Below are positions 1 to 32,655 of a stretch of DNA of 32,655 bases, piece after piece. This DNA comes from an uncultured Candidatus Saccharibacteria bacterium (GTDB taxonomy: Bacteria > Patescibacteriota > Saccharimonadia > Saccharimonadales > Saccharimonadaceae): assembly GCA_948435375.1 (NCBI GenBank), contig CAOJGQ010000010.1, forward strand, positions 1 to 32,655, in the 5' to 3' direction. A program made the translations under genes and the position numbers. Every line of letters begins with the position of its first letter. Positions within the stretch are counted from its first letter, which is position 1. The notes under the pieces were generated by a model. It was not told the DNA's origin and searched no databases. It worked only from the letters and a program-made list of their open reading frames with translations.

Positions 1-7
1 AAAGACT

Positions 8-57
8 AGTGTAGGCTTCATTACTATTAATTCTTCGTCAAACCAGAAGCAGAAAAA
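8..57 (+). repeat. R repeat, copy 1
   Basis: About 50 bp carrying GTAGGCTTCATTAC followed by ATTCTTCGTCAAACCAGAAG. The same sequence, with a few changes, recurs at 4471, 29132 and 29201, more divergently at 17981, and inverted at 28757. It sits next to cassette clusters and at the outer ends of long hairpins. This copy precedes cassette 1. Its function is unknown. Confidence 0.75.
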
Positions 58-84
58 GTAGACGTCAAACATATCCGTTATCTC

Positions 85-267
85 CTATATATCTAACTCG
101 TGGCGGGGAAATGAACCTGAGAAATGGCTCTCTGGGATATGCAAGCTATGGTATCGATTACTGGACTGGTGTAGCTACTTCATCCACAGTAGCTGCATAT
201 GATTTTGACTTCGGGACTAGCCTTATCTATCCGTCGCATGATTACTATCGCTGGTATGGCTTTGCGG
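85..267 (+). repeat. FISUMP-like cassette 1 (5'-truncated gene fragment)
   Basis: It opens with the shared head CTATATATCTAACTCGTGG (I-Y-L-T-R-G-G) and reads on through N-G-S-L, D-Y-W and Y-R-W-Y-G-F, ending with a changed tail (G-F-A-G in place of G-F-T-V). It has no signal peptide, no N-terminal half and no convincing promoter. A start at the ATG at 111 would give about 67 residues, but I see this as a gene fragment. It is one of the more divergent copies, with changes at all codon positions. It converges tail to tail with cassette 2. Confidence 0.75.
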
Positions 268-328
268 GCTGGTGGATTTTGCGATTCTTGATCTGCGGGG
301 TTGTATGCTGGTGATTTTGTGTCTGGTT

Positions 329-514
329 GGACCGTAAAGCCGTACCAACGAGTGCCGTAGTCCGACGGGTAGACGCCAGCGCTACCAAAATTGAGGAAGT
401 ACGCATAGAGCTCCGACTGGTAGGCGCTGACTCCCCAGTAGTTGCCATCGTCGCCCGCGCCCCTCAAAGAGCCAGTAGTCATAGCCACGACCCCGCCACG
501 AGTTAGATATATAG
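329..514 (-). repeat. FISUMP-like cassette 2 (tight family)
   Basis: Complete head-to-tail cassette on the minus strand: I-Y-L-T-R-G-G, M-T-T-G-S-L-R-G-A-G, a Y-W core, the four-residue tip D-Y-G-T and R-W-Y-G-F-T-V. It belongs to the six-copy tight family (cassettes 2, 3, 12, 13, 16, 18), whose variable codons are NNC or NNT; here the tip codons are gac, tac, ggc, act. The frame stays open past the tail into the spacer shared with cassette 1. The head points toward the rpsO promoter region. Confidence 0.85.
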
Positions 515-585
515 GGAATTAGGGGATGGTTTGAAGGATGTATGAAACTAGGGAAGATAAGATGGGAAGAAATGCGAATTTAGGG

Positions 586-614
586 TTGTCGGATTGGGAA
601 AGGTGTGCTATAAT
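586..614 (+). promoter_or_regulatory. rpsO promoter (near-leaderless)
   Basis: -35 TTGTCG (586-591), a 17-bp spacer, and -10 TATAAT (609-614) with an extended TG one base upstream. The -10 box ends nine bases before the rpsO ATG, so the predicted transcript start leaves almost no leader and no room for a Shine-Dalgarno sequence. Confidence 0.75.
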
Positions 615-623
615 TCGGAATAT

Positions 624-890
624 ATGATTACTAGAGAGAAAAAAGCTGAGGCGATGGAGAAGCTTGCTCGAAGCAAGAACGATGTTGGTTCGCCAGAAGT
701 GCAAGTGTCGATTTTGACGTCACGGATTAAAGAAGTGACTGAGCATGTCAAGGAGCATAAGCACGATTATATGGCGAAGCGCGGTTTGATGCAAATGGTT
801 GGTCAGCGCAAGAAACTTTTGAAATATCTTGAGCGGACGAACTTTGATTTGTACAAGAAGACAATCGCTGAGCTTGGTCTGCGTAAATAG
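624..890 (+). CDS. rpsO: 30S ribosomal protein S15
   Basis: 88 residues, the usual length for S15, which binds the central domain of 16S rRNA early in assembly of the small subunit. The family signature is clear: G-S-P-E-V-Q-V near residues 22-28, the helix with E-H-K-H-D around 44-48, and R-G-L-M-Q-M-V-G-Q-R-K-K-L-L-K-Y-L at about 53-69. I start the protein at the ATG at 624 (M-I-T-R-E-K). A longer in-frame start at 594 would place the -10 box inside the gene. It ends 12 bases before a canonical terminator, so it is probably transcribed alone. In many bacteria rpsO and pnp form one operon; here a minus-strand gene separates them. Confidence 0.97.
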   Translation: MITREKKAEAMEKLARSKNDVGSPEVQVSILTSRIKEVTEHVKEHKHDYMAKRGLMQMVGQRKKLLKYLERTNFDLYKKTIAELGLRK

Positions 891-902
891 ACTAGACTAC
901 TG

Positions 903-927
903 AAACTCCCAGAGATGGGAGTTTTTT
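903..927 (+). terminator. rpsO intrinsic terminator
   Basis: Inverted repeat AAACTCCC / GGGAGTTT with a six-base loop, running into a T-run. It lies just after the rpsO stop codon. Confidence 0.9.
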
Positions 928-965
928 GGTGAACGGGGAGAGGGGCTTTACTAGGTAATTAAAAT

Positions 966-990
966 GGACCCTCAAGGAAGATGAGGGCCC
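966..990 (-). terminator. Probable terminator of the 208-aa gene
   Basis: Read on the minus strand, CCCTCA / TGAGGG forms a stem followed by TCCATTTTAATT. A second hairpin, GTGCAAA / TTTGCAC, lies at 1021-1040 between it and the gene end, so the 3' region carries two stem-loops. The T-run is short, hence moderate confidence. Confidence 0.55.
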
Positions 991-1102
991 AAACGAATTG
1001 CGACAACTAAAGAACTAACCGTGCAAAGGGGAGTTTGCACGATCAGCGAACAAGGGGGTATGACGCTGTAGGGGAGCTACAACGTGGTAGAAAGTAGTGT
1101 CG

Positions 1103-1729
1103 CTAGAAAAAGTCGGGAGTTCGGCCTAGGGGAGTATTCTCCCAGACCAGATCAATGCGTCTTCGCATGAGCAAGGCGCAATAGTTAGAAAAAAGTTTTA
1201 CAATATTGTCTACGGCAATCCTCGGAAGAGGGCGCCAGTAGACTGGCTTCTCGAACAGACCCGTGCGGTAATCGCAGTATGGATCACTGGCAGCGCATTT
1301 GATATGTGCGCTGGGATAGCTCACACTTGCGAGAAAGGTAATGACCAGCTGTGGGGCTGGTTCGTTGGCCACGTAACTAAAGCTCAGCATGTAGCAAATG
1401 CTGATTGGTGGCATGCCTTTCGGGCGACGGATATCTTTGCCATGGTTAAGTCGCTTGATGAATGCGTCATGCTTGGTATATTCATTATCGACGAAACGAT
1501 ATTTCAAAGCATGACAGATGCGTCGGAAGGTAGAGTTTTCGAGCTCTTCCTTTGAAACTACGGGGAGACCAGTAATGATAATACTGGAGCCAGTAGTTTT
1601 CACCAGCGGCTTTGCTAGCAAAGCAGAAGTGGTTACCACTTCTGAGCCATCTTTTAAGCGTGGGTTCGAGGTTTTTCCTACAGTGTCAGTCGTTGTGGCG
1701 TTCTTCGCCACGTCAGTCTTTTCGGCCAT
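1103..1729 (-). CDS. Hypothetical protein, 208 aa
   Basis: I do not recognise this protein. It has a Thr/Lys-rich, probably disordered N-terminus (about residues 1-50), then a folded region with several Cys, aromatic and basic residues (for example Y-R-F-V-D-N-E-Y around 77-84 and P-Y-C-D-Y-R-T-G-L-F near 150). I see no signal peptide, membrane segment or known catalytic motif. It is supported as a real gene by a good sigma-70-type promoter at 1796-1824, an AAGGAG sequence about 14 bases before the ATG, and stem-loops after the stop. It stands alone and opposite to its neighbours, between rpsO and pnp. A regulatory or accessory role is possible but cannot be read from the sequence. Confidence 0.8.
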   Translation of the reverse strand: MAEKTDVAKNATTTDTVGKTSNPRLKDGSEVVTTSALLAKPLVKTTGSSIIITGLPVVSKEELENSTFRRICHALKYRFVDNEYTKHDAFIKRLNHGKDIRRPKGMPPISICYMLSFSYVANEPAPQLVITFLASVSYPSAHIKCAASDPYCDYRTGLFEKPVYWRPLPRIAVDNIVKLFSNYCALLMRRRIDLVWENTPLGRTPDFF

Positions 1730-1795
1730 TTTATTTTTCTACTCCTTACTTGAGAACTCTAGCGTAGATTCGGTGAGAATTACGCCAGCATTTGA

Positions 1796-1824
1796 ATTAT
1801 AGCATGGATAAGATATAACGTCAA
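1796..1824 (-). promoter_or_regulatory. Promoter of the 208-aa gene
   Basis: On the minus strand: -35 TTGACG (1819-1824), a 17-bp spacer, -10 TATAAT (1796-1801). It is followed by a leader of about 60 bases with an AAGGAG near the start codon. Confidence 0.8.
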
Positions 1825-1911
1825 TAGTGAAATGATAAAAATAATTATTGGATGATTTTATGGTGATTTGATGGACGACGATTGGACTTGGCGCAAGATA
1901 GGGATGAAGTG

Positions 1912-1920
1912 TGGTATAAT
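1912..1920 (+). promoter_or_regulatory. pnp promoter, extended -10
   Basis: TGGTATAAT (TATAAT at 1915-1920) with no convincing -35 at normal spacing. The leader to the ATG at 2039 is about 110 bases long. It contains CAGACAA and TTGTCTG, which could pair around the middle of the leader. PNPase autoregulates through its leader in E. coli; whether that applies here is unknown. Confidence 0.6.
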
Positions 1921-2038
1921 AGGGGTGAGATAAATGATTATTAACAAGGGAAGACGGCAGACAAACTCTTTTTTCTGAACAAGAATGCAGAGTTCACAAG
2001 AAGGATGTTGTCTGAGGTTTTCCCGAGAAAGGACATGG

Positions 2039-4213
2039 ATGGAAATTATTAATCCAAGTGGGAAGCAAGTTTTTAGTGTTGAGACAGAGTTTTGCGGGCG
2101 AAAGTTGACGCTAGAGGTGAACCGGGTGGGTTTCCGGAGCACGGCGAGTGTTTTGGTAACTTATGGTCAAACTGTGGTGTTGGGGAGTGTCGTGGTAGGG
2201 AAGAAGCCGGTAGTGCAAGATTTCTTCCCGCTAACGATTGATTACGAAGAAAAGTTTTATGCGGCGGGGAAGATTTCGGGGTCGAAGTTTTTGAAGCGAG
2301 AAGGGAAACCGGCGGATGAGGCGATCCTGGTGGGGCGGTTGATTGATCGGCCGATTCGACCACTGTTCCCGAAGGGTTATCGCCAGGAGGTGCAGGTGGT
2401 GACGACGGTGCTGTCGATGGACCCGCGTTTTCGCCCAGATATGGTGGCGATGATTGCGGCTTCGAGCGCTTTGATGTTGTCGGGGACGCCGTTTGATGGG
2501 CCGATTGCGGGGGTGAGGATTGGGCGAATTGGCGGGGAGTTTAAGGCATTTCTCAGTCCAGAAGAGCGCGAGCAGAGCATAATGGACCTCGTGGTGGCAT
2601 GCAAAGACGGTAAGGTGATGATGGTGGAAGCTGGGGCGAATGAGGTGCCGGAAGCGATGATTATTGAGGCGATGCATTGGGCGGTGAAGGCGGTGCAACC
2701 GGTGTTGGATCTGCAACGTGAGCTGGCGGAGGAAGTGCAGCCGGAGCAGCAGGCGTATGAGTTGGTTTTGCCAGATGAAGCGATTCAGGAAAAGGTGGAA
2801 GATTGGTATAAGACGCATGCTGGTGACCAAGTGCGAGGGAATGTCTTGGAGCGGCAGAGCGTGATTGAGCGGCTGAAAGATGAGATGCACGCGGAATTTG
2901 CGCCGGAACTAGGTGAAGGTGAGACGGAAGAAGAGAAGCTAGCGGATTATGAGGAACGGATGAAGGGGGAGTATGATCAGGCGTTTGATCTTGCAGTGCA
3001 TCATGAAGTGCGACGAGGGATTATCGAGGATGGCGTGCGGCCAGATGGGCGAAAACTGGACGAAGTGCGGTCGCTGTCGTCGCAAGTGGGGATTTTGCCG
3101 CGGACGCATGGCTCATCACTGTTTACACGCGGTTTGACGCAGGCGATGAATATTGTGACTTTGGCACCGCTGAGCTTTGCGCAGGTGGTGGATACGATGG
3201 AAGTGAACGATGGTAAGCGACGCTATATGCACCATTATAATGCGCCGTCTTATACGGTGGGTGAACCGGGGCGGATTGGGGCGCCAGGACGACGTGAGGT
3301 GGGACATGGTTACCTCGCGGAGCGGGCGCTGTTACCAATGTTGCCAAGTGAGGAAGATTTTCCTTATGCGATTCGTAGTGTGACGGAAATTATGTCGCAA
3401 AATGGTTCGACTTCGATGGCGGCAACTTGTTCAAGTTGTATGGCTTTGATGGATGCTGGTGTGCCGCTAAAACGACCGGTGTCAGGCGTGGCAATGGGGT
3501 TGATGTTGGATGTGCCGGCGGGGGAAGAAATTACGGCGGATGATATTGATAAAGCTTATGTTTTGACGGATTTGATGGATGCGGAAGATTTCGCTGGAGA
3601 TATGGACTTCAAGGTGACGGGCACGATTGAGGGAATTACGGCGCTGCAGATGGACATGAAGGTGCATGGTTTGCCGGTGGATATTCTCGAGAAGGCGATT
3701 GAGCAGAGCCATGCTGGACGGATGTTTATTCTTGAGCATATGCTCAGCGTGATTCCGGCGTCACGACCGGAGATTTCGGAATATGCGCCGCGGATTGAGA
3801 AATTGATGGTTGAGCAGGATAAAATCGGCGCGATCATCGGTAAAGGTGGCGAAACGATCAACAAAATCACGAGCGAGACCGGGGCGATGGTAGATATTGC
3901 GGATGACGGTTTGGTGACAATTGCGGGTGAGAATGAGGCGATTGCGAAGGCGTTGGCTTGGATCAAGAGTCTGGTCGAGGAGCCGGAAGTGGGGAAGGTT
4001 TACGAAGGAACCGTAGCGACGATTAAAGATTTCGGGGCGTTCGTGACGATTTTGCCGGGGGTGGACGGAATGCTGCATATTTCGCAAATTAGTGATAAGC
4101 GAGTGGAAAATGTGAGCGATGTGCTTAAGGTGGGACAGAAGGTGAAGGTGAAGCTCACGGCGATTGATGATCGGGGGAGATTGAGCTTGACGATGAAGGG
4201 GGTTGAGCAGTAG
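2039..4213 (+). CDS. pnp: Polyribonucleotide nucleotidyltransferase (PNPase)
   Basis: 724 residues, close to the family norm of about 710. PNPase degrades RNA 3' to 5' with phosphate and can add tails. Two RNase PH-like core domains are visible: the first at about 10-230 with F-F-P-L-T-I-D-Y-E-E-K-F-Y-A-A-G-K, the second at about 325-555 with R-P-D-G-R near its start and G-S-S-L-F-T-R-G. A KH domain follows (G-A-I-I-G-K-G-G, about residues 597-604) and a C-terminal S1 domain (about 653-720, D-F-G-A-F-V, G-M-L-H-I-S). I start at 2039 (M-E-I-I-N-P), which has AAAGGA just upstream; a longer frame from 1985 would extend into the leader with no family match. A long hairpin follows the stop codon. 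Confidence 0.97.
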   Translation: MEIINPSGKQVFSVETEFCGRKLTLEVNRVGFRSTASVLVTYGQTVVLGSVVVGKKPVVQDFFPLTIDYEEKFYAAGKISGSKFLKREGKPADEAILVGRLIDRPIRPLFPKGYRQEVQVVTTVLSMDPRFRPDMVAMIAASSALMLSGTPFDGPIAGVRIGRIGGEFKAFLSPEEREQSIMDLVVACKDGKVMMVEAGANEVPEAMIIEAMHWAVKAVQPVLDLQRELAEEVQPEQQAYELVLPDEAIQEKVEDWYKTHAGDQVRGNVLERQSVIERLKDEMHAEFAPELGEGETEEEKLADYEERMKGEYDQAFDLAVHHEVRRGIIEDGVRPDGRKLDEVRSLSSQVGILPRTHGSSLFTRGLTQAMNIVTLAPLSFAQVVDTMEVNDGKRRYMHHYNAPSYTVGEPGRIGAPGRREVGHGYLAERALLPMLPSEEDFPYAIRSVTEIMSQNGSTSMAATCSSCMALMDAGVPLKRPVSGVAMGLMLDVPAGEEITADDIDKAYVLTDLMDAEDFAGDMDFKVTGTIEGITALQMDMKVHGLPVDILEKAIEQSHAGRMFILEHMLSVIPASRPEISEYAPRIEKLMVEQDKIGAIIGKGGETINKITSETGAMVDIADDGLVTIAGENEAIAKALAWIKSLVEEPEVGKVYEGTVATIKDFGAFVTILPGVDGMLHISQISDKRVENVSDVLKVGQKVKVKLTAIDDRGRLSLTMKGVEQ

Positions 4214-4230
4214 GTTTGGTTGTCTGTAAT

Positions 4231-4458
4231 TTGGTTTTTCGATTCTGTTCTAACGAAGGAGGCGCGCAGTATTGGAGCTTTGTACCGTAGTTTTGGTTGG
4301 CGGGTGAGGCTCTCAAAATCGAATCCCTCATTACATTCGGGTCGTGATTTTGACCCGCCTCAGCCCTAAGAAGTCAAGCTTCAGCCAACCAAAACTAGGT
4401 ACAAAGCTCCAACAATTCAAACATCCATTAAAAACAGAATCAAAAAAACTATAACAAA
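4231..4458. repeat. Long imperfect palindrome after pnp (HP1)
   Basis: The left arm TTGGAGCTTTGTACC... (4272-4301) pairs with ...GGTACAAAGCTCCAA (4384-4412). Outer arms around GATTCTGTT and AACAGAATC extend the fold, and an inner CAAAATC / GATTTTG pair also fits. It begins shortly after the pnp stop and is followed by an R repeat and cassette 3. It may act as an unusually large 3'-end hairpin or as a cruciform-forming boundary; there is no clear T-run. Confidence 0.75.
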
Positions 4459-4470
4459 CAGTCAACGTTT

Positions 4471-4520
4471 AGTGTAGGCTTCATTACTATTAATTTTTCG
4501 TCAAACCAGAATCAGAAACC
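4471..4520 (+). repeat. R repeat, copy 2
   Basis: Nearly identical to copy 1: GTAGGCTTCATTACTATTAA, then TTTTTCGTCAAACCAGAA. It separates the outer arm of HP1 from the tail of cassette 3. Confidence 0.8.
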
Positions 4521-4543
4521 TGAAATTTGGTGGTCGTTGGTTG

Positions 4544-4729
4544 GGACCGTAAAGCCAGTCCAACGATGGCTGCTGCGCGACGGGTAGACGATAACGCTAT
4601 TGAAACTGAGGTAGTACGCATAGGACCTTGACGGGTAGGCGCTGACTCCCCAGTAGTAGCCATTGGCGCCCGCGTCCCTCAAAGAACCGATATTCATATT
4701 CAGATTCCCGCCACGAGTTAGATATATAG
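4544..4729 (-). repeat. FISUMP-like cassette 3 (tight family)
   Basis: Complete cassette: I-Y-L-T-R-G-G, N-I-G-S-L-R-D-A-G, G-Y-Y-W-G-V-S-A-Y, tip R-S-S-H (cgc, agc, agc, cat) and R-W-T-G-F-T-V. Its 5' half matches cassette 16 base for base over about 27 codons; the 3' half differs at NNY codons. An open frame runs from an ATG at 4862 through palindrome P1 and the flank into the cassette (116 residues, ending at 4512), but the upstream part resembles no domain I know. Confidence 0.85.
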
Positions 4730-4830
4730 AATATCCATAGATGTTTATATAGTACAAATCATATCTAAAAACATAACAAAAACCTTTACTAACCCAGAGA
4801 CTTTCAATTTTAATAGAGACAAAAGCTGGG

Positions 4831-4858
4831 TCAACTTGTAACGGCGTTACAAGTTCAA
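4831..4858. repeat. P palindrome, copy 1
   Basis: Near-perfect inverted repeat AACTTGTAAC / GTTACAAGTT around a short centre, preceded by TTTAATAGAGAC. It lies midway between the divergent cassettes 3 and 4. Confidence 0.8.
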
Positions 4859-4960
4859 ACATATAACATCTCTCTTAAATTAAAGAAAGGTTGGGCTAGT
4901 AGAGGTTTTTATTGTAGATTTTGTTTTTCTTTTATGCATATTAGACATCTACTAATTCTT

Positions 4961-5147
4961 CTATATATCTAACTCGTGGCGGGGTCGTGAATATGACAAC
5001 TGGTTCGCTAAGGGATGCTGAGTATGTAGGTATGTACTGGTCGGCAGTGGCTTATTTCTATGATGGTTATACTAATGAATTGTGGATTAATGACAATACG
5101 GTGCGTTTATCACCGAATAGTGCTCGGTGGAATGGCTTTACGGTCCG
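4961..5147 (+). repeat. FISUMP-like cassette 4
   Basis: Complete head and tail, with body M-T-T-G-S-L-R-D-A-E, Y-W-S-A-V-A-Y and R-W-N-G-F-T-V-R-C. The ATG at 4987 opens a 65-residue frame ending at 5184. The GGCGGGG of the conserved head could act as a weak ribosome site but is fixed by the protein sequence. The residue pattern is close to the family but third bases have drifted, so I read it as an older copy. Confidence 0.8.
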
Positions 5148-5187
5148 ATGCGGGACTAGACTATTTTTAACAGAGACAAAATGAAAT

Positions 5188-5214
5188 TGAACTTGTAACG
5201 CTGTTACAAGTTCA
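5188..5214. repeat. P palindrome, copy 2
   Basis: TGAACTTGTAAC / GTTACAAGTTCA around GCT, with TTTAACAGAGAC about 12 bases upstream. It sits between the convergent tails of cassettes 4 and 5. The same arrangement recurs at 29902-29930. Confidence 0.8.
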
Positions 5215-5236
5215 CCGAGTGAAAAGATGTTTTTCT

Positions 5237-5366
5237 GGACCGTAAAACCAAGATAGCGATCGTTGCTAGCTGATAAAAGGATGATAGTGTTATTGGAATA
5301 GAAGTTGTATGCATATAGCGTAGACGAGAAGGCTGTGGCTGACCATACGTAGTTAATATAGCTTGC
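5237..5366 (-). repeat. FISUMP-like cassette 5, head deleted
   Basis: The tail GGACCGTAAAACC (G-F-T-V on the minus strand) and the core (Y-V-W-S-A-T-A, Y-A-Y-N, D-R-Y-L-G-F-T-V) are present. The I-Y-L-T-R-G-G head and the following T-G-S-L-R are missing. The break falls beside CATTGGGAGA, which also occurs just outside the head of cassette 6, suggesting an internal deletion. It is non-functional as it stands. Confidence 0.7.
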
Positions 5367-5380
5367 GCATTGGGAGAGTT

Positions 5381-5408
5381 TTGGGTGAAAAAGCTCTTGT
5401 GTTATAAT
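5381..5408 (+). promoter_or_regulatory. Promoter of the peptidoglycan hydrolase operon
   Basis: -35 TTGGGT (5381-5386), 16-bp spacer, -10 TATAAT (5403-5408). The predicted start is near 5415, exactly where a strongly paired leader begins. Confidence 0.65.
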
Positions 5409-5414
5409 AGGAAT

Positions 5415-5539
5415 GTCTAACTTTTTATAACCATTTACTATTTTTGTGCATCCTAGTGCCTTTTAGCGGCATCGCATAAGTAATCACTGGGAAGTAGATG
5501 GTTATGAACGGAAGTTAGACACCTTGCGGTGTCGCTTTT
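5415..5539 (+). promoter_or_regulatory. Structured 5' leader RNA, possibly a riboswitch or attenuator
   Basis: The first and last parts of the leader pair: GTCTAACTT (5415-5423) with AAGTTAGAC (5512-5520). Inside this, ATAACCATTTACT pairs with AGTAGATGGTTAT (13 bp with one G-U), and further in CCTAGTG pairs with CACTGGG. Immediately after comes GACACC-TTGC-GGTGTC followed by GCTTTT, a terminator-like hairpin. This layout, a closed multi-helix domain then a possible terminator ahead of the start codon, is typical of riboswitches or protein-binding leaders. I do not recognise a known riboswitch consensus. It lies about 40 bases before the hydrolase start. Confidence 0.55.
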
Positions 5540-5577
5540 GGTTTTAGAAGACGGCGCAAGTAAGCTAACGGAGGAAC

Positions 5578-7644
5578 ATGCGCCAAAAAGAGAATCATCG
5601 CGATAGCAAAGACCGGACGGAAAGTCGTTGGGCGGTGATGTTTGGGTTGAAAGAGCGCCGGATGAAAAGTCGTCGAGCGGGGAATTGGAGGTTGTTTCCG
5701 CGCCTTTTTGCGATGTTTATGACGGTAGTGTTTACTTTGTATTGGGCGGGTCCGGTTTGGGCGACGGTTTCGGAAGCCAGGTTGAGAGACGAGTGTGATT
5801 CGAGCGGGGCGTGCTACTATAATCCGATTGAGGATTGTGCGACGACGGGTGGCGTGGGAATTGCGGCGGGGGACGATGTAGCGGCGCAGATCTGGAATTA
5901 TTTTGCGACGGCGGCGATTCCGGGACTTTCGGATAATGCGGCGGCAATTGCGGGCATTCTCGGAAATATGTATCGAGAGTCGAGTTTCAACCCTTTCATC
6001 GTGGGCGGTGGCGGAGGAAATTATTATGGTTTGTTCCAGGCGTATCGTTCGTATAATCAGCCCATGCTTGATCAGATTCAGGCGGCTGGGTTGTCGCAAT
6101 ACTGGTCGTCGGCTTATCAAAGTTCTGCACCTCCGGATGCGATTCAGAAAGCCGTGCAAATAGAGCTGGATTATTTGGTTCACCATTATGGTGGGTTTGG
6201 GTCGGGAAACTTTTCGTTTGTGGAGAATTTGAATGCCGTAGCGAACAAAACGCCGGAATCCTACGCCGAGCTTTTCGAGGTGACCGTAGAACGTGCGGTG
6301 GGTGGGAGCGATCCTCTGCAGGATAGCGGTGTGATTAATCTGCAACGGCGAATGTATAATGGGCAATATTCGATTAATTACCAAGATGCGGCAGGGCGGC
6401 GAGAAGCGGCGCGGCAATACTATGAAATGTTTGCGGATAGTGCGATGACTTCGTCTTCATCGACGACGGATGCGGAAGGTTGGCTCGGGGGAATTGAAGG
6501 TTTGCAGAAGCAGGATGCGCGCGGTCGGGCGGATCTACGTGAGACGCCGGCGGGGAGTTTTGCGACGGATAATGGTAAGGCGAACATGATTGTTTTGCAT
6601 TATACGGCAGGGACGACGAATGGTTTGGCGGCGTATGGCAGCAATATGTTCCCGGCGCATTTCACGATTGATTTGAAGAAGAAGGAAGGTTATCAACATT
6701 TCCCGCTGAGTGAGCCGTCGCTCGCGGTGGCGAGCTATGATCGCTATGCAATTCAAATTGAGATCGTGGGTGTGGGCTATGCAGATTGGGGTGGAGTAGA
6801 CCCGAGCAGTCCGTACAACTTAGCGAACTTTGGTGAGGCGGAGTGGGATTATTTAGCATATTATCTGAACGCGATTGCGGCGCATACGGGTGTGCCGCTG
6901 GAGACTTCGGTACAATGGGATAGCCCGAACCATAAATTATCGGATGGCGAAGCGCGATCTTATCGTGGAGTGCTTGGGCACATGCATTTGCCGAATAACC
7001 CGGGGAAAGTCGATCCGGGCGATATTTGGGATGATGTGAAAGCGGCGCTGATTCGGAATCCGTTGAGTGTGTATAACGCAAGTTGTACTGGTGGTGGCGG
7101 AGGCTCGGTGTCGGGCGGATTGACGCTGGAACAGGCGAAGAATTTTATGGCGGCGTACAAGAGTTTGCAGGATTCGGTAGGTCGGGCTTCGGGCTACGTG
7201 ACGGAGTGGGATATTTATGCGGCCTGTTCGCCGGCGCTTGCGAACTGTGTGGCATTTTCGCAGTATTTTATTAATCGTTACACCGTATATTATAGTCAGA
7301 ACCACTGGATGAACACTGTGGACGGGGCGCAGGTGGTGAGGACGCTGCTGAATTATAGTTCGGAAAACAATTTCACGAGTGGCGGGACGATTCCGCGACC
7401 GTATGCAATCTTTAGTCGGGCAGGCTCAAGCTTTGGCGGGGCGGGACACACCGGGGTGATTTTGGGAGTGAATGAAGCAGAAGGGAAAGTGATTATCGGT
7501 GAGGCGGGATGTAATAACCCAGGCTTTACGGGAGCGAAGGAGGCGGACTTGGCAGAATATTCGAGCGGAAGGTACACCTATGCTTATACAGAGGGTGTGA
7601 TATTGCTCGATGAAATTCAAAAAACCGTAAATACGGGACAATAA
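5578..7644 (+). CDS. Three-domain peptidoglycan hydrolase (lysozyme-like, amidase_2, CHAP)
   Basis: 688 residues, translated from the ATG at 5578 behind a GGAGG. A basic N-terminus is followed by one hydrophobic segment (about 41-61) that is an anchor or signal peptide. Residues about 100-275 resemble the phage-tail-lysozyme type of muramidase (A-I-A-G-I-L-G-N-M-Y-R-E-S-S-F-N-P). Residues about 325-480 form a type 2 N-acetylmuramoyl-L-alanine amidase with candidate zinc ligands His341 (L-H-Y-T-A-G) and His468/His470 (G-H-M-H-L-P). After a Gly-rich linker, about 520-680 is a CHAP-like cysteine peptidase with Cys557 (N-C-V-A-F-S) and His624 (G-H-T-G-V). All three would cut the wall at different bonds. 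The gene shares its transcript with the next one. Remodelling of its own wall or attack on a host cell are both possible; the sequence does not decide. Confidence 0.85.
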   Translation: MRQKENHRDSKDRTESRWAVMFGLKERRMKSRRAGNWRLFPRLFAMFMTVVFTLYWAGPVWATVSEARLRDECDSSGACYYNPIEDCATTGGVGIAAGDDVAAQIWNYFATAAIPGLSDNAAAIAGILGNMYRESSFNPFIVGGGGGNYYGLFQAYRSYNQPMLDQIQAAGLSQYWSSAYQSSAPPDAIQKAVQIELDYLVHHYGGFGSGNFSFVENLNAVANKTPESYAELFEVTVERAVGGSDPLQDSGVINLQRRMYNGQYSINYQDAAGRREAARQYYEMFADSAMTSSSSTTDAEGWLGGIEGLQKQDARGRADLRETPAGSFATDNGKANMIVLHYTAGTTNGLAAYGSNMFPAHFTIDLKKKEGYQHFPLSEPSLAVASYDRYAIQIEIVGVGYADWGGVDPSSPYNLANFGEAEWDYLAYYLNAIAAHTGVPLETSVQWDSPNHKLSDGEARSYRGVLGHMHLPNNPGKVDPGDIWDDVKAALIRNPLSVYNASCTGGGGGSVSGGLTLEQAKNFMAAYKSLQDSVGRASGYVTEWDIYAACSPALANCVAFSQYFINRYTVYYSQNHWMNTVDGAQVVRTLLNYSSENNFTSGGTIPRPYAIFSRAGSSFGGAGHTGVILGVNEAEGKVIIGEAGCNNPGFTGAKEADLAEYSSGRYTYAYTEGVILLDEIQKTVNTGQ

Positions 7645-7653
7645 GGAGGAGAA

Positions 7654-8403
7654 ATGTCGATTTGGAGATTGATTAAGCCAAAAAATGAGGACGGGACGTT
7701 AAATCCAGTGTTTGCGTTTTTGATGATAATTTTGGTGGTGACGGGATTGGTGATTTTTTGGATTATTAATTATCAGCGGACTCTTGCGGAGAATCAGATG
7801 ACGAAAATTGATAATATTGGCGATTACGCGAAGGGAATGTCGAAGGTGAGTCAGGAAGCGCTAGCGCGGGCGCTCTATTCTCGAATTCGGGAGAATCTTG
7901 GAGAGGACCAAAAAGTACCGACCGGTGGGGCGAAGATTCGAATCGGGACTTATAATGAAGAAGAGCAGAATGACGGCGAGAATTATAGTAGATTTGTGGT
8001 GGATATTAAGTCGGTGCGGCAGAGTTATCAGATGGGAATGGCGTGGTCGAAATATAAAAATGTGGACTTGGGGAATTATTACGTAGAAATAAATTGCGTG
8101 CCGGATGATCAGGTGATTTATGATGATTTTCAGTGCAAGAAGATTGACACAGAGTTGCCAGGAGAAGTAGGGAATCCGATTGCGGTTTTGCCATATACGA
8201 AGCTGGATGAAAAGACGGGTAAAGTCGAATATGATATTCGGATGATGGGTGATTTCTTGATGATTAGTTATCAAGCGTGCGGGAACGAGACGCTGAAGAA
8301 AGAGTATGAGACGAGTGCGCGGGAATGGCTAGAAGAGCAGGGGACGGATTTTGAGCGCTATACTTTGCGCTATATTGATACTTGCGATGGGATGGGGCCG
8401 TAA
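7654..8403 (+). CDS. Hypothetical single-pass membrane protein
   Basis: 249 residues, starting nine bases after the hydrolase stop with AAGGAGG before the ATG, so it is probably co-translated with it. A hydrophobic helix (about residues 18-40) follows a short N-terminus. The rest is hydrophilic and probably extracytoplasmic, with four Cys (N-C-V-P, F-Q-C-K-K, Q-A-C-G-N, D-T-C-D-G) that could form disulfides. I recognise no domain. The operon position suggests an envelope role alongside the hydrolase, for example as a partner or inhibitor, but this is inference. Confidence 0.85.
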   Translation: MSIWRLIKPKNEDGTLNPVFAFLMIILVVTGLVIFWIINYQRTLAENQMTKIDNIGDYAKGMSKVSQEALARALYSRIRENLGEDQKVPTGGAKIRIGTYNEEEQNDGENYSRFVVDIKSVRQSYQMGMAWSKYKNVDLGNYYVEINCVPDDQVIYDDFQCKKIDTELPGEVGNPIAVLPYTKLDEKTGKVEYDIRMMGDFLMISYQACGNETLKKEYETSAREWLEEQGTDFERYTLRYIDTCDGMGP

Positions 8404-8440
8404 GTACGCGACGATTTTTGAGGAAAAGTGATTTTTCATG

Positions 8441-8446
8441 TATAAT
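8441..8446 (+). promoter_or_regulatory. -10 box of ftsK (near-leaderless)
   Basis: TATAAT ends nine bases before the ATG at 8456, the same spacing as at rpsO. This argues against the in-frame ATG at 8438, which lies upstream of the box. Confidence 0.65.
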
Positions 8447-8455
8447 GAGTGGTAT

Positions 8456-10837
8456 ATGGCAAAACGGAGGTCACCGCCGAAGAAGGCGACAAAGAAAAAA
8501 AGCACAAAGAGTAGCAAGGCGCGCGCGAAGGAAGTAGTTGCGCCAGAGCATGAGCTGCCGGGCGGTTTTTGGCGCCAGATGATAGCGGTGCTGATGTTGG
8601 TGCTGGCGGTGGTGCTGATTTTTGGTTGGTCGGGAGAGGGTGGACCGGTGCTGGAGGCGGTGGATGATGGTCTAGTATCGTTGATTGGTTATGCGAAGTA
8701 TACTTTTCCGGTGCTTCTAGTTTGGCTAGCGGTGCAGATTTTACGCAGTGATACAAATCGAATTCCGGCGGTGATGTGGATTGCGTCGATTTTGATGGTG
8801 GTTTGGGTATCAGGCATGGTAGATGGTTTACCAAAGGTGCAAGGAGAGCCGGCGGGGGGCATGGTGGGAGACTGGCTGAACGGGATTGTGATTGGGATTC
8901 TGGACCAGAGCGTAGCGATATTCATATATATTGTGCTGATTTTTGTAACGGCGATGTTTATTTTGCAGACTAATCCGGTGACAGTGTTCCGCGCGATTGG
9001 GCGAGCGCTGCATATTGGCGAGAAGAAAGAAGATATGCCGGAGACAGTGGCACAGAAGGCAGAGCGGTTGAATGCGGAGAAGGTGAAGGGTCAACGAGGG
9101 CGGAAGAGCCATGATGAGGGGGATGAGGCGGTTGGTACTGACGAGTTGAAGGTGAACCTTGGGATGGCGGAAGCACCGGAGGCGCCGGGGAAGAATGCGA
9201 CGGAAAAGCCGGCGAAACGGGGACTGTTTGGGAAAAAGTTGGCGAAGAAACCAGAAATGGCGGTAGCGGCGGGGGCTGTGGCTGGAGTTGGGAAAGCTGC
9301 GAAGGCGGCTAGTAGCGAGGCGAAAATGAGTGAGCCGACGGCGCTCGTGGCAGTGAGCGATACAGAATGGAAGGTGCCGCCGCTAACGATTTTGAGCAAT
9401 GAGCAGTCAAAGGCAAACCCGGGGAATTATAAGGAGAATGCGAATATTATCAAGTCGACTTTGGCGGACTTTGGAATTAATGTTGAGATGGATGGCGTGA
9501 ATGTGGGCCCGCGAATTACGCAGTACACCATGCGGCCGCCTTCGGGAGTGAGTCTCACGAAGATTACTTCACATGACAAAGAGTTGGCACTCAACTTGGC
9601 CGTGGAAGGTCAGATCAGGATTGAGGCGCCGATCCCGGGGACACGTCTAGTCGGAGTTGAGGTGCCGAATGTGAAAGGGGCGAGTGTGGGATTGAGAAGT
9701 ATTCTCGAGAGTCGGGAATGGGGTAACGCGAAGTCGCCGCTGTCGTTCGTGGTGGGGAAGGACATTTCTGGCAAGGCGGTGGTAGCGGACCTCGCGAAAA
9801 TGCCGCATCTTCTGGTCGCTGGTACGACTGGTTCAGGTAAGTCGGTAATGTCCAATACTTTGATTTTGTCGCTGCTTTATCGGAATTCGCCGAGTGATTT
9901 GAAGATGATTATGATTGACCCGAAGCAGGTAGAAATGACGCAATATGAGGATATTCCGCATCTTCTTACGCCGATTATTACATCGGTGGAGAAGTCGCTT
10001 TCGGCGATGAAGTGGGCGGTGAATGAGATGGAGCGGCGCTATACTTTGATGGCGAAGGAAAAGGTGAAGAAAATTGATGATTATAATGTGAAAATGGCAC
10101 AGAGTGAGGACGGGGGGAAGATGCCGTTTATCGTGATTATTGTGGATGAGATGGCGGATCTGATGATGCAGGCAGGGAAGGATCTCGAGGCGCTGATTGT
10201 GCGGATTGCGCAGAAAGGGCGCGCGGCGGGGATTCACTTGGTCTTGGCGACCCAGAGCCCGAAGGTGCAGGTGATTACCGGTTTGATTAAGAGTAATGTG
10301 CCGGCGCGAATTACGTTCAAGGTGACGAATTTCACGGAATCGAGTGTGGCTCTCGGGATGAGCGGGGCGGAGAAGCTGCTCGGGATGGGCGATATGATTA
10401 TGCTTACGACCGAGATGGCGGGGCGACCGCGGCGAATTCAGAGCGCATATGTGGACGATCCAGAGATTATGGGAGTGACGGATTTCTTACGTGAGCAGCG
10501 ACCACCGGATTATAATGACGATGTGGTGGCGCAACCGGTGCAAATCAAAGGCATGGGTCCAGCGGGGGGTGGCGCGATTGGTGATCTTGGACGGCGGTAT
10601 AATCCGCAGGATCCGGTGGTGCGGAAGGCGATTGAGATTACTTTGCAGAATGGGAAGTTCTCGACGGCGAGCTTGCAGACATGGCTGGGGAAGGGACATG
10701 GGTTTGTCTCGGGGCTAGCGATTTGGCTGGAGGAAATTGGGGTGATTGGACCGGCGAACGGGCACAAGCCGAGGGAAGTCTTGATTTCTTCGATTGAAGA
10801 GTTTGATGAGCTCGCGAATGGGGGTGGAGGGGAGTAG
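8456..10837 (+). CDS. ftsK: DNA translocase FtsK
   Basis: 793 residues. FtsK is a septal, membrane-anchored DNA pump that clears the chromosome from the division site. A very basic N-terminus is followed by four predicted membrane helices (about 40-60, 72-92, 99-118, 137-165), then a charged linker rich in Lys, Ala and Glu (about 185-300). The motor follows: alpha/beta domains with G-T-T-G-S-G-K-S (Walker A, about 456-463) and I-I-V-D-E-M-A-D-L (Walker B, about 562-570). The C-terminal ~75 residues resemble the winged-helix gamma domain that reads polar DNA motifs. The start at 8456 follows a -10 box directly. The next gene begins three bases after the stop, so the two are likely co-expressed. 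A Xer-type recombinase, the usual FtsK partner, lies at 30158. Confidence 0.95.
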   Translation: MAKRRSPPKKATKKKSTKSSKARAKEVVAPEHELPGGFWRQMIAVLMLVLAVVLIFGWSGEGGPVLEAVDDGLVSLIGYAKYTFPVLLVWLAVQILRSDTNRIPAVMWIASILMVVWVSGMVDGLPKVQGEPAGGMVGDWLNGIVIGILDQSVAIFIYIVLIFVTAMFILQTNPVTVFRAIGRALHIGEKKEDMPETVAQKAERLNAEKVKGQRGRKSHDEGDEAVGTDELKVNLGMAEAPEAPGKNATEKPAKRGLFGKKLAKKPEMAVAAGAVAGVGKAAKAASSEAKMSEPTALVAVSDTEWKVPPLTILSNEQSKANPGNYKENANIIKSTLADFGINVEMDGVNVGPRITQYTMRPPSGVSLTKITSHDKELALNLAVEGQIRIEAPIPGTRLVGVEVPNVKGASVGLRSILESREWGNAKSPLSFVVGKDISGKAVVADLAKMPHLLVAGTTGSGKSVMSNTLILSLLYRNSPSDLKMIMIDPKQVEMTQYEDIPHLLTPIITSVEKSLSAMKWAVNEMERRYTLMAKEKVKKIDDYNVKMAQSEDGGKMPFIVIIVDEMADLMMQAGKDLEALIVRIAQKGRAAGIHLVLATQSPKVQVITGLIKSNVPARITFKVTNFTESSVALGMSGAEKLLGMGDMIMLTTEMAGRPRRIQSAYVDDPEIMGVTDFLREQRPPDYNDDVVAQPVQIKGMGPAGGGAIGDLGRRYNPQDPVVRKAIEITLQNGKFSTASLQTWLGKGHGFVSGLAIWLEEIGVIGPANGHKPREVLISSIEEFDELANGGGGE

Positions 10838-10840
10838 ACT

Positions 10841-12151
10841 ATGAAGGGCGAGAATGCTCTAGAAGCACAGAAGAATGATTCTAGAGAGCTTAATTGGTCG
10901 ATTTTAGAGAAAGATCGGGAAAATGACGAGTTTCGGGCGCGACTTTTGGCGGTGGATTTGAGCGATGGGGATGGTCTCGGTTGTTTGGAGGAGTCGATTT
11001 CTCGGTTTGAACGGGAAGGGGTTGCTGAAAAGCCAGGTACAGTACGGAGGTTGGGGAGAGTAGCGCTCGATGCTATGGGTATACGTAGTGAGAGGGTTGA
11101 GGAGCAAAGAAGACGCGAAGCGATGCCAGAGGCGTTGAAGATATATCGGCAACGCAAGGCAGAGAGTATTAAAGTTTTTGAGGATGCCATGCAGGAGGCA
11201 TATGATGAACGGTCAGGCTTCAATGCGATGGTGAAGGATATTGATGAGTCGCTGGAACAATATGCGAATGTCATAGCAGAAAGTGAAAAGAATAAAAATG
11301 ATAAAAAGCTTGAGCATGATATTAGTGTTGAGATGTGGGGGAGTAAGAATGAAAAGGAGGACCGTCTGAGGCAAGAGCGAGCCCAGGAGATTCTCGAGAA
11401 GGATCTGAATGGACGATTAACTAAGGTTGAGGATTTGGATTTGAAGGCGGAGATTGGTGGACTTGGCGTGACGAAGTCAGAAATAGATTATAATGGTGAG
11501 GTGATTATTGTATATAATATGGAAGGTGCGCCACTGAGGATGTTGACAACTTCGATTTCGTATAAAGATACGGCAAGCGAGGCGAACGAAGGCTCTGTTA
11601 TTGGTGCGGGAATGATGCATAGGCTGGAAGTTCAGCCACTTTTTTGGCTGGATAACGAACAGAAGGTAAAAGAAGAGAACAAAATATTGCCGTACAATCA
11701 TCGGCGTGGTAATACAATCTCTTGTTCGTATACGGATGTGTATAAAAACCCAGACCAACGTCTCGGTACGACACACGATAGGTTAGTGAGTCGGAGAGAT
11801 GAGCCATATATTGTTTATGGATGGGATCATGTGGGGGGTGGTTCGTTGATTAATGCTGGAGAAGGTGATTTACGGACGCCTCAGATGGTGGGGCGTGATT
11901 GGATGGGTTCTGGTATTAATGAAAATAATTTGAATATATGGGATGAATTGGTAGATAATATACCTAAATGGGGTGGTTATAATGAGATAGTCTTACGGCG
12001 CTTTGCGGAAAATGGAAAAGCGAAGCCACCGGATTATCTTGTGATTGAAAATGGCGAGATTAGCGATGATATTAAACATCATGCTGCGGTGTTTGGTGTG
12101 CCGATTATTAATGTAGAACGGAAATATTATTCTGGTGAAGAAGTAGAGTAG
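10841..12151 (+). CDS. Hypothetical protein, coiled-coil N-terminus, 436 aa
   Basis: I do not recognise this protein. The N-terminal half (about 1-215) is very rich in Glu, Lys, Arg and Asp with long helical stretches, so probably coiled coil. The C-terminal half (about 220-436) looks globular, with V-I-I-V-Y-N-M-E-G-A-P near 226, G-W-D-H-V-G-G-G-S near 328 and a closing alpha/beta-like stretch, P-D-Y-L-V-I-E-N-G-E-I then F-G-V-P-I-I-N-V-E. There is no signal peptide or membrane helix. It starts three bases after ftsK, so it is probably translated from the same message. The 3' part is more A/T-rich than ftsK. A cytoplasmic role is likely, but the function is open. Confidence 0.85.
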   Translation: MKGENALEAQKNDSRELNWSILEKDRENDEFRARLLAVDLSDGDGLGCLEESISRFEREGVAEKPGTVRRLGRVALDAMGIRSERVEEQRRREAMPEALKIYRQRKAESIKVFEDAMQEAYDERSGFNAMVKDIDESLEQYANVIAESEKNKNDKKLEHDISVEMWGSKNEKEDRLRQERAQEILEKDLNGRLTKVEDLDLKAEIGGLGVTKSEIDYNGEVIIVYNMEGAPLRMLTTSISYKDTASEANEGSVIGAGMMHRLEVQPLFWLDNEQKVKEENKILPYNHRRGNTISCSYTDVYKNPDQRLGTTHDRLVSRRDEPYIVYGWDHVGGGSLINAGEGDLRTPQMVGRDWMGSGINENNLNIWDELVDNIPKWGGYNEIVLRRFAENGKAKPPDYLVIENGEISDDIKHHAAVFGVPIINVERKYYSGEEVE

Positions 12152-12269
12152 GCACTTGATAGGAGGCTGAGATTAGGCACTCAGAAATAGAGTTGGAGGT
12201 GGTGGACAGGGATAGATGGGGTGAGAGACTGATGGTGGAGCGGGCGATGCGTGACCCGACGGGGCGGGG

Positions 12270-12298
12270 TTGAACTGGGGTGAAAAGTGTGATAGAAT
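12270..12298 (+). promoter_or_regulatory. Promoter of rpsF-ssb-rpsR
   Basis: -35 TTGAAC (12270-12275), 17-bp spacer, -10 TAGAAT (12293-12298). The leader to rpsF is about 75 bases. The region 12152-12269 before it holds nothing I can name. Confidence 0.75.
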
Positions 12299-12315
12299 GA
12301 AGGGGATATTAACTC

Positions 12316-12358
12316 AGCGAACAGGTGTTTATAGGAACGAAATGGAGCCGTGTTCGCT
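12316..12358 (+). promoter_or_regulatory. Probable S6:S18-binding leader motif
   Basis: AGCGAACA (12316-12323) pairs exactly with TGTTCGCT (12351-12358). The trinucleotide CCG stands directly before the 3' strand, as in the published S6:S18 leader motif, in which a CCG beside a stem mimics the 16S rRNA site. The element precedes rpsF and leads an operon that ends in rpsR, which is where this autoregulatory motif is expected. The match was made by eye. Confidence 0.65.
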
Positions 12359-12378
12359 ATAACCAAAGGAGTATTGTA

Positions 12379-12735
12379 ATGAAAAATTACGAGCTTACGG
12401 TTTTGATTCATCCGGATCTCGAGATGAATTTGGAGCCGGCTACCACCAAAATCAAAGATTTGATTGAGAAAAATGGTGGTAAAATTATCAAAGAAGAGAA
12501 CGACGGGAAGAAAAAGCTAGCCTATCCGATCAAGAAGCAGGATTTTGCGATCTATAATTATTATGAGGTGGAATTGCCAGCAGAGGCGCCTGCGAAGATT
12601 GATAGTATTTTCAACATTACGGATGAGATTTTGCGCCATCTTTTGGTGAAAGTGGACGAGCGCAAGCTGAAATACGAAGCGAAACAGGCAGCGCGCAAGA
12701 TCCAAGCACAAGAAAACGAAGAAAGTGAGGCATAA
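12379..12735 (+). CDS. rpsF: 30S ribosomal protein S6
   Basis: 118 residues, normal for S6, which pairs with S18 on the platform of the small subunit. Typical features are Y-E-L-T-V-L-I-H-P near the N-terminus, G-G-K-I at about 33-36, K-K-L-A-Y-P-I-K and the B-strand Y-N-Y-Y-E-V-E, with a Lys/Glu-rich tail. The start at 12379 has AAAGGAG about 10 bases upstream; longer in-frame starts lie inside the regulatory hairpin. It is first in the rpsF-ssb-rpsR operon. Confidence 0.96.
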   Translation: MKNYELTVLIHPDLEMNLEPATTKIKDLIEKNGGKIIKEENDGKKKLAYPIKKQDFAIYNYYEVELPAEAPAKIDSIFNITDEILRHLLVKVDERKLKYEAKQAARKIQAQENEESEA

Positions 12736-12737
12736 AA

Positions 12738-13190
12738 ATGAGAGGTTTTACGAAAGCGATTGTTGCGGGGAACGTAACGCGCGACCCAGAGATGCGGACA
12801 ACCCCGAGCGGTTCGCAAGTTTGTAGCTTCACGATTGCGGTGAACCGTTCTTTCCGCGGGAGCGATGGTAACCAGCAAGAGTCGGTTTCTTATCTTGATT
12901 GTGTGGCTTGGGGAAAGTCGGGTGAGACGATTAACCAATACATCCACAAAGGTTCGGCGCTGTTGGTCTCGGGACGTTTGGAGCAGCGTAGTTGGGACGA
13001 TAAGAATACTGGTCAGAAGCGTTCACGCGTGGAAATTGTGGTGGATGACTTCAGCTTCATCGGCGGCGATCGTAGTGGCGGGACTGGTGGTGGTGCGAGC
13101 CGAGCAAGTGCGCCGGCAGATGACGGTGGTAACGCTGGTGCAGATGATGCCGGTGAAGATCAGATTAATTTGGATGAGATTCCATTCTAA
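12738..13190 (+). CDS. ssb: Single-stranded DNA-binding protein
   Basis: 150 residues. SSB coats single-stranded DNA during replication and repair. The OB-fold occupies about 1-105 (N-V-T-R-D-P-E-M-R-T-T-P-S-G, V-S-Y-L-D-C-V-A-W-G-K, L-L-V-S-G-R-L-E). A Gly/Ala/Asp-rich flexible tail follows and ends in D-E-I-P-F, the conserved acidic tip that recruits partner proteins. It starts two bases after rpsF and lies before rpsR, the standard gene order. Confidence 0.97.
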   Translation: MRGFTKAIVAGNVTRDPEMRTTPSGSQVCSFTIAVNRSFRGSDGNQQESVSYLDCVAWGKSGETINQYIHKGSALLVSGRLEQRSWDDKNTGQKRSRVEIVVDDFSFIGGDRSGGTGGGASRASAPADDGGNAGADDAGEDQINLDEIPF

Positions 13191-13212
13191 AGAATAGGTA
13201 GAGGAGATTAAA

Positions 13213-13410
13213 ATGAGAAAAGTGAAAGCAAATGCAGGGCAATATTTCGATTATCGTGATGTGAAGACTCTGCAACGTTACATTGACGTTTATGGTCGGA
13301 TTGAGCCGATTGCGAAGACCGGTTTGACAGCGAAGCAGCAGCGACAGCTGGCAGTGGCGATTAAGCGGGCGAGGCATTTGGCGCTGTTGCCGTTTGTGGC
13401 AGAGCGCTAA
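13213..13410 (+). CDS. rpsR: 30S ribosomal protein S18
   Basis: 65 residues, at the short end of the family because the N-terminal basic extension is reduced. S18 conservation is visible as [19 protein letters not shown] and the closing block [17 protein letters not shown] precedes the ATG. It is last in the operon, which ends in a long hairpin. Together with S6 it is the predicted ligand of the leader motif at 12316. Confidence 0.96.
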
Positions 13411-13412
13411 AA

Positions 13413-13531
13413 AACGAGTTCTCATGGTGAATTACTGCGTTGAAAGCTCTAGTGCGCGGAGGCAGTACTTTTAGTACAGCCTCCTTGCGCGCTTCGCTTT
13501 CGCCTTGTACTTCATCCATGATAATCTCGTC
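13413..13531. terminator. Long 3' hairpin of the rpsF-ssb-rpsR operon (HP6)
   Basis: It starts right after the rpsR stop. ACGAG / CTCGT form the base, TCATGG / CCATGA come next, then GAAAGC / GCTTTC, and the top is a very stable GCGCGGAGGC / GCCTCC..GCGCGC with GTAC arms around TTTTA. The base is followed by CTTTTC, a short T-run. It probably ends or protects the operon transcript. A second pair, CTCGA / TCGAG, follows between 13555 and 13590. Confidence 0.7.
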
Positions 13532-13645
13532 TTTTCGTGGCGCTGCGGATGGTCTCGAAAAAACAACATTAGTCTGTTTCTCGAGGCTGGCTGAAGCTTC
13601 ATGGTCAACGATAGGTAAACTAATAAAGATAAGGAGAATTGAAGG

Positions 13646-14206
13646 ATGTATGGGCCAACTGATTTGAAGAAAAATACACTAATTACGCTGGATGGGCAGC
13701 CGTATAAAGTGGTGGAATATTCGCAAAAAGTGATGGGGCGGGGCGGTTCGATTGTGAATGTGAAGGTGAAAAACTTGATCACGGGCGCGTTGTTGCCAAA
13801 AACTTTTAAGGGGCAGGAAAAAATTGAGCCGGCGGAAGTGACGACGCGGAAAGTGCAATATCTTTATCACGATGATGATAAGTTTTATTTCATGGATCCG
13901 GAGACTTTTGAGCAGTATGAATTAGCGGCGGATATGGTGGGGGACATGCAGGATTTCATGAAGGACGGGGATGAAATGGAGATTCAGTTCTATAATGGAA
14001 CTGCGATTAACCTGGCTTTGCCGAAAAATTTGTGGCTGAAGGTGACTTATACGGAAAATGCCGTGAAAGGTGATACGACGAGCTCGGTGCAGAAAGACGC
14101 GACATTGGAGACGGGTGTAGTGATTAAAGTGCCAGCGTTTATTAAAACCGGGGACGTCGTGAGTGTGGATACGGAAACGAGGAGCTATCGGGAAAGGCAG
14201 AAATAA
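13646..14206 (+). CDS. efp: Translation elongation factor P
   Basis: 186 residues, the usual size. EF-P binds beside the P site and speeds peptide-bond formation at Pro-Pro stretches. Three beta-barrel domains are recognisable: the KOW-like N domain (about 1-63, L-D-G-Q-P-Y-K-V-V-E), a central OB domain (about 68-125, V-Q-Y-L-Y-H-D-D-D-K-F-Y-F-M-D) and the C domain (about 130-186) with G-D-T-T and G-V-V-I-K-V-P-A-F-I-K-T-G-D-V. The tip that reaches the tRNA reads M-G-R-G-G with Arg at residue 32, not the Lys of E. coli. AAGGAG lies about 10 bases before the ATG. A giant hairpin follows the stop. Confidence 0.96.
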   Translation: MYGPTDLKKNTLITLDGQPYKVVEYSQKVMGRGGSIVNVKVKNLITGALLPKTFKGQEKIEPAEVTTRKVQYLYHDDDKFYFMDPETFEQYELAADMVGDMQDFMKDGDEMEIQFYNGTAINLALPKNLWLKVTYTENAVKGDTTSSVQKDATLETGVVIKVPAFIKTGDVVSVDTETRSYRERQK

Positions 14207-14220
14207 GGGGATTTGGTCCT

Positions 14221-14451
14221 GTTTGACGTAAGAAATATCCCTTGACTAAGTTGTTTGGTGGGGGTGTTTCGGAATTGATGCCTTGCGCCGAGCGCTAACT
14301 GCTAGTTTTTCCGATGGAACGCAAAGGTTCCGCGGACGTAACCGCGCTGACCTTTGCTAAAACTACCAGTTAGCTATCGGGCTCGGCATTTTTATATTCC
14401 GAAACACCCCCACCAAACAACTTAGCTCTAGTTGACTTCTTTTTGTCAAAC
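14221..14451. repeat. Giant hairpin after efp (HP2)
   Basis: The region folds on itself almost end to end. A perfect 29-bp arm pair lies at 14246-14274 and 14397-14425. Outer GTTTGAC / GTCAAAC close the base, and inner AACTG..AGTTTT / AAAACT..AGTT and an apex GCAAAGGT / ACCTTTGC with GCGG / CCGC complete it. Both outer edges carry R-like sequence (TTCTT..GTCAAAC) in inverted orientation. It lies between efp and cassette 6. Confidence 0.8.
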
Positions 14452-14488
14452 AGAGTTAGAACCCCGGGAATCGCTGGCTGGCTTGGCT

Positions 14489-14674
14489 GAACCATAAAGC
14501 CACCCCAACGATTTGCATTGCTTGACGAGAGGATATAACCATCATTGAAAGCAAGAACATATGCAAAGAAAGAGGATGCGTAAGCAGTGTTAGGCCAGCC
14601 GTAACCACTAAAACTTGCATCTCTCAAAGAACCAGTTGTTATATCTACCACCCCGCCACGAGTTAGATATATAG
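14489..14674 (-). repeat. FISUMP-like cassette 6
   Basis: Complete cassette: head, D-I-T-T-G-S-L-R-D-A, a degenerate core (Y-G-W-P-N-T-A-Y) and R-W-G-G-F-M-V. The frame from 14651 stays open through the tail into the right arm of HP2 (93 residues, ending at 14370). It is divergent from the tight family. It faces away from cassette 7 across palindrome P3. Confidence 0.78.
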
Positions 14675-14715
14675 AACATTGGGAGAATGGTTTGGTCGGG
14701 GAATGCGATGAGGTT

Positions 14716-14744
14716 TTGAACTTGTAACGGCGTTACAAGTTCAA
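14716..14744. repeat. P palindrome, copy 3
   Basis: A perfect inverted repeat of 14 bases per arm (TTGAACTTGTAACG / CGTTACAAGTTCAA) around a single G. It is followed by TCTCTGTTAAA, so its orientation is opposite to copies 1, 2, 4 and 6. Confidence 0.85.
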
Positions 14745-14859
14745 ACAGATATTATCTCTGTTAAACCGTGATGATTTTAGGTCAGTAAAAAGTGTTGTTA
14801 AGTATTTTTGGTTGGTTATGGGTGTATTGCTTGGTTCATATTAAACATCTATTAATCTT

Positions 14860-15125
14860 CTATATATCTAACCTCGCAACTAACGTTGCTCCCACAGTCG
14901 TAGCGTCCAAAAAGAAAACAAGTTTCCTTTTGTCCTACAGCCACTCCTGTGGTTCGTGGCGGGAATGTAGATGTGGATGCTGGTGCTTTGCGAGGTACAG
15001 TATATGCTGGCTTATATTGGTCGTCGACGGCTGGTTTGCTAGCGCCTTATGCTTATATCTTAGATTTTTACGACTCGAATATTCGTCCATCGCGAGATAG
15101 CGATCGTTGGAATGGCTTTACGGTT
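14860..15125 (+). repeat. FISUMP-like cassette 7, interrupted in the head
   Basis: The head starts normally (CTATATATCTAAC), is broken by 81 foreign bases, and resumes with TCGTGGCGGG. The body then reads G-A-L-R-G-T-V-Y-A-G-L-Y-W-S-S-T-A, A-Y-I-L-D-F-Y and R-W-N-G-F-T-V. The GTG at 14949 opens a 68-residue frame to 15155, but as a gene this is clearly broken. Confidence 0.78.
14873..14953. mobile_element. 81-bp insertion in the head of cassette 7
   Basis: It splits the otherwise invariant CTAAC-TCGTGG junction. It contains CCACAG near one side and CTGTGG at the other, with an inner AAAAGGAAA-type pairing, so it could be a small MITE-like element. A target duplication is not clear. It is seen once in the window. 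Confidence 0.45.
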
Positions 15126-15170
15126 GGAGGATTCTGGCTGATGGTTAGATATTAAACATTACCGAAACTC

Positions 15171-15357
15171 TTATATATCTAACTCGTGGCGGGTTTCTAG
15201 AAATTAAAACTGGCTCTTTGCGAACACTAGGGCATTCTGGCGTCTTCTGGCTTAAAACAGCTGCCTCATCATCCACCGACGCGTACAGCTTAGACTTCAG
15301 CAGCATCAATGCCTACTTGTCAGCTTCTTACGTCCGTTTTTTAGGCTTTACGGTCCA
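15171..15357 (+). repeat. FISUMP-like cassette 8
   Basis: Head with one change (TTATATATCTAAC), body K-T-G-S-L-R-T-L-G, V-F-W-L-K-T-A-A, D-A-Y-S-L-D-F, and F-L-G-F-T-V-Q, where the usual R-W is lost. It reads in one frame through a 23-base spacer directly into cassette 9, so an open frame from 15218 covers both. Confidence 0.75.
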
Positions 15358-15380
15358 AAGTAAAAGCAATTCCGATTCTC

Positions 15381-15567
15381 CTATATATCTAACTCGTGGC
15401 GGGAATCTAAGCAAGACCTCTGGCTCTTTGAGGCGTGCGGGCGATTACGGCACCTACTGGGTCAATACCGCTGATTCTTCTATAGATTTTGCTTACAACC
15501 TTTATTTCAATAGTGCCCTTGTCCTGCCATCAGATTACAACCCTGGTTGGTACGGCTTTACGGACCG
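15381..15567 (+). repeat. FISUMP-like cassette 9, in frame with cassette 8
   Basis: Second unit of a head-to-tail pair: S-P-I-Y-L-T-R-G-G, T-S-G-S-L-R-R-A-G, G-T-Y-W-V-N-T-A, A-Y-N-L-Y-F-N-S and G-W-Y-G-F-T. The shared 130-residue frame ends at 15610. The in-frame tandem shows that units can join without frame loss. Confidence 0.78.
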
Positions 15568-15601
15568 GCGCAAACTTCAGTCATCTTTTTTGTCGTGCAT
15601 C

Positions 15602-15787
15602 GGACCATAAAGCCATACCAACGCGAAAGGCTATATGATGGATAAGTGCTTATGCTATCCAGATTAAAAACGTACGACGTTATCAAGGACGCATGTGCGG
15701 TGCTAGACCACTCATAACCATTATCGCTTGCATATCTCAAGGTACCCATAGTTTCATTCACATACCCGCCACGAGTTAGATATATAG
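15602..15787 (-). repeat. FISUMP-like cassette 10
   Basis: Complete cassette: head, M-G-T-L-R-Y-A-S, Y-E-W-S-S-T-A, S-L-S-R-W-Y-G-F-M-V. Its tail meets the tail of cassette 9 and its head ends 12 bases before the extended -10 of the peptidase gene. It is a divergent copy. Confidence 0.78.
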
Positions 15788-15798
15788 GAGATTCGGGG

Positions 15799-15807
15799 TG
15801 GTATAAT
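15799..15807 (+). promoter_or_regulatory. Extended -10 promoter of the peptidase gene
   Basis: TGGTATAAT with TATAAT at 15802-15807, about 24 bases before the ATG. It is followed by GAAGGAG as ribosome site, so this gene has a leader. The -35 region would overlap the head of cassette 10 and is weak. Confidence 0.6.
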
Positions 15808-15831
15808 GAGAGGAATAAGAGAAGGAGCAAA

Positions 15832-16494
15832 ATGAAGCTGTATTTGGCGTCGAGCTTTCGGGGGAGGGGTGTGGCGAAAATGATTATGGATGATATCGAA
15901 CGAGGTTCGGCTAAGCCGGCGGGCGAGATTCGGGTGGCATATATTACGACGGCGGGGAATTTGCATCCGAGAGATCGGCGGGAATGGATTGACGAGGGGC
16001 GGGAAATTATGAAGAAGCGAGGTTGGCAGGTCTTTGATTATGATATTGAAGGGGAAACACAGGAAGAGGTGGCGCGCGAGTTGGCGGAGCAAGATGTGGT
16101 GTTTGTGCAGGGAGGGAATAATTATTACTTGCTCCAGAAGATGCAGGAATGCCATTTTGATGAAGTGGTGAAAAAAGTTTTGGCGAAGGGGGTGCCTTAT
16201 GTTGGTGAGAGCGCTGGATCGATTGTATGTGGCAAGGATTTGACCATGCAACGCTATATGAGCGGGGATTCGTGGGAAAAGGCGCCGGAGTTGACGAATT
16301 TTCAGGGGTTGGGGCTGGTGAACTTTTTGGTGAAGCCGCATTGGAATCGGCAGGACGCAAAGCGGGAGAAATTTGCGCGATTCTTGCATGAGTGCCCAGA
16401 AGATTTTTTTAGTATTGACCAACCGATTATTTGTTTGAATGACAATCAGTTGGTTTATGTGGAAGACGACAAGTTTCAGATTTGGGAGGGGTAG
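15832..16494 (+). CDS. Peptidase E-like (S51 family) serine peptidase
   Basis: 220 residues, near the size of PepE, a cytoplasmic dipeptidase that cleaves after N-terminal Asp. The fold is the class I glutamine-amidotransferase-like type. The nucleophile elbow is G-E-S-A-G-S with Ser127, and the upstream Q-G-G-N-N-Y-Y-L-L motif (about 91-99) and the K-P-H-W His170 agree with the family. GAAGGAG precedes the ATG at 15832. It appears to be a single-gene unit with its own promoter. Substrate specificity cannot be read, so cyanophycinase-like or other S51 activity is possible. Confidence 0.85.
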   Translation: MKLYLASSFRGRGVAKMIMDDIERGSAKPAGEIRVAYITTAGNLHPRDRREWIDEGREIMKKRGWQVFDYDIEGETQEEVARELAEQDVVFVQGGNNYYLLQKMQECHFDEVVKKVLAKGVPYVGESAGSIVCGKDLTMQRYMSGDSWEKAPELTNFQGLGLVNFLVKPHWNRQDAKREKFARFLHECPEDFFSIDQPIICLNDNQLVYVEDDKFQIWEG

Positions 16495-16609
16495 TCGGCG
16501 GCTAGGTTGGGGTTGGAGACAAGTTGGCGGAGCGACGAGCGGTGGTTCGGTGTTTTTGGTTTGACTTTTTTCTTTCGACTATCGTCGCAGAAAAGCCTGC
16601 GTATTCTCT

Positions 16610-16635
16610 AAAAAGCAAAGCAAGCTTAGCTTTTT
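16610..16635 (+). terminator. Probable terminator after the peptidase gene
   Basis: AAAAAGC (16610-16616) pairs with GCTTTTT (16629-16635). An additional GCAG / CTGC pair lies just upstream (about 16585-16600). It separates the peptidase gene from the next promoter. Confidence 0.6.
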
Positions 16636-16645
16636 GCTCGGATGC

Positions 16646-16674
16646 TTGACTTTTTGAGTAAAGTATGCTAGAAT
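16646..16674 (+). promoter_or_regulatory. Promoter of the 97-aa gene
   Basis: -35 TTGACT (16646-16651), a 17-bp spacer, -10 TAGAAT (16669-16674). The leader of about 90 bases contains GGGGTC / GACCC and TTGTCAA / TTGACAA, which could each form a hairpin before the ribosome site. Confidence 0.8.
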
Positions 16675-16769
16675 GGGAGATGAGGGGTCTCTGACCCTTG
16701 GTTTCTGACGGAACGTTGTCAAAAATAGACTAAAGGTTGACAAGTAGATTAAAAAGGAGGTTATCTAAA

Positions 16770-17063
16770 ATGTTGGACATGAATGAAAAATGGTATGTAG
16801 TAGGGGGAGGAATGTCATGTATGACGATTGCGGACTGGGCGAGAGAGAATGACCTGGCTATTGACAACAGTACGACAATAGAGATTGGTGACACCAATCT
16901 CTATCAGCTTGATGTGACGAAGGGTGATGATCTGAGTGTTGTGCATGTGAAGTTCGGGAAGACCCCAGATAAGCTGATGAACGGTCAACGGGAGATCGGT
17001 ACGGTGCGACATGATTTTTTCTTGCATTGCATGGTGATTACGCCGAAGATTCGGGACCGATAG
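16770..17063 (+). CDS. Hypothetical protein, 97 aa
   Basis: I do not recognise this protein. The ATG at 16770 has a near-perfect AAAGGAGG nine bases upstream, the strongest ribosome site in the window, together with a good promoter, so it is likely well expressed. The sequence is mixed alpha/beta with Y-V-V-G-G-G-M-S-C-M-T-I-A-D-W near the start, G-D-T-N-L-Y-Q-L-D-V in the middle and H-D-F-F-L-H-C-M-V near the end. There is no signal peptide or membrane helix. A palindrome and a UUCG-loop hairpin follow it. The function is unknown. Confidence 0.85.
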   Translation: MLDMNEKWYVVGGGMSCMTIADWARENDLAIDNSTTIEIGDTNLYQLDVTKGDDLSVVHVKFGKTPDKLMNGQREIGTVRHDFFLHCMVITPKIRDR

Positions 17064-17127
17064 GCGAGTGGTAAAAGTGATTGATTTGGCGGAGCGTTTG
17101 GCGGGCTGATTATGTCAGTTTTGACGT

Positions 17128-17145
17128 TTTAGATAATTATCTAAA
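17128..17145. repeat. 18-bp perfect palindrome
   Basis: TTTAGATAATTATCTAAA reads the same on both strands. It directly abuts the hairpin at 17144. It could be part of the 3' end of the 97-aa gene or a protein-binding site for the next promoter. Confidence 0.6.
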
Positions 17146-17167
17146 GGGTAGACTTCGGTCTACCCTT
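17144..17167 (+). terminator. UUCG-loop hairpin after the 97-aa gene
   Basis: AAGGGTAGAC-TTCG-GTCTACCCTT, a 10-bp stem closed by a UUCG tetraloop. The following bases (CGCTGTGTTT) are only weakly T-rich, so it may stabilise the mRNA end as well as terminate. Confidence 0.75.
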
Positions 17168-17221
17168 CGCTGTGTTTAGGGGATGTTCTTGGAGATTTTT
17201 TGGTTTTTGGGGTAATGATGG

Positions 17222-17227
17222 TATGAT
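17222..17227 (+). promoter_or_regulatory. -10 box of the methyltransferase gene (leaderless)
   Basis: TATGAT ends six bases before the ATG at 17234, so transcription is predicted to begin on the start codon. Confidence 0.6.
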
Positions 17228-17233
17228 AAAGAT

Positions 17234-17797
17234 ATGACAGAGAAGATTGTGGGGCGAGCGGAATTGAAATTGGCTGAAGCGGTGGAGGCGTTTCGGTTTG
17301 ATTTGCGGGGGAAGACGGTGCTCGATATTGGGTCGTCGACGGGTGGTTTTACGGAGCTGGCGCTGAGGTGTGGAGCGAAGAAGGTGATCGCGATCGAGAA
17401 GGGGACGAGGCAGATGAAGGCGCCGCTGAGATTTGATCCGCGGGTGGAGCTGCATGAGAAAACGGACTTTTTGGCGCTGGAAGATGAGCTTCTTGAAGTC
17501 GAGGTGGTGGTGGCGGATGTGAGTTTTGTGAGTTTGAGGAAGATTTTGACGCAGGCGAAGAAGATTGTGCCGAGGGAGGCGGATTATTTGGTGATGTTGA
17601 AACCGCAATTTGAGGCGTTTTCTGACCAGCTGGTGAATGGGGTGGTGAAAAATGAGCGGATGCGGCGGGAGATTATGCGGGAGTTTGAGACTTGGCTGGG
17701 GCGGAGTGGATTTCGGGTGGTGCAGAAGCGGGATAATGAGACGGTGGGGAAGGTGGGGAAGAATCGGGAGAGGTTTTATTGGTTGACGTTTTTTTGA
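17234..17797 (+). CDS. FtsJ/TlyA-like rRNA methyltransferase lacking the S4 domain
   Basis: 187 residues. The SAM-binding motif V-L-D-I-G-S-S-T-G-G-F-T (about 29-40) and the family blocks D-V-S-F-V-S-L (about 96-102) and K-P-Q-F-E (about 123-127) match TlyA/hemolysin-A-type 2'-O-methyltransferases, which act on 16S and 23S rRNA in Mycobacterium. Typical TlyA is about 270 residues with an N-terminal S4 RNA-binding domain. Here the methyltransferase begins almost at once, so S4 is absent and not merely mis-started: no in-frame S4-like sequence lies upstream and the -10 box abuts the ATG. The target RNA is therefore uncertain. HP3 follows the stop. Confidence 0.85.
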   Translation: MTEKIVGRAELKLAEAVEAFRFDLRGKTVLDIGSSTGGFTELALRCGAKKVIAIEKGTRQMKAPLRFDPRVELHEKTDFLALEDELLEVEVVVADVSFVSLRKILTQAKKIVPREADYLVMLKPQFEAFSDQLVNGVVKNERMRREIMREFETWLGRSGFRVVQKRDNETVGKVGKNRERFYWLTFF

Positions 17798-17864
17798 TTC
17801 TGGTTTCATGAAGATAATATTGTAAGGGAGGTTTGTCTTTAGTTCTATCTTCCTGTATCATTTT

Positions 17865-17953
17865 GAGCCGAACCGTTCAGGTTTTCTGTGGGCCCGCTCC
17901 GGGCCGCTTTGGCCAAGTCTTTAGGCCCACAGAAAGCCTGAACGGTTCGGCTC
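17865..17953. repeat. Long hairpin after the methyltransferase gene (HP3)
   Basis: GAGCCGAACCGTTCAGG pairs with CCTGAACGGTTCGGCTC at the base, then TCTGTGGGCC with GGCCCACAGA above a Gly-Cys-free, GC-rich loop. A weaker outer pairing continues toward R copy 3. It occupies the same place relative to its upstream gene as HP1, HP2 and HP4. Confidence 0.8.
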
Positions 17954-17980
17954 TAGTGATGGCGGAAAGGTAAAAACTAA

Positions 17981-18034
17981 GAGTAGACTTCGTTACTATA
18001 TAAATCTTTCAGCAAAAAGCAGAATAGAAAAACC
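17981..18034 (+). repeat. R repeat, copy 3 (divergent)
   Basis: GAGTAGACTTCGTTACTATA followed by AAATCTTTCAGCAAAAAGCAG, recognisable as a decayed R repeat. It lies between HP3 and the hairpin at 18064. Confidence 0.55.
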
Positions 18035-18063
18035 ATAATATCTTGTCGTTGGTTCTTGAATCA

Positions 18064-18103
18064 ATATGTTCTATTTTTGTCATATAACAAAAATAGAACA
18101 TAT
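18064..18103. repeat. Perfect 17-bp inverted repeat before cassette 11
   Basis: ATATGTTCTATTTTTGT and ACAAAAATAGAACATAT around CATATA. It takes the position upstream of a cassette that palindrome P holds elsewhere but has unrelated sequence. Confidence 0.8.
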
Positions 18104-18122
18104 CTAGACATCTCATAATATC

Positions 18123-18306
18123 CTATATATCTAACTTGTGGCGGGAGTTTGAACAGGATTTTTGGGGTTTTGCGACGAGCGGGCGGTAATGGAAGCTATT
18201 GGCTATCGACTGCAAGTCCCCGTATGTTTTATGCGTACTTTCTGGATTTTGGCGATAAAATAGAAGTTTCGCGAGATAGCGATCGGTATAATGGCTTTAC
18301 GGTTCG
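18123..18306 (+). repeat. FISUMP-like cassette 11
   Basis: Head with one change (ACTTGTGGCGGG), body G-V-L-R-R-A-G-G-N-G-S-Y-W-L-S-T, F-Y-A-Y-F-L-D-F and R-Y-N-G-F-T-V. The tail meets that of cassette 12. It is a divergent copy. Confidence 0.77.
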
Positions 18307-18325
18307 GGATTAATTTTTGGTGGAT

Positions 18326-18511
18326 GGACCGCAAAGCCATACCAACGATCGACGTTGTACGACGGGAAGACGCTAGCGCTATTGATAACGAGGTAGTACG
18401 CAGAGAGCTCTGACGGGTAGGTAGGGATAGCCCAGTAGTAGCCATTGCTGCCCGCGTCCCTCAAAGAGCCAGTAGTCATATACACGTTCCCGCCACGAGT
18501 TAGATATATAG
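18326..18511 (-). repeat. FISUMP-like cassette 12 (tight family)
   Basis: Complete: I-Y-L-T-R-G-G-N-V, M-T-T-G-S-L-R-D-A-G, G-Y-Y-W-A-I-P-T-Y, tip Y-N-V-D (tac, aac, gtc, gat) and R-W-Y-G-F-A-V. Head to tail with cassette 13 on the minus strand. Confidence 0.85.
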
Positions 18512-18547
18512 GAATATTAGAAGATGTATTAATCTCATTTTTTAGAC

Positions 18548-18735
18548 CCAAACCGTAAAGCCGCTCCAACGATTGCTGCTGCTCGACGGGTAGACGCTAG
18601 AGCTATCGAAATGGAGATTGTACGCATAGAGCTCTGAGGGGTCGGTAGTGCTAGCCCAGTAGAAGCCAACGATGCCCGCGTACCTCAAAGAGCCAGTAGA
18701 CATATCCACGTCCCCGCCACGAGTTAGATATATAG
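18548..18735 (-). repeat. FISUMP-like cassette 13 (tight family)
   Basis: Complete: D-V-D-M-S-T-G-S-L-R-Y-A-G, F-Y-W-A-S-T-T-D-P-S-E-L, tip S-S-S-N (agc, agc, agc, aat) and R-W-S-G-F-T-V-W. Its upstream flank, up to palindrome P4, is homologous to the flanks of cassettes 3, 7 and 16. A 73-residue frame runs from 18763. Confidence 0.85.
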
Positions 18736-18835
18736 GAGAATCGTATATGTTTATATAACCCAAGTATATTTAAAAACCAACCAAAAAGCTTTTACTAACC
18801 CCAAAATCTCCAAATTTAACAGAGACAATTCTTGT

Positions 18836-18864
18836 TTGAACTTGTAACGCTGTTACAAGTTCAA
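18836..18864. repeat. P palindrome, copy 4
   Basis: TTGAACTTGTAAC / GTTACAAGTTCAA around GCT, preceded by TTTAACAGAGACAA. It lies between the divergent cassettes 13 and 14. Confidence 0.85.
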
Positions 18865-18906
18865 CGTTCAAAGTTCCATTTCCAACTTCAATCATCTCAG
18901 AATATT

Positions 18907-19090
18907 CTATATATACTAACTCGTGGCGGGAATGTTGCTCTTGAGACTGGTGCTTTGTGGGGCGCAGGTGATTATGGTTATTTGTGGACCGCGAGCGCTA
19001 ATACATTTCTCTATGCTTATTCTTTTGCCTTTGATAATTCAATTGCTTATGCATCGCATTATAGTAATCGGTGGTTTGGCTTTACGGTCT
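18907..19090 (+). repeat. FISUMP-like cassette 14, next to pilM
   Basis: Head with one extra base (CTATATATACTAAC), which shifts the frame, then E-T-G-A-L-W-G-A-G-D-Y-G-Y-L-W-T-A-S, A-Y-S-F-A-F and R-W-F-G-F-T-V. A 104-residue frame from 18832 spans palindrome P4 and the cassette. It ends about 50 bases before the pilM -10 box. Confidence 0.77.
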
Positions 19091-19141
19091 GGGGCTCGTG
19101 GAAGATTGAAAATAGTTATTGTCAAACGAGATGTTTATGTT

Positions 19142-19147
19142 TATAAT
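19142..19147 (+). promoter_or_regulatory. -10 box of the pilM-pilB genes (leaderless)
   Basis: TATAAT with six bases before the ATG at 19154. A longer in-frame start at 18923 would run through cassette 14 and is rejected. Confidence 0.65.
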
Positions 19148-19153
19148 GGAAAT

Positions 19154-20200
19154 ATGAGTTTAATCCATGGAGTGGGCGATTTCTTCGCATTAGATATTGG
19201 GACAACCGCGATTCGGTTAATTCAGCTGGCTGGGGATGCGCAGCATGGTTGGGTTTTGCAAAAGTTTGCGTATGTGCCGATGGACCGTAAGACGCTAGAA
19301 GACAGTTCGGCGGCTGGACGGCGACATCTGGGTGAGATTATTCTTGGCGCAATGCAACAAGCTGGAATCACGACGAAAAATGTGGCAGTTGGAATGCCGG
19401 CGGGGAAGACCTTCACGACGGTGATTAAGGTAGAAAATCAGGCGGAAAAGGACGTTCTGAATGGGGTGAAATATCAGCTGGATAAATATATTCCGATGGC
19501 GATTGATGATGCGACGGTGGATTTTGTGTCGCTGGGGGTTTGCCCGATTGATGCGACGAAGGTGGAAGTTTTGATTTCTTCGACGGCGGCGGATTTTGCG
19601 GAAGAGCGGATGGAAATGATTGAATCGTTCGACCTTAATGTGGTGGCGCAGGAGCCAGAATCGATTGCGATGGCGCGGGCTTTGATGCCGGTGGGAGCGA
19701 CGGATGCGCGGTTGATTATTGATCTCGGCGAACATTCGACTGACCTCGTGATGATGTATAAGGGTGCGCCGCGTTTGGTGCGGTCGGTGCCGGGTGGTTT
19801 TTCGGTGTTTGTGAAGACAGTTTCGTCGTCGTTGAATGTGAAAGAAGAGCAGGCGCGACAGTTTATCCTGAAATTTGGTCTAGCGCAGGATAAGGTTGAG
19901 GGACAAGTTTTCCGGGCGCTCGATTCGACGCTGGAGAGCTTCACGTCAGAATTGAATAAGTCGATTAGCTTTTTCCGTTCGGAATATATGAATACGCCGG
20001 TCGGTGGGACGGTTTTGTCGGGTTTTGCGGGAATGATTCCATTTATTGCGGAGTATATTGAGGCGAAAACAAATGTGACGACGACGCAAGGGAATCCTTG
20101 GCAGCTGGTGAAAGTTTCGCCGGAGCAACAACGCGTTTTGCAACCAGTGGCGAGCGAATTTGCGGTAGCGATTGGGCTGGCAGAAAGGAGTAATGACTAA
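19154..20200 (+). CDS. pilM: Type IV pilus assembly protein PilM
   Basis: 348 residues, the usual size for this actin-like cytoplasmic ATPase, which docks on the PilN tail and links the inner-membrane platform to the motors. The first phosphate loop is A-L-D-I-G-T-T-A-I-R-L (about 11-21). The second, I-I-D-L-G-E-H-S-T-D-L (near 197-207), and the G-G-F-S-V-F region agree with the SHS2/actin fold of PilM. The stop codon overlaps the pilN start by one base, so translation is coupled. It is the first gene of the platform operon. Confidence 0.93.
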   Translation: MSLIHGVGDFFALDIGTTAIRLIQLAGDAQHGWVLQKFAYVPMDRKTLEDSSAAGRRHLGEIILGAMQQAGITTKNVAVGMPAGKTFTTVIKVENQAEKDVLNGVKYQLDKYIPMAIDDATVDFVSLGVCPIDATKVEVLISSTAADFAEERMEMIESFDLNVVAQEPESIAMARALMPVGATDARLIIDLGEHSTDLVMMYKGAPRLVRSVPGGFSVFVKTVSSSLNVKEEQARQFILKFGLAQDKVEGQVFRALDSTLESFTSELNKSISFFRSEYMNTPVGGTVLSGFAGMIPFIAEYIEAKTNVTTTQGNPWQLVKVSPEQQRVLQPVASEFAVAIGLAERSND

Positions 20201-21573
20201 TGAAAGATTGGTGGCAAAAAATTAAGGATGCGGTAACGGGGAAGAACAAGAGCAACGAACCGCAGCTTGTCACGACGGTCAATACGGCCTATGAGATCAA
20301 CTTGGTACCAGAAGTGAAAGCCGAGATGATTAAATCGCTAAAAATGCGGAATATGGTTCTGTTTATTTGTATTGTGGTTTCGGCGGCAGCAGTTGGGCTA
20401 GTGGCAATCTTGTTCAGTATCAAGAGTGGTCAAGATATCGCAATGGCGACGCAGGACAAGAAACTTGAGACTTTGTCGGCGAAATTGTTAGGTTATGAAG
20501 AGCTGGATGATTTGGTCGCGATTCAAGGACAGCTTTCGGCCTTGTCGAATATTGCGGAGAATAAGAAAATTTTGTCGCGGACTTTTGGGGCGCTGGGGGT
20601 GATGTTGCCGGAGGGAGAAGATTCGGTGCAACTTTCGCAGTTGAGAGTGAATCTTGAGAATAATACGCTTTTGATGGAAGGTCAGGCGGATGCGCGGAAG
20701 GCGCCGTTGATTGACTATCGAGTGCTCGAATCGTTCAAGAAGGGCGTGGCGTTGACAAAATATGATTATGGGCGCTATGTTGATGTGGACGGCAATGAGA
20801 TCCCGACTTGGTGTATTGCGGAAACTGACAATGGGATGGCTTTGAAGGAAGGTGAAAGCTATTATGCTTGGTGGGATTTGACGAAGGATGGTTGCGCGGC
20901 GACACTGAAAGGTTCTAGCAAGGCAGATACGACGACTTTGCACTATGGTGAGGATGCGACGACTGAATCAGAAGAGCGACCAGTGCAGGAAGTAGAAGGA
21001 GAGAATACCGACGAGAGCAATGCTGATGGGGGGGATGAGGGAAATCCTGAAGAGGGCAACCCGGATGAGAACATGGAGACGAATGGCGAAGAGAATAATG
21101 GTGAGCCAAAGATGGAAAACGTGGTGACACGAGTGAAGATTTGGCGCACGCCACAATATGAGAAGTGGTATAAGAGTGGAAAAATGGAGCTTCAAGGGGA
21201 GATTCGCGGGGTAGAACATTTCGTGAGTGAGTGTACGACCTATTCGGGTGTGGCGGTTGGATCGACGGCGAAGTGGACCTCTAATAATGATTGTATGTTA
21301 GCGCCGGATGGGCTTTCGGTAACAACATCAAGTAACGCACGCAACGAAAGTGGTAATCTAGTTTTGAAGTTTACTGCGACGACGGTGGTTGATCCGAGCT
21401 TCTATCTTTTCCGTAACAAACATATGATTGCGATTGGCCCGATGGGGCAGAACGTGACTGATTCATATGTCCAGATCCAAGGGATGTTCACACAAGAGGC
21501 AACGGAGTGTGACGAAAATGATGCGGATTGTCTAAACAATACGACAAACACAGGAGGAAACTCAAATGAATAA
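20200..21573 (+). CDS. pilN: PilN-like type IV pilus inner-membrane protein with acidic insertion
   Basis: 457 residues, more than twice a typical PilN (about 180-200). The short cytoplasmic tail carries Y-E-I-N-L-V-P (residues about 29-35), the PilM-binding motif. One membrane helix follows (about 48-72) and then a coiled periplasmic stretch. The extra length is in the extracytoplasmic part: a Glu/Asn/Gly-rich acidic linker (about 250-305) separates two Cys-containing regions (for example T-W-C-I-A, G-C-A-A, E-C-T-T-Y). Position between pilM and pilO supports the call. The C-terminus overlaps pilO by eight bases. The added domain is not one I recognise. Confidence 0.85.
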   Translation: MKDWWQKIKDAVTGKNKSNEPQLVTTVNTAYEINLVPEVKAEMIKSLKMRNMVLFICIVVSAAAVGLVAILFSIKSGQDIAMATQDKKLETLSAKLLGYEELDDLVAIQGQLSALSNIAENKKILSRTFGALGVMLPEGEDSVQLSQLRVNLENNTLLMEGQADARKAPLIDYRVLESFKKGVALTKYDYGRYVDVDGNEIPTWCIAETDNGMALKEGESYYAWWDLTKDGCAATLKGSSKADTTTLHYGEDATTESEERPVQEVEGENTDESNADGGDEGNPEEGNPDENMETNGEENNGEPKMENVVTRVKIWRTPQYEKWYKSGKMELQGEIRGVEHFVSECTTYSGVAVGSTAKWTSNNDCMLAPDGLSVTTSSNARNESGNLVLKFTATTVVDPSFYLFRNKHMIAIGPMGQNVTDSYVQIQGMFTQEATECDENDADCLNNTTNTGGNSNE

Positions 21574-22441
21574 GGATGACACAAAAGCGAGTGGTAAGCG
21601 CTTAAAGATTTCCAAGGCGCAGCAGTATACGATGTTGGAAGTTTTGGGGGCGAGCTTGATTCTCGGGACTTGTATGGTGATTTCGTTGTTTTTGTTCAAG
21701 TATATTAAGTTCAACACTGAGATTATTACGCAAAAAGGTACAGCGATTAATGAATATGATCAGACTTTGCGTAATGTCGGGATTTGTAAGGATGCGGACA
21801 AGAATGGGCGCTTGAACGGTAAGGAGCTGGATAATTGTAACCCGGGTGAGTTGTCGCTGAATGATGTGCAGGGAAGTTTGCGCTATAACGTGATTGATAC
21901 GATGGCGCAGAACGAAGATCTCGAAACGGTGGCGCGGAAACGCGAGGAAGATTGTTACGATGCGGATGGGAAGAAGATTGATTTCTATGAATTGTATGAA
22001 AAGTCGGATGACGATCTCGAGAAGCAACAATATCTCCAGTTGACGAAGATTTGTTCAGCGCTGAGGGTGATTCCGGATGCTTTACCAGCGCAAAGAAACG
22101 CGGAAGCTTTGATGGCGAGTGTGAACCAGATTTTTATCCTGTCGAACTGGGAGCCGGAAACTTTGTCGCCAAGAGAGGATGCAGTGATGTCGCCGATTAA
22201 AGGGGTAGGCGTGATTCCGACGACGCTAAGGATTGAAGGTTCGGATGGAGTAACGATGACGACTTTGAATAATCTGGAACATTCGATTCGTGATTTTGAC
22301 GTAACTTCGGCAGTGTTTGAATGGACGAATACGGGGATTAGTATGCAGGCTTCAGCGAATGCGTATTATCTCAATCAAGCTAGTGAGCTGGAGACGACGC
22401 GAACGGTTTATGCTTCGAAGAAAGCAAAGGAGACAAAATGA
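21566..22441 (+). CDS. pilO: PilO-like type IV pilus protein with a Cys-bracketed EF-hand loop
   Basis: 291 residues against about 200 for a typical PilO, the partner of PilN in the inner-membrane ring. One membrane helix (about 24-48) follows a basic N-terminus. Just beyond it, residues 74-91 read Cys-x16-Cys enclosing D-A-D-K-N-G-R-L-N-G-K-E, a canonical 12-residue EF-hand loop (76-87). The rest is probably the periplasmic PilO fold. It starts inside the end of pilN and overlaps the next gene by four bases (ATGA), so all are translationally coupled. The PilO call rests on order and topology more than on sequence motifs. Confidence 0.75.
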   Translation: MNKDDTKASGKRLKISKAQQYTMLEVLGASLILGTCMVISLFLFKYIKFNTEIITQKGTAINEYDQTLRNVGICKDADKNGRLNGKELDNCNPGELSLNDVQGSLRYNVIDTMAQNEDLETVARKREEDCYDADGKKIDFYELYEKSDDDLEKQQYLQLTKICSALRVIPDALPAQRNAEALMASVNQIFILSNWEPETLSPREDAVMSPIKGVGVIPTTLRIEGSDGVTMTTLNNLEHSIRDFDVTSAVFEWTNTGISMQASANAYYLNQASELETTRTVYASKKAKETK

Positions 22442-22776
22442 AACAATCAGATATTTTCACACTAGTTTTGATTGCGGGGATTGGGACCTTGGCGGCTTTC
22501 TTGGCTTGTAATGCGATTATGGGGGATCCGAACAAAGCTTCGGTGAAGTTTAAGGCGTTGACTGGTGTGATTGAGAGTAGTCTGGCAGAGCCGGACCCAG
22601 AAGTTTTCAATAGTTATGCGATTAATCCGACGGTGGAAGTTTATGTGGGGGATTGTGAGGATATTGATCGGAACGGAATCTTGGATGCGGCGGAATTGAT
22701 TGTATGCGGCAAGCTGGCGCCGGAAGAAGAGCCGACGGATGAAGCGGCTGAGGAGCAAGAAATAGAAAAGGAGTAA
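22438..22776 (+). CDS. Small pilus-operon membrane protein (PilP position) with EF-hand loop
   Basis: 112 residues. An N-terminal hydrophobic helix (about 6-26) is followed by a short extracytoplasmic domain. Residues 73-90 form Cys-x16-Cys around D-I-D-R-N-G-I-L-D-A-A-E (EF-hand loop 75-86), with the same spacing as in PilO. The C-terminus is strongly acidic (about 93-112). It lies where pilP lies in proteobacterial operons, but I see no homology to PilP. No lipobox is evident despite Cys24. A structural partner of PilO is likely by context. Confidence 0.8.
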   Translation: MKQSDIFTLVLIAGIGTLAAFLACNAIMGDPNKASVKFKALTGVIESSLAEPDPEVFNSYAINPTVEVYVGDCEDIDRNGILDAAELIVCGKLAPEEEPTDEAAEEQEIEKE

Positions 22777-22778
22777 AA

Positions 22779-24545
22779 GTGGCGCTGCTGACGAAGGATG
22801 GACTAGATCGGGTAGTTGGGCTCTTGATTGATGAGGGTCTGGTTGATGCTGTCGCAGTGGCGAGCGTGCAAGAAGAGGTGGCGCAGACTAAGCAACCGCT
22901 CATGGCGATGCTTTCAGCGAAAAAGATTGTGAATGATAGCATGGTGGTGCACGCGACGGCGGTTTTGACCGGTGTGCCATATGTGAATCTTCTGCACGTG
23001 GAAATGGGGCAAGATGTCTTGTCGTTACTGTCGTTTGATGTAGCAGAGCGGTCGATGGCTGTGCCGCTGGGTGAGCAAAACGGTCAGCTAGTAGTGGCGA
23101 TGCTGGATGTCGGGAACGTCCAGGCCGTGGACTATCTGTCGACTTTGACGGGGAAACAAGTGCGAGCGGTGATGTCGTCGAGCGATGGTATTCAGGCGAT
23201 TTTGAAACAATATCGCGGGGACTTTTCGAGTGTTAAACAGGCAGTACGGACGACGAATCGCGAAGTTGAGCAGCGGCGAGAAAATAGTGACGTAAAGACA
23301 ATCACGCAGGATTCGCCGATTTCGAAAGCATTGACCTCGATTTTGGATTTTGCGGTGAAATCGAAAGCATCAGACATTCATATTGAGCCGCTGGAAAATA
23401 GTTTGATTATCCGATGTCGGATTGACGGTGTGCTTCGGAAAGTGATGGATTTGCCGCGGGCGATTGAACCGGCGTTAGTATCGCGAATCAAGATTTTGGC
23501 GAACTTGAAGATTGACGAACATCGTATTCCGCAGGACGGTCAGTTTGCGGTGGCAGTGGGGGATCGTGAGGTCGACTTGCGTATTGCGATTAGTCCGGTG
23601 GTGTGGGGGGAGCAGGTGGTGATTCGTTTGCTGGATAAGAGCGGATCGAGTATGGAAATTGAGGATATGGGGATGACCGGGCGAGCGCTAAGGACGGTGA
23701 TGGCGGGGATTGCGCGACCGAATGGAATGATTTTGACTTCAGGTCCAACTGGTTCAGGTAAAAGTACGACGCTCTATGCGTTGATTAAGAAGATTAAGAG
23801 TGAAAAAATTAACATTGTGACGCTGGAAGATCCGGTGGAATATAAGATGGACGGAGTGAACCAGATTCAGGTGAATGTGGATGCGGGGTTGACTTTTGCG
23901 TCAGGGCTCAGGTCGATTTTGCGTCAAGACCCGGACGTGGTGATGGTGGGGGAGATTCGTGATGCGGAGACGGCAAACTTGGCGGTGCAGGCGAGTTTGA
24001 CGGGACATTTGGTGTTTTCGACCTTGCATACGAACTCGGCGGCGGGGATTTTGCCGCGTCTTCTCGATATGGGGATTGAGCCGTTTTTGCTGGCGTCGAC
24101 GCTAAACACGGTGATTGGCCAGCGTTTGGTGCGACGAGTGGCACCAAAACGAGCGGCAGTGCCGAGCAATGAGATGCAGACGCAAGAAATTAATGATTTT
24201 GTGGGGGATTTGTTGCCGAAAAATAGCGCGGAAGCTGAGTCGGTGAGCGAGGATCTCGGTTATCCGAATTTGCCGGTAGCGGGGCAGGAGAGTTATAATC
24301 TCGTGCGAGGAGTAGATGATCAGGAGACGCCGGGTGGTTATCTCGGGCGAACGGGGCTTTATGAAGCGATTGATGTGGATGAGGATATCCAGAAACTAAT
24401 CGTGTCGCGAGCAACCTCGAATGAAATTATGCGGACGGCGAAGGAGAAGGGGACGATCACCTTGCGGCAGGACGGGATTTTGAAGGCGCTTTCGGGGATA
24501 ACAACGATTGAGGAAGTAAATCGGGTGGCGAGTGATTTGGCCTAA
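22779..24545 (+). CDS. pilB: Type IV pilus extension ATPase PilB
   Basis: 588 residues, a GspE/PilB-family hexameric motor that drives pilin assembly from the cytoplasm. The N-terminal MshEN-like domain covers about 1-135. The ATPase follows with H-I-E-P (about 203-206), Walker A G-P-T-G-S-G-K-S-T (about 322-330), the Asp box L-E-D-P-V-E-Y, Walker B V-M-V-G-E-I-R-D and the His box G-H-L-V-F-S-T-L-H-T. The CxxC...CxxC zinc module usual before the G-Y-x-G-R motif is absent; a Cys-free acidic stretch stands in its place while G-Y-L-G-R is kept. It starts with GTG behind AAAGGAG, two bases after the small gene. Confidence 0.95.
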   Translation: MALLTKDGLDRVVGLLIDEGLVDAVAVASVQEEVAQTKQPLMAMLSAKKIVNDSMVVHATAVLTGVPYVNLLHVEMGQDVLSLLSFDVAERSMAVPLGEQNGQLVVAMLDVGNVQAVDYLSTLTGKQVRAVMSSSDGIQAILKQYRGDFSSVKQAVRTTNREVEQRRENSDVKTITQDSPISKALTSILDFAVKSKASDIHIEPLENSLIIRCRIDGVLRKVMDLPRAIEPALVSRIKILANLKIDEHRIPQDGQFAVAVGDREVDLRIAISPVVWGEQVVIRLLDKSGSSMEIEDMGMTGRALRTVMAGIARPNGMILTSGPTGSGKSTTLYALIKKIKSEKINIVTLEDPVEYKMDGVNQIQVNVDAGLTFASGLRSILRQDPDVVMVGEIRDAETANLAVQASLTGHLVFSTLHTNSAAGILPRLLDMGIEPFLLASTLNTVIGQRLVRRVAPKRAAVPSNEMQTQEINDFVGDLLPKNSAEAESVSEDLGYPNLPVAGQESYNLVRGVDDQETPGGYLGRTGLYEAIDVDEDIQKLIVSRATSNEIMRTAKEKGTITLRQDGILKALSGITTIEEVNRVASDLA

Positions 24546-24585
24546 ATAGTCGGAGTGTAAAATAGTAAAATAGAAAGGCTTATGG

Positions 24586-24591
24586 TAGAAT
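24586..24591 (+). promoter_or_regulatory. -10 box of pilT (leaderless)
   Basis: TAGAAT with six bases before the ATG at 24598. It suggests that pilT-pilC can be transcribed separately from pilM-pilB. Confidence 0.6.
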
Positions 24592-24597
24592 AAAACT

Positions 24598-25866
24598 ATG
24601 GATACGAGCGGGAAACAAGAGAATACTGAGAATAAGGCAGCAGTGATGGCTGAGCCGGTGGTCGCTACGCCGAAGATGTCTGAAGGACAAGGAAGTGGCG
24701 CGCCAGCGAATGCGGCTGTGGTGAATGCGAATGAAATGCCAAGCGCGAGTGTGGGTGCGGTTGCTGGTAATGCGCCGGTAGCAGCGCCGATGATGCCAGT
24801 GGCGGGGGAAGTAGGGATTGAAGTTCTGCTCGAGGAATGCGTGAAGAATAACGCTTCAGATTTGCATCTCCAGGTAGGTTTGCCGCCGGTGTTGAGAGTG
24901 GAGGGGTATCTAAGGCAGTTGACGACTTATCCGGTTTTGACGAATGATATGGTGCAGAAATTGGTTTTTTCGACTCTAGACGAGGATCAGCAGCGGATTT
25001 TGATTAAGGATAAGGAATTTGACTATTCGTTTGCCTTTGGCGACTTAGCACGTTTTCGTGTGAACGCTTTTCACGAAAAAGGCAACATGGCGGCGGCGTT
25101 TCGTTTGATTCCGAATGTAATTAAGACCATCCAAGAGTTGGGTATGCCGGGCGTAGTAGAAGGTTTTGCGGACCATCCGAATGGTTTAGTGCTAGTGACT
25201 GGCCCAACTGGTTCAGGCAAGACGACGACCTTGGCGGCGTTGATTGATAAGATTAATGCCGAGCGGGCGGTGCACATTATTACGATTGAAGACCCGATTG
25301 AATTCACGCACCAGTCGAAGCGAGCTGTGGTGGCGCAGCGCGAAGTGCATTATGATACTTATAGTTTTGCGGCGGCGCTGCGGTCGATCCTGCGTGAAGA
25401 CCCGGATGTAGTGCTGATTGGTGAGATGCGCGACCTCGAGACGATTCAGGCGGCGATTACGGTGGCGGAGACTGGGCACTTGGTGTTTGCGACTTTACAT
25501 ACGAACTCGGCGGCGCAAAGTATTGACCGTATGATTGACGTTTTTCCGGCACATCAGCAGCCACAGATTCGTTCGCAGTTGGCGAATATGCTGGTGGGGA
25601 TTTGTTCGCAGCGGTTGATGCCGGCGCTTGACGGAAAACGTGTGGCGGCGGCGGAAATTTTGGTCGCGAACTCAGCAGTGCGAAGTATTATCCGGGAAGG
25701 AAAGACGCATCAGCTCGACATGACGATTCAGACTGGAGCGGACCAAGGTATGCAGACAATGGACCGAGAGCTCGCGAAGTTAGTGAAATCTGGCGTGGTG
25801 AGTTTTGACGTGGCGCGACAATACGCAGTAGACGTGACGGAATTTGAACGATTGGCACGAGGATAA
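24598..25866 (+). CDS. pilT: Type IV pilus retraction ATPase PilT
   Basis: 422 residues against about 345 for PilT. The excess is an Ala/Pro/Val-rich, probably disordered N-terminal extension of about 75 residues. The PilT core then begins (I-E-V-L-L-E-E-C, A-S-D-L-H-L near 88-93) with Walker A G-P-T-G-S-G-K-T-T (about 202-210), Asp box I-E-D-P-I-E-F, Walker B V-L-I-G-E-M-R-D, and the His box G-H-L-V-F-A-T-L-H-T. The A-I-R-x-L-I-like C-terminal retraction signature is only weakly matched (I-I-R-E-G-K). PilT pulls pili back and powers twitching. pilC follows after three bases. Confidence 0.94.
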   Translation: MDTSGKQENTENKAAVMAEPVVATPKMSEGQGSGAPANAAVVNANEMPSASVGAVAGNAPVAAPMMPVAGEVGIEVLLEECVKNNASDLHLQVGLPPVLRVEGYLRQLTTYPVLTNDMVQKLVFSTLDEDQQRILIKDKEFDYSFAFGDLARFRVNAFHEKGNMAAAFRLIPNVIKTIQELGMPGVVEGFADHPNGLVLVTGPTGSGKTTTLAALIDKINAERAVHIITIEDPIEFTHQSKRAVVAQREVHYDTYSFAAALRSILREDPDVVLIGEMRDLETIQAAITVAETGHLVFATLHTNSAAQSIDRMIDVFPAHQQPQIRSQLANMLVGICSQRLMPALDGKRVAAAEILVANSAVRSIIREGKTHQLDMTIQTGADQGMQTMDRELAKLVKSGVVSFDVARQYAVDVTEFERLARG

Positions 25867-25869
25867 AAA

Positions 25870-27078
25870 ATGAAGCGATATAATTATAAAGCTAAGGACA
25901 AAGCGACCGGGAAAATTGTTTCTGGAAACGTGCAGGCAGAAAGTGAGCGCGCGGCAGGGAAGATTTTGATTGACCAAGGCTATACGCCGCAAAAAATTAG
26001 CGAGGAAGTAAACGACGGGATTTTTAGTAAACTACAAAATCGGATTACTTCGAAACAAAGAATTGTTTTCACACGGCAGTTTGCGACTTTAATCGGGGCG
26101 GGTCTGCCGCTGTCGACAAGTCTTCGGATGATGGCGGAACAAACGGAAGAAAAGCCGATGAAAGCATTAATTGAAGATGTTTTGGCGCAGGTGGAAGGTG
26201 GTAAGACTTTGCACGATGCCTTCGCGCGTTATCCGGAAGTGTTTAACAAGGTTTATCTAGCTTTGATTGCGGCGGGTGAAGCTTCGGGTACGCTAGATGA
26301 GGCTTTGAAACGGTTGGCCGATCAGCAAGAAAAAGATGCTAACATGATTTCGAAGATTCGCGGCGCGATGACTTATCCGGCGATTGTTCTCGTCGTGATT
26401 GTGGCGGTGGTGATGTTTATGATGATTGCTGTGGTGCCGCAAGTGGAGAGTTTGTATCGTGATATGAATGAGCCGTTGCCGTTTTTGACGCTTTTGATGG
26501 TGGGGGTGTCGAACTTTATCGCGCATTTTTGGTGGCTGATTTTGATTTTGTTGGGGATTGCGGTATGGTTCTTTGTGCAATTTCGACGTACGGATGTGGG
26601 GATCAAGTGGATTGCGCAGTTTAAGCTGAAAGTGCCATTTTTCAAAGGATTGTTTCTCAGGCTTTATAATGCACGTTTTGCGCGGACGGCGCAGATGTTG
26701 CTTTCGACCGGTGTGCCGATGCTTGAAGCGATGAATATTGCGGCGGAGTCGATGAACAACGTGGTGGTCGAAGAACAGATCAAAGAAGCGGCGGTGCTAG
26801 TGCGAAGTGGGAAGACTTTGAGCTCGTCACTGAAAAATCGGGAATATATCTTGCCACTTTTGCCGCAAATGGCGGCGACGGGTGAGGAATCTGGACAGCT
26901 GGATGATATGCTTGGAAAGGCAGCGAAGGTTTATGAAGATGAGCTTGATGAACGAATTGCAGCGATTTCGACGGCGATTGAACCGGTCTTGATGGTAGTG
27001 CTGGCGATTGTGGCGGGCGGTATGGTGATGGCTATTCTGTTCCCGATTTACAATTTGGTGGGTAGTATCGGCATGTAG
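25870..27078 (+). CDS. pilC: Type IV pilus inner-membrane platform protein PilC
   Basis: 402 residues, the standard length. A cytoplasmic N-terminus (Y-K-A-K-D) leads into two repeats of the T2SS-F domain, about 70-190 and 275-395. Each carries the family pattern (F-T-R-Q-F-A-T-L-I-G-A-G-L-P-L; A-R-T-A-Q-M-L-L-S-T-G-V-P) and each is followed by membrane helices; a strongly hydrophobic pair lies at about 172-245 and one at the C-terminus. PilC is thought to be turned by PilB and PilT. It ends in a hairpin that probably closes the pilT-pilC message. Confidence 0.95.
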   Translation: MKRYNYKAKDKATGKIVSGNVQAESERAAGKILIDQGYTPQKISEEVNDGIFSKLQNRITSKQRIVFTRQFATLIGAGLPLSTSLRMMAEQTEEKPMKALIEDVLAQVEGGKTLHDAFARYPEVFNKVYLALIAAGEASGTLDEALKRLADQQEKDANMISKIRGAMTYPAIVLVVIVAVVMFMMIAVVPQVESLYRDMNEPLPFLTLLMVGVSNFIAHFWWLILILLGIAVWFFVQFRRTDVGIKWIAQFKLKVPFFKGLFLRLYNARFARTAQMLLSTGVPMLEAMNIAAESMNNVVVEEQIKEAAVLVRSGKTLSSSLKNREYILPLLPQMAATGEESGQLDDMLGKAAKVYEDELDERIAAISTAIEPVLMVVLAIVAGGMVMAILFPIYNLVGSIGM

Positions 27079-27088
27079 AAGGGATGGA

Positions 27089-27126
27089 CTCGTGCGCATT
27101 TTGGTTGGTAATTTGGTTGGCACGAG
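27089..27126 (+). terminator. Hairpin after pilC
   Basis: CTCGTGC (27089-27095) pairs with GCACGAG (27120-27126), followed by AAAA and no T-run. A factor-assisted or weak terminator is possible. Confidence 0.5.
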
Positions 27127-27136
27127 AAAATGCTTG

Positions 27137-27145
27137 TGGTATAAT
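27137..27145 (+). promoter_or_regulatory. Prepilin promoter, extended -10
   Basis: TGGTATAAT (TATAAT at 27140-27145). A leader of about 30 bases follows, with GAAAGGA before the GTG start. Confidence 0.65.
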
Positions 27146-27178
27146 GTAAAATAATTATATTAAAGAAAGGAAATAAAA

Positions 27179-27778
27179 GTGGCAAGTTCACGAATGAAGA
27201 AAAAAAGTACTGACTTGGGTGGTTTTACGATTATCGAAGTTGTGCTCGTGCTCGCGATCGCAGGTTTGATTTTCTTAATGGTGTTTATTGCGTTGCCAGC
27301 TTTGCAGCGTGCGCAGCGTGATACGCAGCGACGTGATGATATGGCGCGAGTGTCCGAAGCGATTACGCAGTATCAGACGAACAATAATGGGAAGTTGCCA
27401 GCGACAAACGGTTCTCCTCTAGAGGCGGTAGATGAATCGAACGATGAGGGTTTAAAGATGGGTAGTTGGTGCTCATCCGCAAATGCGAGTAACACTCCTA
27501 CGCAGTGTTTTGTGAAGAATTATATGAACGCGGTTGATGCTGAGGAAAATACTTTTGCTGATCCAGATGGTTGGCGCTACGGTCTCACATTTGAGTCGCT
27601 TACGAGTAATGGTACGACCAAGACGCTGGATAATGAGGACTTTAAGAACCATATGATTTATGTCGTTGAACATGCGAAGTGTGATGGTGAGATGGCAATT
27701 TATTCGAGCAACGCACGTGATTATGCAATTCTCTACAAACTTGAAGGGAGTGGTACCTACTGCCAAGATAACCAATAG
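27179..27778 (+). CDS. Type IV prepilin
   Basis: 199 residues from a GTG start behind GAAAGGA. A short basic leader ends in D-L-G-G, then F-T-I-I-E-V-V-L-V-L-A-I-A-G: cleavage after Gly15, Phe16 as +1 and Glu20 as Glu5 of the mature protein, all as expected for PilD processing. The long N-terminal helix (about 16-55) continues into Q-R-A-Q-R-D-T-Q-R-R-D-D-M-A-R. The globular head contains four Cys, enough for two disulfides. It has its own promoter and terminator, fitting high expression. It could be the major pilin or a minor one. Confidence 0.93.
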   Translation: MASSRMKKKSTDLGGFTIIEVVLVLAIAGLIFLMVFIALPALQRAQRDTQRRDDMARVSEAITQYQTNNNGKLPATNGSPLEAVDESNDEGLKMGSWCSSANASNTPTQCFVKNYMNAVDAEENTFADPDGWRYGLTFESLTSNGTTKTLDNEDFKNHMIYVVEHAKCDGEMAIYSSNARDYAILYKLEGSGTYCQDNQ

Positions 27779-27796
27779 CTAGATAACAGCTGATAG

Positions 27797-27831
27797 GATA
27801 GGCTCGTACTTATAGGGTATGGGCCTATTTT
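27797..27831 (+). terminator. Prepilin terminator
   Basis: ATAGGCTCGTAC pairs with GTATGGGCCTAT (G-U pairs tolerated), then TTTTG. It lies about 20 bases after the prepilin stop. Confidence 0.75.
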
Positions 27832-27850
27832 GTGACTGGGTGAGTTGTGA

Positions 27851-27856
27851 TATAAT
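27851..27856 (+). promoter_or_regulatory. -10 box of pilD (leaderless)
   Basis: TATAAT with six bases before the ATG at 27863. Confidence 0.65.
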
Positions 27857-27862
27857 AGGTTT

Positions 27863-28753
27863 ATGCTAAAAACATTATTATGGGATACTGACACGGCGAT
27901 TCTTGTCTTGATTTTAGTTTTGATGACAATTCTCGGGGCGGTTTTTGGGTCGTTTGCATGTTGTCAAGCCTGGCGATGGCGTTATCATGCGTTGGGGAAG
28001 AAGGAGCTTGGGCAATGGTCGGTTTGTATGCATTGTCGTAAGCGGATTAAATGGTATGATAATATTCCGATTATATCTTGGTTGGTGTTGAGGGGGAAGT
28101 GTCGTTATTGCCATAAAAAAATCGGGATAGCGGATTTTCTCTCGGAAATTGGTATGGCGGTAGCGTTTTTCATGTTGTCTTGGGCATATCTTGTGCCGAT
28201 TTTGAACAACTGGTCGCAACTTGTGGCGGCACATCCGACTTTATTGGTTGTGAAATTGGCGACTTTTATTATTACTTTGATAATGCTGGTGGTTTTGGTG
28301 GTTTTGGCGGTGTATGATGCGAAGTGGGGGGAACTGCCGGTAGTGCTTTTGGCGCTTTCGATTATTTTTGGGATGATGGTTTTCGTTTTGAAAATTTTTG
28401 AAGTGTCGTTGTCGGATAATCCAGATGTGATTGGGGCGATTATAAATGCGGGGATTGGGGTGTTGATTCTGGCGGGGAGTTGTTTAGTAATATATAAAGC
28501 GTCGCATGAGAAGTTGATGGGGGCGGGGGATTGGCTACTGGCGCTAGCACTAGCTCTGGCGTTAGCGGATTGGTGGTTGGCGCTCTGGACGATTTTCTTG
28601 GCGAATTTGCTCGGGGACGTGATTGCTTTGCCGAGTGCACTGAAAAAGAAGGGGCATGTGGTGCATTTCGGGCCGTTTTTGGTGGCGGCGTTTGTGATTG
28701 TGTTGGTGTTGGGGAATTGTTTGCCGTTGTTGCTTGTTAGCTTTAGGATTTAG
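27863..28753 (+). CDS. pilD: Prepilin peptidase / N-methyltransferase PilD
   Basis: 296 residues, a polytopic membrane aspartyl protease that cuts the prepilin leader and methylates the new N-terminus. The N-terminal domain carries the zinc tetrad Cys55-x2-Cys58 and Cys80-x2-Cys83 with the W-Y-D-N-I-P-I-I-S-W-L motif between. The two catalytic aspartates are Asp152 (V-Y-D-A-K-W) and Asp223 in G-A-G-D-W. About eight membrane helices are predicted. It follows the prepilin gene under its own -10 box and ends four bases before the large repeat region. Confidence 0.95.
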   Translation: MLKTLLWDTDTAILVLILVLMTILGAVFGSFACCQAWRWRYHALGKKELGQWSVCMHCRKRIKWYDNIPIISWLVLRGKCRYCHKKIGIADFLSEIGMAVAFFMLSWAYLVPILNNWSQLVAAHPTLLVVKLATFIITLIMLVVLVVLAVYDAKWGELPVVLLALSIIFGMMVFVLKIFEVSLSDNPDVIGAIINAGIGVLILAGSCLVIYKASHEKLMGAGDWLLALALALALADWWLALWTIFLANLLGDVIALPSALKKKGHVVHFGPFLVAAFVIVLVLGNCLPLLLVSFRI

Positions 28754-28874
28754 GGTTTCCATTTCTGGTTTGACGAAGAGAATGTCGTAATGAAGTCTAC
28801 ACGGTAGTCTTGATTGTTGGTCGTTGGTTTTCCGTTTTGTCTTTTGTGCTGGACACGGCGTCGTTTCAGCCCAT

Positions 28875-28960
28875 CTTCGCTAACGCTCAGATTCTTGGGC
28901 GTCGCCTCAGAAGAATGAGCAAGCTCATTCTTCCCTCGGACTCCTTCAAGATTCGTCACG
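28875..28960 (+). repeat. Direct repeat A inside HP4
   Basis: About 85 bp from CTTCGCTAACGCTCAG to GATTCGTCACG, repeated at 28984-29066. It contains the hairpin arms AAGAATGAGC / GCTCATTCTT. Confidence 0.8.
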
Positions 28961-28983
28961 GGTGAAAGGCTCCTCTTCCTCCT

Positions 28984-29066
28984 CTTCGCTACGCTCAGAT
29001 TCTCGGGCGTCGTCTCGGAAGAAAGAGTAAACTCTTTCTTCTCTCGACTCCTGGAGATTCGTGACG
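28984..29066 (+). repeat. Direct repeat B inside HP4
   Basis: Second copy, from CTTCGCTACGCTCAG to GATTCGTGACG. Its hairpin arms AAGAAAGAGT / ACTCTTTCTT differ from copy A at two pairs and both changes are compensated. Confidence 0.8.
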
Positions 29067-29200
29067 TCCGGAATGGTCCAGCATCCAAAAGCAAATAACG
29101 AAAAATCAATAACACAGACAGTCAAAGTTTTGCCGTAGACTTCATTACATTATAATTCTTCGCAAAACAGGATCGGAAAACCAGAAGCAAACAATCAAGG

Positions 29201-29250
29201 TGCAATGTAGACTTCATCGCGCTATAATTCTTCGTCAAACCAGAAGCAAA
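29201..29250 (+). repeat. R repeat, copy 6
   Basis: TGTAGACTTCATCGCGCTAT then AATTCTTCGTCAAACCAGAA. It lies in tandem with copy 5 (29132-29187) and leads into the tail of cassette 15. Confidence 0.78.
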
Positions 29251-29274
29251 ATCCCTGAAATCAGTGGTTGGGTT

Positions 29275-29459
29275 GGACCGTAGAGCCAAGCCAGCGGAAG
29301 TAGTTATCTGATGGTACAATATTGCTAGTATTAAGAGCAATCACATATGCATAGGGTAATGATTGGAAAACAGTTCTGCTCCAACTTAGCCCATAAATAG
29401 CAGCACGTCTTAAAGAACCATCAGTCATATCTATGAACCCGCCACAAGTTAGATATATG
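29275..29459 (-). repeat. FISUMP-like cassette 15
   Basis: Head with changes (ATATATCTAACTTGTGGCGG), M-T-D-G-S-L-R-R-A, a core with W-S-R-T-V and a tail reading W-L-G-S-T-V. It is divergent, with drifted third bases. It is the first unit of a three-cassette module that mirrors the one at 4544-5366. Confidence 0.72.
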
Positions 29460-29512
29460 GAAGATTGGGTTATGTTTTCTTGTTTGGAGTTTGGAGGAAT
29501 TGGCCTTTAGTT

Positions 29513-29541
29513 TTGAACTTGTAATGGCATTACAAGTTCAA
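29513..29541. repeat. P palindrome, copy 5 (compensatory variant)
   Basis: TTGAACTTGTAATG / CATTACAAGTTCAA around G. Relative to copy 3 one C-G pair has become T-A on both arms, so the palindrome is preserved through a double change. GTCTCTGTTAAA follows. Confidence 0.85.
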
Positions 29542-29668
29542 ACGAGAGTTGTCTCTGTTAAATTGTAAAGATTTTAGCTTAGTAAGGTATTTTGCTATAT
29601 AGTTTTGATTTGTGTTTGAGTAGTTTTTGGATATGTTTTTTGTCTACATCAAACATCTACTAATTCTC

Positions 29669-29857
29669 CTATATATCTAACTCGTGGCGGGAATCTGAAT
29701 ATGAATATCGGTTCTTTGAGGGACGCGGGCGCCAATGGCTACTACTGGGGAGTCAGCGCCTACCCGTCAAGGTCTTATGCGTACTACCTCAATTTTAATA
29801 GCGTTAACGTCTACCCGTCGGACAGCGACGCCGGTCGTTGGTACGGCTTTACGGTCC
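29669..29857 (+). repeat. FISUMP-like cassette 16 (tight family)
   Basis: Complete: I-Y-L-T-R-G-G, M-N-I-G-S-L-R-D-A-G, G-Y-Y-W-G-V-S-A-Y, a five-residue tip D-S-D-A-G (gac, agc, gac, gcc, ggt) and R-W-Y-G-F-T-V-R. The tip has one codon more than the other tight copies. The ATG at 29701 opens a 70-residue frame to 29913. The 5' half is identical to cassette 3. Confidence 0.85.
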
Positions 29858-29901
29858 GATACGAAGCTAGAAAAGCTGTTTTTAATAGAGAAAAAATGAA
29901 G

Positions 29902-29930
29902 TTGAACTTGTAACAGCGTTATAAGTTCAA
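29902..29930. repeat. P palindrome, copy 6
   Basis: TTGAACTTGTAAC / GTTATAAGTTCAA around AGC, with one G-T imperfection. TTTAATAGAG lies upstream. It sits between convergent tails, as does copy 2. Confidence 0.75.
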
Positions 29931-29951
29931 TGAGTGAAAAGGTGTTTTTCT

Positions 29952-30137
29952 GGACCGTAAAGCCACTCCAACGAGCGTTAGTACGCGATGGGGCGAGCGT
30001 ACTCCTACTCATATCGATAGCATAAGTCTCGTACTTTAATACGGGCGCCGTAATTGACCACAAGAAGCTATCGGTATTGCCATATCTCAAAGCCCCAGCT
30101 TGCTCGTCAATTGTCCCGCCACGAGTTAGATATATAG
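29952..30137 (-). repeat. FISUMP-like cassette 17
   Basis: Head intact, E-Q-A-G-A-L-R-Y-G, F-L-W-S-I-T-A, Y-A-I-D-M-S and R-W-S-G-F-T-V-Q. The tail and the following bases match cassette 5 closely. Its head begins 20 bases after the recombinase stop codon. It is a divergent copy. Confidence 0.78.
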
Positions 30138-30157
30138 GAGATAAGGTGAAGTTATTA

Positions 30158-31102
30158 TTAGTCGGAGCTGGTTTCGGTGTGGAAACGGTCGTGGACTTCT
30201 TTGAGGTGGGGGTCGGTGACATGGGTGTAAATTTGGGTAGTGGAGATGTCGGAATGGCCGAGCATAGCCTGGACCGATCGCAAATCGGCGCCATTCATGA
30301 GGAGGTCGGTGGCGAAACTATGGCGCAGGGTGTGGGGCGAAACATGCTTCGTGATGCCGGCGAGTTTGGCGTATTTTTGGACAATACGTTCAATCGAACG
30401 GGCGGTGAGGCGGCGAAAATTGCCGGAGACGTCGGGTGAGGTTTGGTTTTTGCTGTTATTGAGAAAAAGCGGGACAAGGGAATCAGTGCGGGCGGCGAGA
30501 TATTCGCTGACGCGATCGGCGGCGGCTTCGGAAATGAAAATTGGTCGGTCTTTGTTGCCTTTACCACGAATCATAAATTCGCGACGTTCGAGATTGATTG
30601 AATCACGGTTGAGCTTGACGATTTCGGAAACTCGTAGTCCGCCAGAAAATAAAAGTTCGATAATTGCACGGTCGCGGAGACCAGTTTCGGTCGTTAAGTC
30701 AATCTCATTCAATAAGCGTTCAACCTCGTCGTAATGGAGGAAGGTAACTTGTTTGCGGGTGATTTTTGGCAGTTCGACTAGTGTAGGATCGAGAGATTTG
30801 ATATTACGTTTGGCGAGGTATTTAAGAAAACCGCGTAGAGCGATGAGGTGATAGGCTTGGGTAATGGCTTCGAGACCAGCACCGTGTTCGTCGGTAACGC
30901 GGTTGAGGCGGAGGCGAAATTTGCGCAGTAGCTCGGCGTCGATGTCGCTGGGCTTGAGGTCGTCGTTTTTGCCGGAAAGTTCGCCGGCCAGGTTGAGAAA
31001 TCGAATGAGATAACGCTCGTAATTCTCGGCGGTTTTGATTGAACGGCCTTTTTCGATTTCGAGATGTTCGATATAATCGCCAATTAGTTCGGAAATATAC
31101 AT
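30158..31102 (-). CDS. XerC/XerD-type tyrosine recombinase
   Basis: 314 residues, close to XerC/XerD (about 300). The N-terminal SAM-like core-binding domain (about 1-100) is followed by the catalytic domain with the full set of residues: Arg157 (S-G-G-L-R-V-S-E), Lys181 (G-K-G-N-K), His257 and Arg260 (H-T-L-R-H-S-F-A-T), His283 (L-G-H) and the nucleophile Tyr292 (I-Y-T-H-V). Such enzymes resolve chromosome dimers at dif with FtsK, which is also encoded here. Integrase-like use on other sites cannot be excluded, since it lies between a cassette cluster and a tRNA gene. The start at 31102 follows a -10 box by six bases. Confidence 0.9.
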   Translation of the reverse strand: MYISELIGDYIEHLEIEKGRSIKTAENYERYLIRFLNLAGELSGKNDDLKPSDIDAELLRKFRLRLNRVTDEHGAGLEAITQAYHLIALRGFLKYLAKRNIKSLDPTLVELPKITRKQVTFLHYDEVERLLNEIDLTTETGLRDRAIIELLFSGGLRVSEIVKLNRDSINLERREFMIRGKGNKDRPIFISEAAADRVSEYLAARTDSLVPLFLNNSKNQTSPDVSGNFRRLTARSIERIVQKYAKLAGITKHVSPHTLRHSFATDLLMNGADLRSVQAMLGHSDISTTQIYTHVTDPHLKEVHDRFHTETSSD

Positions 31103-31108
31103 GAATAT

Positions 31109-31114
31109 ATTATA
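31109..31114 (-). promoter_or_regulatory. -10 box of the recombinase gene (leaderless)
   Basis: On the minus strand TATAAT, then six bases, then the ATG at 31102. Confidence 0.65.
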
Positions 31115-31210
31115 GCATGAGGATTATAGGGAAGGGAACTTGGGAAAATTGTTCTTTCGATGGGCGTGTGCTGGATGTTTTAGAAACACTGTGCTAGGAT
31201 AATGGTAGTT

Positions 31211-31286
31211 GGCTTGGTAGCTCAATGGATAGAGCAGCTCCGTCCTAAGGAGAAGGTTGTGGGTTCGACTCCCACCCGAGTCACCA
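31211..31286 (+). tRNA. tRNA-Arg (anticodon CCT)
   Basis: 76 bases with encoded CCA. The acceptor GGCTTGG pairs with CCGAGTC (two G-U), the D arm is GCTC / GAGC, the anticodon loop GTCCTAA has CCT at positions 34-36 on a CTCC / GGAG stem, and the T arm is GTGGG-TTCGACT-CCCAC. The anticodon reads AGG (Arg). Confidence 0.95.
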
Positions 31287-31395
31287 GATTTTGAGTCAAA
31301 AAGGGCTAATTTGGAAGTTCTATCGTCGTTCACTCGTCGGTTAGACGCGTTTCGCCAGATAGAATCTAAGTTAGCTCATTTTTGTTCTCAAAATC
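31287..31395. terminator. Long hairpin after tRNA-Arg (HP5)
   Basis: It begins immediately after the tRNA CCA. GATTTTGAG pairs with CTCAAAATC at the base, GGCTAA with TTAGCT further in, and TTCTATC with the TAGAA region above. It may release or end the tRNA transcript; no T-run follows the base. Confidence 0.65.
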
Positions 31396-31436
31396 ATATA
31401 TTGTAGGAGTGACTTTTTCTCTGAACAATTTGTTCT

Positions 31437-32080
31437 TCAATCCTCAAACTCTTTCTTTTGTAGTGGTTTTATTATTCTTTTGTTGATTTCGTGCTCAGTT
31501 CCCAAGATACGTCTTTCAGATCGCGATAGGCTGTGTGATTTCATTTTTAATTCTGTGAGCTTCGCTGTGCAGATCAAGTCTGCTACTTGCAGCATTTTAT
31601 AATCTTTTTATGTTGCCTTCTTAAATTCTGCATTATTGAATAAAGTCGTGAATACTGCTATTAATACTCGCATCACCCCAACTTGGCCATTGTCATAATA
31701 GACTTTTAGTTTATCAAACGATAAGAAATATGAGTAATCTTATTTTATGAAACTTGAGAACTGATGTGCAAGTTGCGCGACTAATTCTGTTTCGTCTCTG
31801 GTATGCTTCTTATTTACTATAAATGTTTTATGGGTAAAGTCTACTTTTGATGAAAAGGCTAGCATGCGGCGTAATACGTTGACTCTTTCTAGCGGTGATA
31901 GATTTTTATAACCCGCTTCTCTCCGGATTAGCGGTCCAAGATGAACGAAATCAAACTGCAAATTTGTTTCCGCTAACCGTCTGTTTAGATAATTGTTTTG
32001 TCCAGAAATATTACTATGCTGATCGTGAAATACTGCGCCAATAATGTAGTATATATGGCTGTGGATTTAAGCCGAATTGG
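31437..32080 (-). pseudogene. DUF3800 family gene, decayed
   Basis: The minus strand reads Y-Y-I-I-G-A-V-F-H-D-Q, then H-L-G-P-L-I-R-R-E, F-I-V-N-K-K-H, V-Y-Y-D-N-G-Q-V-G-V, L-Q-V-A-D-L-I-C-T and L-S-R-S-E-R, the ordered landmarks of DUF3800 proteins, in one frame down to the TGA at 31437. That frame is broken by TAA codons at 31740-31742 and 31608-31610. The N-terminal side (F-G-L-N-P near 32065) is shifted by one base and the expected Asp-Glu start motif is not found. The gene is therefore inactive. DUF3800 proteins have an RNase H-like fold and often occur on mobile or defence-rich DNA; their role is not settled. Confidence 0.78.
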
Positions 32081-32213
32081 ATTTTGTTTATGCTTGCTGG
32101 AGGAGTTTTGGAGTGGTAGACTGATTGATAGCGAGGAGGATTTCTTGGTTTTGGCACCGTTGCGCATTTTCATTCCGCTTATGGTAAAACAAGGCTATTA
32201 TACGTTAATATAA

Positions 32214-32630
32214 AGCAAAAGTATTTTGTTCAACAAGGGAATATTAGAGATTCCTGCGTTTTTGTTGGGGACTAAGGCAACCAGTGGTCAACCATTGGAT
32301 CGTGAGGATAGCTTCTATAGACTACTGCTAGCGTATGGGTATCCGAAGACTGGTGGCTACGAGATCAACGGAGGTAATGGGTACACTCCTATCCTTAAAG
32401 GGCCAAATCAAAACATCTCCGAATCTCCTATATATCTAACTCGTGGCGGGTACGTGAATATAACTACTGGCTCTTTGAGGGGCGCGGGCTACGGTGGCTA
32501 CTACTGGGCTAGCACTGCCTACCCATCAGAGCTCTATGCGTACAACCTCCATTTCAATAGCACTAACGTCTTCCCGTCGCACTACGACCATCGTTGGGTC
32601 GGCTTTACGGTCCGGTGCCTAGCAAAGTAG
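32214..32630 (+). pseudogene. 5'-truncated FISUMP-like gene with cassette 18 (tight family)
   Basis: The longest FISUMP fragment in the window. The open frame begins after a stop at 32211 and reads L-L-G-T-K, E-D-S-F-Y-R-L-L-L-A-Y-G, G-P-N-Q-N-I-S-E-S-P-I-Y-L-T-R-G-G, then the cassette from 32428: G-S-L-R-G-A-G, Y-Y-W-A-S-T-A-Y-P-S-E-L, tip H-Y-D-H (cac, tac, gac, cat), R-W-V-G-F-T-V-R-C and a stop at 32628. The only plausible start is a TTG at 32226 without a ribosome site, and no signal or prepilin leader is present. The 5' part has been lost. It shows what normally precedes the cassette and that the natural C-terminus lies a few residues after G-F-T-V-R-C. Confidence 0.75.
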
Positions 32631-32655
32631 TTAACAAATAAAATACACTGTGGGT

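Follow-up and report, generated by a model that had tools for sequence, protein, structure and literature searches.

Cysteine-bracketed EF-hand-like loops in PilO and an adjoining small type IV pilus protein of Saccharibacteria

PilO and the small, unnamed type IV pilus (T4P) protein encoded directly after it in an uncultured Candidatus Saccharibacteria bacterium each contain a 12-residue EF-hand-like loop set between two cysteines, with identical spacing in the two proteins. The reading that we favor, at a probability of roughly 0.55, is that both motifs would be solitary, extracytoplasmic EF-hand-like loops, stapled by a disulfide, in which Ca2+ has a structural role; of the two, the one in the small protein is constrained, and its PilO counterpart is convergent and labile.

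Results

Two matched loops in overlapping genes

In the window (the whole stretch of DNA analysed, 32,655 nucleotides), the PilO motif reads C74-K-D76-A-D-K-N-G-R-L-N-G-K-E87-L-D-N-C91 and that of the small protein C73-E-D75-I-D-R-N-G-I-L-D-A-A-E86-L-I-V-C90 (Table 1). Both conform to C-x-D-x-D-x-N-G-x-L-x-x-x-E-x3-C, the 12-residue loop begins two residues past the first cysteine in each, and both have the EF-hand ligands at positions 1, 3, 5, 9 and 12 and the glycine at position 6. The preliminary description of this DNA, which had noticed two matching Cys-x16-Cys EF-hand loops in neighboring coupled genes, is borne out by the identical spacing, the ATGA overlap of the genes, and the rarity of the pattern described below. 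It had placed the pair at 21787-22707, of which the end is exact and the start falls on the third base of the Cys74 codon, the true start being 21785.

Table 1. Coordinates of the pilus genes and cysteine-bracketed motifs in the window
Feature	Position	Strand	Remarks
pilN	20200-21573	+	457 aa; upstream partner of pilO; no EF loop
pilO	21566-22441	+	291 aa, N-in; from sequence reading and AF2 model
PilO Cys74-x16-Cys91 with EF-hand-like loop D76-E87	21785-21838	+	residues 74-91, CKDADKNGRLNGKELDNC
PilO 12-codon EF-hand-like loop	21791-21826	+	DADKNGRLNGKE; one of the genome's two pattern matches
Second PilO Cys pair, Cys130 to Cys163	21953-22054	+	just before SALRVIPDALP; no EF loop
Small T4P protein gene (unnamed)	22438-22776	+	112 aa
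ATGA overlap of pilO stop and small-protein start	22438-22441	+	translational coupling
Small-protein Cys73-x16-Cys90 with EF-hand-like loop D75-E86	22654-22707	+	residues 73-90, CEDIDRNGILDAAELIVC
Small-protein 12-codon EF-hand-like loop	22660-22695	+	DIDRNGILDAAE; second of the genome's two pattern matches
pilB assembly ATPase	22779-24545	+	downstream; Walker/GSPII ATPase motifs; operon context

Both strands of the 908,884-base assembly were scanned with the back-translated pattern D-x-[DN]-x-[DN]-G-x-[NTN codon]-x3-E, such that all genome-wide loop counts are counts of DNA-pattern matches. The assembly contains two matches, which are the PilO loop and the small-protein loop; base composition predicts about 0.11 loops, or about 0.0001 (1e-4) with both cysteines, and a reversed control pattern had 0 matches on the two strands of the same assembly. 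Across 30 congeneric genomes the pattern matched 52 times, 34 of them within the PilO/small-protein pair by our count, and the control pattern matched 7 times. At 10 of 11 places read outside the gene pair, an ORF contains the loop, and Cys bracketing is absent from all 10 of these ORFs, which include an acetate kinase tail, a PhoH-like protein and arginyl-tRNA synthetase (names are from our reading of the sequences). The acetate kinase-like ORF of several relatives (L282, L283, L284, L285, L286) has an added EF-hand-like loop at its extreme C terminus, without cysteines (e.g., DTNKDGEVSDEELK).

The PilO loop lies in an insert outside the conserved fold

By fold and gene order, the 291-residue protein is PilO. 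Its AF2 model (pLDDT 81) consists of a long TM/coiled-coil helix (residues 17-71), two Cys-closed inserts and a ferredoxin-like core (172-272), the permuted ferredoxin-like core following TM helix and coiled coil as in the PilO fold. The best PDB match is P. aeruginosa PilO, 2rjz (Z 11.1, rmsd 2.3 over 90 residues), a match that covers residues 178-270 only, and PulM and GspL are also among the structural matches. The Pfam profile PF04350 did not match the window PilO and matched 11 of 88 congeners weakly (best 7.7e-5). The position of the gene fits a pilM-N-O-(x)-B-T-C locus, and in almost every relative pilO and the small-protein gene overlap or come close to abutting. The Cys loop is not part of the PilO core but sits directly past helix 17-71; in the model the entering helix ends at residue 71, the loop has a pLDDT of about 81-89, and an exit helix is predicted at 85-89.

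Elsewhere in the window, short ORF fragments that lie between genes at many places, on either strand, have in common the sequence SPIYLTRGGxVxxxTGSLRxAGxxGYYWxSTAYPSELYAYxLxFxSxxVYPSxxxxRWxGFTV (180-488 -, 4512-4862 -, 14370-14651 -, 14949-15155 +, 15218-15610 +, 15558-15830 -, 18297-18763 -, 18832-19146 +, 29767-30294 - and 32226-32630 +). They resemble scattered partial cassettes of one surface domain and are possibly recombination donors.

The small protein is an order-wide pilus component

The small protein has a TM helix (residues 3-28), a linker, an FNxxAINPTVEVYVG core, the Cys-closed loop and an acidic tail. A profile of its invariant core (A3), made up of the TM helix and FNxxAINPTVEVxIG, had a single match in each of 158 genomes out of the 195 from the class; these cover most other families of the order, and few genomes outside the order were positive; in the 26 non-genus loci read, the match lies directly after pilO. 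The protein is an order-wide, unnamed T4P component, located between pilO and pilB in the loci read, for which no Pfam, NCBIfam or PDB match was found (the PDB was searched with its profile). Pfam and NCBIfam profile searches of the window proteins gave nothing useful, and no relatives of the small protein were found in phage records. Judged by its position, it could replace PilP. AF2 gives its loop a pLDDT of about 81-89 and predicts the exit helix at 84-89; this model shows no entering helix such as a true EF hand has, which weighs against the EF-hand-like reading.

The EF loop persists beside hypervariable tails. Five relatives (L015, L017, L018, L021, L142) have extra modules of the C-P-D-G-T-x-C type past the loop, again with even Cys counts. 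The small protein of L166 has a second Cys-EF-Cys unit and that of L007 has three consecutive units, the arrangement recorded for the small protein of genome G049 (L281, 2726-3191, reverse-strand coordinates).

Cysteines of both proteins come in even numbers

All 146 scored small-protein sequences have 0, 2, 4 or 6 cysteines after the anchor, and 115 of 116 scored congeneric PilO sequences have 4, counts that exclude sequences whose anchor pattern failed. Since extracytoplasmic Cys counts are even, they point to disulfides. The genome encodes two membrane-anchored DsbA-like proteins, with CTAC and CPYC; searches for a VKOR family protein in this genome and other congeners, and for DsbD in 12 genomes, found neither. 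This result, and the reducing nature of gut habitats, weigh against the stapled-loop reading. The disulfide lock outside the membrane that had been proposed is correctly placed on the extracytoplasmic side, and its closure is made very probable by the invariance of the PilO cysteines, the even counts and the two DsbA-like proteins.

The two loops have different histories

Among 133 distinct congeneric loci, 22 have both loops, 32 only the small-protein loop, 79 neither, and 0 only the PilO loop, so that the small-protein loop is present in 54 loci, including all 22 with a PilO loop. In these 54 small proteins D1, G6 and E12 are fixed (invariance that is partly built in, since loop calling fixed these three positions), positions 3, 5 and 9 are D/N or D/S/N, and the free positions vary widely. 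At the group level the invariance is not circular, because every genus tip outside one 79-tip clade passes. The PilO Cys pair is essentially invariant over the 133 loci, and Cys74, Cys91, Cys130 and Cys163 are all kept in 88 of 88 aligned congeneric PilO sequences. The commonest congeneric form of the PilO loop is C-x-x-P-x-G-x-x-Y-S-D-E-E-L-K-x-C, which is one residue shorter and lacks DxD. Four more PilO loops (L004, L132, L142, L156) retain D1, D/N3, D/N5 and E12 and have Gly6 substituted.

We mapped both traits by two-state likelihood on a tree of PilN and PilO from which the motif columns had been removed. The PilO loop was gained once and lost about 11 times, and the small-protein loop was gained once and lost once; for a paired test of correlated change on this tree, the small-protein trait changes just twice. 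In the 42-tip clade that spans all PilO loops, 22 tips have the strict PilO loop and all 42 have the small-protein loop. Thus, an alignment of close homologues, which had been suggested as the check that could overturn the motifs, gives a divided answer: the PilO Asp/Glu ligands have disappeared from most of the genus and, repeatedly, within their own clade, the PilO cysteines are retained, and the small-protein loop is retained in every member of its group.

Other genera and the sister genus suggest the order of these changes. In the other genera read, PilO has no insert and the small protein either stops soon after NPTVEVxIG or bears a non-EF Cys tail, and in the sister genus its tail is a short Cys-Cys one that lacks EF ligands. 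Together with the tree, these forms indicate that the staples are the oldest element, followed by the small-protein loop and last by the PilO loop. Judged from the sequences, the small-protein loop is a constrained site, and the PilO loop appears young, labile and convergent.

Discussion

If both motifs are disulfide-stapled calcium loops, how might they work? Oxidation of each Cys pair after export, possibly by the DsbA-like proteins, would form a ring of 18 residues. With Ca2+ outside the cell in the millimolar range, the ligands D1, D3, N5, backbone 7, position 9 and E12 could then take up one Ca2+, making the ring rigid. The small-protein ring would cap the C-terminal segment directly past the conserved INPTVEVYVG strand, and the PilO ring, just past the end of the TM/coiled-coil helix, would decorate an insert outside the PilO fold. 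The PilO ligands arose once, probably by convergence, in a lineage where the small-protein loop was already present, and were then lost repeatedly with the disulfide retained. Assuming that the two proteins are in contact, a likely role would be to stiffen the PilN-PilO-small-protein assembly in the cell-wall zone, rather than to act as an on/off switch.

An alternative is that the disulfide is the functional element, with the acidic residues just making a loop that is soluble and rich in turns, that leaves Ca2+ unbound at physiological levels and whose ligands drift. We consider this rather unlikely. In its favor, the PilO cysteines outlast the ligands throughout the genus, and the majority PilO form retains the Gly and exit-helix Glu without DxD. 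Since its ligands are labile, the PilO loop may indeed be neutral. However, every ligand position is right in both proteins at once, although the genome contains no further loop of this kind, the ligand positions of the small protein stay fixed in 54 loci while their neighbors vary, and L007 carries the loop in triplicate. The fixed ligands, together with the genome-wide rarity, the 30-genome counts and the base-composition expectation, also bear on whether an acidic loop simply fell by chance between unrelated cysteines; EF-like loops are short, but conservation refutes this idea and we give it almost no weight. Only slightly less improbable is that the small protein was the source of the PilO loop, through gene conversion or an exon-like duplication. 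Cys spacing and loop register are identical, as copying would predict, but the PilO Cys pair is older than the EF ligands and intermediate PilO forms exist. Because two loops that share a genome show no significant excess of similarity over loops of separate genomes (identity 0.47 within genomes vs 0.455 permuted, p 0.07; free positions, p 0.24), convergence is favored over copying, and gene conversion between the two loops is unsupported.

It has also been suggested that the loops form a shared calcium site. That the motifs are non-random and have canonical ligands holds up; a single conserved shared site is unsupported, and the strong form of the idea fails because the small-protein loop is stable and the PilO ligands are not. 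Could the two loops nevertheless be one calcium-responsive unit that governs how the pilus extends or retracts, a role put forward for PilY1? The genes adjoin, are coupled and serve the same machine, a PilO EF loop never occurs without a small-protein EF loop (22 vs 0; Fisher p 1e-10, with shared ancestry ignored), and Ca2+ control of retraction by PilY1 has been reported (PMC4471445). However, the nesting rests on one gain and is therefore one event, 20 of the 42 members of the PilO-EF clade lack the strict PilO loop and keep the small-protein loop, neither a switch element nor a PilY1 domain is present, and the effect on piliation is disputed even among PilY1 homologues (PMC4471445). We regard such a unit as improbable, and retraction control of the PilY1 type, with no PilY1 fold and no evidence of a switch, is an analogy only.

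A broader reading is more speculative. In Saccharibacteria, type IV pili aid in locating host bacteria and holding on to them (PMC12206443). A T4P alignment subcomplex with disulfide-locked Ca2+ sites, in the small protein and in some species in PilO too, might allow outside calcium to set the stability or activity of the pilus motor; we consider this doubtful, but if true, calcium outside the cell would tune an episymbiont's pilus motor. The order of events is of interest in itself, with a disulfide staple first and Ca2+-type ligands later, separately in two adjacent proteins.

How do the loops compare with known systems? Like EF hands (Pfam PF00036 / PF13202), they have a 12-residue D-x-D-x-[DN]-G-x-[hydrophobic]-x3-E loop and an exit helix; unlike them, they are single, unpaired and disulfide-closed, and the small protein has no predicted entering helix. 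The EF-hand profile did not match the window proteins even at E 1, with weak matches in some relatives (best 0.0011). Extracytoplasmic DxDxDG loops associated with cysteines occur in thrombospondin type 3 repeats, bacterial TSP3 (PF18884) and Excalibur (PF05901). The window loops differ from these Ca2+ repeats in that each single loop is bracketed by two cysteines at a fixed x16 spacing, usually in one copy, in a pilus alignment protein; the TSP3_bac and Excalibur profiles did not match the window proteins, and TSP3_bac matched one relative weakly (0.0054). With the alignment proteins PilO, GspM and PulM, the window PilO has in common the fold over residues 172-272 and the gene position after pilN. 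To our knowledge, known PilO structures have no Cys inserts, and PilO of the other genera read differs from the window PilO in lacking the first insert.

PilY1/PilC proteins have a C-terminal EF-hand-like Ca2+ site (PMC4471445, PMC13190605) and thus resemble PilO and the small protein in being type IV pilus proteins with an EF-hand-like motif, a functional analogy at most. PilY1 is a secreted beta-propeller tip protein, whereas PilO and the small protein are membrane-anchored parts of the inner machine; both are short with a TM helix, and no C-terminal beta-propeller was found in their AF2 models or profiles. Our literature search uncovered no calcium site described for PilO or for its partners in the membrane; on calcium with PilN/PilO it gave only work on PilY1.
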